The translations under genes and the position numbers were made by a program. From a virus: a stretch of 64,000 bases of DNA. Shown here in pieces: positions 1 through 64,000 of this stretch. Below the pieces are notes generated by a model. The model made no database searches. It worked only from the letters and a program-made list of their open reading frames with translations, and was not told the DNA's origin. Position 1 is the stretch's first letter. The number at the start of each line of letters is the position of its first letter. Where the stretch lies: positions 1-64,000 of IMG/VR virus record IMGVR_UViG_3300025401_000028; one strand, 5' to 3'.

Positions 1-1374
1 ACCAACCATATCCTGAACATTACGAGCAAGATTAATACGATTTTCGATAACTTCAGCATCTTTAAGTTCTGTAAAGTAATTATCTTTAGAAAAGTCATAT
101 TTAATGTCTTGTTGAATATTATGGAAATCTTCAATAGACATAATTTGTTTTAATACTAGTTGCTTTTCGAGCATATTAGTAAATAACACAGCAAATTTAT
201 TACGAAGTCTTGATATAAAACGAGCAAATTTTAATTCATCACGTGTTACTTCAGTCGCACGACCTAATGAAAATAATGCATCTGAGTTAAGACGATTTAC
301 AGGAACGCTAAGTGTTTGAAGAAATTTCTTTTGGAAATATAATACGTCATCCATCTGACCTAGTGTTTGACCTCCTGGAAGTGTAGTAACTTCCGTACCA
401 CGACCACCTTCACGACGAGGCAACCAATAATCTTCGAGCATCGTCATAAATTTTCGATCATCACGTACTTCACCAGATGATGCATCATAAATTAAACGAT
501 TTTTATGCTTAACCATGATATCACGAAGATATTGTTCGGCTTTCATTTTAGGAAGGTTACCGACATCAATATACCATACACGGCGTTCAGGTGCACGTGC
601 AAGACGATAGATAACTAAAGCATCTTCTAATGTACGTAGTTGATTGAGTGCTTTAATTGCTTTATGAAGATATGAAAGAACCATCGTACCATTAGTATCA
701 GTTAGACCTGATGTAATGTGAATGATAGAATCTTTAGCAATTTTTAAACCAGTAGTAGATGGTCCTACAGTTTTATTGCCATAGTTGAATCCTTTATCAT
801 TAAAAATAAAGTATTCGTTTTGGGTTCTTTGAATAACAGCTTCGGCGTCAGCACCGCCTCTTACTTTACGTTTTGTTACTTCGCGAATTTTACGAATTTT
901 ACGAGGATCAATGTATCTAATTTCTTTGATACCAGCTTTTACGTCTTTATCATCGATAATAACATGATAGTACAAACGTCCATCAACGTACCAACGACGA
1001 CAAATTTCATAAGCATGTTTTTGAAAATCTAAAATATTAAGGCAATTTTCGAATTCATCGTTAATTGCTTTTTTCATTTGATCTGAAATGTCAAGATTAT
1101 CGAGATTAATTGAAACGATTACTTTTTCATCAATTGACATTGTTTCGTTGACAATTTCATCAACGGCTGCATCACATTCAGGCTGTAATGCCATTTCACG
1201 ATATTTTGTTACTAACTCTGCTTCTGTTCTTACTGTACCATCAAGATCAACGTAAGTACCATACGAACCGCCAGCAGCAACAACTACTGCGCCATCATCT
1301 GTAGTGGATGGTACAAATGATGGTTGGGTGTCTTGTGGTACCTTACGTTTAAATTCGAAACCGAATAATTCCAT
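1..1374 (-). CDS. gp20: Portal vertex protein gp20 (N-terminal 458 codons, cut by left edge)
   Basis: The minus frame is open from an ATG at 1374 to the window edge and was read by hand. It forms the dodecameric portal through which DNA is packaged and to which the neck attaches. The diagnostic T4-type segment is present around residues 270-360: RVWYIDVGNLPKMKAEQYL, then RLIYDASSGE, EDYWLPRREGG and VPVNRLNSD. AAGGAAAG lies just before the ATG. It is the last gene of the 13-20 morphogenesis cluster and is separated from gp19 by a terminator. The C-terminal part is missing only because the window ends. Confidence 0.93.
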   Translation of the reverse strand, partial: MELFGFEFKRKVPQDTQPSFVPSTTDDGAVVVAAGGSYGTYVDLDGTVRTEAELVTKYREMALQPECDAAVDEIVNETMSIDEKVIVSINLDNLDISDQMKKAINDEFENCLNILDFQKHAYEICRRWYVDGRLYYHVIIDDKDVKAGIKEIRYIDPRKIRKIREVTKRKVRGGADAEAVIQRTQNEYFIFNDKGFNYGNKTVGPSTTGLKIAKDSIIHITSGLTDTNGTMVLSYLHKAIKALNQLRTLEDALVIYRLARAPERRVWYIDVGNLPKMKAEQYLRDIMVKHKNRLIYDASSGEVRDDRKFMTMLEDYWLPRREGGRGTEVTTLPGGQTLGQMDDVLYFQKKFLQTLSVPVNRLNSDALFSLGRATEVTRDELKFARFISRLRNKFAVLFTNMLEKQLVLKQIMSIEDFHNIQQDIKYDFSKDNYFTELKDAEVIENRINLARNVQDMVG

Positions 1375-1387
1375 TTAACTTTCCTTC

Positions 1388-1420
1388 AAAAAAGAAGAGG
1401 CTATTTTAAACTAGCCCCTT
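1388..1420 (-). terminator. Rho-independent terminator between gp19 and gp20
   Basis: On the minus strand AAGGGGCTA (1420-1412) pairs with TAGCCTCTT (1403-1395), nine pairs with one G-U, around an 8-base loop. A C and six T residues follow (1394-1388). It lies after the tail tube stop codon and just before the portal ribosome binding site, so it should reduce read-through from the abundant sheath/tube transcript into gp20. Confidence 0.8.
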
Positions 1421-1461
1421 CCTGAATAATATAATGTTCAAGAGGCTTTCACTACTATATA

Positions 1462-2055
1462 TTAAGTTGCAATAGGAGTTATTGCCTGAGCAAGATAAGC
1501 ATTGTTAATTTCATTGGCTGGTAACCAATAATCGTAAGTAAATGTTACGCCAAATGTTTCAATCTGGTTTGAAGAAGTCCAGTTTAATCCAATAGCATCG
1601 ATAGCCGACGGATAAGCACCGATGATATCATATTGACGAATTGCTTGACCTTCTTTGCTATACTGAATTACAGAAAGCTGAGATTTATAATCATTTTCGC
1701 TGTTGTAAACACTATCACGAATATTAGCTTCAAGACGATTCAATGAGTTTGACCATTTTTCAAACATTGAACGTACAAGAAAATCTTCATCGTTTTCTAC
1801 TGTTACTGACCAATCGCCAAAAGTACGATCGCCAGCAAATTTAATTTGACGACCGAAGTAAGATGTTGTTACTTGACCGATTGTAGATGGCGGAAGTGAA
1901 GTTGCGCTGCAAGTAAATCTAAACTTGTCAGTAGAACCAGCTTGTGCACCAACTCCTGTTGGAATAGTTAGATATACCTCGAAGAGAGTAGGACGTGCAC
2001 CACCTTGGGTAAGTCCTCTTGACTTAAAGGTACTGATATTAAATCCTGTAGCCAT
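1462..2055 (-). CDS. gp19: Tail tube protein gp19
   Basis: This 197-residue protein matches the T4 gp19 family in length and position. It polymerises into the inner tail tube around the tape measure. Visible family features are the early FKSRGLTQGGARPTLFEVYL segment, the SATSLPPSTIGQ loop, and the RQIKFAGDR...DWSVTVENDEDF core typical of phage tube folds. It follows the sheath gene, as in T4, and has its own near-consensus late promoter, as expected for a high-copy structural protein. Confidence 0.95.
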   Translation of the reverse strand: MATGFNISTFKSRGLTQGGARPTLFEVYLTIPTGVGAQAGSTDKFRFTCSATSLPPSTIGQVTTSYFGRQIKFAGDRTFGDWSVTVENDEDFLVRSMFEKWSNSLNRLEANIRDSVYNSENDYKSQLSVIQYSKEGQAIRQYDIIGAYPSAIDAIGLNWTSSNQIETFGVTFTYDYWLPANEINNAYLAQAITPIAT

Positions 2056-2076
2056 TTTAATTGCTCCTTTTTATTC

Positions 2077-2084
2077 TATTTATT
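2077..2084 (-). promoter_or_regulatory. Late promoter variant before gp19
   Basis: AATAAATA on the minus strand is one mismatch from the T4 late element TATAAATA. It ends 22 bases before the gp19 ATG and overlaps the gp18 stop codon. Confidence 0.5.
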
Positions 2085-4224
2085 AAAACTGGCCAACGAC
2101 TTCAGAGAACTGAACACCAGTCGCAACCGCTACGAAGTTCAACTGAATGTAGTTGATTGAGCGACTTGGCTTGATGTAAATATCACCGACAAACTGATTT
2201 GCATCAACAACTACTGGCGGATTATTAGTTCCGTCACAAACAACAAGATAATCAGTAATACCACGACGACCTTGAACTTGTCTTAGGTATGGATTTACAA
2301 GAGCTTTAAATTGAGCTTGAGTAAATGCATCGTTGAAGTTGAATAGGAAATATTTTGCAGCAGTTGCAATAGATTTTTCAAGAACAATAAACAGACGACG
2401 AACATTGATATGATCAAATGCAGAAGGCTGTGTTTGAAGTGTTTTATCACCGTAAAGAATTGTTCCTTGTCCTGGGAATGTAACTACTGGATTGATTCCG
2501 TTTGGATATAGAAGATCACGATCGGTTTGAGTTGGGTTCCAACGTAGCTTAACGATATTTTTAATACCACCACGAGTATAACCAGCAGGTGACCACCATG
2601 GATCATTTGTAAAGTCCGTACGAGCACATAAACCAGCGATATCACCATTTAATGGTACATAACGGTATACGTCATTATAGCGATCGTACATATACTTGTA
2701 ACCAGAATCCATTACAGCATAAGAACTAGATACTAAAGCATTTCTCCAATTAACTGTAGAAGTTGCTTCTTGGCCAGAATTTCCTTTTACAACAGCATCA
2801 TCTGGAGTAATGAATACAACACAATCTTTACGAACTTCAGCGATATTTTGAGTAAGGTAGTTAGCAAGCTGGAAGTTGTTAACAGTTTGGCCATTAACAG
2901 TAGTTGTACCAGAAATTGGTTTACCTTGAAGAAGAAGAGAAATATCGATATTTGAAGCCGAAGCATAATAGTTATAAGCAGCAGCAATAGTTGCTAAAGG
3001 TGCGTTTGATTCGTTATAACCATCCATACCTTGAATCATTTGTTGGGTATACGGAGTTTGGTTAGTTGAATTTATTAATTTTGATGTTGTATTAGAAACA
3101 GCACCAGAACGATCGTTTGCCCACCAAATATAATTTGATGATTGATTTAAAACAGTTGCGTAGTAATTATTAGCACCACCTTGACTGTTGTTATCAACAC
3201 CACGAGAAAGATTAGAGAATGTTTCAAGAATTTTTCCTGGAGTACCAGTAAATACACCATTTTGGTCGACTACAACAACATGTAACTGATCAACTACGGA
3301 AGTATTTCCATATTGTGTTTGCCATGCGCTCGTTCCAGGTGCAGTACCAATAACAGTAGAAAATTCCCAATATCTTGGAGTTACTGTATTTACGCTGCTA
3401 TTTGATACATAGTCTGATGGTAAACGATAAGGAGCTACTAGAGTAATATTAGCAGAAGCAGTAGAGTTAACAGTGCCAATAGATTTTACTTGTACTCTTT
3501 GATAACCGATAGAAGTGTTACCAATAACTAAAATATCACCAGCAGTAAGGGTAGATACTAAACTGTTAGCAAAAGTTATCGATCCCGCATCAACGCCGCC
3601 AGTAGCATTTGCAGCTGCAATAACAAGATTGCTGCTTCCGATGCTTACTGTTATATTGGCAAATTCAGTTGTTCCATTTGAATTAAGATTTGAAGTATAA
3701 GCATTTGGGCTATCGCAAACTGCAACACGGATAGAACTACCGTACTGGCCAGGATATTTAGCAGCATAATAGATGTTCGAATCAAATGTAGTTGAAATAA
3801 AACCGTTTGAATTAGTATTTGACCAAACGCTGAAATAATTTGTTTGGTTAAGAACTGCTGGATTAACAGTATTTGCGGCAGCATTTGCAGGAGCATAAGC
3901 ATTTAGAGCAACAGCTAATGAGTTAGCAGTTGTTGCTGATGAGTTTGAAACATATGATCCAGAAGTATTAGCAGCACGAGTGATGTAAAGGCTGTTGCCA
4001 TATGTTAAAAAGTTAGCTGCGGTGAACCAAGTTTCTGCATTGTTTGCGTTTGGATAACCAAACTGAGAAACTACTTGTGTTTCAGAACCGACAAGAGTTG
4101 GTAAACTTACTGGTCCCCAGTTAAAAATACCAGCATGAGCACCAGTAGTTGTAGCAACTGTAGGAACAATCGTAGTTAAATCAACTTCAGTAACATTTAC
4201 TCCAGGACTAACTTGAAATGCCAT
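2083..4224 (-). CDS. gp18: Tail sheath protein gp18
   Basis: This 713-residue contractile sheath subunit assembles around the tube and drives contraction. The N-terminus AFQVSPGVNVTEVDLTTIVP is the typical sheath start. The C-terminal half has the conserved sheath core: SATVNWRNALVSSSYAV-like region, WWSPAGYTRGGI, LYPNGINPVVTFPGQG, HINVRRLFIVLEKSI, and a final DIYIKPSRSINYIQLNFVAV. The middle (about residues 110-400) is Asn/Ser/Thr-rich and probably holds surface domains. It lies between terminase and tube, as in T4. Confidence 0.96.
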   Translation of the reverse strand: MAFQVSPGVNVTEVDLTTIVPTVATTTGAHAGIFNWGPVSLPTLVGSETQVVSQFGYPNANNAETWFTAANFLTYGNSLYITRAANTSGSYVSNSSATTANSLAVALNAYAPANAAANTVNPAVLNQTNYFSVWSNTNSNGFISTTFDSNIYYAAKYPGQYGSSIRVAVCDSPNAYTSNLNSNGTTEFANITVSIGSSNLVIAAANATGGVDAGSITFANSLVSTLTAGDILVIGNTSIGYQRVQVKSIGTVNSTASANITLVAPYRLPSDYVSNSSVNTVTPRYWEFSTVIGTAPGTSAWQTQYGNTSVVDQLHVVVVDQNGVFTGTPGKILETFSNLSRGVDNNSQGGANNYYATVLNQSSNYIWWANDRSGAVSNTTSKLINSTNQTPYTQQMIQGMDGYNESNAPLATIAAAYNYYASASNIDISLLLQGKPISGTTTVNGQTVNNFQLANYLTQNIAEVRKDCVVFITPDDAVVKGNSGQEATSTVNWRNALVSSSYAVMDSGYKYMYDRYNDVYRYVPLNGDIAGLCARTDFTNDPWWSPAGYTRGGIKNIVKLRWNPTQTDRDLLYPNGINPVVTFPGQGTILYGDKTLQTQPSAFDHINVRRLFIVLEKSIATAAKYFLFNFNDAFTQAQFKALVNPYLRQVQGRRGITDYLVVCDGTNNPPVVVDANQFVGDIYIKPSRSINYIQLNFVAVATGVQFSEVVGQF

Positions 4225-4265
4225 TTTATTCTCCTTCTTTGGAAGATAATTTTAATTTTCTTTAT

Positions 4266-4273
4266 TATTTATA
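4266..4273 (-). promoter_or_regulatory. Late promoter before gp18
   Basis: An exact TATAAATA on the minus strand, 42 bases before the gp18 ATG, overlaps the terminase stop codon. Confidence 0.65.
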
Positions 4274-5903
4274 AATTTTGGTTTTCAAGCTCCGTCATCC
4301 AGTTTTTGGCTGAAACGGGTTCAACTATACTTTCAAAATCATCTCCAAAATCTACGAAACCAAAAGGCAGAAGGTCATTTTCAATGTCCTCTTCAGTTTT
4401 CTCTCTTAACTTCATAAGTGTATTTATGTTAGTATATTCTTTGAAATATTGTTGGTCAGATAACCACCCAAAAAGTACAAGACCCATTACTAAATCGTCA
4501 TGATTTCCAGGCTCGGCTTCGTAGCTTTGACCTTTTTTCGAAAAAGTTGAAAGCTCACTAATTGTATTAAAATCATTAATAATAAGTTGGTTTTGTTCAA
4601 TTAAAAGTTTAACTATGGAACAACCAACTGATTTAACAGTTTTAGTCGTACGAATACCTTTATCAACATTTGCGCCGAATCCAGAAGTAATACGTTTACC
4701 ACTTCTGCCAGCATGCTCTGTAAATAATACGTTTTCGTATTCAAACTCGCCATGAAGTGTATGTGAAACTTGTTCGCCGATATCATTAATTTCTACAAGA
4801 ACGGATGCATTATTGTATCGTTTAGCAATTTGATGAACGACATCAGCATAGTCAGCTGGCGTTAATATATTACTACGAAAAACACAAACTTGAACGTATG
4901 GCATCGTCGTAACATTAATAACGCTAAATGCCGAATAATCTAATCCTTTACCTCTTGAAACGTCAGCAATTATAACATAAGCATTATTTTGTACTGGCGG
5001 AGCATAGAGGAAAAGACCATTATCTTTGTGTATTGGAGTTTGAGCAACAAGTTGTTTTAACTTCCAACCTGCAATAAGAGTACCAGAGCTACCCATAAAT
5101 TCGACGTTATATTCTTGGTCAAACTTCTCGGTATCAAAGTTCATTGCTGCTAAAGTATCAAGTCTCCATTTTTCATCACGTCCAGGAACTCTTTCGTAAC
5201 CTACCCTGATTGGATGATAACCATTTTTATTTTCACTAGCATTATGCCAAATAGAATAAAAATGATTTAAACCGTTTGGTGTTGAAACAAGAACAATTTT
5301 AGATTCAAGACCAGATGAAATTGTAGGATAAACCGATGTAAAAAATTCATCCCAGTTTTCGATAAATGCTGCTTCGTCGATGAATAGAAGATTGATCGAA
5401 TAACCACGAATAGAATCGGTTGAAGTAGCAGAAGCTATAACACGAGAATTATTTTCTAATACGAATGAACCTTTGTTCCATTCAACAACACCTTGCTGGA
5501 GCCATTTAGGAAGATGCTCATACGCAAGTTGAACACGACCAAGAATTTCTCTAGCAGTGTCGCCTTTATTGGCAAGAAGAGCAACAGTTTTATCGGCTTG
5601 GAATAAAATATACCAAAGAATAAATGCACAAGTTGTTGTAGATTTACCTGCCTGACGAGCTGTAGCAATAATCGTAAAACGATTATCTGCCATGGATTTA
5701 AGCATTTCTTTTTGATAATCATATAATGTAAAATTAACAAGACCTTTATCGATATTAATAATTTTCATATATGTTTCGGTAAAGTATACTGGATCTTTAG
5801 AGCATTTTATATACTCTTCGACCATCGTTTGATCAAACTCTATGGCTTGATTAGATCTCTTAATAAGAGAATTACCGTTATAACCTTTTACTGCATTAGC
5901 CAT
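4269..5903 (-). CDS. gp17: Terminase large subunit gp17
   Basis: This 544-residue DNA-packaging motor has ATPase and nuclease domains. The Walker A-like ARQAGKST is at about residues 82-89, Walker B with catalytic acid LLFIDEAAF at about 172-180, and the coupling motif VLVSTPNG at about 204-211. The RNase H-like nuclease domain shows IADVSRG (about 317), VLVEINDIG, and the terminal metal-binding HDDLVMG (about 487). The reading frame overlaps gp16 by 8 bases, consistent with translational coupling of the two subunits. Confidence 0.97.
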   Translation of the reverse strand: MANAVKGYNGNSLIKRSNQAIEFDQTMVEEYIKCSKDPVYFTETYMKIINIDKGLVNFTLYDYQKEMLKSMADNRFTIIATARQAGKSTTTCAFILWYILFQADKTVALLANKGDTAREILGRVQLAYEHLPKWLQQGVVEWNKGSFVLENNSRVIASATSTDSIRGYSINLLFIDEAAFIENWDEFFTSVYPTISSGLESKIVLVSTPNGLNHFYSIWHNASENKNGYHPIRVGYERVPGRDEKWRLDTLAAMNFDTEKFDQEYNVEFMGSSGTLIAGWKLKQLVAQTPIHKDNGLFLYAPPVQNNAYVIIADVSRGKGLDYSAFSVINVTTMPYVQVCVFRSNILTPADYADVVHQIAKRYNNASVLVEINDIGEQVSHTLHGEFEYENVLFTEHAGRSGKRITSGFGANVDKGIRTTKTVKSVGCSIVKLLIEQNQLIINDFNTISELSTFSKKGQSYEAEPGNHDDLVMGLVLFGWLSDQQYFKEYTNINTLMKLREKTEEDIENDLLPFGFVDFGDDFESIVEPVSAKNWMTELENQNL

Positions 5904-6309
5904 TTTTCATATTCTCGATAGCTTTTTGGAGTTCAGCTGTAGAACCAACGAAAAGATTATTTGTTACGTTTCTAGCTTCTTCGTTCATTGGAATATCGGC
6001 TGCACTAATTTCACGAATTTGTTTCTGTAATGCCATAAGATCTTTATTAGCATCAAGCATAGTTTTCATAAGTCCACCAAGAACTTCAAATGCTCTTGGA
6101 TGTTGACTTTGATCGGCAATTTGAGATAGTTTTTCTATAGCGAAAGAACCGCTTTGAATAATTTCATGGATATTCGAGCGTGCTAATTCGAAATCTGTTT
6201 TTGCACTATCATCATGTGCTAAAGCAACGATGTCTTTTATAGCATCGTTTTTTGGCATCGGCGATATGTTAAGTGCATTTCCTAATGGGTCGTTGTTTGC
6301 ATTTGTCAT
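5896..6309 (-). CDS. gp16: Terminase small subunit gp16
   Basis: This 137-residue protein lies directly upstream of and overlapping gp17, the T4 position for the small terminase that regulates the motor and recognises DNA. It is mostly helical and acidic/polar, with a central predicted coiled coil (about residues 45-100) as in T4 gp16. Its identity rests on position, size and helical character; small terminases diverge quickly. Confidence 0.82.
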   Translation of the reverse strand: MTNANNDPLGNALNISPMPKNDAIKDIVALAHDDSAKTDFELARSNIHEIIQSGSFAIEKLSQIADQSQHPRAFEVLGGLMKTMLDANKDLMALQKQIREISAADIPMNEEARNVTNNLFVGSTAELQKAIENMKNG

Positions 6310-7154
6310 GATAAGTTAAATGTATTAGAGATATATCCAAAATCACTCGTTGCGGAAATAAGATTAGCAGCAAGAGACTGAGCAGCGTTTGAAGTAGGCT
6401 GACCGTTTGATGTTAATCCAGGCTGAATTGTTTCGTATAATACTGGATTAGTAAATCCAACAGCTGCAGAAATACTATTTGATGTATTATAATTGTTTGC
6501 GTCTGGCGAATAAAAAACTGTATTTGTAAAAAGAATAATAGCACCAGATTTTACTGGACCATATAGATAAGATTTCATCGTAAAATCGAGAGTCCAAGTT
6601 AGAGCTTGTCTTTCTTTAAAGTCGCCAGTATATGTATCTTCCTGTTGAACTGTACCAAGAACAACTGGTATATCATGCTCGACATTCATTTCGGGAATAA
6701 GACGAACTGTCGTTGTCCAGTCAGGAGTAAAAAATGGAAGAATTTGTTCTATAATTTTAGTCGCATCTTCAGTATTTTTTACCATAATATAAAGACGGAA
6801 ACCAATATTATATGGAACTGGAGTGTATTGATAAATCAAAGAACTTGTAGTTGTATTACTAGTATGTGCATACTTGTTAACTGTATTTAGTTTTCTAGTA
6901 GAATCGTATGTTATATTAGTCATCTCGAATGACATAAAAGGCATCGTTGGAGTTGCTGACTGACGTTGAATAGTTGGATCTTGTAAAATACGAGCCAACA
7001 TCTTTTCTTTTGGCCCATACGTAATTGGAACTTTAATGAAAGCTGTTTCGTTACCAGCACTATCTGTTCTTTCAATAGCGATGTCATCAAACAACGTACC
7101 GAAAAGAGTTACATATTTTCTTATTAAACTAAAGTAGAAAGTTTGACGAAACAT
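6306..7154 (-). CDS. gp15: Tail completion / sheath terminator gp15
   Basis: This 282-residue protein is in the T4 gp15 position. gp15 caps the tail tube and sheath and joins the tail to the head. Family-like segments are the N-terminal FRQTFYFSLIRKYVTLFGTL, IERTDSAGNE, VPITYGPKEKMLARI and FMSFEMTNITYD. The Asn/Ala-rich C-terminal tail (after about residue 240) looks less conserved. It overlaps gp16 by 4 bases and gp14 by one base. Confidence 0.9.
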   Translation of the reverse strand: MFRQTFYFSLIRKYVTLFGTLFDDIAIERTDSAGNETAFIKVPITYGPKEKMLARILQDPTIQRQSATPTMPFMSFEMTNITYDSTRKLNTVNKYAHTSNTTTSSLIYQYTPVPYNIGFRLYIMVKNTEDATKIIEQILPFFTPDWTTTVRLIPEMNVEHDIPVVLGTVQQEDTYTGDFKERQALTWTLDFTMKSYLYGPVKSGAIILFTNTVFYSPDANNYNTSNSISAAVGFTNPVLYETIQPGLTSNGQPTSNAAQSLAANLISATSDFGYISNTFNLS

Positions 7155-7882
7155 TAATAAGTGCCTTCACTGAATGGATCAACTTCACTAAAATCAATAA
7201 ATCCAGCAGAAGTAGTTGCTAGGTATTCATTATCAGATCCTGGAAGGATTGTATTAAGATTATATTGTTCCATAACTAGATAGTTATCATCTTCATCAGT
7301 AAGCCAATTTCCTTGTTCGTCCATAACGCTATAGTCAAGAATATTGGTACTAAGATTTTGTTGCATAGAATCAATAGCTGGTATACCAGTATTGAATACT
7401 TCATCTGAATATTCGAACAACTCGCAAGTCATTTTCCAAGTATAAAGTTTTCCAAGTTGATAGTACATTTCGAACTTATCAACAAATTTAATTTGAAAAC
7501 ATTTATTGTTTAATGGAAAATATAAAATATCACCTTCACGTGGTCTTATTAATTTAGTGTATATACCAACTTGTTCACTGAATACACGTTGAGCAATAGA
7601 GAACGTAACTTGGTCACGAATTTCAAGACCAAACTTCGACATAAAATTACCGTCGCCAGTAAAACCATTGATGTTTTCAATATAGATAGGAACAGCATAT
7701 GTTTGGGTATAAGATGACTGATCATCAGCTGTATAAAGCTGATCAAAATTATTAATATTTCTAGGAATAAAATACATCTGTTCACCATAGATAGAAATTG
7801 CTTCTATGATGAGACTTTCAAGAAGATTTTGTTCCTGAGAGCTATTAAAATTATTAAAGAAAAAATTGGTGCTTCCTGACAT
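7154..7882 (-). CDS. gp14: Neck protein gp14
   Basis: This 242-residue neck protein forms part of the head-tail connector with gp13. Its N-terminus (FFNNFNSSQEQNLLESLIIE) is followed by IYGEQMYFIPR, the gp14-family signature. Then come GNFMSKFGLEIRDQVTFSIA and a PREGDILYFPLNN segment resembling head-tail joining folds. It lies between gp15 and gp13 as in T4. Confidence 0.9.
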   Translation of the reverse strand: MSGSTNFFFNNFNSSQEQNLLESLIIEAISIYGEQMYFIPRNINNFDQLYTADDQSSYTQTYAVPIYIENINGFTGDGNFMSKFGLEIRDQVTFSIAQRVFSEQVGIYTKLIRPREGDILYFPLNNKCFQIKFVDKFEMYYQLGKLYTWKMTCELFEYSDEVFNTGIPAIDSMQQNLSTNILDYSVMDEQGNWLTDEDDNYLVMEQYNLNTILPGSDNEYLATTSAGFIDFSEVDPFSEGTY

Positions 7883-7885
7883 AAA

Positions 7886-8626
7886 TTAGCCGATCATATC
7901 AGAAACAGGAATTGTATAATTAGTAATCATTTCTTGTTCTAATTCTCTACGTTCCTGCGTAGCTTCATCGTATATTTGCTGACCATTAAAAGTCATACCT
8001 CCAGGAAGTTGCATTCCTTGATACTTTTTAATATTAGTTCCCCACTGCTGTTTAATCAGTGCTTCGGCATAACGAGCTAACCAACGGTCGCCCCATGCGC
8101 GAGTGTATACGTCTGGATCAACTACTTGGTATGCTTCGATAATAAGATAATCGCCTACGTTAACAATTGTCCAATCCATATCAATGAATACTTGATTCAT
8201 ATGACGGTTATAACGTAAAGGCTGTTGACCAACAAGCATCTGTTCAAGAAATTGAACGTGCTGCAGTGCCATATAGTATGGAACCATCGAAACCGAAGTC
8301 AACGTATACAAATCGTTTAATGCGATCTGATAACGAATATTAAACATATTGTTAGTATTAAGAGCCTGACCGATTGGAAAAATATTAACAGCACCAATAA
8401 TGTTATCTGGCATTGTAACATAACGATTGATAATATCGTTTTGAGTTACTCTGTATTTGTAGTATACTTTATCGGCACCGTCAAAATGATAATCCCACCA
8501 CCAACGAATTGCTTCATCAACACGATCACTTACTTGATCATCATCGACGTTAATTTCGATTACAGGTTTACCAAGTTTACGTAAGCAATACTCAATAAAA
8601 TCTGCTCTTGATTGTGGAACTGCCAT
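7886..8626 (-). CDS. gp13: Neck protein gp13
   Basis: This 246-residue protein works with gp14 to stabilise the packaged head. Typical family segments are FIEYCLRKLGKPVIEINVDD, DEAIRWWWDYHFDG and YVTMPDNIIGAVNIFPI, plus the later WGDRWLARYAEALIKQQWG. It begins the neck/terminase/tail/portal cluster, and an exact late promoter lies 23 bases before its ATG. Confidence 0.93.
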   Translation of the reverse strand: MAVPQSRADFIEYCLRKLGKPVIEINVDDDQVSDRVDEAIRWWWDYHFDGADKVYYKYRVTQNDIINRYVTMPDNIIGAVNIFPIGQALNTNNMFNIRYQIALNDLYTLTSVSMVPYYMALQHVQFLEQMLVGQQPLRYNRHMNQVFIDMDWTIVNVGDYLIIEAYQVVDPDVYTRAWGDRWLARYAEALIKQQWGTNIKKYQGMQLPGGMTFNGQQIYDEATQERRELEQEMITNYTIPVSDMIG

Positions 8627-8648
8627 TGGATACCTCGTGTTTTATTTG

Positions 8649-8656
8649 TATTTATA
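8649..8656 (-). promoter_or_regulatory. Late promoter before gp13
   Basis: An exact TATAAATA on the minus strand, 23 bases before the gp13 ATG, lies in the short gap after the fibre locus. Confidence 0.7.
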
Positions 8657-8686
8657 GTTACTCGATTACCAACAGTATTAAATAAA

Positions 8687-8947
8687 TTATGTATTTGCTA
8701 ATGCTTGTATATGTGCTGTTATTGTAGCTAGTTGAGCCTGTAATTCTGCTAATGTTGGCTGAGGTTTAGGTGTAGGTTCTGGAGCAATAAAAGTACTTCC
8801 ATTCCAAGTGTAACCAAAATCTACCATCTGATTGACTACTTCAATTAAAATTGTTCCCTCGGGCGGTTCATATTCAGTGATACCATCCCATTCGATATGA
8901 TTTTCAACAATATTAGTATTGCTATTAACTATTGCATAAGTTGCCAT
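8687..8947 (-). CDS. Small fibre-associated protein, possible fibre chaperone
   Basis: This 86-residue protein is encoded 12 bases after the long fibre gene. It has the layout of small proteins often found after phage fibres: a compact N-terminal beta domain (AIVNSNTNIVENHIEWDG, PPEGTILIEV, YTWNGSTF), a Pro-rich linker (APEPTPKPQP) and a short amphipathic helix (LAELQAQLATITAHIQAL). Such proteins often act in fibre assembly, but the role here is inferred from context. Confidence 0.55.
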   Translation of the reverse strand: MATYAIVNSNTNIVENHIEWDGITEYEPPEGTILIEVVNQMVDFGYTWNGSTFIAPEPTPKPQPTLAELQAQLATITAHIQALANT

Positions 8948-8959
8948 ATTATCCTCGTA

Positions 8960-11476
8960 TTAATACGCTTGTTTTCTAATAACCCAAATTTTAGCACCGC
9001 CAGCAGCACCATTACCGCCACCTCCACCCCCACCGCCTGGAGCTACGCCAGACAGACCATAATTGCCGCCATTACCACCGCCAAAAGATATTCCACCTTT
9101 AGCGCTAGTTCCTGGACCACCACCACCTCCGCCACCCATTGCCGATGTGCCGCCAGGAGATCCACCGTTGCCACCATAATTGATTGGAGGTGCGACGCTA
9201 TTAAGAGAGGTGCCAGTAACGTCCCAATTTAATCCAGCAGCACCAACACTACCTCCAGTTCCGCCATAAGCAGATGCGTAAAAAGTAGTATTTCCAAAAG
9301 TAGTATTTCCTCCTCTGGCACCGTTATCAGCAGCTCCACCACCAGCACCGATAGTGACTGTACAAGTAGCTGGCAATGAATCTGCTAATACCGAAAAATA
9401 AGTTGCATAACCACCAGAAGCTCCACCAGCATTACCAACAGTACCTCCAGTTCCGCCACCACCACCACCTCCGCCTACTAGAACACCTACTACAAGATCA
9501 CCACCTATTAGACCTGTTGGTTTTGTCCATGTTCCTGAAGAAGTAAATGCTTGATAATCTAAAATACCATTTGCTGTAGAAACTGTAGCCCAAGTTTGAT
9601 CGCCACGTAAATATGTAGTCGAACTAGCAGTTCCTGAAGCAAGACGAGCTGTTCCTACAGTACCAGTTGCTAAATTAGTAGCATTAGTATAATATGATGC
9701 AGCTTGACCATTAAAATATGTAGAATTATTAGAAGTTAATGTCGCTACGTTAGCAGATAACGTGGAATTTAATTGGTATGAGGCAGCTGCAGTTCCGCCA
9801 AGATTAGTAGCGTTGTTTGATGTTAATGTAGCTACGTTAGCAGATAAACCAGCAGTTGTTTGGTAGTTGGTTAAATTAGATGATAACTGGGCATTAGAAA
9901 CTACGTTAGCAGCCGAAACTGTCCCAACAAAATTAGTGTTATTTGATGTTAATGTCGCTACGTTAGCAGATAACGTGGAATTTAATTGGTATGAGGCAGC
10001 TGCAGTTCCGCCAAGGTTAAATGCGTTATTAGCACCAGTACTATTAGCAATCGGATTACCGCCGATAGAAAGAGCAGTCGTATTAATATTAACATTGATG
10101 CTATTATTACCGATAAACAAGGCTGATGTATTAGCTACTAAACCACCAGCACCTGTGCCAGTTGCACCAGTATTAATCGAAGAAGCATTAACAACGCCAG
10201 CATATGTTGGTAAATATGATGCAATGTTTGCATTAAGAGTACTATTTAATTGATAAGATGCTGCTGAAGTTCCGCCAAGATTAAATGCGTTGTTTGCTCC
10301 AGTAGAGTTGGCGATTGGGTTGCCACCAATAGAAAGAGAAGTTGTATTAATTTGAGCGTTAATACTATTATTACCAACAAAAACAGCTGATGTATTAGCT
10401 ATTAAACCACCAGTACCTGTGCCAGTTGTGCCAGCAGTAAATGAAGTAGTATTAATAACGCCAGTTACTGATAGAGTATTTGAAAAAGTAACAGCATTAG
10501 TGACCGATAACGTATTTGATAAAGTTACAGCACCAGTAACAGCTATAGTATTAGCGAAAGTAGCCGTATTAGTAACCGATAACGTATTTGATAAAGTTAC
10601 AGCACCAGTAACAGCCATAGTATTACTAAAAGTAGCAGCATTCGTTACGGCTAGGTTAGCAGTAGTAATACCCGTAAGAGTAAGCGAAGTTACCGCAGCA
10701 GTAGAGTTTTGAACTGCTAGAGATATTGGAGATATTGTTACGTTACCAGTAGAATTGGCTATATTAAAACCAGCAGTAATTTGTGTTGTACTATTATTAC
10801 CGATAGTAATTAAACCGCTGTTAGCTAGTGTTACTGTCGGAACGCTTGTATTACCAGTTATCGTAACGCCAGCATTACTTACCGAAAGACTAGCGGCTGT
10901 AAACGATGTAGCATTAACGCCACCAACTGTATAGATACCTGATGTATTAATTACGTCAGACGAACCAACTTGAATAGAACCAGCATTAACAACACCAGTT
11001 GTATAGATACCCGATAAGTTAGCGATGAATACGTTTGAAACGGTAGCATTACTAATTGCAACATATGTTGGTGTTATAGCTACGTTACCGACAGTATTGA
11101 CTACACCATGAGTTAATGAATTTGAAAATCCGTATATTGATGTGTTACCAGTATAATAGTAAGTAGAATTAGTTTGTGTATTTACGCTAGAGTTACCTAC
11201 AGTTAAAATACCACTGTTAGCAATAGTAACAATGTTAGCAGTTACGTTGGCTGATGTGACTGTAAATGTATTACCTACTATAGTTACGTTACCAACAAGC
11301 GATGTAACGCCAGTTACGCCAAATGCGCCCTGTACGTTAGCAGTACCAGTAATCGTTAAATTTGCATCGGGAGAAGTATTGTTGATGCCAACTTGACCGT
11401 TGTTGGCAAAAATCAGGTTATTATTTACCTGTAAACCATTTTTGATTCTAAATATATTATCGGTCATCTGGTTCAA
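8960..11476 (-). CDS. Long tail fibre with glycine-rich tip
   Basis: This 838-residue protein sits where T4 has gp12/wac. After a short N-terminal attachment region it is a long low-complexity beta shaft rich in Thr/Asn/Ala/Val. It contains repeated segments such as SVTNAATFSNTMAVTGAV and SANVATLTSNN that also occur in the 40338-43118 fibre. From about residue 640, SSGTWTKPTG leads into a C-terminal glycine-rich domain with several Gly runs, resembling polyglycine-helix adhesin tips that bind receptors. It probably binds the host surface. Its own late promoter is 25 bases upstream. Confidence 0.8.
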   Translation of the reverse strand: MNQMTDNIFRIKNGLQVNNNLIFANNGQVGINNTSPDANLTITGTANVQGAFGVTGVTSLVGNVTIVGNTFTVTSANVTANIVTIANSGILTVGNSSVNTQTNSTYYYTGNTSIYGFSNSLTHGVVNTVGNVAITPTYVAISNATVSNVFIANLSGIYTTGVVNAGSIQVGSSDVINTSGIYTVGGVNATSFTAASLSVSNAGVTITGNTSVPTVTLANSGLITIGNNSTTQITAGFNIANSTGNVTISPISLAVQNSTAAVTSLTLTGITTANLAVTNAATFSNTMAVTGAVTLSNTLSVTNTATFANTIAVTGAVTLSNTLSVTNAVTFSNTLSVTGVINTTSFTAGTTGTGTGGLIANTSAVFVGNNSINAQINTTSLSIGGNPIANSTGANNAFNLGGTSAASYQLNSTLNANIASYLPTYAGVVNASSINTGATGTGAGGLVANTSALFIGNNSINVNINTTALSIGGNPIANSTGANNAFNLGGTAAASYQLNSTLSANVATLTSNNTNFVGTVSAANVVSNAQLSSNLTNYQTTAGLSANVATLTSNNATNLGGTAAASYQLNSTLSANVATLTSNNSTYFNGQAASYYTNATNLATGTVGTARLASGTASSTTYLRGDQTWATVSTANGILDYQAFTSSGTWTKPTGLIGGDLVVGVLVGGGGGGGGTGGTVGNAGGASGGYATYFSVLADSLPATCTVTIGAGGGAADNGARGGNTTFGNTTFYASAYGGTGGSVGAAGLNWDVTGTSLNSVAPPINYGGNGGSPGGTSAMGGGGGGGPGTSAKGGISFGGGNGGNYGLSGVAPGGGGGGGGNGAAGGAKIWVIRKQAY

Positions 11477-11500
11477 TCTCCCTCAGATAGTTATTTTTAT

Positions 11501-11508
11501 TATTTATA
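11501..11508 (-). promoter_or_regulatory. Late promoter before the 838-residue fibre
   Basis: An exact TATAAATA on the minus strand, 25 bases before the ATG at 11476. A GGGAG ribosome binding site lies between them. Confidence 0.7.
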
Positions 11509-11509
11509 A

Positions 11510-11686
11510 TTAAACACCTGTGACAAAATATAAATTCGCATTTCCATTATTATAAAGTGTTATCGCATTAACTGCAGTATTTACAGCATATGATGTTAAT
11601 GATGTTACGTTAGCCGAAATCACATTTACAGTAGCTACTACATTTGCTATAATAACAGATGTATTAGAGACTAATACCATAGTCAT
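11510..11686 (-). CDS. Small hydrophobic hypothetical protein (58 aa)
   Basis: A 58-codon frame starts at an ATG that overlaps the stop of the preceding gene as TAATG (11688-11684) and ends just before the late promoter at 11501. It is rich in Val, Asn, Thr and Ala, in the same alternating style as the fibres, and ends ANLYFVTGV. I do not recognise it. Translational coupling to the 107-residue protein suggests a shared structural role. Confidence 0.5.
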   Translation of the reverse strand: MTMVLVSNTSVIIANVVATVNVISANVTSLTSYAVNTAVNAITLYNNGNANLYFVTGV

Positions 11687-12009
11687 TACATAGATACCTC
11701 TGGAGTAACAGTAACTTGTCCTTCGACGATTCTAGTTACGTTTCCTGATCCATCTGTAAGTTTAACATCATAAACATAACGCCCATTAGTAATACTTGCT
11801 GTTGTATTCGCATCCATTGATAGTGTTATTATATTGTTTGCTAAAGCAATATTAAAATTTGTAGCAGTATTTGATGTATACCATTTACGCATTTGAGATT
11901 CGCCAGTATAACCAGTAAGGTTTAATGGATTATTATTTGCGTCTGTTAATGTAATCTGAGTACTAAAAGTAGTACCTTGGTCGATTGTTATGTTAGCTTT
12001 TACTGCCAT
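11686..12009 (-). CDS. Small Ig-like virion-associated protein
   Basis: This 107-residue protein has an all-beta pattern: KANITIDQGTTFSTQITLTD, LNLTGYTGESQMRKWY, then NGRYVYDVKLTDGSGNVTRI and EGQVTVTPEV. Similar small Ig/BppU-N-like proteins occur next to fibre genes in T4-like phages of marine bacteria and are thought to be virion components. It starts 2 bases after the 898-residue fibre stop. The specific role is unknown. Confidence 0.6.
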   Translation of the reverse strand: MAVKANITIDQGTTFSTQITLTDANNNPLNLTGYTGESQMRKWYTSNTATNFNIALANNIITLSMDANTTASITNGRYVYDVKLTDGSGNVTRIVEGQVTVTPEVSM

Positions 12010-12010
12010 A

Positions 12011-14707
12011 TTACACCGTGAATGTTGTTCTTAGTATTTTTGCTACGACGTTTGAAGTAGATACAGTTCCAACTGTCGCTGTTCCATAAAGACGAACCAC
12101 ACCAGCTGATATGTTTGCAGTAAATGTAGCAACAGCACCTAATGTTGTGTTGCTATAAATTTGACCATATTCAGTAATATATGCATTAGTGCCATCTTGA
12201 ACAAGAAGAAGTCTGCTCATTTGATACCCAAGCGATGTTGGTGATGTATTATCAACGACTTGAATAGTATATTCAGCAGTTCTATAAGTAGAAGCCGAGA
12301 AACTATCGGCTATTTGAGCTACGTTACTTGTAAATTGATAAGTATTGGCAACTATAAGAGTAGTATTTGTTGAAGTATTAGTATTTAAACTTAATGATCC
12401 ATTAATAACTGAATTCGCATTTAAAAACAACGAACCGCTTTGAGAAATAATAGCATTAGTATATACATTAGTAACATAAGCTGAAGTAAATACGTTAGAA
12501 ACAGTACCTATCGAAAATACCGCATTTCCAACTGATGTAATATTACCATTGACGTTTAGTACGCCATTGTATGTTCCAGAAACATTAAGAGTTGTAAGAT
12601 TCGCTACAGTTGCAGTAACATTAGTTGTACTTACAAAACCTGAATAAACATTTGTTATGTATGCATTAGCAAATGTATTTGATGCATTTCCAATAACAAG
12701 AGAATTATTTGGCGAAGGTATAATGCTACCAACAGCAGAGAACCCACCAACTATAGTACCCGTAACATTAAGATTATATGTCGTTACTGAGTTTGCATAT
12801 ACGTTACCACCAACAATCGATGTATTGGTAGAAGAGTTTCCGACGACGATTGTTGTAGAGTTAGCATAAAAACCATTTGATGACGAATTAATGGTACTAA
12901 TATAAACATTAGTTGCATTTATAGGATTATTGAATACTGCATTTCCGCTAAATGTTGCAAGACCACCAATAGTCACCGCATTACCAACAGAAATACTATT
13001 AACTGTTGTAAGACCAGATATTGTTATCGTATTACTAAAAGTAGCTGTATTTGTTACAGATAATGTATTCGATAAAGTAGCCGCACCAGTTACAGCGATA
13101 GTGTTACTAAAGGTAGCATTACCAGTTACAGCGATAGTATTACTTAAAGTAGCAGCACCAGTAATTGCTATAGTACTACTAAGAGTAGCGACACCAGTTA
13201 CAGCGATAGTGTTACTGAAAGTAGCATTACCAGTTACGGCGATAGTATTACTTAAAGTAGCCGCACCAGTTACTGATAATATATTTGATAAAGTAGCCGC
13301 ACCAGTTACAGCGATAGTATTACTGAAAACAACATTTCCAGTATATGTTGTTTGATTACTGAAAGTAGCGTTACCAGTAACTGCTATAGTGTTACTAAAA
13401 GTAGCAGCTAAATTAATAGTAGCAGTTCCGCCAACTGTTATATTATTACTAAAAGTAGCTGTATTAGTAACTGCTAATGTATTGCTGAAAGTAGCCGCAC
13501 CAGTAACTGCGATAGTATTAGATAATGTAGCTGCCCCAACTACGCCAATTGTAGAAGATAAGTTAGCTGCACCAGCGATACCAACAGTACTTAATAAATT
13601 AGCTGCACCTGTAATACCAACAGTACTTAATAAATTAGCAGAATTCGTAACAGATAAAGTATTTGATAATGTTACCGCATTTGTTACAGCTAGTGTATTC
13701 GCAATAGTAACAGCACCATTTACACCTAGAGTGCTTAATAAGTTAGCTGCACCAGCAACACCTAATGTCCCGCCCACGTTAGCTGATGATTGTAAATTAG
13801 AAGCACCAACGACATTTATTGTATTAGAATGAACAGTTGCGCCAACAATTAAAACAGAATTGCTAAAAATAGCATTACCTGTAACTGTAATCTGATTACT
13901 AAACGAAACATTACCAGTATGTATTGTTTGATTGCTAAAAGTGGCATTTCCAGTTACAATAATAGTATTTGCTAAAGTAGTAGCACCGCCGACATTAAAA
14001 ACACCATCAACATTAGCAGTACCAGTTACTTGTAAACGAGCGTTTGGATTTGTATTACCGATACCAACATTGGCACCAGAAGTTAAACGCATAATTTCAT
14101 TAGTGGCTAAAGTACCATTCGCGAAAAAGTTAATGTATGCTTGACCAGCAGTACCAACTGAAAAATTATTATTTCCGCTATAAACATAACCATCGTTTGG
14201 TCCATTTATAGTCCAAGTAGTATTTGACCAAAGGGAACTAAGAATACCCATATTAGTAAATACGTTGCCATTTGTGCCTTGATCATTATATGCGGCATAA
14301 TCTGCAGAAGCAGATTGGCCACTGTTTGCATTTTGTAGAAATATTTGAACATAATTATTTTGGTTACCAAAACTCTCTTGAATAGAACTAGGAGCTGAAA
14401 GATAACCAAGTTGTACGTTTGAAGAAGAGTTACCGAATACTGCGGTAACGCCAGTTACGTTAAGATTCGAATTAATATTAACTGATGCGCCATTAACTGA
14501 AATATTACCAGCTATAATATTAGTAACATAAAGAGTATTAGAACCAAAAATACCATTAACGAATGCGTTACCAGTAGAAACAGATCCGCCAACAGTAGTA
14601 TCTACAGTTACGACGTTCGAACCCATAGCAACGACCAAATCATTGGTTCTCTGTAACCACGTACCAAAACTTTGAGTATTACCTACTTGTGATAAATTGA
14701 TTGTCAT
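12011..14707 (-). CDS. Repeat-rich tail fibre (898 aa)
   Basis: The N-terminus TINLSQVGNTQSFGTWLQR resembles virion-attachment segments of T4-like fibres. It is followed by an endosialidase-like region with GNQNNYVQIFLQNANSG and MRLTSGANVGIGNTNPNARL, a common fibre module. The middle (about residues 235-560) is a run of roughly 12-residue repeats of the ATFSNTIAVTGA type, an extended beta shaft. The C-terminal 110 residues form a different beta domain (YRTAEYTIQVVDNTS, YQMSRLLLVQDG, ITEYGQIYSN) of a type found at fibre ends in related phages. Probable receptor-binding fibre. Confidence 0.8.
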   Translation of the reverse strand: MTINLSQVGNTQSFGTWLQRTNDLVVAMGSNVVTVDTTVGGSVSTGNAFVNGIFGSNTLYVTNIIAGNISVNGASVNINSNLNVTGVTAVFGNSSSNVQLGYLSAPSSIQESFGNQNNYVQIFLQNANSGQSASADYAAYNDQGTNGNVFTNMGILSSLWSNTTWTINGPNDGYVYSGNNNFSVGTAGQAYINFFANGTLATNEIMRLTSGANVGIGNTNPNARLQVTGTANVDGVFNVGGATTLANTIIVTGNATFSNQTIHTGNVSFSNQITVTGNAIFSNSVLIVGATVHSNTINVVGASNLQSSANVGGTLGVAGAANLLSTLGVNGAVTIANTLAVTNAVTLSNTLSVTNSANLLSTVGITGAANLLSTVGIAGAANLSSTIGVVGAATLSNTIAVTGAATFSNTLAVTNTATFSNNITVGGTATINLAATFSNTIAVTGNATFSNQTTYTGNVVFSNTIAVTGAATLSNILSVTGAATLSNTIAVTGNATFSNTIAVTGVATLSSTIAITGAATLSNTIAVTGNATFSNTIAVTGAATLSNTLSVTNTATFSNTITISGLTTVNSISVGNAVTIGGLATFSGNAVFNNPINATNVYISTINSSSNGFYANSTTIVVGNSSTNTSIVGGNVYANSVTTYNLNVTGTIVGGFSAVGSIIPSPNNSLVIGNASNTFANAYITNVYSGFVSTTNVTATVANLTTLNVSGTYNGVLNVNGNITSVGNAVFSIGTVSNVFTSAYVTNVYTNAIISQSGSLFLNANSVINGSLSLNTNTSTNTTLIVANTYQFTSNVAQIADSFSASTYRTAEYTIQVVDNTSPTSLGYQMSRLLLVQDGTNAYITEYGQIYSNTTLGAVATFTANISAGVVRLYGTATVGTVSTSNVVAKILRTTFTV
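13020..13990 (-). repeat. 36-bp in-frame repeats in fibre shaft
   Basis: About two dozen imperfect 36-bp units encode 12-residue repeats alternating ATFSNTIAVTGA and ATLSNTLSVTNA forms. On the plus strand the recurring text is gcgatagtattactaaaagt followed by agc. Units differ by scattered substitutions, as expected of a coding repeat that expands and contracts by recombination. Boundaries are approximate. Confidence 0.75.
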
Positions 14708-14708
14708 T

Positions 14709-14927
14709 TTACTGTAATTTTCCTAAAAGATCTTTTAGCATTTGTTTTATTTCTGTTACATCAGTTTTAAGTTGCTCTTGTTCATCGACAACTTTTACCA
14801 ACTTTAATTTAAATTCACGTTCTTCTTTGTATTTATTAAGCAAAGAAGGATCTGTATTTAATATTGCTTTACTATCAGCATCACGAATAAGATCTTTACG
14901 ATCTGTTACCAAAAGATGTTTTTTCAT
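14709..14927 (-). CDS. Small coiled-coil hypothetical protein (72 aa)
   Basis: I choose the ATG at 14927 because it overlaps the upstream stop as ATGA; the frame is open further upstream, but that extension would lie inside the wedge gene. The product begins MKKHLLVTDRKDLIRD and its C-terminal half is a Lys/Glu-rich predicted coiled coil (KEEREFKLKLVKVVDEQEQL, then IKQMLKDLLGKLQ). It lies between wedge and fibre genes, so a virion or fibre-attachment role is possible. Not recognised. Confidence 0.55.
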   Translation of the reverse strand: MKKHLLVTDRKDLIRDADSKAILNTDPSLLNKYKEEREFKLKLVKVVDEQEQLKTDVTEIKQMLKDLLGKLQ

Positions 14928-17482
14928 ACTTGAAGCGCCAAAGCTCTCATATCTGTACAACGAGGTACAATAACTGGATTATTTGATGTTGGTACAATTT
15001 TAATTGCAAAAGTTAAATATGTATCATAAACGATATCTGTATTAGATACGTATCGAGTAATACCAAGATTATTCATATAATTAAATGCGCCGGATTGATG
15101 TTCAAGCCCTGGAATAATACCAATATCCGCATACCATGTAGAGTTACCAACAACAGATGGCGGTGAGTTAAGAGTAAGAACAGTGCTGTTCGAATTTAAA
15201 TTAACACCAACGATTTGACGAACATTGAACGTAGAAGTATTTGAACCGCCAGTATTCGCATTATTTAAATAGATATATTGACCGTTTGAAAATGGTGCTA
15301 CTGTATATGGCGAATTAATAGTTATGTTAGCCGAAGCATTACTACAAGCAACGGAATTAGAATAAACTAACTGGCTCTGTGGTAAACCATAAACAAGTTC
15401 AACGAAATCATTCGTATTAGTAGAACTACTAACTAATGCAGTTGATGTTGGCTGTTCGATAAGTCTTGAATAAATTTTTGATGTTAATGGATCTGGATCG
15501 TGGGCATTCAATAATTGTCCATATACTTGAAGGTTAGAACCAGCTGGACGATATGCACCAATATAAACTACAAGATCTTCTGCATCTTGACCAGTAGCAA
15601 GAACAACGCTTTTAGAAATATATCTTGATTGGCCAAGGAAAACATTAGAAGAATATTTTTCATTAATTTCAGTTGAAGATGTTACTAGAGCATTGACATT
15701 TTGATTACCTACCTGATAAATCGTATTACCAGAAACAAAATTACCTGTAACATTACTTATTGAAATATAAATTGGATCAACACCAAGTACGGTACCAGTA
15801 GCAGTATTAGTCACACCATTATTTTGTGTTACTTGCATTCCTGTTTTAAAATAAGAATAATTATTGCTACTAATGCTACGAGTTATAACATAACCAGATA
15901 TATCATTTGAGTTATATAATAAATTTTTAGTTAATGTTAATGAATTACTAATCGTATCGATATATGGAGATATTTTATTATTAGAAGTTGTTATTGATGC
16001 AGTAACACTAGTTGTACTATTTCCAGAATATAATATGTACTCGGTACTTCTAGATTTAATTGATCTTTCTGTATCAGAAAATTCAGTTACTACAAAATCC
16101 GTAAGAGAAGTTGTTGTAGCATCATAAGTATTAGAAGATGTTATTCCTTGTAAAGACCAATCGATATTCGTTGATTGTGTATCATTTTGAGCCATTTTAG
16201 GTATAACAGCATCGTATAATGAATCACTATTATAACGAATTGTTGCAGAACTTCCAGAACTAGAACCAATTAAAAGTTGCATATATGAATTACTAAAATT
16301 TACTGAACTATTTGCAGTAGACCCATAAAGATTAATTGGTACGCTTGTATTATATACCCCTTTTGTTCCGCTATAATAACCATAAAGAGAATAATTATCG
16401 CCATTAATTTTGCCAACTAATGCATTAGGATCAGTAAAGGTAACATTAGCATCAACAGTAATAGCAGTAGAATTTACAGTGCTTACAACAAGACGAGGTT
16501 GTGCTATAGATCTGCTGCTAGTAGCAACAAAAATAGTTTGGTTCGAATAAAATATATTTGATGTACCATTACTTGTAGTAGGTAATGTTATTGTTGTATT
16601 AGAATAAGTTGCCGCATTTTGGGAAACCACAGAAACAACACCATTAGCCGCCGATGTTGAACCTTTAACATTAAATGTAGTATTAGAAGAAGAAACTACC
16701 CATGCCCCATTTGAAGATCCAATTATTAACTTAGTAGTATTTGCAAATACCAAATAACCAGTCGCAACATTAGCAGAACCATTACTTTGGTAAACTGTTT
16801 CGCCAGAAGTAAACGAACCAGTATTAGAAGATATGGTCAATAGAGCTTGTTTAAAAACATTATTACTTACATAAACACGTTCATTTGGATTAAAACTACC
16901 AGTCATCGTACTTATTAATAGTTGTTCGCAATTAGCAATATTATAAACTGCAGTACCTACACCACCACTAGTGGTAAAATCTGCAGTATAAAGAGTATAT
17001 TTCATAGCTTCAGATTTAACAGGCGTAAAATCAATATCATTTGTAGAAAGATATAAAGTTCCGTAAGTAGTAGCTGATTGGTAAATCGGTGTATTTGTAG
17101 TAACGTCTGAACCACCGATTGAACCAGTCCAAATAGTATAATCCGGATTGCCGCCGACAGGAATAATTACTAATGCATATGAAGTTTGTGTTTGTAAAGT
17201 AATTGGGGAATCGAATGTAAATCTAGTAGGTACAGTTGCATCAGTAGAAGCTCTTATAATTGGCGTTCCGTTACTATATGTATCGGAAGGATTAAGAGTT
17301 AAAGTAGCTTCTGGTAGCATATATGGAGTTGGTTGACCATTTTGAGTTGTGCAAATTCTAAGTTCAACACCGTAAGCAGAACTTACTTGTTGAAAATAAA
17401 CATCAACAGATGTTAAAATAACACCTTCTACACCACCTACTGGCTCGTTAACATAAAATGTTTGGGCAATTGGAACAGTCAT
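14924..17482 (-). CDS. Virion structural protein in the gp10/gp11 region (852 aa)
   Basis: A large all-beta protein. The N-terminus (VPIAQTFYVNEPVGGVEGVI, VDVYFQQ, GVELRICTTQNGQPTPYMLP) resembles a receptor or fibre-binding jelly-roll found in large baseplate-associated proteins of T4-like cyano- and pelagiphages. Similar GxFxxGExVYQSNGSAN motifs recur here and in the gp8-like protein, indicating shared small beta modules. The C-terminus (TYLTFAIKIVPTSNNPVIVPRCTDMRALAL) is also typical of that group. By position it is equivalent to T4 gp10 or gp11; function is inferred from context. Confidence 0.65.
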   Translation of the reverse strand: MTVPIAQTFYVNEPVGGVEGVILTSVDVYFQQVSSAYGVELRICTTQNGQPTPYMLPEATLTLNPSDTYSNGTPIIRASTDATVPTRFTFDSPITLQTQTSYALVIIPVGGNPDYTIWTGSIGGSDVTTNTPIYQSATTYGTLYLSTNDIDFTPVKSEAMKYTLYTADFTTSGGVGTAVYNIANCEQLLISTMTGSFNPNERVYVSNNVFKQALLTISSNTGSFTSGETVYQSNGSANVATGYLVFANTTKLIIGSSNGAWVVSSSNTTFNVKGSTSAANGVVSVVSQNAATYSNTTITLPTTSNGTSNIFYSNQTIFVATSSRSIAQPRLVVSTVNSTAITVDANVTFTDPNALVGKINGDNYSLYGYYSGTKGVYNTSVPINLYGSTANSSVNFSNSYMQLLIGSSSGSSATIRYNSDSLYDAVIPKMAQNDTQSTNIDWSLQGITSSNTYDATTTSLTDFVVTEFSDTERSIKSRSTEYILYSGNSTTSVTASITTSNNKISPYIDTISNSLTLTKNLLYNSNDISGYVITRSISSNNYSYFKTGMQVTQNNGVTNTATGTVLGVDPIYISISNVTGNFVSGNTIYQVGNQNVNALVTSSTEINEKYSSNVFLGQSRYISKSVVLATGQDAEDLVVYIGAYRPAGSNLQVYGQLLNAHDPDPLTSKIYSRLIEQPTSTALVSSSTNTNDFVELVYGLPQSQLVYSNSVACSNASANITINSPYTVAPFSNGQYIYLNNANTGGSNTSTFNVRQIVGVNLNSNSTVLTLNSPPSVVGNSTWYADIGIIPGLEHQSGAFNYMNNLGITRYVSNTDIVYDTYLTFAIKIVPTSNNPVIVPRCTDMRALALQV

Positions 17483-17505
17483 TTATACCTCTAAGTTAAT
17501 TAACA

Positions 17506-17513
17506 TATTTATT
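17506..17513 (-). promoter_or_regulatory. Late promoter variant before the 852-residue gene
   Basis: AATAAATA on the minus strand, one mismatch from TATAAATA, 24 bases before the ATG at 17482. Confidence 0.45.
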
Positions 17514-17537
17514 AAATAATTCGAATAAAATTATCCG

Positions 17538-20500
17538 TCATCCTTCTGGATCGCTTTTTTCTGGTTCTGGGCTAGAAGTATCGTTATTTCCAAGACTATT
17601 TGCTTCTCCAGTTCCACGTGGATCTGCTGAAGATCCATTCGTGGCAGGTCCAGTAGCACTACCGAGACCTGCTGCTTCTGCTGCGCCACGTGGATCGCCA
17701 GGACCAGTAGTAGTTCCAGTACTACCTGTACTAGAAGTTCCGGAGGTATCAGCTGCTCCAGTTGTTTCGGTAGGATTATCAGCTTGTACCGTATCAACAA
17801 CAAAATTATTACCACCACCACCACCGCCACCGTCGTTACTTACTATAGTTACTGTAATATTCGACTGACTAGTTTTTACTACAACATTTGCTGTTTGAGT
17901 TACTTGAGAAATATTAAAAGTAGCTTCTTGAGCGGAAAGAATTGAAGATCCTTTACCTAATGAAAGATTAGTACCATAAAAAGTACCAATTGCCTGAGTT
18001 GTAATAGCATTAGCACCAGTTATTATATTTGGCACATCAACCATACTAAAATTTAAAGTAGTTGCAGTAAATGTATTAGCTGGTATTTTGAAATATGCAT
18101 ATACCGTACCAGTATTATCTGAATAAACTGGAGAACCATAAGTTACACTAGAATTTGCTGGGCTGAATATTGTATTAGCAGAAACAACCGAATTAGCACC
18201 TACTGATGGATTAGCCCAATATTTGTGCGGAACTACTTTATTATTAATTTTATATGTAATGGCAGCTGGCATAACAAAATTATTAACATCAACATTATTT
18301 ACGAACGAATAAACACGAGTATTTGGTTTTAAACCAGTAGCAGTCAAGCGTGTTATGATTGGCTGTATATACGGAAGAATAGAAACATTAGTTACATAAG
18401 TTCCAAGATTATAATTACTAGTGGCAACATTAGCTGTGTATGAATTAGCAGATCTTTGAACAGTTGTAGTTTTTGTAGAACTATTATATGTACTGTTTGA
18501 TGTATTAACAGTTTTAGTACTTACTGCTTTCCAATTGCTCCATTGAGTTCCATATGCAGCTGCAAGATTTACCCAATTCGACGAAAGATCTAAATCAGTA
18601 ACAACATCTGGCGATACTGTTATATCAGGTTGAGTTGATCCAGATGGATTAAATGATATAGTTCCATTCCAATGATATATATTTCCTTCGATTGCATTTC
18701 TATATGCTGATGCATAAGGTTGTGAAAGATATGCATTTTCTGTATACGCTAGCATCACATATTTACCTGCTTTGACAGTATTAGAACTAGCATTATTGTT
18801 ATATGTTAAAGGTCTTTGCATTTGCGAAAATGCAGGTCTCATATTTCCAGAATTTGAATCAATAGCAATATTATATGTTGGATCTTTGGTATTACCAATG
18901 CTGTGATCGGTAAATGGTTCTACAAGGACACCATTTTGAAATCTATTTTGACCAGTAGTTCCTGAACGAACAAGAAGATTTGTTGCTGACTGTTCAAGCA
19001 ATGATAATGATGTATAATATTGAAGATTATTAATTTGATTTGCAAGACCGCCAATATCTTTCATAGTATAGCGTTTTTGCTGAGTAATCGTAGATGTAAT
19101 AGCATAATCATATCTATTAGCAGTTTTTGCTTCTGGTGTAGATAATGAAGGGTATGGCGGAATATTAACAATACCAAGAGTCATTGTACCATTCGGAGGT
19201 TGTGGAGAACTAGGATTGACTGATGGTTTTCCCTCATATACTTTGAATTGGCCAGAAGTAGTAATAACCGCAATATCTGTACGTGCATAATATGATTGAA
19301 TATTCGCTTGATAATTAGTGTCTGGAGTTGGAATAAAAGAACCATAAGAAGGATCGATATAATATGTTAATACGGCAGAAGGGTTGATAGTCGCTACAGT
19401 TGACCAATTTGTTGAATTAGCTAATGTATTAGCAGTGTTATTTGCCCAAGGGCGAAAATCAATACTATCTCTTAAATCGTATACTGTTCCAGAAGTTGAT
19501 TTATACTGTGGAATAAGTTGAGTTTGAATAGCTGTTGTATTTGAAGTATTAGTATCATCAATCGGATATGAATTTGCATTAAAGAAACCAACACCTTGAG
19601 ATTGGTCATATGTAAATATACTAACATCAACAAGAATTCTTGAGTTTGTAGTTAGACTATTTCCGAGTGCATATATTTGAGCAAGACCGTAATAGTTATC
19701 TCTCTGCCCGTTATCAACAGAAAATAATGATCTACTATTCGTAACTGTATTACTAAATGTTCCGTTATTAATATAGATACCGTTGATGCTATAAACATCA
19801 GCAAGACCTAAAGACCAAGGACCATTTGAACCAGCTGAATGACTAGCACAGTTAATAGCAACATATACGCTAGATTTTAAAACTTTTTTAACAGGAACTG
19901 TAGCTTCTCTTAAAATATCATAGTAAACATTTGCGCCCATAGTTCCAGTAAGACTTTCACCAAGAGTAAATGTTGCAGTAGTAGCTGTCGAAACAATAGA
20001 TCTCGTATTCGCGCCAACTCTTTTAGTAAAATCTAAAGGTACACCAGCTGGGAATATTTTAAAATGGTTACTGTTTGTATTTGTGCTACTAAAAGTATTA
20101 GATACAGTCATTAATGTATTATTTGAAATTACATTAATTTGTCTAACTTGACCATTAACACTAATAAAATCACCGACCGAATAATCAGTTAGAAATGCAG
20201 TTGATCCAACTGCAGTAACATTAGATTGAGAAGCTGTTACAGACACGTTACCATTTTTATTTGCAGTAGTACCATTAGTAGTTGGTATGATAATAAATGT
20301 TGACGTGCCAATTCCTGTTTCAGTTCCTTCAACTTGAAATATTTCAGTTGCCGAACCTTTAGGAGCTCCAACAGAAACAGTCATAATACCTGAAGTACTA
20401 AATGTAGATGTATTAGCACGGCGATATACATATTGCTGATTTGTAAATCCATTCGAAGAAAGAGCTTTTTGCCCAAACGGGAAAATCATTGAGTTATAAT

Positions 20501-21995
20501 TAGATTGTTGGATAACGGCTGTATTGTCTAATGATAATACAATATCAGCAACACCATTAACCGAACTTGAATTATAATTGATAATACTTTTTACACTACT
20601 AAAATTTTGCCCTGGATACATCTGAACATTGAATAGATAAACAATATATTGACCTGATGGAGTACCAGCAGTACCGGAATTAATTTCTACGCCTCTGATG
20701 TATGCAGTACCGATTTGTGTTGTTGAAGAATAACCAACACCAAGGAACGAATCAGAAGAAATAGCACGTTTTGCTACACTATGAAGTTGAACTTGTTGTA
20801 ATGTATTTGTTTGAAAATCACCAACATATTCTTGAACAATAGTATAATAGCCATAATTTGTAGTTACCACAGCACCAGTGGATGGCGCGAGGTCAGTTGC
20901 TTTTCTTAATGGCGTTACATTATTGTTTAGGAAATTTACATTGTATCCTTCAACATAACCTTCACCAGCCGAAGAAATTAAATTAAGATAAGTTGTATTC
21001 GAATAGGTGCTGTTACTTGCGGTATTAGTTTCGATTCTTGGAGTAGTCGAAAGAACGAAAGGCGATACGATAAAATCTCCATTCGTCTCATACGTACGAC
21101 GAGCCATTTCATCTTCGATTGAAGCAAATTGAGTATTATTTTTAATTGAAACTGGATAACCTGCAACGAAATCGCAAAGTGAGAAAAACGAAATAGTGTT
21201 CGAAACAGCATTTGTTTGACGAGTAACAAGTGTCGGAATAAGCTGGAGTCTGTGTGCTCCAGGAGCAAGATAATTTGGCGTTCCAGAAGCATTATCATAA
21301 AGAGCGGAATTTGCTTGTGGTGTAATAATATTTTCAACTGCTTCAAAACCAACTGAAATATTATCAGGAGCATTATTGAATGCATCAATAACGATAGTTT
21401 GTGGCAATACGTTAATGAAGTAACCATCTTTAAAAATAGTACCACTTGTCGTTGTAAATGCGTAGCCTACTCCAGTAACACCATTAGCCGAAGTGGCAAC
21501 AGTAACATTACCAACGGCAACATTAGCTGTAGTTGCGATTACAAGAGTATCGTTTGCATTAAATGTTGATTGTGGCGAACCGTTCGAATAAACTGCAGTA
21601 TTAATATACTTAACGTAAAGAGTATTAAGATATGGATCTTGTGATTGAAAACCTTGAACTGCATTAACAATACTGGCTTTTAGACCGTTTGTGTTATAGA
21701 TAATATTACCGATAAAATTGCTAATTGTAAATGCTGTACCGTTTGCATAGTTATCATTAATTTTTACAAACTGATAATTGTTATCGAATGTAAATGCGCA
21801 ACCTTCAGTTACTGATCCATCTTTAATTAAATTTCTACCAAATTTGCTAATCTGATCTTGTAAGATCGATTGCATAGCATTAAGTTCTCTTGTCTGAACA
21901 GCAACGCCAGGACGATATAAAATTTGATAATAATTTGAATTAGCATTAAAATCGTCAAAATAAGGTGACTGAGATAGATCAATTTGTAGAGTCAT
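17538..21995 (-). CDS. DUF4815-like baseplate/virion structural protein (1485 aa)
   Basis: The N-terminus is the hallmark of the DUF4815 family: YFDDFNANSNYYQILYRPG, VQTRELNAMQSILQDQISKF and LIKDGSVTEGC (residues 10-65). The family is found in T4-like phages of cyanobacteria and other marine bacteria as a large wedge-associated structural protein, in the position of T4 gp9/gp10. The centre is a series of beta domains. The last 100 residues are low-complexity and disordered, with a Gly run followed by Thr/Ser/Gly/Asp-rich sequence that contains two DPRGxxEAxxLG motifs. Exact role unproven. Confidence 0.75.
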   Translation of the reverse strand: MTLQIDLSQSPYFDDFNANSNYYQILYRPGVAVQTRELNAMQSILQDQISKFGRNLIKDGSVTEGCAFTFDNNYQFVKINDNYANGTAFTISNFIGNIIYNTNGLKASIVNAVQGFQSQDPYLNTLYVKYINTAVYSNGSPQSTFNANDTLVIATTANVAVGNVTVATSANGVTGVGYAFTTTSGTIFKDGYFINVLPQTIVIDAFNNAPDNISVGFEAVENIITPQANSALYDNASGTPNYLAPGAHRLQLIPTLVTRQTNAVSNTISFFSLCDFVAGYPVSIKNNTQFASIEDEMARRTYETNGDFIVSPFVLSTTPRIETNTASNSTYSNTTYLNLISSAGEGYVEGYNVNFLNNNVTPLRKATDLAPSTGAVVTTNYGYYTIVQEYVGDFQTNTLQQVQLHSVAKRAISSDSFLGVGYSSTTQIGTAYIRGVEINSGTAGTPSGQYIVYLFNVQMYPGQNFSSVKSIINYNSSSVNGVADIVLSLDNTAVIQQSNYNSMIFPFGQKALSSNGFTNQQYVYRRANTSTFSTSGIMTVSVGAPKGSATEIFQVEGTETGIGTSTFIIIPTTNGTTANKNGNVSVTASQSNVTAVGSTAFLTDYSVGDFISVNGQVRQINVISNNTLMTVSNTFSSTNTNSNHFKIFPAGVPLDFTKRVGANTRSIVSTATTATFTLGESLTGTMGANVYYDILREATVPVKKVLKSSVYVAINCASHSAGSNGPWSLGLADVYSINGIYINNGTFSNTVTNSRSLFSVDNGQRDNYYGLAQIYALGNSLTTNSRILVDVSIFTYDQSQGVGFFNANSYPIDDTNTSNTTAIQTQLIPQYKSTSGTVYDLRDSIDFRPWANNTANTLANSTNWSTVATINPSAVLTYYIDPSYGSFIPTPDTNYQANIQSYYARTDIAVITTSGQFKVYEGKPSVNPSSPQPPNGTMTLGIVNIPPYPSLSTPEAKTANRYDYAITSTITQQKRYTMKDIGGLANQINNLQYYTSLSLLEQSATNLLVRSGTTGQNRFQNGVLVEPFTDHSIGNTKDPTYNIAIDSNSGNMRPAFSQMQRPLTYNNNASSNTVKAGKYVMLAYTENAYLSQPYASAYRNAIEGNIYHWNGTISFNPSGSTQPDITVSPDVVTDLDLSSNWVNLAAAYGTQWSNWKAVSTKTVNTSNSTYNSSTKTTTVQRSANSYTANVATSNYNLGTYVTNVSILPYIQPIITRLTATGLKPNTRVYSFVNNVDVNNFVMPAAITYKINNKVVPHKYWANPSVGANSVVSANTIFSPANSSVTYGSPVYSDNTGTVYAYFKIPANTFTATTLNFSMVDVPNIITGANAITTQAIGTFYGTNLSLGKGSSILSAQEATFNISQVTQTANVVVKTSQSNITVTIVSNDGGGGGGGNNFVVDTVQADNPTETTGAADTSGTSSTGSTGTTTGPGDPRGAAEAAGLGSATGPATNGSSADPRGTGEANSLGNNDTSSPEPEKSDPEG

Positions 21996-22008
21996 ATTTT
22001 CCTCTGTA

Positions 22009-25000
22009 TTAGAACTGAATAACTATTTTAACAACTTCAGTAGAAGTATTTGATAAAGTAACGGGTGCAAAATTTTCAAGATAGATAACGTCACCAGAGA
22101 GTCTTACAAGATCAGGATAAACGATACTATTATTAACTGTATTTAATCCTATTGCCCCAGAATTAGAACCAACCATATTAGCAGATAATATTCCACTCTG
22201 GAATCTATTTGGTCCACCGATATTATTTAATACTAAAACAGTATAAACATTAGCTATAGTTGCACCTGTATTTAGTATATTTTTAAAGATGTCTCCATTC
22301 GCAAATGATTTATTCTTTGCTGTCACTCTCAAATATGTAGTATTCGCGAATGTAACGATACCCGTACCATTTGAACTTGCATTTTGGCTCGAGATAATAT
22401 CTCCGACATTAAATGTACCATTCGCTCCAGTATATACAATATCAACATCATTATTTGTTGAAATAATAGTACCATAAGCATTAGTGCTAGCTTGAGTTAG
22501 CACTTCAAATTGTTGAAATGGTAAAGTATTCGAAGTTAATGGCATTCTTAATGTTTGATTAAAATATTGACCGAATATATTTGTAACATTAATCGTATTA
22601 TTAGAACCATAAAGTGAAGTTACATTAGCCTGAGCACCAGTAAGAAAATCAGTGATATAACTATTAGAAGTAAATGTACCTTCAACATTCGATAAAGCGA
22701 TTTGAGTGTTAGTATTCAATGCAACAATTTGAGCAGTAGATAATGAAGTGTTTTCAGTAACAATTTCAACATTAGAAATTAAACTAAAATATACCGTATT
22801 TTGAGCAGCTACGTTGGCTGTAGAACCAGAATTTATACCGATAATATTATCGTTTGACGGAACACCGTTAGCAAACATCATATTTGCGGCAAAAGTTCCT
22901 TGAGCATTATAAAGAACAAGAGTTCCTTGAGTAGAATTAGCAACATTAGCTGTGTATGAAAGAACCATACCAACACCAACGGTTTGTTGATTTGAAAATA
23001 CTGTAGAAATAGTATTTACTACAGCATTTGATCCTGAAGTAACACCTTTAAGTTGGCGATACGTATCAAAATATCCATTTGTAGGATTAACAACAATTTG
23101 AGTAGTATTGGCTGAAAAAACGATTCCGTATGCAGTATTTGCAGAACCATTACTTTGATATACTATTTCTTTAAGAGTAAATGGACCTGTATTAGAAGAG
23201 ATATTTAATCCATTCATTTCCATATTACCTAATTGCAACACGCTTTCGTTATTAGAAAACACGCCAGAAACATTTGTAAGTTGCAACTTTACTCTATTAA
23301 AATTATTAAGATTTACTGTAATGTCATTATACAACGGATCTTCTAAAATACCAACTTTACGATATTTGCCATATACTGGGAAAGTATATCCTTGAGTTGA
23401 ACCATTAGCGATATTAACAGTTATGCCAACATACGATGCGCCAAGTTCAGAATATGTATTTGAGCCATGACCAGTTGCTGGCGAAATAGTAGGAGCAGCT
23501 TTTGCACCACTACCATAATTCGAATTAGCTGAGATTGCAATTGTAGCATTAGAGTAATTAGATCCAGGATTAATTACTACAATTTGCTGAATGTTATTTG
23601 TAGAATTCGTTGCAGTATTAACAACTGTATATGCCGATGCATTCGATCCATCTCCAGTAACCGTTACTGTCGGTGAAATTATATATTGAGTAAGAGCATT
23701 TGGAATCGTGTAATATGAAATTAAATTAGCAGTTCCAAGAGAAACATAAGTTGATGAATCTCTAGCAGTAAGAGTTTGCCCAAGAACAAAAGTTCCAGTA
23801 GGAGCAGTAGTTGTTATATTAGGATAACTAATTTGAGAAACAATAGATGCTTTTTGTAATGACGATTCGCCTCTTACAAAAAGTCCAGGAGTAATTGTTC
23901 CATTTACATTGCTAAGGATAAGTGTCGATGAATTAGCATATGATATAATAGCATTTGCACCTTGATAGATATTGTTAATATCTACTTGGTCTATTTTTTC
24001 ACCGATGATAAAACTTTGACCGATAGTAGCTACGTTATTATAAGTTAAATTGATACCATTAAGATTTGTATTCGAAATATAAGCATTTGCAGAAGTTAAT
24101 GTGGTCGATAATATGTCGGCTGCATAAGGCATTAAATAATATGAATTAGCAACAAGAGTATTTGAAAATGCAGTTGCTGTAGTTACAACTGTAGTATTAA
24201 CAGCTGTAATTCTTCGCATATTAGTATTTGCATTAGAACCAACACGAATATAATTATTTACAGAAAATGTAGTATTCGCTGTTCCAGTTGAAATATAAAC
24301 GTAACTTAAACCATTATTGCTTGTCGATACAGTATTAATAACCGCATTCGAACTAGAACTAACACCTTTAGCTTGATAAGAATTTGACCAAGAACCAGTT
24401 GATTTGCCAACATAAATTGTAGAACTATTCGAACTAAAAACAATACCATTTGCTGTATTGGCAGAACCGTTACTTTGATAAATTGTTTCGCCAACTGTAA
24501 ATGCGCCAGTATTCGAAGTTATATTTAATACTTGAAATGGCTGGACAGTAGCAGTACCTGATTGTATCGATCCGCCTTGAGTAGTATCATAGATAGGAAT
24601 ATTAAGAGAAAATACGTTTGCGCCACTATTACGAACAACTTTAAGAACTGTTGAATTGGCAGTTATAATTGTACCATTTGCACCAGTATCTGTTTGAATA
24701 ATTGTATCGCCAACTTGAAAAATTCCTTGAGGATAATAGTAAGCAATGCTGTCGATATTTTGAGTTAAAATATTTCCAACAGAAATAGAACCAGTTTGTG
24801 CTGATAAATTGAATACGGCATAAGTGTTAAATGCAGGTGTTACAGTAACTAATTTGTTAAGTCCATCATATTTTGTAATTTTACTAACTTGTCCCGCACC
24901 GAAACCAGCATTTAAATACATCGATGAACCAGTATAGTAATCATTATATGGAGATGCTCCACTATCGATACTTACTGTGTGATTATTAACAGTTGATGTT

Positions 25001-25620
25001 AAATATCCAGAATAATATGTTTGATAATTATTACCGCCAGCAGTAACACGAATAACGTCGATAGTTCCTCCGACAGCATTTGAAGTTACGTTTGCATTTG
25101 GCGTTACTGGAATGTATGTGTTTGATGTGAAATTAGTATTAGCATTAGTACTAATGCTATACATATATTTCCACGTATACCCATCAGATGTATTAAATGT
25201 ACCATATGGAGTTGTGAGAGATGGTTTTACTGTTGAGTTGGCACCATTATTATTATCGATTACTTTATAAACTTCGTAATTGTCCGTAACAACGAAAAAC
25301 TTTTTAGAATACATATTACCATCATTTTGATCATATCTATCAAAATATGTATTATTAGCCCAGTCATATCTAGGAATCATTTGAATGATATTATTGTTAC
25401 TGATTCTTAAACCAAAAGTAAGGTCATCATAAATTACTGATTCGTGTTGAGAAACCGAAGCATTTGCTACAAGAACATTCGAATCATTAATTTGACCATT
25501 CGCATCCGTCCACGGTGTTGGTTTGCCAAAATACATAAAATATGCTTTTCTAGAATTCGTTATGTTTGTAATAAACGAATTTACAGCATCAAGATATTGG
25601 TGAATAGTTAGTACTGCCAT
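22009..25620 (-). CDS. gp8: Baseplate wedge gp8 with very large insertion (1203 aa)
   Basis: Both ends match T4 gp8. The N-terminal part has YFMYFGKPTPWTDANGQ, IIQMIPRYDWANNTYFDRYD, FFVVTDNYEVYKVIDNNNGA, and DGYTWKYMYSI. The C-terminus SGDVIYLENFAPVTL...TEVVKIVIQF lines up with the T4 end SGEMIYMENRPPI...EEINILFTF. T4 gp8 has 334 residues, so about 850 residues are inserted between, made of short beta repeats including VGETIYQSNGSAN and VGDTIIQTDTGANG. gp8 is a dimeric wedge component linking gp7, gp10 and neighbours. Position after the gp7-like gene supports the call. Confidence 0.85.
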   Translation of the reverse strand: MAVLTIHQYLDAVNSFITNITNSRKAYFMYFGKPTPWTDANGQINDSNVLVANASVSQHESVIYDDLTFGLRISNNNIIQMIPRYDWANNTYFDRYDQNDGNMYSKKFFVVTDNYEVYKVIDNNNGANSTVKPSLTTPYGTFNTSDGYTWKYMYSISTNANTNFTSNTYIPVTPNANVTSNAVGGTIDVIRVTAGGNNYQTYYSGYLTSTVNNHTVSIDSGASPYNDYYTGSSMYLNAGFGAGQVSKITKYDGLNKLVTVTPAFNTYAVFNLSAQTGSISVGNILTQNIDSIAYYYPQGIFQVGDTIIQTDTGANGTIITANSTVLKVVRNSGANVFSLNIPIYDTTQGGSIQSGTATVQPFQVLNITSNTGAFTVGETIYQSNGSANTANGIVFSSNSSTIYVGKSTGSWSNSYQAKGVSSSSNAVINTVSTSNNGLSYVYISTGTANTTFSVNNYIRVGSNANTNMRRITAVNTTVVTTATAFSNTLVANSYYLMPYAADILSTTLTSANAYISNTNLNGINLTYNNVATIGQSFIIGEKIDQVDINNIYQGANAIISYANSSTLILSNVNGTITPGLFVRGESSLQKASIVSQISYPNITTTAPTGTFVLGQTLTARDSSTYVSLGTANLISYYTIPNALTQYIISPTVTVTGDGSNASAYTVVNTATNSTNNIQQIVVINPGSNYSNATIAISANSNYGSGAKAAPTISPATGHGSNTYSELGASYVGITVNIANGSTQGYTFPVYGKYRKVGILEDPLYNDITVNLNNFNRVKLQLTNVSGVFSNNESVLQLGNMEMNGLNISSNTGPFTLKEIVYQSNGSANTAYGIVFSANTTQIVVNPTNGYFDTYRQLKGVTSGSNAVVNTISTVFSNQQTVGVGMVLSYTANVANSTQGTLVLYNAQGTFAANMMFANGVPSNDNIIGINSGSTANVAAQNTVYFSLISNVEIVTENTSLSTAQIVALNTNTQIALSNVEGTFTSNSYITDFLTGAQANVTSLYGSNNTINVTNIFGQYFNQTLRMPLTSNTLPFQQFEVLTQASTNAYGTIISTNNDVDIVYTGANGTFNVGDIISSQNASSNGTGIVTFANTTYLRVTAKNKSFANGDIFKNILNTGATIANVYTVLVLNNIGGPNRFQSGILSANMVGSNSGAIGLNTVNNSIVYPDLVRLSGDVIYLENFAPVTLSNTSTEVVKIVIQF

Positions 25621-25647
25621 TTTAATTCCAACGGTTGTTTATTGTTA

Positions 25648-25655
25648 TATTTATG
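25648..25655 (-). promoter_or_regulatory. Late promoter variant before gp8
   Basis: CATAAATA on the minus strand, one mismatch from TATAAATA, 28 bases before the gp8 ATG. Confidence 0.45.
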
Positions 25656-27693
25656 ATGTTGTTTGGACAAGTGAGAAAGATACTGGTGCTGATTCTTGAT
25701 TTGTTATATTACTAACAACAGAAAATTTTCCGTAAAGAGCAACACCTGATGGATGAACTAAATCTCTTACGAATTTTTCATATGTATCAATCATTCTTGT
25801 TGCGATAATTTGATACGAATAAACTTGATAAAATTCGTCATCCTGAAGATATATAGTATCGCTAGTAAAACCACTATTATTTTCATAAAAACCTTGCCCA
25901 GCGCCATCTTTATCAACTATAGCAAAACCTGTTATTGATGAAACATTATTTGTGCTTACTAAATTTATATATTCTTCTGGGTTATAACCGAATCCAGAGT
26001 CAACTATTTTTACAGCAGAAACAACGCCAGACGAAATACCTGCTACTGCAGTAACAGTAGCATTTTTTCCCCAAACACCGCCAAATCCATCAGGTATACC
26101 AACATCGGCAACATATGGTTCTACTATTGTAACAGTAGGATTTGCGGAATAACCAACTCCTGGATTCACGCCATTAATATAAGTTATCTGACCAATTTGT
26201 TTTGCAATAATATTTAATGCATTAAATATTTTTGTATCTAAATTACTAGCTGATGGATTTGCTGGAAAATAATTCCAATCTGTTAATCTATTAACAGCAG
26301 AAACAACTGCAGTTTTTCCAGAGCTTTGACCCGTAAGAGTACTTCCTGGAATAAAATAACCAATAGTATTGGTAGAATTAAACACTGTTACTAATGTCGT
26401 ATTAGATACTACAGCATTTACAACACCATTACCAGTAACTGTAACTTTAGGAAATGTTGCATTTACTTTAACAACGGATCCTGTTGTATTACTTATCAAA
26501 TAAGTTCCTGGAACAACATTAGCGTTGTTTAAATTTGTATCGGTACCTGTAATGTATAACATAGATCCGTCAGAATTATAAACTGTTAATCCTGAAATCC
26601 CAAGTGATGTATTTGATATCGATTCGCCATTTGATATAGATCCAGAAATATATGAAACATCTAGATGTTTAACATTTGCGGATGCAGTTACCAATTCGTT
26701 ATTTGTAAAAGCTCCTGTAGAAGATACAGTATTAATTGAAAAACCTTCAGTACTAATATCAAGTACAGTATTATATACGTTGTTTATAATATCAGTATTA
26801 TAGTTAAAAATTTGAATATTTGTGATGCCGCCAACTTTAAACGTAGCACCAGAACCATAACCGCCTGTTACTGTAACAACAGCATCTGTGCCATATCCAT
26901 AACCGCCATTAACAAGAGTGAATGAAACTTTACCATTGTCAACTTGAGTCGCAACAACTTGCGCAACACCGCCAGTGCCGCTGCCCTGAACTGTCAACAG
27001 ATCGCCAGTTTTATAATTTGCTCCGCCGCTTGTTATAGCAATAGCCGAAAGAGACCCAATTATAATCGGTGCATTGCTAACAGTAATATTAGGAAACTGA
27101 CGTGAAAATATTTGATCGTCGTATTTAAATGTGCCGTTTAAATTTGATAAGAATAAAATATTTACTGTTTTTTGATTAACTGTTTTTTTAAAATAACTTT
27201 CGACGACAGCTGTCGCGCCAGAACTACTATAAATTTCATAACCAACTAATTGCTGTAAATTTGAAAAATTCGTTACTTCAATATATCTTGGGATATTCCA
27301 AACTGCATCTGATGATTTAAAAAGATAATTTCCAGGAATATAAATGTCAATATCTTCATTGAACAACATACGGAATAAAAGTCTGTATGAATTATCTGTG
27401 CCTTTTGATCTATATAAGTCAATAATATGCTTGACTAAAAGTTTAGGATCCGCTATAATAGATATTGGGAGTGATTGAATATACTTGTCTTTAAAGTATT
27501 GAATGAACTTAGGTAGAGTTGTATCGATATCAGTATACTCAAGCATCGATCTAGCTTCGAATGTAACTTGACCTATCTCTTCGAGCCACTGATAATAACT
27601 TTCAATAAATGCAATGAAATTCGGTCCCTGTGTTTTATAAAACGCTGGAAATTGAGAAGCAATTAATGGAGATATTATCTTTGAAATTTGCAT
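25651..27693 (-). CDS. Baseplate wedge-associated protein in the gp7 position (680 aa)
   Basis: The N-terminal 150 residues carry a pattern widespread in T4-like phages of marine bacteria: FIAFIESYYQWLEE, IDTTLPKFIQYFKDKYI, then DLYRSKGTDNSYRLLFRMLF and IYIPGNYLFKSSDAVWNIPR. The rest is beta-rich with Gly-rich SGGANYKTGDLLTVQGSGTG-type modules and ends YEKFVRDLVHPSGVALYGKF. It lies between gp6 and gp8, where T4 has gp7 (1032 residues), so it is probably the functional equivalent, but I see no direct sequence match to T4 gp7. Confidence 0.65.
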   Translation of the reverse strand: MQISKIISPLIASQFPAFYKTQGPNFIAFIESYYQWLEEIGQVTFEARSMLEYTDIDTTLPKFIQYFKDKYIQSLPISIIADPKLLVKHIIDLYRSKGTDNSYRLLFRMLFNEDIDIYIPGNYLFKSSDAVWNIPRYIEVTNFSNLQQLVGYEIYSSSGATAVVESYFKKTVNQKTVNILFLSNLNGTFKYDDQIFSRQFPNITVSNAPIIIGSLSAIAITSGGANYKTGDLLTVQGSGTGGVAQVVATQVDNGKVSFTLVNGGYGYGTDAVVTVTGGYGSGATFKVGGITNIQIFNYNTDIINNVYNTVLDISTEGFSINTVSSTGAFTNNELVTASANVKHLDVSYISGSISNGESISNTSLGISGLTVYNSDGSMLYITGTDTNLNNANVVPGTYLISNTTGSVVKVNATFPKVTVTGNGVVNAVVSNTTLVTVFNSTNTIGYFIPGSTLTGQSSGKTAVVSAVNRLTDWNYFPANPSASNLDTKIFNALNIIAKQIGQITYINGVNPGVGYSANPTVTIVEPYVADVGIPDGFGGVWGKNATVTAVAGISSGVVSAVKIVDSGFGYNPEEYINLVSTNNVSSITGFAIVDKDGAGQGFYENNSGFTSDTIYLQDDEFYQVYSYQIIATRMIDTYEKFVRDLVHPSGVALYGKFSVVSNITNQESAPVSFSLVQTTS

Positions 27694-29471
27694 TATACAG
27701 CATTTACCATTACAGTAGTTGAACCCAAATCGATTTCTACAATATTATTCGAATTGCCGATAATATCATTATACGTAGAAGTTGCAAATACTTTTATACC
27801 AATACCATCTATGAAACTATAAACTGTTATATTTTTAATACTTAAAGTACCGCTCATATAATCGATTGTTCCGACATTTATATAATTTTGAGTATTATTT
27901 GTTGTAATTTGTTTTAAGTATAAAATTCCAGTAATTCCAACAGCATTTGGATTAACATCGGTAATCTGGTATGTATTACCATCAGTTAAAATAAAACTGC
28001 TACTTGTAATACTTCCCATATTAAGTTCATTACCAAAAGAAGTTGTTAATGAAGTAACAGTATTAAGAGTAGGCTCTAGCAATTTATAAATTTGTATCGA
28101 TGTTAAATTGCCATTAATACTCGAATTCGTATTATCGATAGCCTCAAGCAATTTAGAATATCTAAATGTAGTATCGAATTTTTGAAGATATGTTAAATTA
28201 AAATTAGAAATACTATTCAATACAGCTGATTGAAAATCAACTGGTGTTAATGAAGTATTCGTAAAATTGACATTTATAACAACCGTTGGAACTATGTAAA
28301 CATAATTAGGATCGATAATTTTATTTGTGATATTAATTACTTTTTTTGTTAAAAGATATGTTAATATGTCAGCTTTTCTTTGATTAGCAAGTGGTGCTCC
28401 ACTGTATGTCGAAGGTGAAATATAAACTACACCATACTCTGGATTAGGAAGAGTTTCTCCTCCGAATACGTTTACATCTTCAACATCATTAAAGTTATCA
28501 AGAATTAATGTTTTATAATCGCTGGTTGTTACAGCTCTATCCTGAACTTGGTATGAACGAGGTGCTCTAAAACGAATTGACTCAATACTTTCTGGATCAG
28601 AACCGTTTGAACTATTTGAAACAGTAGTAACAGTAGATATAGCTGTACCGCCATTATACGAACCGAGATCTTGATTTAAGAAAAATGTAGAAACACCACT
28701 ACCTGATGAACCTTTTGTAATTCTATATGTGATGATAATAACAGAAGTGTTTAGAGGATAGTCGCCAAAAACTCCATCGCCAAATACGATTTCATATTGG
28801 CCATTTTGAGCAGCTTGTAAAAAATATACCGTTGAATTAGAGTTTAATCCAAATAGACTAGTCGCCTGTGTATAGATTATATTATTGCTTCCGTTGTTTT
28901 CTGAAACAGTAACAGCTATACTTCCAGTATCAACCGATGCATTCGAAAGAATAAATCTTTGAGATAGTTGAGTATAATCAACAATAAATGATTCGTTGAT
29001 ATATGTGCCTTCATAGATTGACACGTTACTAAACGTAAATGTATTCGATGAAGATATTGATGTTAGATTAGTATTAGTTGAAAATGTAAATGAACCGTTA
29101 GAATTCGTACCAGAAAAAGAAGTACCTTTTGGTATTACAAACGAGCCAGTTGTAATACCAGTAGTATCAAATGACAAATTAACAACAGCTTCAGCAGAAG
29201 TTGCCGATGATGGAATATAATTTAATTCTTTGGCATGCGAAACAACACTATCTCTTAATTGTGCGCTATCAAGAAAACTTTCAGCAGCAACCATATTAAG
29301 ATAAAATGAATTTAAATATGTATTATACGAAAGAACGTCTAAAAGGACATTCATATTCGAACCAGTAAAATCATAATCTTGAAAAATAGTTTGTGACTGT
29401 AGATATGTTTGTAAACTAGATTTAAGAGTATCAAAATCAAGAGATGTTAAATTAAAAGAACTATTAGCCAT
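27693..29471 (-). CDS. gp6: Baseplate wedge gp6
   Basis: This 592-residue core wedge protein forms the baseplate inner ring and is related to P2 gpJ-type proteins. Family features are FDTLKSSLQTYLQSQTIFQD, NVLLDVLSYNTYLNSFYLN, ESFLDSAQLRDSVVSHAKEL and NYIPSS near the N-terminus. A central IRFRAPRSYQVQDRAVTTSDY-like segment (about residues 300-320) is followed by VNVFGGE. It follows gp25 by one base and its stop overlaps the next ATG as TAATG. Confidence 0.93.
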   Translation of the reverse strand: MANSSFNLTSLDFDTLKSSLQTYLQSQTIFQDYDFTGSNMNVLLDVLSYNTYLNSFYLNMVAAESFLDSAQLRDSVVSHAKELNYIPSSATSAEAVVNLSFDTTGITTGSFVIPKGTSFSGTNSNGSFTFSTNTNLTSISSSNTFTFSNVSIYEGTYINESFIVDYTQLSQRFILSNASVDTGSIAVTVSENNGSNNIIYTQATSLFGLNSNSTVYFLQAAQNGQYEIVFGDGVFGDYPLNTSVIIITYRITKGSSGSGVSTFFLNQDLGSYNGGTAISTVTTVSNSSNGSDPESIESIRFRAPRSYQVQDRAVTTSDYKTLILDNFNDVEDVNVFGGETLPNPEYGVVYISPSTYSGAPLANQRKADILTYLLTKKVINITNKIIDPNYVYIVPTVVINVNFTNTSLTPVDFQSAVLNSISNFNLTYLQKFDTTFRYSKLLEAIDNTNSSINGNLTSIQIYKLLEPTLNTVTSLTTSFGNELNMGSITSSSFILTDGNTYQITDVNPNAVGITGILYLKQITTNNTQNYINVGTIDYMSGTLSIKNITVYSFIDGIGIKVFATSTYNDIIGNSNNIVEIDLGSTTVMVNAV

Positions 29472-29472
29472 G

Positions 29473-29901
29473 TTATCTTGCTCTCGATACAGTTAAATTG
29501 ATATTTACTGGTGTTGTGCTATTTATAATAGAAAATATAATATCTACGATAAATGAATTTTTGTCGGGTGAAGGATATACAACAACATTTAATAAATTTG
29601 CTCTTGGTTCGAAATTTTGAATTGTTGTTTTTATATCATAAGTTAAATTTTGTGCGGTAATTTCATCAGCAAATTCAAAAAGAGAACCGTTTACGTTACC
29701 ACCAACATTCGGTTGAAATAATCTTTCGTTATAATTTGTTAATACGAGATTAGTTATCGACTGACGAACTGAGTTCTCGTTAGTTACTTTTGCTAACTGA
29801 TTATTAAATGGTACTCTATCAAAATTGTCTAAAAAATCCGAGAACAGAATCTGTTTCTTCTGTAATTGAGTAAATTTATCTGCTCTCGTAGTCCCAACCA
29901 T
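29473..29901 (-). CDS. gp25: Baseplate wedge gp25
   Basis: This 142-residue protein belongs to the GPW/gp25 family, a small sheath-initiating wedge component conserved in contractile systems. It shows SVRQSITNLVLTNYNERLFQP near residue 45, FADEITAQNLTYDIKTTI, and the conserved EPR in NFEPRANLLNV (about 95-105). It immediately precedes gp6, to which it binds in the baseplate. Confidence 0.95.
   Translation of the reverse strand: MVGTTRADKFTQLQKKQILFSDFLDNFDRVPFNNQLAKVTNENSVRQSITNLVLTNYNERLFQPNVGGNVNGSLFEFADEITAQNLTYDIKTTIQNFEPRANLLNVVVYPSPDKNSFIVDIIFSIINSTTPVNINLTVSRAR
29520..29527 (-). promoter_or_regulatory. Late promoter before gp6, inside gp25
   Basis: An exact TATAAATA on the minus strand lies within the gp25 coding end, 49 bases before the gp6 ATG. 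Its spacing fits the other late elements, but an in-gene match could be chance. Confidence 0.45.
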
Positions 29902-29919
29902 TTTAAATCCTTTTATGGA

Positions 29920-29927
29920 TATTTAGT
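29920..29927 (-). promoter_or_regulatory. Possible late promoter variant before gp25
   Basis: ACTAAATA on the minus strand keeps the TAAATA core, 19 bases before the gp25 ATG. The same ACTAAATA octamer lies before gp48. Confidence 0.3.
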
Positions 29928-30052
29928 TAAGTATTTGATGTTGATGTATTAGAAGTATCTGGTAGATTTGGATCTGTAACAACAGTAATACTTCCATCGT
30001 CTTCGATAATAGTTACAATTCCTGTTTGAACATCTACTTGAATAATTGACAT
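29927..30052 (-). CDS. Small hypothetical protein (41 aa)
   Basis: A 41-codon frame follows a strong GAGGAAAAC ribosome binding site that overlaps the stop of the preceding gene. The product is MSIIQVDVQTGIVTII, then an acidic EDDGS and a Thr/Ser/Asn-rich end. The in-frame upstream extension lies inside the preceding fibre-tip gene and is ignored. Not recognised; it sits between receptor-binding genes and the gp25-gp6 wedge genes. Confidence 0.5.
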   Translation of the reverse strand: MSIIQVDVQTGIVTIIEDDGSITVVTDPNLPDTSNTSTSNT

Positions 30053-30059
30053 GTTTTCC

Positions 30060-30632
30060 TCATTCGTAAAGTATGTTAACGGAGCCAGCATCAAAAGTAT
30101 CAGTGCCACCAACTGTTGTAACTTGAATTGCAGTTAATTGTGCAGATAGTGGTACTGATCCAGTACTAATTCTAAATCCACCACCGTTAGATTCTCCAAT
30201 AGAACCAGTCATAGCCCATGTATTTCCAGATAAATTAACAAAAGTTGCTATACCATTCATCAATGATGTTGCCGCAGGAGATATAAAAATTACAAATGCT
30301 GTTGTAAAATTAGTAGAAGAAGCACCAATAGCTGTTGCAATTCCAAGATAACCAGAAGTTGTATAAGTTGTGGAACCTGTTCCAAGCTGAACTATTATTG
30401 AGTTTGTTCCACTTGTTGAAACACCACTCAACATTACAGTAATTCTTTTCACCCAAGAAGGAATTGCTGTAAATTGAATTGCAGTTCCAGAAGTAGATGC
30501 AACTGCAGTTGCAGAAGTAATTAAACTACTTCCTAGAGTTTTATTTGTAAGTATCTGAGCATCAGTTGTGCCTACACCCGTGCTACCCGATGGCAGTGTA
30601 ATACCGTTTGTACCATCAATCGTTATTGCCAT
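30060..30632 (-). CDS. Fibre-tip-like small protein, paralogue 3 (190 aa)
   Basis: First of three adjacent relatives in map order (last transcribed). It begins AITIDGTNGITLPSGSTGVG, a common tail-fibre N-terminal module. It then has the domain seen at many phage fibre ends: AIQFTAIPSWVKRITVML, SGVSTSGTNSIIVQLGTG and TTSGYLG. It ends FDAGSVNILYE. It probably folds as a compact trimeric beta tip or decoration protein. Its junction with paralogue 2 repeats nearly the same sequence as the junction upstream of paralogue 2. Confidence 0.65.
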   Translation of the reverse strand: MAITIDGTNGITLPSGSTGVGTTDAQILTNKTLGSSLITSATAVASTSGTAIQFTAIPSWVKRITVMLSGVSTSGTNSIIVQLGTGSTTYTTSGYLGIATAIGASSTNFTTAFVIFISPAATSLMNGIATFVNLSGNTWAMTGSIGESNGGGFRISTGSVPLSAQLTAIQVTTVGGTDTFDAGSVNILYE

Positions 30633-30642
30633 TTATTTTCTC

Positions 30643-31263
30643 TCATTCGTAAAGGATGTTGACGGAGCCAGCAGTAAAAGTACTTGTGCTACCCACTGAT
30701 GTAAGTATAACTTGAGTTAATGTAGAACCCAATGCAATTGATCCAGAACTCGTAGTCATTCCATTCGTTCCGTTAAATAAACCAACACCTGTTGCTATCC
30801 AAGTATTTCCTGTCAAAAGAGTAAATACCATTGTTCCAGTGTATGTAGTACCAGAACCAGTATTTTGACCAATTGGGAAACCTGTTGTTAACGCTCCAGT
30901 AGCACCAGAACCTGCGCCATTATATTGTGTCGAAGCAGCCGTGTATCCTGTTGTAGTTGCTCCACCGCTGGTTCCTAATTGGAATTGGATAACATTCGAA
31001 CCGTTTGTTGTTATACCACTATACATAAGAGTAATACGTTTTACCCAACTTGGAATCGAACCAAATGTAATTGTAGTTCCAGATGTGGTTGCTTGCACCG
31101 TCGCAGATACGATATTCGTAGACACACCCTGCACCGCAGCCGTGCCTGTACCAGCTGGAATAGTAACAGTGTTAGTACCATTTTGTTGAAACTGAATTAC
31201 ACCAGAGTTATCAGATGTTACCTGAAGACCAGATGCCGTAGTTGCGTTTATTGTGACTGCCAT
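30643..31263 (-). CDS. Fibre-tip-like small protein, paralogue 2 (206 aa)
   Basis: It shares the IPSWVKRITLMYSGITTNGSN segment and the TFTAGSVNILYE ending with its neighbours. The central part (about 110-160) differs, as expected for divergent receptor-contact loops. It starts 10 bases after the stop of paralogue 1. The N-terminus contains NSGVIQFQQNGTNTVTIPAG, a fibre-type lead-in. Confidence 0.65.
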   Translation of the reverse strand: MAVTINATTASGLQVTSDNSGVIQFQQNGTNTVTIPAGTGTAAVQGVSTNIVSATVQATTSGTTITFGSIPSWVKRITLMYSGITTNGSNVIQFQLGTSGGATTTGYTAASTQYNGAGSGATGALTTGFPIGQNTGSGTTYTGTMVFTLLTGNTWIATGVGLFNGTNGMTTSSGSIALGSTLTQVILTSVGSTSTFTAGSVNILYE

Positions 31264-31304
31264 TTATTTTCTCTCATTCGTAAAGGATGTTGACAGAGCC
31301 AGTA
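31258..31304 (-). repeat. Junction repeat between tandem fibre-tip genes
   Basis: About 46 bases spanning the start of one paralogue and the end of the next are almost identical at 31258-31304 and 30628-30673. A shorter, more diverged copy begins at 30061. The shared text includes the C-terminal SVNILYE codons, the stop, the ribosome binding site and the next ATG. This is the footprint of tandem gene duplication. Confidence 0.75.
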
Positions 31305-31864
31305 GAAAATACCGCAGATCCACCGGTAGTTCCAATTTGCAAACGATCTACAGTACCAGACATTGTGACTGACCCGCCACCGACATAGCCTGAGCCAGCA
31401 CTAGAGTAAAACATAAAGGATGCGGTCCAAATATTGTTACCCAAGTAGCTGAGAATAAATTGACCAGAAAGTCCTAAATTCGCAGCAGCTGCAAAAGATA
31501 AAGGAAATTGTGTTGTTGAAGTTAATGCCGAACTATTGTTCAACTGAGATACCAATGCGGTATATCCAGATGATTGAATTGAACCACTACCAAGCTGCAA
31601 AATAGGCTGAGATGACGTTGAACCTGTGCTAAGGTTGGATAAACACGCCGTAATACGTTTTGCCCATGAGGGAATACCTGTGAATAAAACTGCCGTTCCT
31701 GAGGATGGGCTTTGAACAGTTCCGCTGACAATATTCGTAGAAACATTTTGTGCTGTAATAGTACCAGTACCTACTGGAAGATAAAGAGTACTAGAGCCAG
31801 CAGTAGCATTAGCCTGAAGGATTACCGAACCGCTAGTGTCGCCATTGATTGTTATTGAACTCAT
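31274..31864 (-). CDS. Fibre-tip-like small protein, paralogue 1 (196 aa)
   Basis: I choose the ATG at 31864, which overlaps the upstream fibre stop as ATGA, rather than the GTG at 31876. The product begins MSSITINGDTSGSVIL and has the same core as its two neighbours: AVLFTGIPSWAKRITACLSN, ILQLGSGSIQSSGYTALVSQ and a VFSTGSVNILYE end. Coupling to the 465-residue fibre suggests that at least this copy assembles with, or acts as a tip or chaperone for, that fibre. Confidence 0.65.
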   Translation of the reverse strand: MSSITINGDTSGSVILQANATAGSSTLYLPVGTGTITAQNVSTNIVSGTVQSPSSGTAVLFTGIPSWAKRITACLSNLSTGSTSSQPILQLGSGSIQSSGYTALVSQLNNSSALTSTTQFPLSFAAAANLGLSGQFILSYLGNNIWTASFMFYSSAGSGYVGGGSVTMSGTVDRLQIGTTGGSAVFSTGSVNILYE

Positions 31865-33258
31865 AATACCACCCACTTACTACCTGAAGGAATTGTTACC
31901 ACAACACCACTATTTATTGTTAATGGACCAACTGACATTGCAGATTTACCAGTCGTAATTGTATAACTAGAAGTTAATGTTTTACTGTTTTCGTGAAATA
32001 CACCACCGACTGAAACAACTACAGAGTTAACAACAGTATTTACAGTTGAGTTACCGAAAGAAATATTGTTACTGAATAGATATTGCGCCGCTGTATTTAC
32101 ACCTGCAGATGCCGTACCCCAGTAAGGCGAACCAGTAACACCGTTTGAAATAAGAACTTGACCAGATGTACCAACTGAAGCATTGGCAGAAAATGGCGTT
32201 GTGATAGTTAGCTGTGTAGTATTAGCTATAAAGGTAGTACCGACTGTGTGTGAAGCAGCATTTATAGCAGCCGATGGCGCATTAAGTAATGTACCTTGAA
32301 TATATGCGTTACCATTAACTGATAACTTATCTACAGGAGTGGTGTTGCCGATACCCAAGTTGCCGTTAGAAGCTAAACGCATTGTTTCTGGAACTGCAAC
32401 ACCGTTTAACGTAGAACTACCGGTACCAAATGTTATGCCGCTGTCATTGTAGCTCGTTCCAGTCCCGCCGTTGAACTGAATAAATGCCATCCAAGTAGCG
32501 TCTATCTTTTGCTGCAGTCTGGTACCAGCACCGTCCCAACCGGTGTTTGCTATCATTCTAGTATTAGTAATTTCTAGAGAGTCAGCATTACCATCTGTAC
32601 TTCCATACCTCTGATAAAAAATCTGACTGTTGGCGGTAGCACCAAGAGCACCACCGCTGTTACCCATGTCTATCTTAAACGAAGGAGTACTATAACCGCT
32701 AACACCGATATTACCGTTTGATACGAAATATGCAGCCGTACCGATGGTAGCTGTATTGGTCGAGACTACTAGTGAAGCTGTGTTAGTCATTGTCGAGTTG
32801 GCGGTGAATGCAGTCCCTACCGCATAAGATGCAGCATTAACAACACCAGTATGGTATACGCCTAACGTATTCGCGATAAAAGAAGTAGAAACAGTATACG
32901 ATGCTGCGTTAATAGTACCAACAGCATAAACGCCACCGTTAGCGGCTAGTGTCATCGATGTTGTTGCGTTGGCTTGAAAAACGAGAGAACTTCCAGAGCC
33001 ACTAGCTGCTACTATTGCGGTTAAAGTATTTGCACTAAAAAGAGCTAATTGAGATGATTGTGCAGAATCTGTTATTTGGAAAATACCAGCCGTAGTATCA
33101 GTTCCACCACCAGCATATGCTCTATAACTAAAATTTCCTGAACCTGTTCTTGCAGCAACACCACTAGAATTAATAGTTACGTTGCCTGATCCAACAGTAA
33201 CTGATGTATCAATAGTTGCTGTTCCATAAATTCTAGTACCACTTTGTAAATTTGCCAT
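31861..33258 (-). CDS. Tail fibre with conserved beta tip (465 aa)
   Basis: The N-terminus ANLQSGTRIYGTATIDTSVT is a widespread fibre lead module in T4-like marine phages. The body contains TMTLAANGG-, MRLASNGNLGIGNTTPVDKL- and AAQYLFSNNISFGN-type segments. The end, TSSYTITTGKSAMSVGPLTI then NSGVVVTIPSGSKWVVL, is a C-terminal motif found at the tips of many phage fibres. Probable receptor-binding fibre. Its stop overlaps the next gene. Confidence 0.8.
   Translation of the reverse strand: MANLQSGTRIYGTATIDTSVTVGSGNVTINSSGVAARTGSGNFSYRAYAGGGTDTTAGIFQITDSAQSSQLALFSANTLTAIVAASGSGSSLVFQANATTSMTLAANGGVYAVGTINAASYTVSTSFIANTLGVYHTGVVNAASYAVGTAFTANSTMTNTASLVVSTNTATIGTAAYFVSNGNIGVSGYSTPSFKIDMGNSGGALGATANSQIFYQRYGSTDGNADSLEITNTRMIANTGWDGAGTRLQQKIDATWMAFIQFNGGTGTSYNDSGITFGTGSSTLNGVAVPETMRLASNGNLGIGNTTPVDKLSVNGNAYIQGTLLNAPSAAINAASHTVGTTFIANTTQLTITTPFSANASVGTSGQVLISNGVTGSPYWGTASAGVNTAAQYLFSNNISFGNSTVNTVVNSVVVSVGGVFHENSKTLTSSYTITTGKSAMSVGPLTINSGVVVTIPSGSKWVVL
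31911..31918 (-). promoter_or_regulatory. Possible late promoter variant before fibre-tip paralogue 1
   Basis: AATAAATA on the minus strand lies inside the end of the 465-residue fibre gene, 47 bases before the ATG at 31864. It is one mismatch from TATAAATA and could be chance. Confidence 0.25.
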
Positions 33259-33280
33259 ATAAATTTTCCTAATTAATAGT

Positions 33281-33288
33281 TATTTATG
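33281..33288 (-). promoter_or_regulatory. Late promoter variant before the 465-residue fibre
   Basis: CATAAATA on the minus strand, 23 bases before the ATG at 33258, the same spacing as the exact elements before gp13 and the 838-residue fibre. Confidence 0.45.
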
Positions 33289-34672
33289 TTGGTTTTGTAA
33301 CTTCATCAAATATGCCAGAAATTCGTAAAGTTCCATTTGCAAAAAGTTTTTGGGCTAACCCAGCAGTAATTGGATTTATCGTAACTTCATCAAATATTCC
33401 TGTATTGGCAATTAAAAATGTACCATTACTATATGTTCTAGTAGCTACACCCGTTAAACCAGTTACTTCATCAAATGTTCCAACAGTATAAAAATTACCA
33501 GATGAATTTAATCTTGTTACGTATGTTGGTGGTGTGTAGGTAATAACAATGATACCCGCACCAGCAGCACCACTAGTATCGCCATTCTGGTTTCCTTGAC
33601 CACCACCATATTTTCCGCCAGAACCCGTTGTTGTATTAGGACCATTAGTAGAAGTACCCGCACCAGAACCACCTCCTGGACCTGCAACTGCAGTAAATGT
33701 TGCAGTATGTGTACCAGATTGTGTACCAGTTGTATTAATAGCTGTTCCATTAAGAGTGGCAGCTATATTAAATGTGGTAGTAGAGGTAACGCCACCAGAA
33801 AAAATAGCAAGAACGTAATAAGTTGTACCAGCTGTAATACCTGTTGGAAGTGCACCAGTAGTAGAAAATACAACAGGTGTTCCAGATTGAGGAGCAGTAG
33901 CAACAGTAAATACGCCTGGATTAGCAATACTAATAGTAACAGTTTGGGAAGTAGTGCTGGTTGCAGTCCAGTAAACACCTACGCCACCTTCTCCGCCTCT
34001 ATAGTTTCCTCCACCTGCTCCGCCGCCACCACCACCGCCACCTGCTCCTGTACCTCCTGGCGAATTAAAACCACTACCAGCAGAACCAGTCGGCGTTCCA
34101 CCTCCTGTACCACCTACGCTAGCACTACCATTAGTACCACCATTACCGCCACCGCCACCGCCACCAGTACCGTTATTTGATGGACCACCAGTACCACCAG
34201 CTCCATTTGGTCCTGCAGCGCCACCACCGCCACCGCCACCGCCATTTACACCACCAGTGCCTCCATTACCACCACTAAAAGCAGCAGCTGAAGGAATAGA
34301 AGCAGATGCTTGTCCACCTAAACCACCTGTAGTATTAGAACTAAAAGAACCGCCTTTTGCAAGTAATCCAGTTGCAGAAGATGATGGCGCAGAAGCAGCT
34401 GCTGTATTAAACCAAGTATCTCCGCCATTAGCTGTAGGGGTTGCAGCACCCGTACCAACACTAATATTAACTACTTGTCCTGGAGTTAAAGAAAAATTAC
34501 TTAATTTAGTATATGCACCACCGCCACCACCTGCACCGCCAGCTGGCCAAGCAGAACCCGATCCACCGCCACCACCGATGGCTTCAATAGTATTATTACT
34601 AGATGAAAAATCAGAAGGAACAGTCCATGTTGATCCACTAGCAGTAGTAAGAATTATAACTTTAGTTGCCAT
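33284..34672 (-). CDS. Glycine-rich adhesin-like protein (462 aa)
   Basis: It begins ATKVIILTTASGSTWTVPSD, the usual lead into phage glycine-rich tip domains. Residues about 30-240 are dominated by Gly runs and GG-x repeats, likely a polyglycine-II helix bundle. A Thr-rich beta domain (about 240-330) interrupts before a second Gly-rich stretch. The last 85 residues contain three FDEVT-ending repeats (GNFYTVGTFDEVT, GTFLIANTGIFDEVT, GTLRISGIFDEVT). It overlaps the 1871-residue fibre stop as TAATG, so it is a good candidate for that fibre's adhesin tip. Confidence 0.7.
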   Translation of the reverse strand: MATKVIILTTASGSTWTVPSDFSSSNNTIEAIGGGGGSGSAWPAGGAGGGGGAYTKLSNFSLTPGQVVNISVGTGAATPTANGGDTWFNTAAASAPSSSATGLLAKGGSFSSNTTGGLGGQASASIPSAAAFSGGNGGTGGVNGGGGGGGGAAGPNGAGGTGGPSNNGTGGGGGGGNGGTNGSASVGGTGGGTPTGSAGSGFNSPGGTGAGGGGGGGGAGGGNYRGGEGGVGVYWTATSTTSQTVTISIANPGVFTVATAPQSGTPVVFSTTGALPTGITAGTTYYVLAIFSGGVTSTTTFNIAATLNGTAINTTGTQSGTHTATFTAVAGPGGGSGAGTSTNGPNTTTGSGGKYGGGQGNQNGDTSGAAGAGIIVITYTPPTYVTRLNSSGNFYTVGTFDEVTGLTGVATRTYSNGTFLIANTGIFDEVTINPITAGLAQKLFANGTLRISGIFDEVTKPT

Positions 34673-37600
34673 TATCCAAATACCGTATCGAGACTACCAG
34701 TTGATGCATTATAATATGTATACGCCTGATTGGCACCAGCTGAGTTAGCATAACCGATACGACCTGCAGTATACACGTTACCGTTTGCAGCTATACCACC
34801 ATATGAAATAATAGCACCAGCGATAGCATTAGGAGAAGCGTTGGTGCTAGTAAATAATGTTTGGTTAGCAGAAAATGTTTGAGTATTCGTCCAGCTATAT
34901 TGAGCGGCAGTATTAATTGTTACTGTTACAGATGCCCAGTATGCATTACTTGTTCCGTTAGAAGTAAGAACTTGTCCTACAGTACCGTTCGAACCTGCAA
35001 GAAAAATTGCAGAGTTAACATAAAGAGCAGTATTGTTCGCAACAAATGTGCCGCCAGTTGTAAGATGAGATATCGAACTTACTACGTTGGTTGTGAAAAT
35101 ACCATTATTGTTAGCAGTGACTACAGCACCGATTGTATATGAAGCTGCATTTACAGTACCAGTAGTATAAACACCTAAAGTGTTTGCAATAAACGAACTG
35201 CCGATTGTATATGAAGTAGAATTAATTGTAGAAGCATTAACTGTACCAGTGGTGTACATACCCGATAAGTTAGCGATTAATACGCTTGCAGTAGCGTTAC
35301 TAATCGCAACAGAAACTGCAGTTATTGTTACGTTTCCTGCAGAGTTTGCTACTGAAATAGTTCCAGTAGTTTGGGTAGTGCTACTATTACCAATTGTAAA
35401 TGCGCCAGTATTCGCCAATGTAATTGTTGGTGAAGTACTCGTATTACCAGTCCATAAAAGATTAGTAGAATTGAATACCGCATTAGCACCTGAATAATGA
35501 TTAGCAGCATTAGCATTACCAGTCGTTGTAAACGCAGAAGCATTAACGATACCAGTCGCAAGTATACTTGTTGCTCCAGCAGTTATCTGTACGTTACCAG
35601 CAGAGTTAGCTACTGTTATAGAACCAGTAGTTTGAGTAGTACTACTATTACCAATACTAAATGCGCCAGTATTTGCTAATGTAATTGTTGGAGAAGTACT
35701 CGTGTTACCAGTCCATAATATACTAGCACTATTAACAATTAAGTTAGAACCAGAATAAAAATTAACAGCATTAGCATTACCAGTCGTTGTAAATGATGCA
35801 GCGTTTACGGTACCAGTAGTGTAGACGCCAGTAGCATTGGCAACAAATGCAGTACCTACAGTATAAGATGTAGCATTTATTACGTTATTAGCAGCACTCA
35901 TAACTACGTTACCGTTAAAAGTAACTACGTTGCTGAACGATTGAGTATTAGTCCAAGCATACTGGGCAGCAGTATTAACGGAAGCTGCTGCACTTATAGT
36001 CGACCAGTATACGTTACTGGCGCCATTTGATGTAAGAACTTGTCCAACTGTTCCTTGTGAACCAGCAGAATCAATAATAGAAATACCAGTAGAAATTTTT
36101 AAATTGCCACCTAGATATGTTGTTCCGTTAATTGATAATTTGTCTCCTGGAGCAGTATTTCCAATACCTACGTTACCGGATCCGGCATCTAATCTAAAAC
36201 CTTCTATTTCAGCACCACCACCAGAAACCATATAATATAATTGTACAAGATTACCTTTTAATCTTAAATTGTTCCAGCCAGTTCCAGGAGTTACTGAAAT
36301 AATTTCTCCATAACCACCAGCACTGTTCCAACCTATACCAAGAGCTGGTGTTGTTGTTCCAAGAGTTGGTGGTCCGAATACAGCATAAGTTTTATCCCAT
36401 GCAGTGCCTCCGCCAGTCGAATCATTCATACCGACTTGTAATGCTGCAATTCTATTTGTAGAATTTACATAAACAGATGTACCAGTAATTATATTTTTAA
36501 CAAAAGTACCAGAATCATTCGCAACAAAAAAGTTAGATGATGTAGTATTACTGAATGAAATAGAGGTTGGTGTTAAAGTAACATTTCCTGACGTATTAAC
36601 AACACCTTGAGATGAAACATTAATGTAACTATAAAAACTGCTATTACCAGTAAAGAAAACAGTAGAATTAGTTTGCGTATTAACAGTAGAATTACCAATC
36701 GAAATTAAAGTTGGAGTAATTGTTGTAGAGTTAACAATTGTATTGTTGTCTGATAATGTAAAGGTATTTGCAGTAAGTAATGAATTGAATCCATTAGTAT
36801 CTGCTAATGATATTCCGTTAGCAGCTACTGATTGGTAATTTCCAATATTATCAATAAAATTAATAGAATTGCTGTATACGTTTGTTGTTGAATAAAATGA
36901 CAAACCTCCAGTAAAACTATAATTTTGTGTTGTGTCTAATCCAGGAACATTTCCCCAATAAGTATTTGTTCCAGTACTGATTAATATACTTCCACTATTA
37001 CCATACGAACCATTTGCAATTAAACCGCCAGTTACAGTAACGTCACCGCCAAAAGTAGCATTATTAGAATTAATTGTTGTGACGATACTATTAGAAGAAA
37101 TAACAAGATTACTTTGGTTCATACTGATGTTTGCAATTTCAGTACCAATAACAAGATTAGAACCGTAAACAGTAACCTGCCCAGCTTGCATTAAAGTATA
37201 TTTTGAAGTACCGCCACCTAATCTAAAAACTGAACTGTTAACAAAAAATGCATTTTGTGTTGGATCTACTAATCCATTAACTGAAGTTCCAACTGTAATT
37301 TGACTTGGCTGTAATTGTAGAGCACTCGTTAATCCAGAAATTGCTAATGATGAAGAGTTAGCAAACATATTAGCAGTACTGTTACCAGTATAAATCGTAG
37401 AAGGTGTTACCCTAACAGCTGTTGAAGAATTAGCAACTTCCATGTAAATAGAATTATAAGCTGAAACTGTACCAGAAGTTGCAGTAGTTGAAGCTATCGA
37501 ATATTTTACAACAGAAGATGTAGGATAACTGATAGGTCTATCGGTAACCCAAGACACTGAACTTGAAACTGATTTAGGCGAACCTAATGATCCAGCCGCT

Positions 37601-40287
37601 AAAGTAAAAGCTATATCAGTACTACTTGGAGCAATATCAAAAGTATTAGCAGTTGGAACTGCATTACTAACTAAAGTACCAGTATATGGTCCTCTCGTTA
37701 TTGTTGTATTTAAAGTCATTCCGGAAACAGAGCCAGCAAAAGCAACATATCCAGAAATTATTCCAGATAAATTTGATCCTAAATTATTAAGACTGTTGCC
37801 GACAGTAAATGTAGCAGATGCTCCAGTGCCCGAAGTATTAGTAATTATTACCCAACCGCCCAGCGAACCTCCTATAGATCCTGCTGGAATATTCGTTCCT
37901 GTAGTAGTATAAATTCCAGGTTCTGCTTTTAAAAACACCCATTGTCCTGTCGTAAATGGATGATATTGTGCTGATATTACAAATGCATTTCCAGTAATTG
38001 TCGTTGAGCTAACAGTCTGGGATTGGTTAACGACCCAGTTATTTCCACTACCACTTACAATATAAGTACCGTTTAATACGTTTGAACCAGTAAGATATTG
38101 ACCGATCGCAATCGTGCCTGTTGGACTTCCAGTAACTGTAAGAGCGGTTCCGGAAATAGAAGCAGTAAACGAAGAAGTTGTTAATGCCCAAGTTGAACCA
38201 TATATTGTACTTGTGCCGCTAACGAAAGAAGTTCCCTGAAAAAGATATTTCCATCTTGGTAGAGAAATCGTACCTGCGGCTGTAGTTAATGCTGCTGGAG
38301 TATAAGGTGTACCAACTACAGAATTTAAATTAAATAAAACAAAAGTATTACTAGAAGCAGATGCTCCAGTATAAGGAAATTGTCTTTGTCCACTAAAATC
38401 TGAACTACTTCCAGCTGTCGGTAATGATGCTGTACCTAAACTTAAATTTGCTGCTAATTGTACGTAAGCATTTGCACCAGTTCCTGTTACAGCAGCAGTT
38501 GTATAATATGAATAACCACCAGTAGTTGGAAGTGTAATATTAAAAGAGTTTGGTGTCGATGTAGGAACTGATGCAATACTAAAAATTTTATTATTCAACA
38601 AATAAACTAACGAAACACTACTCATAGTTATTGGAGTGTATCTAGTAATTGTTGTAGATCCGACAGCCGATCCAGGTTTTGGTAATACGTTGTATGTACC
38701 AGCACCACCAGTGCCAGTTCCTAATGAAGCGATGTATGTTCCCTGTGGTACGTTCGTTCCAGAAAGATATTGTCCAACAGCAATACCAGTTGGCGAACCC
38801 GTAACCGTCATAATACCAGTAGTTGCGATAGATGCAGTAAATGTACCACCGACTGCAACAGTTGATGATGCACTAAGATTATAAGTATTAGGAGATGATC
38901 CTGCTCCAGTAATATAAGTTCCGGAAGTAACACCACTTCCACTTATAACTTGACCAGCCGCAAATGTAACTCCTGTAGGAACAGAATTTACTGTAAGAAC
39001 CGTTCCGGAAATAGTACCGCCAAACGAAAATGCCGTAGTATTAATCGCCCCAGAAGTAACGCCATTAAATTGAATATAAGAACCAACATCAAGATTATGT
39101 GCCGTTGGCATTGCTACTGTAAGAGTTGCAGAAAGAGCCGTTGGCGCAGTACCAATAGATTTAAATGATGATACTGAAGCAGAATAAACATTAGTTGAAG
39201 ATGAAGATAAAGTTACAGCTTGTGCGCCAGTAAAAAGATAAGGACTCGATAAAGAAAAATATGCATTTGGAGAACCAGAAAATGGATCAAACGACATACC
39301 CGTTACAGATATACTTGCTGTATCTGTAAATGAAGGTATATTTACATACATACCATTAGATAGACCATGAACGGTTGTTGTGTTAAAATGTAAATTACTT
39401 GCGCCACCAGTAGTCCAATATGAAGAAATAGTATTCGTAATCGATGGAAAATTAGCATAAGTTAAAGTGTTACTATTAGGAGTAGAAGTTACTGTATAAG
39501 AACCATTATATGTTAAAGGTGCATAATTTGGATCAACAGGAATACCAGAAACAGCTATTGGATCTGATGTATTAAATCCATGAGGACTTGTTGTAATAAT
39601 AGTAGCTACGCCAGATGTTCTTTGAACAGAGGCAATATTAGCAGCAAAAGGAGTATAAATTGTAAAACCGTTAGCCGCTACTATACCCGAAACTTCATAA
39701 GTATTATTAAATTTTGCCGCAGCTCCAGGTAAACTCGATAATGTTACATACTGACCTTTTGTTGGCGCAACGAAATTAGTATTCGTTGTCGTATAAATTG
39801 TTAAATTAGAACCATCATACGAATAAGTATTAACTGTTAATGATTGCGAAAAAGCATTAAGATTAAACTGCGCATTAGCGATACTATTACCACTGAAAAT
39901 AATTTTCGGTGACATCTGAGAATTGCTAACCGAATTACTTACAGAAATAAATATAGAATTTATAACAGAATTTATACTGCTATTACCAGCGAACAAACCA
40001 ATAGCATTAATAGAGCTATTAACACTGCTATTACCGACACTGATACCTTGGTCAATCGTTACATTAGTTGCATTTAAAGAAGTTGCCGTTATAGTACAAG
40101 CAGTTAATGAAGATTGAGATGCACCAATAGCAATAAGAGCACTACCATTCGAAGAGTACAAAATTCCATCGGTTAAGTTAATTGCTAACTCACCTGGATT
40201 TATATATTGTCCATTACTAGAACTTGTGGTGTTTGGTTGTCTACCAGCCACCGTAGTTCTTTTAATTTGTAATATTGTATTAGCCAT
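34672..40287 (-). CDS. Giant tail fibre (1871 aa)
   Basis: The N-terminus (ANTILQIKRTTVAGRQPNTT, YINPGELAINLTDGILYSSN) is the standard attachment module of fibres in T4-like marine phages. Residues about 130-850 are a series of beta domains with SGIPVDPNYAPLTYNGSYTV- and VTGSPTGIAVGQYLSGTNVP-type repeats. Further on are MRL-like intramolecular modules and DTTQNYSFTGGL/VNTAAQYAWTNTQSF segments. Near the end an 87-residue unit is present twice. The fibre ends with NSAGANQAYTYYNASTG. It is the largest receptor-binding candidate in the window. Confidence 0.8.
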   Translation of the reverse strand: MANTILQIKRTTVAGRQPNTTSSSNGQYINPGELAINLTDGILYSSNGSALIAIGASQSSLTACTITATSLNATNVTIDQGISVGNSSVNSSINAIGLFAGNSSINSVINSIFISVSNSVSNSQMSPKIIFSGNSIANAQFNLNAFSQSLTVNTYSYDGSNLTIYTTTNTNFVAPTKGQYVTLSSLPGAAAKFNNTYEVSGIVAANGFTIYTPFAANIASVQRTSGVATIITTSPHGFNTSDPIAVSGIPVDPNYAPLTYNGSYTVTSTPNSNTLTYANFPSITNTISSYWTTGGASNLHFNTTTVHGLSNGMYVNIPSFTDTASISVTGMSFDPFSGSPNAYFSLSSPYLFTGAQAVTLSSSSTNVYSASVSSFKSIGTAPTALSATLTVAMPTAHNLDVGSYIQFNGVTSGAINTTAFSFGGTISGTVLTVNSVPTGVTFAAGQVISGSGVTSGTYITGAGSSPNTYNLSASSTVAVGGTFTASIATTGIMTVTGSPTGIAVGQYLSGTNVPQGTYIASLGTGTGGAGTYNVLPKPGSAVGSTTITRYTPITMSSVSLVYLLNNKIFSIASVPTSTPNSFNITLPTTGGYSYYTTAAVTGTGANAYVQLAANLSLGTASLPTAGSSSDFSGQRQFPYTGASASSNTFVLFNLNSVVGTPYTPAALTTAAGTISLPRWKYLFQGTSFVSGTSTIYGSTWALTTSSFTASISGTALTVTGSPTGTIAIGQYLTGSNVLNGTYIVSGSGNNWVVNQSQTVSSTTITGNAFVISAQYHPFTTGQWVFLKAEPGIYTTTGTNIPAGSIGGSLGGWVIITNTSGTGASATFTVGNSLNNLGSNLSGIISGYVAFAGSVSGMTLNTTITRGPYTGTLVSNAVPTANTFDIAPSSTDIAFTLAAGSLGSPKSVSSSVSWVTDRPISYPTSSVVKYSIASTTATSGTVSAYNSIYMEVANSSTAVRVTPSTIYTGNSTANMFANSSSLAISGLTSALQLQPSQITVGTSVNGLVDPTQNAFFVNSSVFRLGGGTSKYTLMQAGQVTVYGSNLVIGTEIANISMNQSNLVISSNSIVTTINSNNATFGGDVTVTGGLIANGSYGNSGSILISTGTNTYWGNVPGLDTTQNYSFTGGLSFYSTTNVYSNSINFIDNIGNYQSVAANGISLADTNGFNSLLTANTFTLSDNNTIVNSTTITPTLISIGNSTVNTQTNSTVFFTGNSSFYSYINVSSQGVVNTSGNVTLTPTSISFSNTTSSNFFVANDSGTFVKNIITGTSVYVNSTNRIAALQVGMNDSTGGGTAWDKTYAVFGPPTLGTTTPALGIGWNSAGGYGEIISVTPGTGWNNLRLKGNLVQLYYMVSGGGAEIEGFRLDAGSGNVGIGNTAPGDKLSINGTTYLGGNLKISTGISIIDSAGSQGTVGQVLTSNGASNVYWSTISAAASVNTAAQYAWTNTQSFSNVVTFNGNVVMSAANNVINATSYTVGTAFVANATGVYTTGTVNAASFTTTGNANAVNFYSGSNLIVNSASILWTGNTSTSPTITLANTGAFSIGNSSTTQTTGSITVANSAGNVQITAGATSILATGIVNASAFTTTGNANAANHYSGANAVFNSTNLLWTGNTSTSPTITLANTGAFTIGNSSTTQTTGTISVANSAGNVTITAVSVAISNATASVLIANLSGMYTTGTVNASTINSTSYTIGSSFIANTLGVYTTGTVNAASYTIGAVVTANNNGIFTTNVVSSISHLTTGGTFVANNTALYVNSAIFLAGSNGTVGQVLTSNGTSNAYWASVTVTINTAAQYSWTNTQTFSANQTLFTSTNASPNAIAGAIISYGGIAANGNVYTAGRIGYANSAGANQAYTYYNASTGSLDTVFG
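35330..35800 (-). repeat. Tandem 261-bp coding repeat in giant fibre
   Basis: Two near-identical copies of an 87-codon unit containing LLWTGNTSTSPTITLANTGA and IGNSSTTQTTG lie 261 bases apart (landmark ccagtagtttg at 35363 and 35624). They look like a recent in-frame duplication in the fibre shaft. Boundaries are approximate. Confidence 0.7.
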
Positions 40288-40331
40288 ATGGCATCCTCTT
40301 TAACGGTATATACCGAGGTATCAATTTAATG

Positions 40332-40339
40332 TATTTATT
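40332..40339 (-). promoter_or_regulatory. Late promoter variant before the giant fibre
   Basis: AATAAATA on the minus strand, 45 bases before the ATG at 40287, overlaps the stop of the 926-residue fibre. Confidence 0.4.
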
Positions 40340-43118
40340 AGAAAGTTCCGCCGTCTAAATTAATTGGCGAAGTAAATATAAGATTTGCAGTATAAAGAGC
40401 AGCTGTATATGTTACGTTTGAATTGAATATTGTATTGGTTCCACCAAATGTATTATTTCCAGTATAAGTTGTGTTATTAGAAGTATATGCATTTACAGCA
40501 TTAGAATAAGCAGTTGTTGCATTAGAAGTAACAGAACCTGTGGTTGCATAATTACTAAGATTAGATGATAACTGCGCATTAGAAACTACGTTAGCTGCAG
40601 ATACAGTTCCAACGAAAGATGTATTATTCGCAGTACCACTAAATGCTGTAGAATTAATTACTACACTAACTGATGTATTACCAATGAAAATATTAGAAGA
40701 AGAAATATTAGCATATGCTATACTATTACCAAGTTGAATTAGTGAAGTGTTTACATATAAAAGATTAGCAGTAGTAGCAAACGCAGCACCTTGAGGAGCA
40801 TAAACTGGATAACCTCCAGGACCATTATTAAGAGGACCTCCAATTGTAATAGCAGGTCCATATTGAGTACTACCGCCACCTCCGCCAAGAAGATTTGGAG
40901 AAATAGATATATTAAGAGTTGCATTACCAGTAAATATATGATCTGAGTACATAGCCGAGTTTACGCTACTATTACCAACAGATATATCATTATTTACAGA
41001 TACATGGTTAGCCGATAAACTATTCGTAGTAATAGAATTTGCAACAATATTACCTACAGCAGAATCACTAGCCCAGTAAACACCAGTACCATTAGAAGCT
41101 AGTACTGTACCATTAGCACCAAATGCACCGTTTGCGATAATTTGTTTAAGAGTAATCGAACTTGAGTTTATGCTTAATGTATTGCTACCAAAAGTAACAG
41201 CAATATTACTTGTAAATGTTGCTCCAGAAAGTAATGCATAATTACTAAGATTAGATGATAACTGCGCATTAGAAACTACGTTAGCTGCTGTAACAGACCC
41301 AACGTATAATGTATTATTTGATGTTTGACTGTAATTCGTGGTGTTGATTATAGCATAAACAGAAGTATTGCCAATGTTTATAGTATTAGCCCAAAAATTT
41401 GCGATATGAAAAGAAGGATCTGTTGTTACAATATTTATAGCTTGGTCTGGTTCTGGAGTATAATTATCAAATACTTTCCAGTAACCGTCCGCATAATCTC
41501 TCATTATACCAGAATGGTGATAAGATCCATCATTATAACCACCAACGATACCAAGATCTGGATTTATTCCTGATTTATAAGATGCAGTACCATTTGATGT
41601 AAATGTACCAGTAAATGTATTCGAAACTTGAAATGTAGAAGAATTTGCGAATAATACAGGAACATAATTTGCATTATTGAAACCAGAAGGTACAATTCCT
41701 GTTATAGAAACGACACCTAAATTACTAAAAGCATTAAGTGCAGTATACGTAATAACAGAACCGTTACCAGAAGCATTAGTAACTGTTGCAGTGGCAGGTT
41801 CATTAAGGTACAACATATTATCCACTGTCGTAAAGTTAGCTGCATTAACAGTAACAGTTGTACCATAAACATTTAAATTTCCAGAAATAGTTACGTTTCT
41901 TCCAACATTAAGATCATATGTTGTTTGTATATTATTTGCTGTGACATTGCCTGTAAATGTTGCTCCAGTAAGAGCTGCATAATTTGTGAGGTTAGAAGAC
42001 AGTTGACCATTAGAAACTACGTTAGCTGCAGATACAGAACCAACGAATAACGTATTATTAGCAGTTAAAGTAGCTACGTTAGCAGACAAACCAGCTGTTG
42101 TTTGGTAGTTAGCTAAGTTGTTATTTAAATTTGTAGCAGTAACATAATTACTCAAGTTGCTTGATAACTGGGCATTTGATACAACATTAGCTGCAGATAC
42201 AGAACCAACAAAATTTGTATTATTTGAAGTTAAAGTAGCTACGTTAGCAGATAACCCAGCAGTAGTTTGATAATTACTCAAGTTGCTTGATAACTGGGCA
42301 TTTGATACGACATTAGCTGCAGATACAGAACCAACAAAATTTGTATTATTTGAAGTTAGTGTAGCTACATTTGCCGACAAACCAGCTGTGGTTTGGTAGT
42401 TAGTTAAGTTAGATGATAGCTGGGAATTACTTACTACGTTAGCCGCAGATACAGAACCAACAAAATTTGTATTATTTGCAGTTAAAGTAGCTACGTTAGC
42501 AGATAACCCAGCAGTAGTTTGATAGTTGGCAAGATTAGCAACTAATTGAGCATTCGATACGACATTAGCTGCAGATACAGAACCAACGAAAGATGTATTA
42601 TTTGAAGTTAGTGTAGCTACGTTAGCAGATAAACCAGCAGTAGTTTGATAGTTAGCTAAATTGTTAGTTAAATTTGTAGCAGTAACGTAATTGGCAAGAT
42701 TAGCAATTAACTGTGCATTACTTACTACGTTAGCAGCTGGTAGACCACCAATATATAATGAATTATTAGCAGTACCATTAATCGTTGAATTAAATGTAAT
42801 TGTGTTAGTAAATGTTTGGGTATTCGACCAAATATACTGTGCGGAAGTATTTACGCCAACAGCACCTAATGATTGCCATATTACTGCGCTTCCATTCGTT
42901 GATAGAACTTGACCATTAGTACCAGCTGAATTACTTGAGTCAAGGAAATAAGAATTAACAATAAGATTAGAAGCAAACGTAATAACATTCGTAAAGGTAT
43001 ATTGTTGTGATGTGTTTACACTACCTCCACCACCGCCATTAGCAACTATTGCGAAGTTACTGTTTAGATCATTAGCTGTAAGTGTTTGTCCTTGGATGAA
43101 TATATGTAAATTTGCCAT
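40338..43118 (-). CDS. Repeat-rich tail fibre (926 aa)
   Basis: The N-terminal module ANLHIFIQGQTLTANDLNSN, NFAIVANGGGGG is followed by SAQYIWSNTQTFTNTITFNS. Residues about 130-375 are about six copies of a 40-residue block (QTTAGLSANVATLTSNN, FVGSVSAANVVSNAQL). A more ordered domain follows (PEPDQAINIVTTDPSFHIAN, DGSYHHSGIMRDYADGYWKV), typical of fibre intermediate modules. It ends in NLDGGTF. It overlaps the PAAR gene stop as TAATG. Probable baseplate or side fibre. Confidence 0.75.
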   Translation of the reverse strand: MANLHIFIQGQTLTANDLNSNFAIVANGGGGGSVNTSQQYTFTNVITFASNLIVNSYFLDSSNSAGTNGQVLSTNGSAVIWQSLGAVGVNTSAQYIWSNTQTFTNTITFNSTINGTANNSLYIGGLPAANVVSNAQLIANLANYVTATNLTNNLANYQTTAGLSANVATLTSNNTSFVGSVSAANVVSNAQLVANLANYQTTAGLSANVATLTANNTNFVGSVSAANVVSNSQLSSNLTNYQTTAGLSANVATLTSNNTNFVGSVSAANVVSNAQLSSNLSNYQTTAGLSANVATLTSNNTNFVGSVSAANVVSNAQLSSNLSNYVTATNLNNNLANYQTTAGLSANVATLTANNTLFVGSVSAANVVSNGQLSSNLTNYAALTGATFTGNVTANNIQTTYDLNVGRNVTISGNLNVYGTTVTVNAANFTTVDNMLYLNEPATATVTNASGNGSVITYTALNAFSNLGVVSITGIVPSGFNNANYVPVLFANSSTFQVSNTFTGTFTSNGTASYKSGINPDLGIVGGYNDGSYHHSGIMRDYADGYWKVFDNYTPEPDQAINIVTTDPSFHIANFWANTINIGNTSVYAIINTTNYSQTSNNTLYVGSVTAANVVSNAQLSSNLSNYALLSGATFTSNIAVTFGSNTLSINSSSITLKQIIANGAFGANGTVLASNGTGVYWASDSAVGNIVANSITTNSLSANHVSVNNDISVGNSSVNSAMYSDHIFTGNATLNISISPNLLGGGGGSTQYGPAITIGGPLNNGPGGYPVYAPQGAAFATTANLLYVNTSLIQLGNSIAYANISSSNIFIGNTSVSVVINSTAFSGTANNTSFVGTVSAANVVSNAQLSSNLSNYATTGSVTSNATTAYSNAVNAYTSNNTTYTGNNTFGGTNTIFNSNVTYTAALYTANLIFTSPINLDGGTF
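41996..42740 (-). repeat. About six 120-bp repeats in the 926-residue fibre
   Basis: Imperfect tandem units contain gtagctacgttagcagata and cagcagtagtttgatagtt. The same block, diverged, occurs at 9710-9970 in the 838-residue fibre, so the two loci share recombinable shaft sequence. Boundaries are approximate. Confidence 0.7.
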
Positions 43119-43441
43119 TAACCTATAATTCCTCCAACAGTCCCAGAATCAAGAGCGATTGCATTGCTCGGTGATTCTAGTGGAGCTAGTGTGTCGGCAC
43201 TACCTGTTATTATTATAGCACCACAATAACATATACTACCTGTAACTGCAGTAACAGAATCTTCACAGTAAAAATTTCCAGAGCCATTAATAATCGGAGT
43301 AACGCCATGACCAGGAATTGGGCAACTATGAAGATCCCCAGCACGTGCTACGAGAATACCATCTACGTATGTTCTAGCAGCAGATGATATTACTACACCA
43401 CCATGGTCACTTATATCTCCAATTCTTACTACGTTTGCCAT
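43118..43441 (-). CDS. PAAR-repeat spike tip protein
   Basis: This 107-residue protein has the PAAR family layout: RIGDISDHGGVVISSAARTY, VDGILVARAGDLHSCPIPGH, GVTPIINGSGNFYCEDSVTA and VTGSICYCGAIIITGSAD. Conserved His/Cys residues (H14, H38, C39, H45, plus C59) could bind the metal that stabilises the tip. PAAR proteins cap the membrane-piercing spike of contractile machines. Its place directly after the spike and hub genes agrees. Confidence 0.93.
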   Translation of the reverse strand: MANVVRIGDISDHGGVVISSAARTYVDGILVARAGDLHSCPIPGHGVTPIINGSGNFYCEDSVTAVTGSICYCGAIIITGSADTLAPLESPSNAIALDSGTVGGIIG

Positions 43442-43449
43442 ATTAGTCC

Positions 43450-44226
43450 TTATTCATTAACTCTGACAGTGGTAGAATCGATTACAATCAATTGACTTGT
43501 CATATTAATGATAGAACTTCCAATAGTCAAAACGATACTTGATGGATTGATAACAATACTTGATTTACCTACTTTTAATGTTATTGAAGTATCACTATCA
43601 ATTAGAATATCACTTGCATCTTTTAATCTAAATTTGCCAATATCGATTTGGAAATCAACATTACCGCTTTGGTTATTTAGAGCCCATTCGCCATTAACTA
43701 TATCAGAACGATTGCCAGTAACTTGTTGTACGCTATCGCCTAAAATATTTTCATGAATATCGCCAACACGATCAGCTACAAGGTTTCCGTCGATTGTATT
43801 AAAAACGTCACCACTAGAATGATGGTATTGAGTATCGGCTGTACCGAATACTTGATGACCCGATGAACCGTGATAATCATCCCCAGCAACTTCAGCACTA
43901 CGACCACTATCATAGTTTTGTCTAGACACACCACTGATTTTTACGTCATGGTTTCCATCAACTGTAGTAGAAGCACCGTTGCCACTATACGACCAAGTTC
44001 CATTAGCAACTGCTTCAACTTTAGATCCGTCGGCAGCATGACCATAATAAGAACCTGAAGGTTGTATTTCGAAATATGCTTCATTTCCAGGCTGGATGCT
44101 TTTTAATGTTTGACCACCACCTGCATCTTGTGTTACATGAAGATAAGGATAGGTTCCTTGCCATGGTAACTTTGGATGTTTTAAATTATAATCTGTATCT
44201 TGTGTAGGTAACATATTATCTGCCAT
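43450..44226 (-). CDS. Baseplate central spike, beta-helical protein
   Basis: This 258-residue protein begins with a short head (ADNMLPTQDTDYNLKHPKLP). It then has repetitive short beta strands: DGNHDVKISGVSRQNYD, DGNLVADRVGDIHENILGDS and QQVTGNRSDIVNGE. It ends with ITLKVGKSSIVINPSSIVLT, IGSSIINMTSQLIVIDS, the pattern of the triple-stranded beta helix of VgrG/gp5 spikes. It probably forms the needle carried on the gp5-like hub, with the PAAR protein at its tip. In T4 this part is fused to gp5; here it is a separate gene. Confidence 0.75.
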   Translation of the reverse strand: MADNMLPTQDTDYNLKHPKLPWQGTYPYLHVTQDAGGGQTLKSIQPGNEAYFEIQPSGSYYGHAADGSKVEAVANGTWSYSGNGASTTVDGNHDVKISGVSRQNYDSGRSAEVAGDDYHGSSGHQVFGTADTQYHHSSGDVFNTIDGNLVADRVGDIHENILGDSVQQVTGNRSDIVNGEWALNNQSGNVDFQIDIGKFRLKDASDILIDSDTSITLKVGKSSIVINPSSIVLTIGSSIINMTSQLIVIDSTTVRVNE

Positions 44227-44227
44227 T

Positions 44228-45877
44228 TTAAATTTTCGTTACAGTTGGTTCGTGAACAGTAGCACTAGGAACAAATGTTAAATTATATTTTTGACCTGTA
44301 TCTGGTGAAGTTATTGTTTCATTTATAATTCCACTTCCGCCAGCAAGCTGATCATTATATGATTTTTTTAACGCGAGATATTTACAACCATGAATTAATT
44401 CGGCATCAGCTTGGTCTGGTGTAGGAGTAAGAGCTGCTTGCATACTTTTCTTTTTCTTTTGAAGATTTGCTTGATTTTGAGTAAATACATTCATTGTATT
44501 CTGAACAGAACCATTTAAAACTGATTGGGGTAAATGATTTTGTATAGTGCTGTTAATCGCTCCGCCAAGATTACCGCCAAGTAAACTTTTTGCTAATCCA
44601 AGCATTGATCCAACATTAACACCAACTCCAAGAATTTTTGTTAAACTATCGGCATTCATTCCAGTTAAACCGCCTGTTAATAATCCACCAAGAATTAAAG
44701 GATTTAATCCAGCACCTATATTAAAATGAGGTAAAAAAGCAGCCGTCATTGATAATATAGAATTTCCCTGTACATGTTCTTGTGCAGATGCGTAATTAGG
44801 TTGACCATTTCTTAATGTATAAACAAAATCACCACTTGGACCTTTCCATTGAATATATCCTGGAAATGGATCACTAACAGCTGCATAATATTGCTGTATG
44901 TAAAGATTAGGTACTGTTTTAACAATAAGATTTGCTGGTGGTCTAGGTGTATTTGTGCCAATAATATTTGATTTTGGAGGTTTATAAGCTGAAGTAGTTC
45001 CATTATTATTTACTGCACTAGATATTGCTAAATTTATACCAATGCTTAATGCCTTTCCTAATATTGGACCAAGATTAGCTCCTCCAATAGAACCAAGAAT
45101 AGAACTTATAGTATTTGTAAAACCAAATTGATTTGCTAAATTTCCAATCACACTACCAAGAATATTTCCCATCATATTAGTTTGACCAAGTGGGCTAGAC
45201 ATAGATATTATATTACGAATATCTGAAAAATTAGAAACCATATTTGGTAACGAAGCACTTAAACTTTGTGGATCAACTTGTTTAATTGTATCAAGAACAT
45301 GTTGGCCAGCTGAAGTACTTGCTACTGTTGGCGTTGATGGTTGTTTGAAAATTGTATCAAGGACAGTTCTAGTTTCAACGCCATCTTTACTCGTTAATTT
45401 CGATGGATCTTTTTTACCTTCATTAATTTCAGTAATCAACATACGACCAGCATTAAGAATACTAAACGGATTTATAAACGGTGGAGGACTATGATTTTGA
45501 GCTGCTGCTGGAATACTACCGAATGAAGTATTAACTTTCGGAATACCATCAGAAGTTGTTCCGTCAATAAAATTACCAGCTTTGCCGACAGAACCAGTAA
45601 TAATTGGCTGCTGTTGATCTTTATCGTTCCAGTAACCTTTTACTATAGAACCTTTTACTAATCCTAATGGTGCTGTTCCTATTTTACCAAATGCTGCAGA
45701 AGTAACAGGTTGATGCACTAATGCCCAAGGTAAATCCGCATCCGGAATATTACTTACATCATCATGTTGACCAAATACACGTATCTGAACACGACCCGAC
45801 TGATCAGGATCATATACATTTACGACTTTTGCAGTAAATTCGCCAGCGTATGTTTGTCCTAAATTTCTTTCGGTCAT
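44228..45877 (-). CDS. gp5: Baseplate hub gp5-like protein (no lysozyme domain seen)
   Basis: The first 110 residues are a gp5/VgrG OB-fold: YAGEFTAKVVNVYDPDQSGR, VQIRVFGQHDD, LPWALVHQPVTSAAFGKIGT and GYWNDKDQQQPIITGSVGK. The middle (about 220-290) is hydrophobic and Gly-rich (NMMGNILGSVIGNLANQFGF). The C-terminal 70 residues include DQADAELIHGCKYLALKKSY and a beta segment. T4 gp5 has a lysozyme domain after the OB fold; I see no such domain here, and a lysozyme domain is found in the tape measure instead. It overlaps the gp27-like gene by 4 bases. Confidence 0.82.
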   Translation of the reverse strand: MTERNLGQTYAGEFTAKVVNVYDPDQSGRVQIRVFGQHDDVSNIPDADLPWALVHQPVTSAAFGKIGTAPLGLVKGSIVKGYWNDKDQQQPIITGSVGKAGNFIDGTTSDGIPKVNTSFGSIPAAAQNHSPPPFINPFSILNAGRMLITEINEGKKDPSKLTSKDGVETRTVLDTIFKQPSTPTVASTSAGQHVLDTIKQVDPQSLSASLPNMVSNFSDIRNIISMSSPLGQTNMMGNILGSVIGNLANQFGFTNTISSILGSIGGANLGPILGKALSIGINLAISSAVNNNGTTSAYKPPKSNIIGTNTPRPPANLIVKTVPNLYIQQYYAAVSDPFPGYIQWKGPSGDFVYTLRNGQPNYASAQEHVQGNSILSMTAAFLPHFNIGAGLNPLILGGLLTGGLTGMNADSLTKILGVGVNVGSMLGLAKSLLGGNLGGAINSTIQNHLPQSVLNGSVQNTMNVFTQNQANLQKKKKSMQAALTPTPDQADAELIHGCKYLALKKSYNDQLAGGSGIINETITSPDTGQKYNLTFVPSATVHEPTVTKI

Positions 45878-47112
45878 TTTACACCATTTTCTAAATTACC
45901 CTTAATACATTCAACAACACATGTATATCTTGGTCTTTCTCCAAGCATACCTATGTCATGATGTATTCTTGATATTAAAAAATTACCATCTAACATTTCA
46001 TCATCTTCTCTTGGTCCGGTCGTTCCTATTTTCTTTGGTAAGTTAATTTTAATAACAGAACCTGGAGTTAAATTGAAATTACCATATACTCTCATCTTTA
46101 AACTATTTTGTAAAAGAGTCGATAGATACGATTGTAAATCTGCCGTATTATCAGGAATATGAGTATTGGCTCTTTGAGAAGTATCAGCTGGAATTAATGA
46201 CTGTGGTGGAATTTTTGATGTAAGATATTTTTGTCTAAAGGAAGAAGAATCATATGAACCTTTACCCCCAGTAGTATATTTTGTTGAATCGGTAACAATA
46301 TCTTTTTGAACATATGACTGTGTTCTATATTCGAATTGACTAACACGTCTAGTACCGCCAAATTTAATTCTATCAACCGTATTAAAAACTTTAGGAATTT
46401 CTAAAGAGATAATATTATCTTCAGGTTTATTATAGATGCTACTATTAATAGAATCGCTTTGAGTAAATGTTTTTACCGGAGAACTTTTAAATAATTTTTC
46501 TATTGTAGAAAATGTATATGATTGTTTACCTTTATCTCTAGTTTCAAAATAAACATAAAGTGATGATTTATTTTGATCAGAAATAGACCTTTTTCTCAAC
46601 ATTTCAATTGCTTTGAATGGGTCGTGATGCGGGATAACAATATTTTGATTACCTTTAGTATTTTCTACTGTAATCGGTTTTGTACTTTTTAAATAATTTT
46701 TATGAATGTCTTTAATAGCATCCGATAACAATCCCTTATAACTTTTTTGAACAAAATTTGTTTTCGCATGCAACGCTTCTTCAGAAACGCATTTCAAAGT
46801 ATACATTTTTGAATTAAGGGATTGTGTTGCCATGTTTGCATCTTCTAAAGTATATAATGCGAACTTAAATTCACTAGATGTACCATCGGGCATTTGAATT
46901 TGTAAATCAACGGTTTCATCGCCTACAATTTTTAACTGACCTATTTGATCATCCATATCTAATACTTTTATGTAAGCAATAGTTCCTGGATGAAAAATTG
47001 TTTCAAAAATTGATGCTGAAGAAAACGCATAACCTAAATCTAATGATCCTCTAGGCGAGGATAATTTAAATGAAGTTATTGCTATATCACCTGGAACGAA
47101 ATTATCAACCAT
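45874..47112 (-). CDS. gp27: Baseplate hub gp27-like protein
   Basis: This 412-residue protein is in the hub position before gp5. It resembles the gp27/gpD-type hub: SSASIFETIFHPGTIAYIKV, LDMDDQIGQLKIVGDE and LDLGYAFSSA at the N-terminus, KMYTLKCVSEEALHAKTNFV, then HDPFKAIEMLRKRSIS around residue 170. The later RVSQFEYRTQSYVQKDI and GSVIKINLP segments complete the pattern. gp27 forms the trimeric ring between tube and spike. Confidence 0.85.
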   Translation of the reverse strand: MVDNFVPGDIAITSFKLSSPRGSLDLGYAFSSASIFETIFHPGTIAYIKVLDMDDQIGQLKIVGDETVDLQIQMPDGTSSEFKFALYTLEDANMATQSLNSKMYTLKCVSEEALHAKTNFVQKSYKGLLSDAIKDIHKNYLKSTKPITVENTKGNQNIVIPHHDPFKAIEMLRKRSISDQNKSSLYVYFETRDKGKQSYTFSTIEKLFKSSPVKTFTQSDSINSSIYNKPEDNIISLEIPKVFNTVDRIKFGGTRRVSQFEYRTQSYVQKDIVTDSTKYTTGGKGSYDSSSFRQKYLTSKIPPQSLIPADTSQRANTHIPDNTADLQSYLSTLLQNSLKMRVYGNFNLTPGSVIKINLPKKIGTTGPREDDEMLDGNFLISRIHHDIGMLGERPRYTCVVECIKGNLENGVK

Positions 47113-48004
47113 TTAATATCTTTGTCAACTGTTTAGAAATTGGAAGAGCTATTGATTTGTTTATCAAATTTATAGATTTATTTGCTTCGTTTAAATCATT
47201 TTCATAATCATATATGTAAACTGGATCCCAATAACTTGCTTCTATAGCTGGAATATTATTAGCCACAGAAGCAACTGCTGTAAATGCTACATTACTTAAA
47301 CTTGCATTACCGAATAGATAACTACTACCAGTAATTATAACAGTACTATTTGGATAAAGAGTTCCAGAAACATTATTAATTAATACTGATGTACTATTAG
47401 ATGTTACAACCTGCCCTTTACCTGTATGACTAGTATCAAAATTAATCGTTACGATTTCACCTTCTATAAATTTCGAAACGCCATTAGCATAAACTCCATT
47501 CGCGCTATAATTTATAATTGAATTGGTATTAATTGTAGTATCGATTTGTATTCTAGAATAACTGAAAATATTACCTTGATTATCGTAATACGGTTGATAG
47601 AATTTATAAAGACTCGGGTCTAATGCATTATAATTCGAAACACTAATTGTTCCAGGACTATTATACCAATTATTTCTATAAAACATAACACTATTTTGTA
47701 ATACAGGAATAGAAGTATTATATTTTGTTGTTAAATGTTTATTAAAATCTGAAGAAGAAAGATACCACTGATAGTATGGATCGATAATACCATTAGTAAG
47801 ATACATCAACCAACTTATATATTGATCAGAATAATAATGATCTGCAATTTGATCTGGTCTTTGACCTTGAACAACATCAAAAGCATAATATAAATTAGGT
47901 GAATTCTTTGGCGTATTATATACTATTGCTCGTTCCATAATATTGATTACGGTGGTGTTCGCATAATTTATAATGGGAAATTTTACAAAATATCTTTCAG
48001 CCAT
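47105..48004 (-). CDS. gp53: Baseplate wedge gp53
   Basis: This 299-residue protein is larger than T4 gp53 (196 residues). The N-terminal half has the gp53 pattern: RYFVKFPIINYANTTVINIM, DVVQGQRPDQIADHYYSDQY and ISWLMYLTNGIIDPYYQWYL, a LysM-like region. An inserted beta segment (about 175-250, FIEGEIVTINFDTSHTGKGQ) lengthens it before the conserved WDPVYIYDYENDLNEANKSI end. gp53 locks wedges together. Confidence 0.88.
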   Translation of the reverse strand: MAERYFVKFPIINYANTTVINIMERAIVYNTPKNSPNLYYAFDVVQGQRPDQIADHYYSDQYISWLMYLTNGIIDPYYQWYLSSSDFNKHLTTKYNTSIPVLQNSVMFYRNNWYNSPGTISVSNYNALDPSLYKFYQPYYDNQGNIFSYSRIQIDTTINTNSIINYSANGVYANGVSKFIEGEIVTINFDTSHTGKGQVVTSNSTSVLINNVSGTLYPNSTVIITGSSYLFGNASLSNVAFTAVASVANNIPAIEASYWDPVYIYDYENDLNEANKSINLINKSIALPISKQLTKILNG

Positions 48005-48031
48005 TTTTTTATTTACCTATTATTTTGACTA

Positions 48032-49057
48032 TTAAAACCCAGCTCTTGCGGCTTGTGAAATAGGTGCAGGAGCTGATGGTTGAATTGAACTAGATGTAGG
48101 ACTAGGTGCAGAAACAGATTGATCTAAATTAGTAGAATTTGGCGAAAGAATATTATCTCTCAACCAATATTCGATTTCTTGTAGATCAACTCTAAAATCA
48201 ATTATTGTTGGTGCATTTGTTCCATGGAAAAAAGAAGGAACGCCACCACCAGCATAATTAACACTTATATTTGTAATAGCGCATGGTTTAAATTGGTAAA
48301 GGTAATAGCTTGGTGTTAATGTAATCAAAGCTAAATTTGGGTAGGATAAAAATACACCTTTAGTTCCAGGCTGTAGTGCTGGCAAAGCATTTATTTTAAA
48401 TGTTTGAATAATTGCTACTATAGCATTTGATTCTTGTGGCGTTCTTGGTGCAAATCTCCAACTAAAAGAATGCGTTTTAAAAGTCGGTGATTTGAATAAC
48501 ATAGTTAAAAATGGATTTTGAGCAAGACCAAGTAATTGGTAACCTTGATCTGTTAAATTACCACTTATTCCTAGAGCATTAGTTATTTTATTTGTTGCTA
48601 AATCTACAAGATTAACGGCTGCGCCAGCTAATCCACCAATAGCTGCAGATTTTACTACACTTGCTAGACTAGCATTACCGCCACCTTGTTGATATTCTTG
48701 TAGCCCATTTTCAATTGCTGCACCGACAACAGGATCAGAGCTGGTTCCTTCCCAAGTAATACTTTGGCTGTCTAACAAATTTACAGGAATAGGAAGTTGT
48801 ACGCCACCAACTCTTGGAAATGATGGTTGATCTAATATAGAACGTCTTTGATATTTTACGAATTGAAAATTGATATTGTAATTTTGTGGAAGATCCATAG
48901 GATATCTCATTTGCTGACCGCCAGCAAACGCAGCTGGAGATCCAGGAGGAGCGTTAAATACAGAGCTTACAAAATTTGTAACACCAGCCGCAGCATCTCC
49001 TATAACATTTTCACCGTTATAAACTAAAGCACTTGCAGCCATCGAAAGTAAAGACAT
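48032..49057 (-). CDS. gp48: Baseplate tube cap gp48-like protein
   Basis: This 341-residue protein has a variable N-terminus, then QMRYPMDLPQNYNINFQFVK and YQRRSILDQ. The C-terminal half has tube-like beta segments SFSWRFAPRTPQESNAIVAI, ITLTPSYYLYQFKPCAITNI and VNYAGGGVPSFFHGTNAPTI, then DFRVDLQEIEYWLRD. That end matches tube/tube-cap folds that start tail tube polymerisation (T4 gp48/gp54). I prefer gp48 because a second tube-like protein (gp54-like) is at 50145. Confidence 0.68.
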   Translation of the reverse strand: MSLLSMAASALVYNGENVIGDAAAGVTNFVSSVFNAPPGSPAAFAGGQQMRYPMDLPQNYNINFQFVKYQRRSILDQPSFPRVGGVQLPIPVNLLDSQSITWEGTSSDPVVGAAIENGLQEYQQGGGNASLASVVKSAAIGGLAGAAVNLVDLATNKITNALGISGNLTDQGYQLLGLAQNPFLTMLFKSPTFKTHSFSWRFAPRTPQESNAIVAIIQTFKINALPALQPGTKGVFLSYPNLALITLTPSYYLYQFKPCAITNISVNYAGGGVPSFFHGTNAPTIIDFRVDLQEIEYWLRDNILSPNSTNLDQSVSAPSPTSSSIQPSAPAPISQAARAGF

Positions 49058-49067
49058 ATGAATTTCC

Positions 49068-49075
49068 TATAAATA
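49068..49075 (+). promoter_or_regulatory. Late promoter for the plus-strand operon
   Basis: An exact TATAAATA on the plus strand, ending 27 bases before the gp4 ATG, lies in the divergent gap between gp48 and gp4. Confidence 0.7.
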
Positions 49076-49084
49076 CTTTATTAT

Positions 49085-49092
49085 TATTTAGT
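49085..49092 (-). promoter_or_regulatory. Possible late promoter variant before gp48
   Basis: ACTAAATA on the minus strand, 28 bases before the gp48 ATG. It lies in the divergent gap and is the same octamer as before gp25. Confidence 0.3.
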
Positions 49093-49102
49093 GAGAATTT
49101 GT

Positions 49103-49543
49103 ATGGCTTACAAAGGCACATTTCGTCCAAAAAAACCAAATAAATATGATGGAAATCCATCAAACATTATTTATCGATCTAGATGGGAATTAGTATGTAT
49201 GATGCGTTTTGATGATGACCCAAACGTAATTAAATGGTCGTCAGAAGAAGTTATTGTTCCTTATCGTTCTCCGATTGACGGTAAAATTCATCGTTATTTT
49301 CCTGATTTTATCGTAAAGATAAAAAACAAACAAGGTTTAATTGAAACAAAAATGATTGAGATTAAACCATATGCTCAAACTAAACCACCTGAGAAACAAA
49401 GTAATATAACAAGAAGATATCTTAATGAAGTAGCTACTTGGGGTAAAAACGATGCGAAATGGAAAGCTGCTGCTTCATATTGTTCTGATCGTAAATGGAC
49501 TTTCCATGTATTAACCGAAAGAGAATTAGGACTTAACTTTTAA
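49103..49543 (+). CDS. gp4: Head completion protein gp4 (TnsA-like nuclease fold)
   Basis: I choose the ATG at 49103, six bases after a GAGA ribosome binding site, over the in-frame GTG at 49091. The 146-residue product has YRSRWELVCMMRFDDDPNVI, WSSEEVIVPYRSPIDGK, RYFPDFIVKIK and MIEIKPYAQT. PDF and EIK give a PD-(D/E)xK nuclease pattern, as noted for the T4 gp4 head-completion family. The protein completes packaged heads before tail joining. It is the first gene of the plus-strand operon. Confidence 0.92.
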   Translation: MAYKGTFRPKKPNKYDGNPSNIIYRSRWELVCMMRFDDDPNVIKWSSEEVIVPYRSPIDGKIHRYFPDFIVKIKNKQGLIETKMIEIKPYAQTKPPEKQSNITRRYLNEVATWGKNDAKWKAAASYCSDRKWTFHVLTERELGLNF

Positions 49544-50145
49544 TGGCATACATTTTTCAACAAATTGCTGATAATGCGACGATAAAATACTATTCAGAAA
49601 ATCAAACAGAACAATCTTCACGTGAATGGTATCGTAATGCAGCATCAAATTTTAAAACAGTTAATACTGTTAGGTTGATGAATGATAAACAAAATATCGT
49701 AAGTAAACTTGATATCAATTCAATCGGAAAAATGTATATGTTTTTCTACGACCCAAAAATGAAAGCAACTCTTCCATATTATGACACATTTCCCTTAGTA
49801 TTTCCAATAGATTTCAAAGAAAATGGTTTTTTAGGAATTAATCTTCATTATCTACCACCATATCTTCGTGCAAAGTTGATGGATAGTTTATACAACACCG
49901 TAAACAACACTAAATATGACAATAGTACAAAATTAAAAATTTCATATCAAATATTAAACAGTTCTTCGCAATTAAGTTACTTCAAACCTTGTTTAAAAAT
50001 GTATCTTTGGGATCATGTCGTTGGAAGTAATTACCTTAACGTCGAAACGAAAAATTGGGATGCCGCTTTAATGTTACCGACTGAAAGATTTAAGAAAGCA
50101 TCAAAAGAAACTGTGTTTAAAGATTCAGTAAGAGCAACAAGATAA
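49543..50145 (+). CDS. gp2: DNA end protector gp2-like protein
   Basis: This 200-residue protein overlaps gp4 as TAATG. It contains SREWYRNAASNFKTV, KMYMFFYDPKMKATLPYYDT, FPLVFPIDFKENGFLGINLH and YLPPYLRAKLMDSLY. This pattern is carried by the small head-completion/DNA-end-protector proteins of many T4-like phages. In T4 gp2 is next to gp4 and protects DNA ends from host exonuclease. The family name rests on recall of the pattern plus synteny. Confidence 0.65.
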   Translation: MAYIFQQIADNATIKYYSENQTEQSSREWYRNAASNFKTVNTVRLMNDKQNIVSKLDINSIGKMYMFFYDPKMKATLPYYDTFPLVFPIDFKENGFLGINLHYLPPYLRAKLMDSLYNTVNNTKYDNSTKLKISYQILNSSSQLSYFKPCLKMYLWDHVVGSNYLNVETKNWDAALMLPTERFKKASKETVFKDSVRATR

Positions 50146-50939
50146 TGCCAGCATTCAATATATCAGAATTTAAATCTAACATATCAGAATATGGTATTTT
50201 ACAGAACAATAAATTTTCTGTTTTTATTCCAATATCTCCGAATGTTTTAGTAAGCACATTTACAAATACATTAGATCCACTTTTTACTATTGATAGCATG
50301 AGAGCTTTACAGTTCCGTGCTGAAGCAGCTTCTGTTCCTGGATTTAGTTTACAAACTCAAGACGTACGTGTTCAGGGTACTGGCGTAAATCAAAAAATGC
50401 CGTTTAATGCATTGTTTCCAGATGTTAATGTTACGTTTCTTGCTGACAGTCGTGGAGATATTTACAAATATTTTTATTCTTGGTTTTCTAACATAATCGA
50501 TTTTACTGGTTCTAGTTTTTCATTTTTTCCTTCTCCTTCTTATTCAATCGGTTATAAATCAGATTATATTACAGATATATCAATATTAGTTTATGATAAT
50601 TTTGGTAATTTAACAAAACAAATTATCCTTTATGAAGCATATCCAGATTCTATTACCGAGATACCATTAGATTGGTCCGACAGAGATAGACCAATGAAAT
50701 TTACTGTAAAATTTGCGTATACTCGTTGGGGAATATATGGAATAAACAATATTGTTGGCGGTATCGTATCGGCTGCATCGAATTTCTTTTCTTCTGGTTT
50801 AAGTAGTAGTATTTTTGGAGGCAACGGAGAACCAGTTGGAGGTTCTTTAGTAACACAAACTGGAGCTACTGGTTCTTTTGGATTTGCTGATGTTCCTAAT
50901 GTTTCGTCAAATGGAACGAAAATACTTGGCACTGTATAA
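50145..50939 (+). CDS. gp54: Baseplate tube initiator gp54-like protein
   Basis: This 264-residue protein has a tail-tube-type fold: QFRAEAASVPGFSLQTQDVR, KMPFNALFPDVNVTFLADS, YKSDYITDISILVYDNFGN, LYEAYPDSITEIPLDWSDRD, and KFTVKFAYTRWG. It is larger than gp19, with a Gly/Ser-rich C-terminal extension. It probably forms the first tube ring at the baseplate (T4 gp54). The start overlaps the gp2 stop as TAATG. Confidence 0.62.
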   Translation: MPAFNISEFKSNISEYGILQNNKFSVFIPISPNVLVSTFTNTLDPLFTIDSMRALQFRAEAASVPGFSLQTQDVRVQGTGVNQKMPFNALFPDVNVTFLADSRGDIYKYFYSWFSNIIDFTGSSFSFFPSPSYSIGYKSDYITDISILVYDNFGNLTKQIILYEAYPDSITEIPLDWSDRDRPMKFTVKFAYTRWGIYGINNIVGGIVSAASNFFSSGLSSSIFGGNGEPVGGSLVTQTGATGSFGFADVPNVSSNGTKILGTV

Positions 50940-50961
50940 TTATTAACAATTGGAGTATATC

Positions 50962-51669
50962 ATGTTACCTAAAATTTCATTCCCTACTTTTACTATCGAA
51001 ATACCTTCTACTAAGAAAAAAGAAATGTTTAGACCGTTTCTTGTAAAAGAAGAAAAAATTCTTCTTATGGCTAAACTTTCAGAAAAAGACGAAGATATTT
51101 TAACAGCCATCAAACAAATTGTAAACAACTGTGCAGTTGATGAATTATTCGATGTTGACAATTTATCAATTTTTGATTTAGAATATTTGTTTATTAAAAT
51201 TCGTGCAGCTTCTGTTGAAGATATAGTAAAGGTAGCGTATAGGGATAATGAAGACAATAAAATTTATGATTTTGAAGTTAATCTTAATGATATTAAAATT
51301 AATTTTCCTGATAAAATAGAAAATAACATTAAAATTGGTGATGATACTGGAATTTTAATGAAATACCCCAATGCTTCTCTTTATGACGATAAAGAATTTT
51401 TAAATTCTGGTGACGATGCATTGTTTAATCTTATCATTAAATGTATTGATAAAATTTATGATGGCGAAGAAATGTATGATGTTAAAAGCTACAAAAAAGA
51501 AGATGTAGAAAATTTCTTAGAAAGTTTAGATGTTAAAACTTTTGAAAAAATTAAAAATTTTATGACCGACCAACCAAAAATGTCATATGATATCAAATAT
51601 ACTAATTCTAATGGCAAAGAAAGAACTATTAGTTTATCTTCGTTAACCGATTTTTTTACCTTACGCTGA
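50962..51669 (+). CDS. gp26: Baseplate hub / tail assembly protein gp26
   Basis: I choose the ATG at 50962, preceded by GGAG; the in-frame TTG at 50950 lies on top of that site. This 235-residue protein is in the T4 baseplate hub family, with FTIEIPSTKKKEMFRPFLVK, EEKILLMAKLSEK, QIVNNCAVDELFDVDNLSIF and DLEYLFIKIRAASVEDIVKV. The C-terminal region contains a slippery T-run three codons before the final Thr-Leu-Arg and stop, which can place ribosomes in the gp51 frame. It probably acts in hub and tape-measure assembly. Confidence 0.93.
   Translation: MLPKISFPTFTIEIPSTKKKEMFRPFLVKEEKILLMAKLSEKDEDILTAIKQIVNNCAVDELFDVDNLSIFDLEYLFIKIRAASVEDIVKVAYRDNEDNKIYDFEVNLNDIKINFPDKIENNIKIGDDTGILMKYPNASLYDDKEFLNSGDDALFNLIIKCIDKIYDGEEMYDVKSYKKEDVENFLESLDVKTFEKIKNFMTDQPKMSYDIKYTNSNGKERTISLSSLTDFFTLR
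51651..51657 (+). promoter_or_regulatory. Probable -1 ribosomal frameshift site joining gp26 and gp51
   Basis: Seven T residues are read in the gp26 frame as GAT-TTT-TTT-ACC. After a -1 slip both tRNAs still pair with TTT. The -1 frame then runs open from here through 51699 into gp51 and stops only at 51840-51842. A weak GAGT/ACTC stem at 51668-51681 is the only nearby structure I see. Confidence 0.6.
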
Positions 51670-51698
51670 GTCATAATACTCTACAAAATTATTATACT

Positions 51699-51842
51699 AT
51701 GATATTTTCATTGGCCCAGCACCATAAATATTCTATAACTGAAATTGAAAATTTATTTCCTTTCGAAAGAGATGTGTATTATGAAATGATTATGGATTAT
51801 CTCCAAGAAAAAGAAGAAAAGATGAAACAACAAAATGGCTAA
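51699..51842 (+). CDS. gp51: Baseplate hub assembly protein gp51-like (47 aa)
   Basis: A 47-codon frame from the ATG at 51699: FSLAQHHKYSITEIENLFPF, ERDVYYEMIMDYLQEK, then a Lys/Glu-rich end. Short proteins of this pattern follow gp26 in T4-like phages of marine bacteria and are annotated as gp51, the hub assembly factor. No Shine-Dalgarno sequence is visible before the ATG. The frame is open backwards to the slippery site at 51651-51657, so the natural product may be a gp26-gp51 fusion made by frameshifting. The stop lies 8 bases inside the holin gene. Confidence 0.65.
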   Translation: MIFSLAQHHKYSITEIENLFPFERDVYYEMIMDYLQEKEEKMKQQNG

Positions 51843-52341
51843 ATTTACGAACACTACAGCTGATGAAAATGCTCCTGATCCAGTAGCACCAACACCTGCG
51901 CCTGTTGTCCAGCCTTCCGTTGTTATCATAGACAATAATAATTCAACAAATAATAATTCGCAAAATCTACAAACCATGCAGTTAGCTACTGCACAAGCTC
52001 AATCACAGGCTTCTGTCGGTCTTGCGCAAACTTCTATTGATAAACAAATTATCGAAGAACAGTTAAGACAAGAAGAAGAGCATTGGGTAAAGGCATATTG
52101 GAGACCAGCAATGGGCTGGCTCTATATGATTATTTGTTTTATGGATTTCGTTGGATTTCCAATGGTAACAATATTTCTTCCAGTAATTTATAAAGGATTG
52201 GGAGTTCAATTTACATATACGCCATGGGTATCTTTAACATTATCCAATGGCGGTCTCATTCATCTTGCATTTGGTGGTATTCTTGGCGTTTCGGCATGGA
52301 CAAGAGGACAAGAAAAATTAGCAAAAGTAGGTAGCAACTAA
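51835..52341 (+). CDS. Holin of the three-TM gene-transfer-agent type
   Basis: This 168-residue protein has a Pro/Asn/Gln-rich soluble N-terminus (1-80). It then has WVKAYWRPAMGWLYMIICFM, DFVGFPMVTIFLPVIYKGLG, WVSLTLSNGGLIHLAFGGIL and GVSAWTRGQEK. That is the membrane pattern of the 'holin of 3TMs' family first named from gene-transfer agents. It probably controls release by permeabilising the inner membrane. It overlaps gp51 by 8 bases and the next gene by TAATG, an unusual place for a lysis gene, inside the tail operon. Confidence 0.7.
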   Translation: MAKFTNTTADENAPDPVAPTPAPVVQPSVVIIDNNNSTNNNSQNLQTMQLATAQAQSQASVGLAQTSIDKQIIEEQLRQEEEHWVKAYWRPAMGWLYMIICFMDFVGFPMVTIFLPVIYKGLGVQFTYTPWVSLTLSNGGLIHLAFGGILGVSAWTRGQEKLAKVGSN

Positions 52342-54737
52342 TGGCAGGTACAATCGAACTCAGCGAAAAAGCATTTCAACAGATGCTTAAAAAAATTGAA
52401 GAACAAGGTGGTGGCGCATCACATCTTCAAGAAAAACTTGCTGAGTTGAAAGATGCAGGTATCGCGAATGCAATCGCTAATTCCCCAGCAACTAAACAGT
52501 CAAATAAAATGTTGGCACAAGCTATCAGCGATGCTGTAGTTTCTGGATTATCAAAAACTTTATCTAATGTCATAAAAGAAAACAATAATCAAGAAAAACT
52601 TGAAAGATTAATTACACAAGACAAAGAAGAAATCGATACTCTTAATTCTAGTGTCGGTAATCTTACTGGGCAAATTATTACATCAAATATGTTGTTGACA
52701 GACATTTATAATGTATTAAAATCACAAAATGATTCTTTTAGAAATTTATCAACTCAATTAAAACAAAATAATAATGGAATAGGAAGTGCTATTTTAAATG
52801 GCATAGGAACAGCATTAGAATATATTGGTTTAAAATCGCTAATTAGTAAATTAACGAAATCGGGTGAAAAGGTTGGACTTAAAGCTGGCGAAACAATTGT
52901 TGAAGATGTCGGAAAAACAGCATCTAAAGCTGCACAAGATGCTGCTAAAGTAACAGAAAAAGCTGGATTAAAAGCTGGTGAAAAAACTGCCGAAGAATTA
53001 TTAAAAGCTGGCGAAACTGTAGCAAAAGATTCAGCAAAAATCGCGATTAACACTGAAAAAACTATCGGAAATAAAACTTATCGTTGGTTAGGTAATCAAT
53101 GGGCAGAAGTTACTGAGTCTGGTAAAGCTGGTAGAATCGCACCAAAAGATGTAGCTGAACAATTATCAAAAGAATTTCAAGGAGCTGCTAAGACCGCAGA
53201 AGAAGTAGCAGCAGTAACTGAAAAAACTAATCTTTTAAGAAAAGTAGGTAAAGGTGCAGCTAGTGCTGTCGAAAGTGTTGGAAAAGTAGTTAAATTTATT
53301 TTTCCTGCAAGAACTGTCATAAAAGAAGCAGTTAAAGAATCTTTTATTAAAAGAGGCTGGAAAATGTTTGTTAAAAAAATACCAATTATTGGTCTTGCTG
53401 CTGCAGGTGTTTTCGCATTTATGAGATGGGCTGAGGGAGATACTCGTGGAGCTGCAGCAGAAATAGCTAGTGGCGCAACAGCAATGATTCCTGGAATTGG
53501 TACGGCTGCTAGTGTTGCTATTGATATTAATTTGATTATAAGAGATGTAGTTAAATCCGCCACAGCAAAAATGGATCCTCCATTAGGTCCTAATGGAGAA
53601 GGATTAGATCTTTTCGATTTATACGGCATTTATTCTGAAGAACAAATAAGAGAATTTCTATCAACTATATTAGAAGAAATTAAAATTTTTCTTACTACTG
53701 ACCTTAATAGTAATTTTCCAAACTGGAAAAAGATGGATCAAGGTTTTTACGACGCCCAAAGAATAGATAGAGAAGGTGGCGGACGTGGATCTATTAATGA
53801 TTATAACAATCAGAAAAAAGAAGATATGGCTGGTGTTTATGCAGCTGCTGGAATGGATTTACCGCCCGATCTACAAACTAAAGATAATACTCCAGCAGCA
53901 TATAACAAATATACTGGAACAATTCGCAATGATGATTTCCGTAATCGTGGAGTTGGCGCTACTGATGCAACTGGTGGCACCAATATTACTGGAGGTGTTG
54001 GTGCTGGTACTTCAGTAAGAAAAGAAACACCATTTAAAACAGATAATGGTGGAATGATTCCAATCGGACAATACAAATCTTCCGTTAATAAAGTTATGAG
54101 TAAAGAAGTATACGAATATTTAAAATCTAAAGGACTTGATGATAATCATGCTATCGGTATGTTAGCAAATATCCAAGCTGAATCTAATTTCAACGCTGGT
54201 GCTGTTGGCGATAATGGAACATCTGGCGGTTTATTTCAACATCATGCTGGAAGATTTAAAAACATGGTTTCTGCTGCTGGACCAGATTGGCAGCATAATT
54301 GGAAAGGTCAAATTGATTATGCTCTTTCCGAACAAGATTCAAAAATGTTCTTAGGTATGAATTTCAAAACACCAGAAGAAGCATCTGCTTGGTTTACTTC
54401 TAAATGGGAAAGACCAAAAGATCCATCTGAAGCAACTAAAAGACTTGGTTTTGTTGATCAATTTAAAAAGATGTTTACTAGCAAAGATGCAACGAATGCG
54501 ACCGCTCCACAAAAAAGTGGTTCGGTTATGAATCAATCTTCGGCTGCAGTTGAAAATGGTGGTAATAAAAATAGCTTCGGGGCTGCATTAAACAATAATG
54601 GTGGCGGAGGCTCGACACCTCCGCCAGTTGGGGGACAAGGATCCAATCAAAAAGTTGCTGATGCTAGCAAAGTTAATGGACCAGTCGGTGCTCACGAACA
54701 TGACGTTAGAGATCTTCTAATGTCACAAGCTGCTTAA
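52341..54737 (+). CDS. gp29: Tape measure/hub protein (gp29-like) with tail lysozyme domain
   Basis: This 798-residue protein comes after gp26-gp51, the T4 neighbourhood of gp29. Residues 1-150 are coiled coil. Residues 165-330 are an Ala/Lys/Glu-rich helix with KAGEKTAEELLKAGETVA-type repeats. A hydrophobic segment (about 345-400, IPIIGLAAAGVFAFMRWAEG, ATAMIPGIGTAASVAIDIN) may cross the membrane at infection. Residues about 585-705 form a phage tail lysozyme domain (YLKSKGLDDNHAIGMLANIQ, AESNFNAGAVGDN, SGGLFQHHAGR) with a probable catalytic Glu near 613. It probably sets tail length and digests peptidoglycan at entry. Confidence 0.78.
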   Translation: MAGTIELSEKAFQQMLKKIEEQGGGASHLQEKLAELKDAGIANAIANSPATKQSNKMLAQAISDAVVSGLSKTLSNVIKENNNQEKLERLITQDKEEIDTLNSSVGNLTGQIITSNMLLTDIYNVLKSQNDSFRNLSTQLKQNNNGIGSAILNGIGTALEYIGLKSLISKLTKSGEKVGLKAGETIVEDVGKTASKAAQDAAKVTEKAGLKAGEKTAEELLKAGETVAKDSAKIAINTEKTIGNKTYRWLGNQWAEVTESGKAGRIAPKDVAEQLSKEFQGAAKTAEEVAAVTEKTNLLRKVGKGAASAVESVGKVVKFIFPARTVIKEAVKESFIKRGWKMFVKKIPIIGLAAAGVFAFMRWAEGDTRGAAAEIASGATAMIPGIGTAASVAIDINLIIRDVVKSATAKMDPPLGPNGEGLDLFDLYGIYSEEQIREFLSTILEEIKIFLTTDLNSNFPNWKKMDQGFYDAQRIDREGGGRGSINDYNNQKKEDMAGVYAAAGMDLPPDLQTKDNTPAAYNKYTGTIRNDDFRNRGVGATDATGGTNITGGVGAGTSVRKETPFKTDNGGMIPIGQYKSSVNKVMSKEVYEYLKSKGLDDNHAIGMLANIQAESNFNAGAVGDNGTSGGLFQHHAGRFKNMVSAAGPDWQHNWKGQIDYALSEQDSKMFLGMNFKTPEEASAWFTSKWERPKDPSEATKRLGFVDQFKKMFTSKDATNATAPQKSGSVMNQSSAAVENGGNKNSFGAALNNNGGGGSTPPPVGGQGSNQKVADASKVNGPVGAHEHDVRDLLMSQAA

Positions 54738-55670
54738 TCAAGCACGAGCAGCTAACTTATTAAAGAACTCCAAACTATCATCATCGTCATCGTCAGCAGC
54801 CATAACTGGTGCTGGCTTTGACTTGATTGTAGGAGCAGGAGTCTCGTTCCAAGGTGCATCATCCTCATCGACAGAAACAGCAGTAGCACGTGCAGCGGCT
54901 GGAGTCTTACCGAGTGTAGAATTATCAAGACCAAGAACCTTGTTTAGCTTCGCCTTCAGTTCATCATAAGACTTGAAATTAGAAGGTGCAAGGAAGTCTT
55001 GAAGCGAATGCTCTTTCTTCCAAACTGCTTCCATTTCCGAATCATCATCGAACAATGGACCAGATGCCGAAAACTCAGAACGGTCATAGTTGCGATAACC
55101 ATCGACGTTACGAATCTTCAACTTAAGATTAGCACCTTCCCAAAGATCGAATGGGTTGGTTGGCTTTTCTCCTGGAAACTGTGGGTTCATAAGATCATTG
55201 AGCTTATCCCAGATCTTCTTGCCATAACGGAACAAGAATACCTTACCTTCGTTTTCAGGATTTTGTTGATCCGTAACAACGTAGACATTAGAGATAAAGT
55301 TCAGTTTACGCTTTTGAGTACGAGCAACTTCCTTATCTGATTCAAGACCAGAGTTCCAAAGTTGTGTATTTAATTCACCGACAGGATCTACCTTACCGAT
55401 AGTAGTCAATGAGTTCTCGATATACCAAGAGCCAGTTGGACCTTTGAAACCGTGTTCAAACATGCGAATGAAAGGAACATCTTCACCAGTCGGTGCTGGG
55501 AGGAAACGGATAACAGCATAGCCATTGCCAGCCTTATCCACGTTAGGATACCAAAAGCGATCGTCGTTCTTCTTATCGCTACCTTGGTTAGTTGAGAGCT
55601 TTGTCAATTCAGCATTGAGCTTATCGAGTGCTGCACGACCTGAGTTCTTCTTGAGTTCATTAAAGTTCAT
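54738..55670 (-). CDS. gp32: Single-stranded DNA-binding protein gp32
   Basis: I choose the ATG at 55670, preceded by GGAG. The 310-residue product has the gp32 layout: a basic N-terminal cooperativity region (NFNELKKNSGRAALDKLNAE), then the OB core with DRFWYPNVDKAGNGYAVIRF, GSWYIENSLTTIGKVDPVGE, NPENEGKVFLFRYGKKIWDK and DLWEGANLKLKIRNVDGYRN, and an acidic tail (DDDDDDSLEFFNKLAARA). The Cys residues that bind zinc in T4 gp32 are absent from the equivalent region. It coats replication ssDNA and recruits gp59/helicase. It is convergent with gp29 with no gap. Confidence 0.95.
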   Translation of the reverse strand: MNFNELKKNSGRAALDKLNAELTKLSTNQGSDKKNDDRFWYPNVDKAGNGYAVIRFLPAPTGEDVPFIRMFEHGFKGPTGSWYIENSLTTIGKVDPVGELNTQLWNSGLESDKEVARTQKRKLNFISNVYVVTDQQNPENEGKVFLFRYGKKIWDKLNDLMNPQFPGEKPTNPFDLWEGANLKLKIRNVDGYRNYDRSEFSASGPLFDDDSEMEAVWKKEHSLQDFLAPSNFKSYDELKAKLNKVLGLDNSTLGKTPAAARATAVSVDEDDAPWNETPAPTIKSKPAPVMAADDDDDDSLEFFNKLAARA

Positions 55671-55710
55671 ATGTATTCTCCGTATTGTTAATATTAATAG
55701 TATTGATCTT

Positions 55711-55736
55711 ATGTTGAGCAGTGTAACGCTCAACAT
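55711..55736 (-). promoter_or_regulatory. Hairpin at the 5' end of gp32 mRNA
   Basis: ATGTTGAGC (minus 55736-55728) pairs perfectly with GCTCAACAT (55719-55711) around an 8-base loop. The promoter just upstream predicts a transcript start near 55735, so the message begins with this stem. T4 gp32 regulates its own translation through a structured leader; this is a candidate for the same role. Confidence 0.55.
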
Positions 55737-55741
55737 TATTT

Positions 55742-55770
55742 AGTATAGCTTGACTTACTATATTTGTCAA
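55742..55770 (-). promoter_or_regulatory. Sigma-70 type early promoter for gp32
   Basis: On the minus strand TTGACA (55770-55765), a 17-base spacer and TATACT (55747-55742) give near-perfect consensus. It lies between the stop of the basic protein gene and gp32. The -35 is within an inverted CTTGAC...GTCAAG pair. Confidence 0.85.
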
Positions 55771-55771
55771 G

Positions 55772-55912
55772 TTATTTCTTCTTTGGTGGTTTTGATGTGC
55801 CACCAGTTCTTCTCCACTTACCGTCTGTAGCTTTTGTAAATGTTGAAGTAAATCCATTTTTGCCATTATAAACACGTGTAGTTTTTTTAGGTTGTCCAGG
55901 TTTGCGTGCCAT
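55772..55912 (-). CDS. Small basic protein (46 aa)
   Basis: I choose the ATG at 55912; the upstream in-frame ATG would extend inside gp59. The product begins ARKPGQPKKTTRVYNGKNG and ends KWRRTGGTSKPPKKK: very Lys/Arg-rich, with Gly and Thr. It starts 2 bases before the end of gp59 and lies just ahead of gp32, suggesting a small nucleic-acid-binding partner. Not recognised as a named family. Confidence 0.5.
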   Translation of the reverse strand: MARKPGQPKKTTRVYNGKNGFTSTFTKATDGKWRRTGGTSKPPKKK

Positions 55913-55913
55913 A

Positions 55914-56495
55914 TCAGTTCTCGTAATAATCAAGAACTGTTTTAGACATCTTTGCTTTATCATAGTTAATAAATGGCTTGTATTTCTTTATCTTATTCGA
56001 AAGCTGTTCCCACAATGGATCGTACTCCATATTTTTATCCCAATAACTTAAACAATTGACAAGATCAGAAAGAACAATAAGAGTTTCGAGGCATATAGTA
56101 TTACTAAGATACAACTTAATAATATGAGGATGCGAGCCAGTGGTGGCAATAAAGTTACTATTAAAATCAGTAAGAAGATGACCCAAATCATTTTTTACAA
56201 CATAAGTTAAAGACTGAATACGTTTAGACCATTCCTGATAAACTTTATTTGCTTCTTCGCTATAAGCAATATCTCTAATCCATGCTTTTTCGTTTTTGAT
56301 TAGATTGGCAATAAGAAAGTTTTTAGGATCTGGATGTTTAGCTATTTTTTGGAAAAATAATTTATCTGAACGAGTATCAAACTTATCATATGATAGTTTG
56401 CTTTTACCATTGTATTTAAAATAATCATATGATGGTTTAGTGAAATGATTTTTTAGTGCAAGATATTCTTTATAGCAGTCAAATGCTGACATCAT
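55914..56495 (-). CDS. gp59: Helicase loader gp59
   Basis: This 193-residue protein matches T4 gp59 (217 residues) in layout: a start resembling the T4 VYKLYLMIKQHM region (MSAFDCYKEYLALKNHFTKP), RSDKLFFQKIAKHPDPKNFL, IANLIKNEKAWIRDIAYSEE, LSNTICLETLIVLSDLVNCL, and KIKKYKPFINYDKAK. gp59 loads the gp41 helicase onto gp32-coated forks; it lies two genes before gp32, as expected from T4. Its first 30 codons are an exact copy of a sequence 792 bp upstream, so its start was duplicated together with insertion of the oxygenase gene. Confidence 0.88.
   Translation of the reverse strand: MMSAFDCYKEYLALKNHFTKPSYDYFKYNGKSKLSYDKFDTRSDKLFFQKIAKHPDPKNFLIANLIKNEKAWIRDIAYSEEANKVYQEWSKRIQSLTYVVKNDLGHLLTDFNSNFIATTGSHPHIIKLYLSNTICLETLIVLSDLVNCLSYWDKNMEYDPLWEQLSNKIKKYKPFINYDKAKMSKTVLDYYEN
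56405..56495. repeat. 91-bp perfect direct repeat, copy 1 (functional gp59 start)
   Basis: Identical to 57197-57287, 792 bp away. It begins taccattgtatttaaaataa (plus strand) and ends at the gp59 ATG. It covers codons 1-30 of gp59 and the last five codons plus stop of the oxygenase gene in another frame. Confidence 0.97.
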
Positions 56496-57183
56496 TGTTG
56501 TTTCCGATACTGAGTTTTAAATTTCCAGAAACAGAAATTCTTTCTTCATCTGAAGTAAAGAAAGGATGAACTAAATGGTTTAATTTAGAAGGGAATAAAC
56601 ATATAATACCTTCAAATGATTTATCGATAGGTAAGTTTTCACTTCTTATTCTACCTAAAATATCCGTAAAAACAAAATTAAATGTAGAGGTAGAATTATC
56701 TTTTTTCTTTATATTAGGAAATACTCCAAACTCATCTTGAAGGTCATAAGGAATTTTTACCCAAATAACAAAAGATAACACGCCACTATGATCGTGAATG
56801 GGATTAAACTCATATTTGTTTTGAAAATTAACCCATATATTACTTAATACTAAAGGAAGATCACCAGTGAGAATATCCGTTAAATCTGTAATATCATTTG
56901 CTTGCAAATAATTTTTTGCCAGCATCATAATGTAATTATTAATTGATGGAATTACTGGTTCTAAACTATATTCTTTTTTTATATGACCTGCTAATTTGCC
57001 GTTGAACTTTTCAACATTTTTGTCATCTTCTTTAATTTTATTAATTTGATTAATAATAATATCCATCAATTTTTGAGGAACTTTATCATACATAACTGTT
57101 GGATTTCCAAAAGAAAACATATAGCTAGCTTCTGGATTTTTATGAAGATCTTTAATAAAATCGTACCTTTTTGGATCTTGCAC
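56479..57183 (-). CDS. 2OG-Fe(II) oxygenase family protein
   Basis: This 234-residue protein is of the putative 2OG-Fe(II) oxygenase type common in T4-like phages. Iron ligands are visible as HDH in EFNPIHDHSGVLSFVIWVKI (H and D, about 133-135) and the distal His in FPSKLNHLVHPFFTSDEERI, with the Arg and SGNL that contact 2-oxoglutarate near the end. The substrate is unknown. The gene separates a 91-bp fragment of the gp59 start from intact gp59. Its C-terminal NDVSI and stop are encoded by the gp59 repeat itself. Confidence 0.85.
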   Translation of the reverse strand: MQDPKRYDFIKDLHKNPEASYMFSFGNPTVMYDKVPQKLMDIIINQINKIKEDDKNVEKFNGKLAGHIKKEYSLEPVIPSINNYIMMLAKNYLQANDITDLTDILTGDLPLVLSNIWVNFQNKYEFNPIHDHSGVLSFVIWVKIPYDLQDEFGVFPNIKKKDNSTSTFNFVFTDILGRIRSENLPIDKSFEGIICLFPSKLNHLVHPFFTSDEERISVSGNLKLSIGNNNDVSI

Positions 57184-57196
57184 GTTATTATACTCC

Positions 57197-57287
57197 TACC
57201 ATTGTATTTAAAATAATCATATGATGGTTTAGTGAAATGATTTTTTAGTGCAAGATATTCTTTATAGCAGTCAAATGCTGACATCAT
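57197..57287 (-). pseudogene. 91-bp direct repeat, copy 2: truncated gp59 start
   Basis: Identical to 56405-56495. It encodes the first 30 codons of gp59 and then leaves homology, with the frame running on to 57066 as unrelated residues. Its ATG overlaps the upstream gene stop (AGATGATG), the layout expected of the original gp59 start, so this is probably the ancestral site now decapitated. Ribosomes may still start here and make a short dead-end peptide. Confidence 0.85.
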
Positions 57288-57514
57288 CTTACATACACGT
57301 CTAGTGTCTCAAGGAAAAATTTCTTCAACTTCTTATCAAACGATTCTTTGTTTAGAGTCATATAATCAGTGTAAAGATCGGCAATACTCGAATTATTACC
57401 AGTATTACTTAATACTTGATAATTACGACTCTCAATTTCTTTGATCAATTCATCATCATCGAAGTCTTCAAGATCTGGATCATCCACCCAAACATCTGTA
57501 TTTACATATGGCAT
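57284..57514 (-). CDS. Acidic hypothetical protein between gp33 and gp59 (76 aa)
   Basis: I choose the ATG at 57514, preceded by GAGGAG at good spacing. The upstream in-frame extension lies inside the gp33 gene. The product begins MPYVNTDVWVDDPDLEDFDD and contains IESRNYQVL, then a helical C-terminal half (NKESFDKKLKKFFLETLDVY). It is strongly acidic at the N-terminus. I do not recognise a family; position implies a replication or late transcription accessory role. Confidence 0.6.
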   Translation of the reverse strand: MPYVNTDVWVDDPDLEDFDDDELIKEIESRNYQVLSNTGNNSSIADLYTDYMTLNKESFDKKLKKFFLETLDVYVR

Positions 57515-57524
57515 ATCAGACTCC

Positions 57525-57749
57525 TCAAAATGGTAGCTTCGCGCCACCCTTTAAATAATTTAAATTCTCTGCATCAGCTTGTAGCTTAGATTTAATTACA
57601 GGATCTTTTTTAATGATGTTAGCAATAACTTCAATATCGAGATTATTTTTTTCACACCATGTCGTAATAGCATCAATATAATCTACATCGTTATTATGTA
57701 TCTTTTCAATTTCAGAATTAAACGTATTAGAATCAAAAACGAATTTCAT
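57525..57749 (-). CDS. gp33: Late transcription coactivator gp33
   Basis: I choose the ATG at 57749; the longer frame runs into the tRNA cluster. This 74-residue protein begins MKFVFDSNTFNSEIEKIHN and has YIDAITTWCEKNNLDIEVIA, IIKKDPVIKSKLQADAENLN and LKGGAKLP. The YxDAixxWCExNxixxExiA then ExLNxLK-xxLP order is the short gp33 type of T4-like phages of marine bacteria. gp33 bridges RNA polymerase, gp55 and the sliding clamp for late transcription. T4 order 33-59-32 is retained. Confidence 0.78.
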   Translation of the reverse strand: MKFVFDSNTFNSEIEKIHNNDVDYIDAITTWCEKNNLDIEVIANIIKKDPVIKSKLQADAENLNYLKGGAKLPF

Positions 57750-57772
57750 AATATATCCTATGTTTGAGGAAA

Positions 57773-57813
57773 TGGTGGACCGAGCAGGACTCGAACCTGC
57801 AACCAATCCGTGT
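57773..57813 (-). pseudogene. Truncated tRNA 3' half
   Basis: On the minus strand GCAGGTTCGAGTCCTGC forms a complete T arm and is followed by TCGGTCCACCA, the same acceptor end as the neighbouring tRNA-Met. No D arm, anticodon arm or 5' acceptor strand precedes it; the CCA of tRNA-Met is only three bases upstream. It looks like the remnant of a tRNA lost by deletion. Confidence 0.7.
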
Positions 57814-57816
57814 ATT

Positions 57817-57891
57817 TGGTGGACCGAGTAGGATTCGAACCTACGATCGCACTGTTATGAGCAGTGAGCCTTACCGCTTGGCTATCAGTCC
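57817..57891 (-). tRNA. tRNA-Met (CAT anticodon)
   Basis: It folds as a 75-nt tRNA with encoded CCA. Acceptor GGACTGA pairs with TCGGTCC; anticodon stem CACTG/CAGTG surrounds loop CTCATAA; T arm TAGGTTCGAATCCTA. G1-C72 argues against initiator tRNA. The D arm AGCCAAGCGGTAAGGCT resembles bacterial tRNA-Gln, so the body may have come from another isoacceptor. A lysidine-modified tRNA-Ile cannot be excluded from sequence alone. Confidence 0.88.
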
Positions 57892-57897
57892 GAAAAT

Positions 57898-57973
57898 TGG
57901 CGATCACCAAGGGACTCGAACCCCTAACCTAGAGAGTAGAAATCTCTTGCTCTTCCAGTTGAGCTAGGTGACC
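57898..57973 (-). tRNA. tRNA-Arg (TCT anticodon)
   Basis: It folds as a 76-nt tRNA with encoded CCA. Acceptor GGTCACC pairs with GGTGATC (one G-U). Anticodon stem AGAGA/TCTCT surrounds loop TTTCTAC, giving anticodon TCT, which reads AGA. T arm GGGGTTCGAGTCCCT (closing G-T). AGA is a common Arg codon in these AT-rich genes, so the tRNA probably supplements the host. Confidence 0.93.
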
Positions 57974-57984
57974 AATTTGAATTG

Positions 57985-58292
57985 AAGTGAGCCCGTTCTG
58001 TTTCGAGGTGGAACCCATACCCAAGAGATTAAGCCGCTAGGCGCATCTCAAGAAGTGAATTATCGTTTGCAGATAATTTATTTATGCTATTGTCTCGATC
58101 TTGTCTTTATTACACCAGTCGATCCTATTTCGCCCCCATCAAAGATACACCGTCCTTACGACGCCCCAAATTAATTGGCTCTAGCAGTTAAGAACGACTC
58201 AGCGGTCTTATCCAGTGTATCCGTGGTGGAGGCGGTGGGTACTGCCCCCACGTCCTCAGTGTCTATTCCACATGATGTCATCAACATCAGCA
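57985..58292 (-). ncRNA. ssrA: Circularly permuted two-piece tmRNA
   Basis: Reading the minus strand: the acceptor piece (about 58292-58224) has T arm GTGGG-GGCAGTA-CCCAC (58251-58235), acceptor strand CGCCTCC (58234-58228) and ACCA (58227-58224). An internal spacer (58223-58138) follows, closed by GATACAC/GTGTATC (58221-58215 with 58150-58144). The coding piece then begins GGGGGCGAAATAGGATCGAC at 58137, which pairs with CGCCTCC, the classic tmRNA 5' end. The tag frame GCA...TAA at 58070-58029 encodes ANDNSLLEMRLAA; GAGAT/ATCTC forms a hairpin over its stop. This order (3' half first) is the alphaproteobacterial two-piece form. Outer ends are approximate. Confidence 0.9.
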
Positions 58293-58297
58293 TATTC

Positions 58298-58328
58298 TAT
58301 TTATACCGTATATTAGATCATTAGTCAA
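58298..58328 (-). promoter_or_regulatory. Overlapping early and late promoters of the tmRNA/tRNA cluster
   Basis: On the minus strand TTGACT (58328-58323), a 17-base spacer and TATAAA (58305-58300) form a sigma-70 promoter. The same -10 is part of an exact TATAAATA (58305-58298), the T4 late element. Transcription should start near 58292, at the tmRNA acceptor piece. Confidence 0.75.
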
Positions 58329-58552
58329 GTCTTTTCTTTCCAGTTATGACCAATGTAATATTCCATCATGATCTCTATACCTTTAATCCAATGATCAGTA
58401 TCATTTAGATCTTCGAGTTCATATTGGGCTAGTGGTTCTTTGTTTAGTTTTTCAGTAAGCTGTTGTTTTTGTTGCAACAATCCACGATAATCCTGAAGTA
58501 AGGTTTGCTGAAAAATTTTATCAATCGTTTCAACATCAATATCAATTAGCAT
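58325..58552 (-). CDS. Hypothetical protein (75 aa)
   Basis: It starts with LIDIDVETIDKIFQQTLLQD, then YRGLLQQKQQLTEKLNKEP and ALAQYELEDLND-like helix, ending IEIMMEYYIGHNWKEK. All-helical, with a Gln/Leu-rich central coiled coil. It overlaps the preceding gene by 11 bases, and its stop overlaps the -35 of the tmRNA promoter. Similar short proteins are scattered in T4-like phages, but I cannot name a function. Confidence 0.6.
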   Translation of the reverse strand: MLIDIDVETIDKIFQQTLLQDYRGLLQQKQQLTEKLNKEPLAQYELEDLNDTDHWIKGIEIMMEYYIGHNWKEKT

Positions 58553-59018
58553 TTTTAAACTCCAGTTTATCTTTGTTAACTATGAATTCTACAATATTGT
58601 AATCGTCAAACTGATCGCCACCATATCGAAAATAATCTCTGCCACCATCAACGAAAGCACCATTACCAGCATCGCGATAATCATGACGATAACGAGAATA
58701 GGTAACAGTACCTTCAGTCTCTAAACCTTTGAACGCTACGCCATCAACAGCCGATAAACCATTAGCGATCATAAACTGATTGGTGTCATCAATATAAAGA
58801 GCGAAATAGTTTGAACCTTCTGGATGTGCAGTTTCCGTATAGAAGATAGCTGCTGGAAAGTTAGCCCAACCACCATTACGATCCTTAGCACAAGTTTCTA
58901 GTACATAGGTAGCCTTGTAATGTTTTTCGATATTTTTGATTTTTTCCTCAGTAAGAAAAGAACATTTAGTATCGACAGTCAAACTATTTCTATCAGTAAC
59001 TAACTTACGCTTGTTCAT
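58542..59018 (-). CDS. Conserved hypothetical protein (158 aa)
   Basis: Three consecutive ATG codons follow GGAGA; I choose the third (59018), which has the best spacing. Features include TCAKDRNGGWANFPAAIFYT, NYFALYIDDTNQFMIANGLS and RYRHDYRDAGNGAFVDGGRD, YFRYGGDQFDDYN. Aromatic- and Asp-rich, apparently a compact alpha/beta fold with a C-terminal IVEFIVNKDKLEF strand. I recall similar uncharacterised proteins in T4-like phages but no function. Confidence 0.65.
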   Translation of the reverse strand: MNKRKLVTDRNSLTVDTKCSFLTEEKIKNIEKHYKATYVLETCAKDRNGGWANFPAAIFYTETAHPEGSNYFALYIDDTNQFMIANGLSAVDGVAFKGLETEGTVTYSRYRHDYRDAGNGAFVDGGRDYFRYGGDQFDDYNIVEFIVNKDKLEFKNAN

Positions 59019-59379
59019 CATCATTCTCCAATTCTTTTACCAACTCAATAGCCAAATTTTTCCACCAGTTGCGTTGGATCTCAATCTTTTCGTAACTGAG
59101 CTCCAATTGCTCATTTGCTATCATTGTAGTAAAGATTTCAAATTTTTGCAACCGATCATTTTCTTTTTCAATATTTTCAGCGTATAAACCAGCAAATTTG
59201 TTTCGAGTTTCGAGCACAAGTATTTCACGTTCTTTATCAGCTATCGTCTGCTTCATCTCCATAATCCCACCTGGACCTGTTTCCAGTTGACTGATACGTC
59301 TATTAGCAAGATGCAGTCTTCTCTCATTAATAGGAAGATATTCTAACCAAGAATCGATTGTTTCTTTTTCAGTTTGCAT
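59005..59379 (-). CDS. Coiled-coil hypothetical protein (124 aa)
   Basis: Almost entirely helical: ERRLHLANRRISQLETGPGG, MKQTIADKEREILVLETRNK, NIEKENDRLQKFEIFTTMIA and ELVKELENDDEQA. A long Glu/Lys/Arg/Leu heptad pattern is interrupted only by TGPGG. It overlaps neighbours on both sides (11 and 14 bases), so it is part of the early operon. No family recognised. Confidence 0.6.
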   Translation of the reverse strand: MQTEKETIDSWLEYLPINERRLHLANRRISQLETGPGGIMEMKQTIADKEREILVLETRNKFAGLYAENIEKENDRLQKFEIFTTMIANEQLELSYEKIEIQRNWWKNLAIELVKELENDDEQA

Positions 59380-59596
59380 CTTTCACCTTTGTAAATGTTT
59401 CAATACGACGATCGATATATTCATCTAAATGCATCTTAAATTTTTCTTTGGCTAGTGGTAAAATATTAGCACGGATATTATCCGCCTGTCTCCACTCACC
59501 TTCATCATTATGGTGCCACTCATCATCTAGAGTGTCGATAAGTTTCTCTAGGGAGTTAACGAGATCTTCGATAATGTCTGAGCTTTTCCTAGTCAT
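59369..59596 (-). CDS. Hypothetical helical protein (75 aa)
   Basis: It starts TRKSSDIIEDLVNSLEKLID and contains DDEWHHNDEGEWRQADNIRA then a second helix (KEKFKMHLDEYIDRRIETFT). Acidic first half, mixed second half. The ATG overlaps the stop of the 371-residue gene as ATGA. Not recognised. Confidence 0.58.
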   Translation of the reverse strand: MTRKSSDIIEDLVNSLEKLIDTLDDEWHHNDEGEWRQADNIRANILPLAKEKFKMHLDEYIDRRIETFTKVKDAN

Positions 59597-60708
59597 TTAA
59601 TCACCTTTAGAATAATAGTGTTTTCATTTATACGACCATTAGCTTCACCAGTCATCTCTTCAATCATCTTACGTAGAACGATTTTACCACCAGTCAACAC
59701 AGCCTGTAATTTCTCAGATGTTTTACGACCAATCTTTATGGATTTAGAATTATCGCTATTATAAGACACCAAACTAGTACCACGGACGTTAATACCATTC
59801 CTACCATCAGCAACAAAAACGCTGAGAAGATTGTATTTGGTGTTAAAAGTCCAGACTGTTTGGGCTCCGAGGATTGATTCTGGATTGATGGAGGTAAGTT
59901 TGTGTTCATTGCTTTCTTTCTGATATTTGAAATTCTTCAAGATCTTTTCTACAGAAGGTGCTTTGGTCTTACGTGGAGCTCGTGCTTTCTTAGTGTTGCC
60001 ATTATAACGATGAGCATCCTCTAGCATCTTACCAAGGAGCTCTATACGGCTCTTAAGACCTTTCTTACCGTAGTGCTTATAACCTTCTAGAAGCTGCTCG
60101 TCTTTACCTTCAAAAGCATGAACCAACTCCATCAGAACAGGAGTATAATATTCTAGGATCTTAGCAGCGTACATAGCAGGAATCTCTTTTTTCTTTAACC
60201 AATCATATAAAGAAAACTCTTCATCCTTATCCAGCATCTCTTCGATATCACCGATAATATCATATCCTTTTTCTTTGATACGGTCTTGAATCGATGGCTT
60301 CTCGGCGACAGCCGATTTTTTCTCTACCTCCACATGAGTAAATGATTCTGTCAAAAACTCGTTTATCTGAGAGTCCCAGCCGAAGGACTGAGCGGCTAGA
60401 GGAGCGATAGAGGACATCCTAGAAAGCCAGCAAGCGGTGAGCGGTAGCCATGTATCCGAAACCTTCTTGAGCCTCTGCAAGTCCTCTAAACGATTGTGTG
60501 CAGCAAGGTAAGAAGCCATATACTCGCGAGCCTCCTCCTTGCTGCACATGGCATTGTACCAGTTGATCGATCGGATCGTGGACTTTCCGATCTGCGTAGC
60601 CATAGGTTCATCACCAAGATACTTCACATTCACAAGGTACTGTTCGCTACGAGTTTTACGAACAGGCTTTGGTTTGCTACGCTTAATCAACTTTGGTCGC
60701 TGTGCCAT
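59593..60708 (-). CDS. Conserved phage protein of unknown function (371 aa)
   Basis: The N-terminus is basic (RPKLIKRSKPKPVRKTRSEQ). The body is helical (STIRSINWYNAMCSKEEARE, SYLAAHNRLEDLQRL, WLPLTACWLSRMSSIAPLAA), followed by an acidic linker and a Lys-rich stretch (NTKKARAPRKTKAPSVEKIL). A C-terminal beta-rich domain has AQTVWTFNTKYNLLSVFVAD and VRGTSLVSYNSDNSKSIKIG, ending GRINENTIILKVI. I recall relatives in large T4-like phages, all uncharacterised. Basic regions suggest nucleic-acid contact (inference). Confidence 0.65.
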   Translation of the reverse strand: MAQRPKLIKRSKPKPVRKTRSEQYLVNVKYLGDEPMATQIGKSTIRSINWYNAMCSKEEAREYMASYLAAHNRLEDLQRLKKVSDTWLPLTACWLSRMSSIAPLAAQSFGWDSQINEFLTESFTHVEVEKKSAVAEKPSIQDRIKEKGYDIIGDIEEMLDKDEEFSLYDWLKKKEIPAMYAAKILEYYTPVLMELVHAFEGKDEQLLEGYKHYGKKGLKSRIELLGKMLEDAHRYNGNTKKARAPRKTKAPSVEKILKNFKYQKESNEHKLTSINPESILGAQTVWTFNTKYNLLSVFVADGRNGINVRGTSLVSYNSDNSKSIKIGRKTSEKLQAVLTGGKIVLRKMIEEMTGEANGRINENTIILKVIK

Positions 60709-60711
60709 TCT

Positions 60712-61260
60712 TTACCCTTTCCAGGTATCCATAAAAAGTAGTATAGCTTTATCATCGATATGTTTAGAAAGATTCTTTAAATCTTCTAAATTCTCGATCT
60801 TATCAATAGCCTCGTATATACGGAGCATAGCCCCATCATTACCAGCCGAAGCTTCTCGCCATGCGAAACGATAGCCAAACTGTTTAGTCATCTCGGCATG
60901 AATAGCATCTTCTAGAGTGCCTTCACTACCAATCTCAGTAAACAGATAACGTACACAAACATCCTCACGACCGTAATTGTTATGCCTCATGTAATTACAA
61001 CAATTATGTTTACCGATTTTGATTCCATAAACACGATCAAAGATATTAGTGCTCTTACCAATATAACCTATATTAGCGTCTATTAGATTATTAGTCAAGT
61101 TATTTTTATGTATAATTTGATAGACACCATGAGCACCATATTGTTCTACCAGATCAGTGTACCGTTTATTGGCACGACCCACAGCATCAACTAGTGGTTG
61201 CCAATCAGTTTTTGTTTTAATTAATTTCGTAAAATCAAGTGGCTTGATCATTTCATTCAT
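60712..61260 (-). CDS. GIY-YIG-like nuclease
   Basis: I choose the ATG at 61260 (MNEMIKPL), the start that best fits an AAGGA site; two other in-frame ATGs are nearby. The 182-residue product has GVYQIIHKNN (GIY strand, about 45-50), IGYIGKSTNIFDRVYGIKIG (YIG strand with the usual Arg), then HAEMTKQFGYRFAWREASAG with a candidate metal-binding Glu. It contains a His/Cys cluster KHNCCNYMRHNN. It may be a homing-type or repair endonuclease. A promoter-like sequence lies inside it. Confidence 0.7.
   Translation of the reverse strand: MNEMIKPLDFTKLIKTKTDWQPLVDAVGRANKRYTDLVEQYGAHGVYQIIHKNNLTNNLIDANIGYIGKSTNIFDRVYGIKIGKHNCCNYMRHNNYGREDVCVRYLFTEIGSEGTLEDAIHAEMTKQFGYRFAWREASAGNDGAMLRIYEAIDKIENLEDLKNLSKHIDDKAILLFMDTWKG
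61070..61098 (-). promoter_or_regulatory. Internal sigma-70-like promoter inside the GIY-YIG gene
   Basis: TTGACT (61098-61093), a 17-base spacer and TAATAT (61075-61070) on the minus strand. From the C before TTGACT, 21 of 24 bases match the tmRNA promoter at 58298-58328. It would transcribe the 371-residue gene and those downstream. Confidence 0.45.
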
Positions 61261-61420
61261 CGCAAGCAGCATCCTTTAATGTATCTAATTCTTTTGATAG
61301 TTCGCGGATCTTAGTTTGTATGGATAAATCACCAAGCTGTAGAGATAATTCCCATAGCTCTTCTAGGACTTCTTCCATATACAGTATCATTTCAATACGA
61401 GGAACTTGTTGTAAAATCAT
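61253..61420 (-). CDS. Small acidic helical protein (55 aa)
   Basis: A 55-codon frame starts at an ATG overlapping the upstream stop as TAATG (61422-61418). The product begins MILQQVPRIEMILYMEEVLE and continues ELWELSLQLGDLSIQTKIRE, a Leu/Glu amphipathic helix. It ends in DAACDE, 8 bases inside the nuclease gene. It fills the gap between two genes in the same direction. Not recognised. Confidence 0.5.
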   Translation of the reverse strand: MILQQVPRIEMILYMEEVLEELWELSLQLGDLSIQTKIRELSKELDTLKDAACDE

Positions 61421-61698
61421 TAAAAACCATCCAATGCATTAAGAGCCATAATTTTAATGTCAATGCTTTTGCTTAACCAACTATCGTCACCCGAAGCACG
61501 CTCGTTAATTTCATTCAACGCATTACGATACCGCATTGCTCGTTCAGTATCTTTGGCGTTGTCTATGGCTAATGATGCCATACGGTCACAGTCTTTGCGC
61601 AATCGTTCAATCTCGTCGGCGGCTTCTTCTGAAATGTCAGCGGCATCATTTGGATAATATATGAAATCCAATTTCCGCAACCGTTCAACAATATCCAT
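61420..61698 (-). CDS. Small helical early protein (92 aa)
   Basis: I choose the ATG at 61698, six bases after GAGGAG. The product starts MDIVERLRKLDFIYYPNDAA and has DISEEAADEIERLRKDCDRM, then ALNEINERASGDDSWLSKSI. The IVERLR...AADEIERLR layout is very common in small accessory proteins of phages (Ea22-like and related), usually of unknown function. Part of a coupled series of small genes. Confidence 0.62.
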   Translation of the reverse strand: MDIVERLRKLDFIYYPNDAADISEEAADEIERLRKDCDRMASLAIDNAKDTERAMRYRNALNEINERASGDDSWLSKSIDIKIMALNALDGF

Positions 61699-61708
61699 CA
61701 CTCACTCC

Positions 61709-61816
61709 TCAAAAACAGAAAACGATCTTGGCTATCAAAATTACGCATATGACACCCAAGCCCAAGCCAATAACTGCACCAAACATAATTTTAAATGGAC
61801 TCATAAAATCATCCAT
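61709..61816 (-). CDS. Tiny single-span membrane protein (35 aa)
   Basis: A 35-codon frame starts at an ATG overlapping the previous stop as TGATG. The product is MDDFMSPFKIMFGAVIGLGL, then GVICVILIAKIVFCF: a short polar start and one long hydrophobic span. Its stop precedes the next gene's GAGGAG site. It may be a small inner-membrane peptide (inference). Confidence 0.42.
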   Translation of the reverse strand: MDDFMSPFKIMFGAVIGLGLGVICVILIAKIVFCF

Positions 61817-61944
61817 CACCACTGCACCACCCCATCTACAACGATATGCTCACGCCACCGAGAACCATCCATGTTTTCCCATAGTGCCCAGACATCATTG
61901 TCTCTATAATAATACCTGATGAGCATTCTCATATTAGTATCCAT
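61816..61944 (-). CDS. Tiny hypothetical protein (42 aa)
   Basis: A 42-codon frame starts at an ATG overlapping the upstream stop as TGATG (61946-61942). The product begins MDTNMRMLIRYYYRDNDVWA and continues LWENMDGSRWREHIVVDGVV, rich in Trp, Tyr and Arg. It is coupled at both ends to neighbours. Unknown function; the overlap pattern on both sides is the main support. Confidence 0.42.
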   Translation of the reverse strand: MDTNMRMLIRYYYRDNDVWALWENMDGSRWREHIVVDGVVQW

Positions 61945-62189
61945 CACGCAGTCTTTCGCCATGCAAGAATATCTCTGCCCATTAAAGGCATAGTGCCGAT
62001 ATAGAAGTTCTCGTCGATCCGACCATCAGTGTACATGACATCAATATACTCAACTTCGCGAGGGATCGGTTCGTCGGCGCTCCACAGACGCTGTTGTTCT
62101 GGTACGTGCACCTTTGCGACTACGCTCTCGAGCCACTTGTATTTGGTCTCGAGATCGCTCAGACGCTTCTCAATTCCCGTGTTCATCAT
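61944..62189 (-). CDS. Hypothetical protein (81 aa)
   Basis: It starts MMNTGIEKRLSDLETKYKWL, a short coiled coil, then SVVAKVHVPEQQRLWSADEP and a beta-like EVEYIDVMYTDGRIDENFYI. It ends DILAWRKTA. The start overlaps the DUF932 gene stop by ATGA. Not recognised. GC content is higher than in the fibre and baseplate regions. Confidence 0.55.
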   Translation of the reverse strand: MMNTGIEKRLSDLETKYKWLESVVAKVHVPEQQRLWSADEPIPREVEYIDVMYTDGRIDENFYIGTMPLMGRDILAWRKTA

Positions 62190-63148
62190 GCAGCCTCCGC
62201 CATTTCAATAGCAGTTTCCAATGCCTTCGTCTTTAGACTCTTATGGAAACCATACCATGCAGAGGAAAGCCGATTATCAGCATTACGACCCATGAGATGA
62301 TCCGTTACATAAGTGACCGAGTTAAATGCTTGCCACCACGTTCCAGGAGCGTACTCAGTTCCAGGCTGTGCATAAAGAGCCTCCATTGCAAGACCTGCAT
62401 TTTTAGACACAGTCTTTTTCTTGTTCTCATTTGAACCCGTTACAGGGAATACACGGCAGAAGTAGTCAACAATGTTTTCATCATTGTAACGCTTCGAACC
62501 GAGGAACTGTGCCATTTCCTTATAGGTTGCCAGCTTGTCCTTCGCAACACCCAACATCTCCTTGACGTTATCACCATTGAAGACCTTACGGTGAGAGATC
62601 TTCGCCATACGATCTACCTTGGAACTAAGAGCCAATGTCAACGTGTTATTGCACACGGTACGAATCGGAGTGAACCGAACGTCTGTGGAATAACCATACT
62701 TATGGAAGTTCGAGAACAGCAAGTAGGCATCAACCTTGTCGCCCTTGAAGAGCTCGAATGATTCCTTCACCTTGGCCAATCCCCAGACGATCTTACCGTC
62801 CTGCAGCGAACCAGCGGTATGCATTTCCATATCACCAGCTGCTACGAAGTCGTTAAAGAACTCGAATGCTTCCTGATTCTGTACAGGGTTCCAATCATCG
62901 GACACGACATCCAAGATCGCATTATCGCGAGAACGCACCAATGCACTCTGGCCAATAGCGACCTGTTCACCAGCTACTGTGGCGAATGCTGGGATCTTAT
63001 CGACCGTCCAATCAAGTCCTGCAGTTTCCAACATCTGGGCTGGAGTCAAATCATTAGGAACTCGAGTACCGAGACCATGCCAAGGAACATCCCCTGCATA
63101 AGCCATCTGTGCGACACCATTAAGCATTTCAATATTGTGAGCCATCAT
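62186..63148 (-). CDS. DUF932-family phage/plasmid-like protein
   Basis: This 320-residue protein has the DUF932 start: MLNGVAQMAYAGDVPWHGLG, TRVPNDLTPAQMLETAGLDW and VDKIPAFATVAG. Mid-protein segments VVSDDWNPVQNQEAFEFFND and VKVDAYLLFSNFHKYG-like strand, then RFTPIRTVCNNTLTLALSS, complete the pattern. The family is widespread in phages and plasmids, with unknown biochemical role. It is preceded by a sigma-70-type promoter. GC is raised relative to the late region. Confidence 0.9.
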   Translation of the reverse strand: MMAHNIEMLNGVAQMAYAGDVPWHGLGTRVPNDLTPAQMLETAGLDWTVDKIPAFATVAGEQVAIGQSALVRSRDNAILDVVSDDWNPVQNQEAFEFFNDFVAAGDMEMHTAGSLQDGKIVWGLAKVKESFELFKGDKVDAYLLFSNFHKYGYSTDVRFTPIRTVCNNTLTLALSSKVDRMAKISHRKVFNGDNVKEMLGVAKDKLATYKEMAQFLGSKRYNDENIVDYFCRVFPVTGSNENKKKTVSKNAGLAMEALYAQPGTEYAPGTWWQAFNSVTYVTDHLMGRNADNRLSSAWYGFHKSLKTKALETAIEMAEAA

Positions 63149-63179
63149 TTTCTCCTGTTTGGCAAATCATCATATTATT

Positions 63180-63208
63180 ATATTACGTCTGTTTTGACAT
63201 TAAGTCAA
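63180..63208 (-). promoter_or_regulatory. Sigma-70 type early promoter before DUF932
   Basis: TTGACT (63208-63203), a 17-base spacer and TAATAT (63185-63180) on the minus strand; an alternative -10, TATAAT, lies at 63182-63177. The -35 is one arm of TTGACTTAATGTCAA, a 5-bp inverted repeat. Confidence 0.65.
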
Positions 63209-63426
63209 ATTGTTTTTTTATGTACAACTGGCAATGTACGAGCACGCTCAATGCACGAATCACGTGAAAATACCTTACCATTTTCACCACCCTGATCGCA
63301 CTGTGAAACGATCTCCTTCAACATGGAAGCCATTTCCTTAATTGCCACCATAGCTGCAATGCTAACAATATCATCCCGATCGTCCAATGCTTCCAACAAA
63401 TCATCGATATTTACCTGATTAAACAT
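63205..63426 (-). CDS. Hypothetical protein (73 aa)
   Basis: It begins MFNQVNIDDLLEALDDRDDI and continues VSIAAMVAIKEMASMLKEIV, then a polar C-terminal part with CDQGGENGKVFSRDSCIERA. The start overlaps the previous gene stop as TAATG. An acidic first helix is followed by a hydrophobic one; no family recognised. Its stop overlaps the -35 of the next promoter. Confidence 0.58.
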   Translation of the reverse strand: MFNQVNIDDLLEALDDRDDIVSIAAMVAIKEMASMLKEIVSQCDQGGENGKVFSRDSCIERARTLPVVHKKTI

Positions 63427-63707
63427 TATGCAACCTCCTTCAAATCCATAGCCTGTACCGACTCAACATACCTCAATGCTGTATAGGCTGAAACACTAGC
63501 ACGAACCATACGACCTTCGGCAGTAGGGAATGCTGTCAGATGAAACCCACCAGTCGAGAGGCTGATATCTGAATCCATTTTATATGCCAGTGACTCCATC
63601 CAATAACGGAGACCTTGCCAATCATCGAACATGTCATGCACGGATGGGTTCATGGCATATACTGCTTTGGCAGTGCGTTCGAAATCGTAGTTGTCAATCC
63701 TAATCAT
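63426..63707 (-). CDS. Hypothetical protein (93 aa)
   Basis: I choose the ATG at 63707 (MIRIDNYDFERTAKAVYAMN), preceded by AAGGAAACG; the upstream ATG at 63752 lies before the promoter's -10. The product continues VHDMFDDWQGLRYWMESLAY and SLSTGGFHLTAFPTAEGRMV, ending AMDLKEVA. It is the first gene after an early promoter. The STGGFHL strand resembles small phage alpha/beta proteins, but I cannot assign a function. Confidence 0.6.
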   Translation of the reverse strand: MIRIDNYDFERTAKAVYAMNPSVHDMFDDWQGLRYWMESLAYKMDSDISLSTGGFHLTAFPTAEGRMVRASVSAYTALRYVESVQAMDLKEVA

Positions 63708-63740
63708 ATCGTTTCCTTTTTCGTTAATCATCATATTATC

Positions 63741-63769
63741 AGTATAGCCCACATTTGTTATAAAGTCAA
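63741..63769 (-). promoter_or_regulatory. Sigma-70 type early promoter at the right end
   Basis: TTGACT (63769-63764), a 17-base spacer and TATACT (63746-63741) on the minus strand. It drives the 93- and 73-residue genes. Confidence 0.8.
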
Positions 63770-63788
63770 GGAAAAAAGACGATTGAAA

Positions 63789-64000
63789 TCATTGAGTTTT
63801 TTCTAGCAGAATTCTGTGATGTCGAGTTAGATTCGCGATGAAATTGACCGGAATATTCTTCTCGGTCACATTGTGGAATAGTCCAGACAGATACAGCCTG
63901 TAGTCCAGATTCTTCGCCCGACAATAGGCTGACACGAGTGGAAGGAGCTCCATTAGACGAGCCCCAACTCTTTGTGGAGGAACTTCGGCACAAACGACCG
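63789..64000 (-). CDS. C-terminal 69 codons of an unidentified protein (cut by right edge)
   Basis: The minus frame read from 63998 is open to a TGA at 63791-63789. It gives VVCAEVPPQRVGARLMELLP, LVSAYCRAKNLDYRLYLSGL and NIPVNFIANLTRHHRILLEK, with balanced protein-like composition. The only Met lies at residue 16, so the real start is beyond the window. It stops just before the early promoter of the next gene. Family not recognised. Confidence 0.6.
   Translation of the reverse strand, partial: VVCAEVPPQRVGARLMELLPLVSAYCRAKNLDYRLYLSGLFHNVTEKNIPVNFIANLTRHHRILLEKTQ

Follow-up and report, generated by a model that had tools for sequence, protein, structure and literature searches.

A T4-like phage with a probable split tmRNA gene of its own and a spacer that is exchanged and often gene-bearing in its relatives

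The locus described here is in all probability a split tmRNA gene owned by a T4-like phage, with a spacer that is exchanged among relatives and often bears a gene in them. The window (the whole stretch of DNA analysed, 64,000 nt) is part of an IMG/VR record of 67,978 bases, and the phage is T4-like, with homologues of sheath, terminase, baseplate, gp32, gp59 and gp33 proteins. Phage two-piece tmRNA is already known as a kind, and the gene of the window alone is a further member. What is new comes from comparison: a phage lineage apart from the bacterial copies, a composite promoter together with a genomic address next to gp33, gp59 and gp32, the exchange of spacers, and the genes within them. 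In searches of the open-access literature, we found no description of an exchangeable, often gene-bearing spacer, or of a lineage with the composite promoter.

The initial annotation had proposed a circularly permuted two-piece tmRNA, and this holds: positions 58292-57985 (minus strand) were matched by cmscan at full length to two Rfam families. The Infernal search that it had suggested gave 112.9 bits (E 5.4e-30, cut-off 50) for RF01849 (alpha_tmRNA) over the whole model, 1-355 of 355, and 93.2 bits (cut-off 47) for RF04321 (tmRNA_permuted) over 1-213 of 213, so that the gene is recognised both as a full-length alpha_tmRNA and as a permuted two-piece one. The acceptor stem, CCA, T arm, spacer stem, tag and stop hairpin named at that time were all located on the minus strand, where the gene is composed as follows.

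58224..58292, minus strand: acceptor piece (full-length RF01849 and RF04321 matches; 5' start placed from the promoter and the model)
58251-58235, minus strand: T arm with loop GGCAGTA (from the sequence)
58234-58228, minus strand: acceptor 3' strand CGCCTCC (from the sequence)
58227 and 58226-58224, minus strand: A73 and CCA (from the sequence)
58138..58223, minus strand: 86-nt spacer, predicted to be removed (stem register kept in relatives; three-frame reading)
58222-58213/58152-58143, minus strand: processing stem flanking the spacer, 10 pairs of which 2 are G-U
57985..58137, minus strand: coding piece (the RF01849 match ends at 57986; 3' end putative)
58137-58131, minus strand: acceptor 5' strand GGGGGCG (from the sequence)
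58029..58070, minus strand: tag frame GCA...TAA, encoding ANDNSLLEMRLAA (translation; the RF04321 match ends at 58029)
57986..58025, minus strand: 3' element TTGGGTATGGGTTCCACCTCGAAACAGAACGGGCTCACT; by eye, GGGTTC and GGGCTC pair in a hairpin

The processing stem consists of the GATACAC/GTGTATC pairing seen earlier plus three more pairs, and a reading of the spacer in three frames revealed no closed frame filling its 86 nt. The tag has 13 residues (58070-58032) and an LAA end, and a GAGAT/ATCTC hairpin spans its stop codon TAA (58031-58029). Cores of the 3' element recur in viral stretches: 33 contain one of 23 bases, and 75 a shorter one of 18 bases. The T loop had been described as non-standard, but GGCAGTA is ordinary for the family (Rfam consensus GGCgGUA) and is the most frequent variant, found in 19 of 66 distinct viral T arms. 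A resume-codon hairpin AATTATC/GATAATT, seen by eye in the window, was absent in the other members read and was discarded.

ARAGORN did not call a tmRNA gene in the window, and in the Rfam alignment the window is without part of the PK1-like segment, which Sinorhizobium phage Phosso retains (a loss read from alignments only). Taken together, these two observations make a weakened gene possible and are what would be expected if the gene were decaying and no longer functional. We consider such decay very improbable, as the window shows no damage to the acceptor stem, T arm, A73-CCA, G3.U70 or tag, and three relatives (L270, L282 and L287) retain the same elements with coding pieces 97-98% identical. 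ARAGORN, moreover, called 10 and missed 10 of 20 other tmRNA-bearing loci, a non-random sample chosen as tmRNA holders. Both the acceptor and the spacer stem form in a single-sequence fold of the window gene, whose z-score is modest (-2.05; 4 of 100 shuffles did as well).

The stems covary. In 131 distinct viral spacers the processing stem has on average 7.59 of 8 pairs, compared with 5.57 for partners taken from different sequences and 3.16-5.21 when the strands are paired in four other registers; it is weaker in 51 bacterial spacers of sufficient length (6.31 vs 4.12). A search for the 3' element led to a credible gene for 69 of 78 elements (6 gave none and 3 were without the motif), and these 69 genes carry 16 distinct acceptor stems, in which positions 4-7 vary with compensation. 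G3.U70, an alanine identity element, is present in all 16 stems, and ACCA in all 69 genes; the search had imposed GG at 1-2, CC at 71-72, A73 and the first two Cs of CCA, so that G3, U70 and the last A were free to differ. Even in L340, which by eye has U2-A71, G3.U70 is still present. The T-stem pairs also covary, with the reservation that our gene parser demanded at least 4 of 5 of them. The parser further required 7/7 acceptor pairing, the sequence TCCACC, a TCGAC-like motif, and AA or VA at the end of the tag. It accepted 106 of 120 loci listed by a scan with a coding-piece-start pattern; L340, L344 and similar variants do not pass it and were read by eye. Tag ends of AA or VA were dropped as evidence, since the parser required them.

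We take the covariation of the stems and the kept identity elements as selection for a chargeable, tagging RNA. The window has G3.U70, A73, CCA and a tag with its stop, which are the sequence features of a functional tmRNA, and we judge it very likely that its RNA works as a tmRNA of the phage. A decoy or competitor RNA, which would titrate SmpB, alanyl-tRNA synthetase or RNase P and would not rescue ribosomes, is a less probable alternative. In E. coli, inhibition of the endogenous tmRNA has been reported for a tag-less, tmRNA-like RNA from phage DS6A (PMC11915505), and no evidence of the present study separates decoy from rescue. The window, however, keeps an open tag frame, a resume codon, a stop and the LAA end, all needless for a decoy, and we regard this role as unlikely. 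SmpB was not found in the 67,978-base record, which is a fragment, and SmpB of the host is therefore assumed.

In front of the gene lies a composite promoter, and behind it two tRNA genes and genes that recur at this place in relatives.

58298..58328, minus strand: composite promoter, with -35 TTGACT (58328-58323), a 17-base gap and TATAAATA (58305-58298)
57898..57973, minus strand: tRNA-Arg (TCT), by ARAGORN and Rfam
57817..57891, minus strand: tRNA-Met (CAT), by ARAGORN and Rfam
57525..57749, minus strand: gp33-like late-transcription coactivator (phrog_254, E 1.8e-16; start codon chosen by eye)
55914..56495, minus strand: gp59-like helicase loader (phrog_269, E 5.6e-55)
54738..55736, minus strand: gp32-like single-strand DNA-binding protein (phrog_224, E 9.4e-116)

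Just 5' of the predicted transcript, TATAAATA is a sigma70 -10 and a T4 late motif in one, which is the sequence expected of a late promoter; TATAAAT is named as the known T4-like late motif in PMC9004378. The motif stands ahead of 108 of 163 unique viral tmRNA genes (shuffled mean 2.92) and of 1 of 108 bacterial ones, and the complete composite promoter, with a TTGAC-like -35, ahead of 74 of these 163 viral genes (mean of shuffles 0.04) and of 0 of 108 bacterial, where these counts, like those of synteny below, come from related and hence non-independent sequences. In the sample from the coding-piece-start pattern alone, the numbers are 65/92 for the motif and 47/92 for the composite promoter. 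The frequency of TATAAATA in the record itself was dropped as promoter evidence (7 vs 6 for a reversed control); five of the six copies away from the tmRNA sit at most 50 bases upstream of frame starts in a mechanical frame list, and the one at 41432 is inside a frame.

Downstream of the tmRNA, the order is two tRNAs followed by homologues of gp33, a 2OG-Fe(II) oxygenase, gp59 and gp32. Relatives of gp33, gp59 and gp32 occur near viral tmRNAs at 99, 104 and 76 of 227 loci, respectively, all of them downstream and on the same strand. Counted per unique viral tmRNA, the figures are 73, 83 and 63 of 176, with at least one of the three close downstream in 98 of 176, and all are lower bounds because many loci are short. 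Two side observations concern this region. The frames at 55914-56495 and 57066-57287 (minus strand) share the starting peptide MMSAFDCYKEYLALKNHFTKPSYDYFKYNG with the oxygenase gene between them, as if an insertion had partly duplicated gp59. In addition, a second tRNA-like 3' half (GCAGGTTCGAGTCCTGCTCGGTCCACCA, about 57800-57773 of the window), without a 5' half, follows tRNA-Met.

These data bear on the explanation that the gene is a recent acquisition from a host, or host DNA in a mis-binned contig, without function for the phage. Its family resemblance to alphaproteobacterial tmRNA would agree with such an origin, as would the fact that tmRNA genes are known integration sites (PMC11915505). 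The gene is, however, situated between phage genes, relatives keep its place upstream of gp33-gp59-gp32, a T4-late motif stands in front of it, and it falls on a branch separate from 91 bacterial copies. This explanation, already extremely improbable, was rejected on synteny, tree and promoter.

The tree was computed from 75 viral and 91 alphaproteobacterial tmRNAs with spacers excluded. A single branch splits the two sets (support 100/100, and found in 100% of 200 bootstrap trees), although the tree is unrooted, its viral rows are long and the bootstrap had not settled. An earlier tree with 45 bacterial rows gave the split with 98/84 and placed one viral row, L037, next to the bacteria; a constraint grouping the viral rows without L037 was also not rejected (p-AU 0.38), so that either side is possible for this row. 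Among the 91 bacterial rows, 46 were obtained by a class-wide family search that used no sequence pattern (30 best-scoring loci and 20 hand-picked regions, mostly of small genomes, 4 of these 50 loci being unparsed), and SAR11 was not identified among the rows. Descent of the phage copies from within the alphaproteobacterial tmRNAs was not found in this unrooted tree of 75 and 91. Because of the split, we call the phage gene alpha-type and not alphaproteobacterial. The tag of the window is absent from 43 distinct bacterial tags sampled. A comparison of acceptor-stem diversity between phages and bacteria was discarded, as the bacterial sample came from a pattern that fixes the acceptor strand; a less biased bacterial set also has the acceptor strands GGGGGTG, GGGGACG, GGGGATG and GGGGCTG.

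The type of the alphaproteobacterial two-piece tmRNA is Caulobacter ssrA. With this class (RF01849) the window shares the order of the pieces, the T loop GGCRGTA, the acceptor stem, an ANDN-type tag and a 3' element with ACCU-G-AACAGAA. The phage copies differ in their separate branch, in the composite T4-late/sigma70 promoter and in longer spacers, and some of them, that of the window included, are without part of PK1.

The initial annotation was thus borne out in placing a permuted tmRNA of alphaproteobacterial type in a T4-like phage, given the Rfam matches and the homologues of structural and replication genes, but not in regarding such a copy as unusual. Melnitz and Mosig are published phage cases of two-piece tmRNA, that of Melnitz directly upstream of a gp33-type coactivator, and two-piece structures account for 53 of 133 unique phage tmRNA structures, 50 of the 53 being marine or aquatic (PMC9004378). 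In viral contigs, the coding-piece-start pattern had at least 120 matches. Of nine named phages tested, six have a permuted tmRNA (Phosso, Melnitz, Mosig, HTVC008M, RHph_I1_18 and DLP_6), while Cr30, phiM12 and Ochrobactrum phage OC had no tmRNA match; Melnitz had been chosen for its known tmRNA, Phosso for a DNA match to the window gene, and the other seven as sheath relatives. On the published cases, the pattern scan and these six phages, the gene is not unusual as a kind. It takes its place instead in a phage lineage that has a promoter design and a genomic neighbourhood of its own.

In the viewed stretches of five of these phages, the tmRNA is annotated in Melnitz and Mosig and unannotated in HTVC008M, DLP_6 and Phosso. 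In Stenotrophomonas phage DLP_6 (L529), the permuted tmRNA at 102838-103059 of the record (RF04321, 136.8 bits) lies beside a tRNA cluster, and in Phosso (L002, 2481-2890) it has a 410-nt spacer in which CGCTGCAAACG and CGTTTGCAGCG form a perfect hairpin and no gene is evident.

An alphaproteobacterial host had also been proposed, and for this the case is weak. Melnitz infects a Methylophilales strain, DLP_6 is by its record field a phage of Stenotrophomonas, a gammaproteobacterium that itself has a one-piece tmRNA, and the phage copies stand apart in the tree. Given the hosts of Melnitz and DLP_6, a permuted tmRNA alone is no pointer to an alphaproteobacterial host. The top-ranked sheath matches are Stenotrophomonas phage DLP_6, Caulobacter phage Cr30 and phages of Ochrobactrum, Rhizobium and Sinorhizobium, those of gp32 are Melnitz phages (54%), and those of gp33 are Synechococcus phages; as judged from these proteins, the best matches do not settle a host. 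The naming of a specific host from the tmRNA was dropped.

For the phage-owned tmRNA we propose the following course of events. RNA polymerase would initiate at the composite promoter, which would work as a host sigma70-type promoter and once more with the phage late system; the precursor may extend through both tRNAs. The acceptor stem would stack on the processing stem, so giving a tRNA-like precursor from which RNase P would release the 5' end of the coding piece and 3' tRNA processing the encoded CCA. The spacer would be discarded, with the acceptor and coding pieces remaining paired. The RNA would then be charged with alanine via G3.U70 and carried by host SmpB to stalled ribosomes, which would be rescued with the addition of ANDNSLLEMRLAA. 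Since it is discarded, the spacer would be free to change; among relatives it is swapped along with the adjoining acceptor halves, sometimes with further parts of the acceptor piece, and it carries a gene in many of them.

Closely related genes can indeed have unrelated spacers. The 86-nt spacer of the window is identical in L272 and L277, while L270, L282 and L287 have a 95-nt spacer, with coding pieces 97-98% and upstream regions 88% identical to the window, and L066 has a 74-nt spacer, with 92% and 75% identity, respectively. Spacer interiors are at the level of shuffled sequences (55 vs 53, sd 2.8; 48 vs 51, sd 3.0); for the window and L270, the interior scores 55 against a shuffled 53 where the coding piece is 97% identical. 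A second group, the phages with the tag ANDNNAYEAFALAA, has coding pieces that are 97-100% identical (85-87% for L306) combined with three acceptor stems and spacers of 73, 80, 85, 110, 126, 482 and 492 nt. Upstream identity within this group is only 37-89% and L306 has a different T arm, which implies that exchange reaches the acceptor piece and is not restricted to the spacer. Permutation of the gene brings the two acceptor halves and the spacer into one unbroken stretch, so that one replacement swaps all three and the pairing is kept. On these comparisons, the spacer is exchanged among relatives, the window included.

Separately, four loci (L264, L265, L283 and L290) have the tag and 3' part of the window together with another acceptor piece, the stem GGGGATG and an 8-nt spacer; to judge from these parts, their gene is a hybrid.

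Many of the exchanged spacers are long. With the same scan pattern, spacers of at least 100 nt were found in 46 of 97 unique viral tmRNAs vs 1 of 111 bacterial ones. The class-wide bacterial set adds two, of 115 and 165 nt (L655 and L656), which gave no convincing gene when read in three frames. A spacer gene was accepted if its frame covers at least 60% of the spacer and ends at most 15 nt from the coding piece. Such frames are present in 21 of the 46 long viral spacers, compared with a mean of 2.22 and a maximum of 7 in 100 shuffles, and in 4 of 12 long spacers of the 3'-element set (shuffled mean 0.88, max 3). A set chosen by TAAGGA, and biased by this choice, has them in 21 of 26 (shuffled mean 0.77, max 4). 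The frames, all of them in relatives, represent several unrelated families, among them an HNH-type protein and small membrane-like proteins; the small membrane protein had no match in cultured phages. Values of dN/dS are 0.10-0.26 in six of seven spacer-gene families and 0.51 in one (0.10 and 0.12 for two 'WSICAD' sets, 0.17, 0.51, 0.26, 0.26, and 0.13 for two HNH sequences, one of the values of 0.26 resting on four differences summed over pairs), which indicates purifying selection in several families.

We also considered that these genes are chance frames in spacers that drift fast without any exchange. The frameless spacers (25 of 46, 8 of 12 in the 3'-element set, and that of the window) would be in line with this, as would the family with a dN/dS of 0.51, the other that depends on four differences, and the run-on frames described below, which lack a shuffle control. 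Chance does not account, however, for 21 of 46 where no shuffle exceeded 7, for four families whose values of 0.10-0.17 rest on tens of differences, or for a 'WSICAD' family found in a tmRNA spacer at 57 of its best 80 loci of 85. Nor would drift explain seven loci (L295, L305, L307, L308, L309, L319 and L333) with coding pieces 97-100% identical, wholly different spacers and two acceptor stems. Chance and drift, already disfavoured, are in our opinion highly unlikely, and exchange of spacers with real genes in several families is preferred.

The frames are fitted closely to the processing stem. AAGGA begins its first strand in 33 of 49 listed frames, a proportion favoured by the TAAGGA scan, and 27 of the 49 stop one base ahead of the coding piece. 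Thirteen of these 27, from six unrelated families, end in VSL, which is the translation of the stem's second strand. A ribosome-binding site and a stop codon within this stem would tie translation to RNA maturation.

The HNH-type protein is encoded in the 482- and 492-nt spacers of relatives. Its residues 2-51 match phrog_655 ('homing endonuclease') with E 6.7e-15, whereas Pfam PF01844 gave 20.6 and 18.0 bits, below the cut-off of 21.4. Among the best 80 of 187 contigs with HNH relatives, 34 have a permuted-tmRNA match, 20 of them above the family cut-off, and 46, including some short contigs, have none. The HNH gene is inside the spacer in 13 of these best 80 (8 parsed, L340 and L344 by eye, L345 and L346 by positions, and L358 overlapping the coding piece), and by position it is probably also in the spacer of L364. 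Elsewhere it lies just upstream of the tmRNA, divergent in L348, L350, L351 and L359 and on the same strand in L352. In two records, L349 and L365, the HNH gene is found between a full permuted tmRNA and a weak or partial second tmRNA match on the same strand, which is perhaps the trace of an insertion. Cultured phages have only partial relatives of the protein, with less than 60% identity, in 13 Synechococcus phage records. For 'WSICAD', nesting in a permuted-tmRNA spacer was seen for the 57 of the best 80 loci mentioned above and for those alone. The distribution of the two families is what one would expect if they home into the tmRNA locus and are carried by it.

A comparable arrangement is the tmRNA with a group I intron and a LAGLIDADG homing endonuclease gene (PMC11915505), where an endonuclease gene is likewise sheltered in a stretch that is not part of the mature RNA. 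There the shelter is a self-splicing intron in the T loop, whereas in relatives of the window a permuted gene offers its spacer, which RNA processing is predicted to remove without ligation, and the protein is HNH-type.

Other frames do not stop ahead of the coding piece. Run-on frames with a ribosome-binding motif that continue into it are present in 13 of 48 further spacers of at least 90 nt, counted without a shuffle control, and often reach the TAG of GGGGGCGAAATAGG. The cultured phage Melnitz is one case, with a led frame of 41 codons in its spacer. The gene of the window and the two-piece tmRNAs of Methylophilales phage Melnitz and Pelagibacter phage Mosig (PMC9004378) all belong to T4-like phages and lie upstream of gp33, and Melnitz, like the window, has a composite promoter (TTGACA-N17-TATAAATA). 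The window differs in having two tRNAs between tmRNA and gp33, which are directly adjacent in Melnitz and Mosig, and in its gene-free 86-nt spacer.

A broader interpretation, to which we give about an even chance as a whole, is that the discarded spacer of the phage split tmRNA is a general landing site for genes, an 'intron without splicing'. Permutation would make one cassette of the acceptor halves and the spacer, which homing endonucleases or small genes may replace whole while the tmRNA survives. Run-on spacer frames would become stop-less messages upon maturation, and thus substrates of their own tmRNA, and the window would represent one exchanged, gene-free allele. If the spacer genes are real, permutation allows cargo to be carried in a discarded spacer without a splicing machinery, and small phage proteins hidden in stretches annotated as tmRNA, or not annotated at all, become visible.

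Two minor observations may be added. A frame of 186 aa at 60712-61272 of the window, 2.4 kb upstream of the tmRNA, has by eye a GIY-YIG-like stretch (NIGYIGKSTNIFDRVYG) and is a possible free-standing endonuclease; Pfam gave nothing for it at E 0.01, and its PHROG matches are all weak (E 0.06-0.09). In L271 the 3' element occurs twice, at 1022-1039 and 1315-1332, the second copy following a small frame outside any parser-accepted tmRNA.
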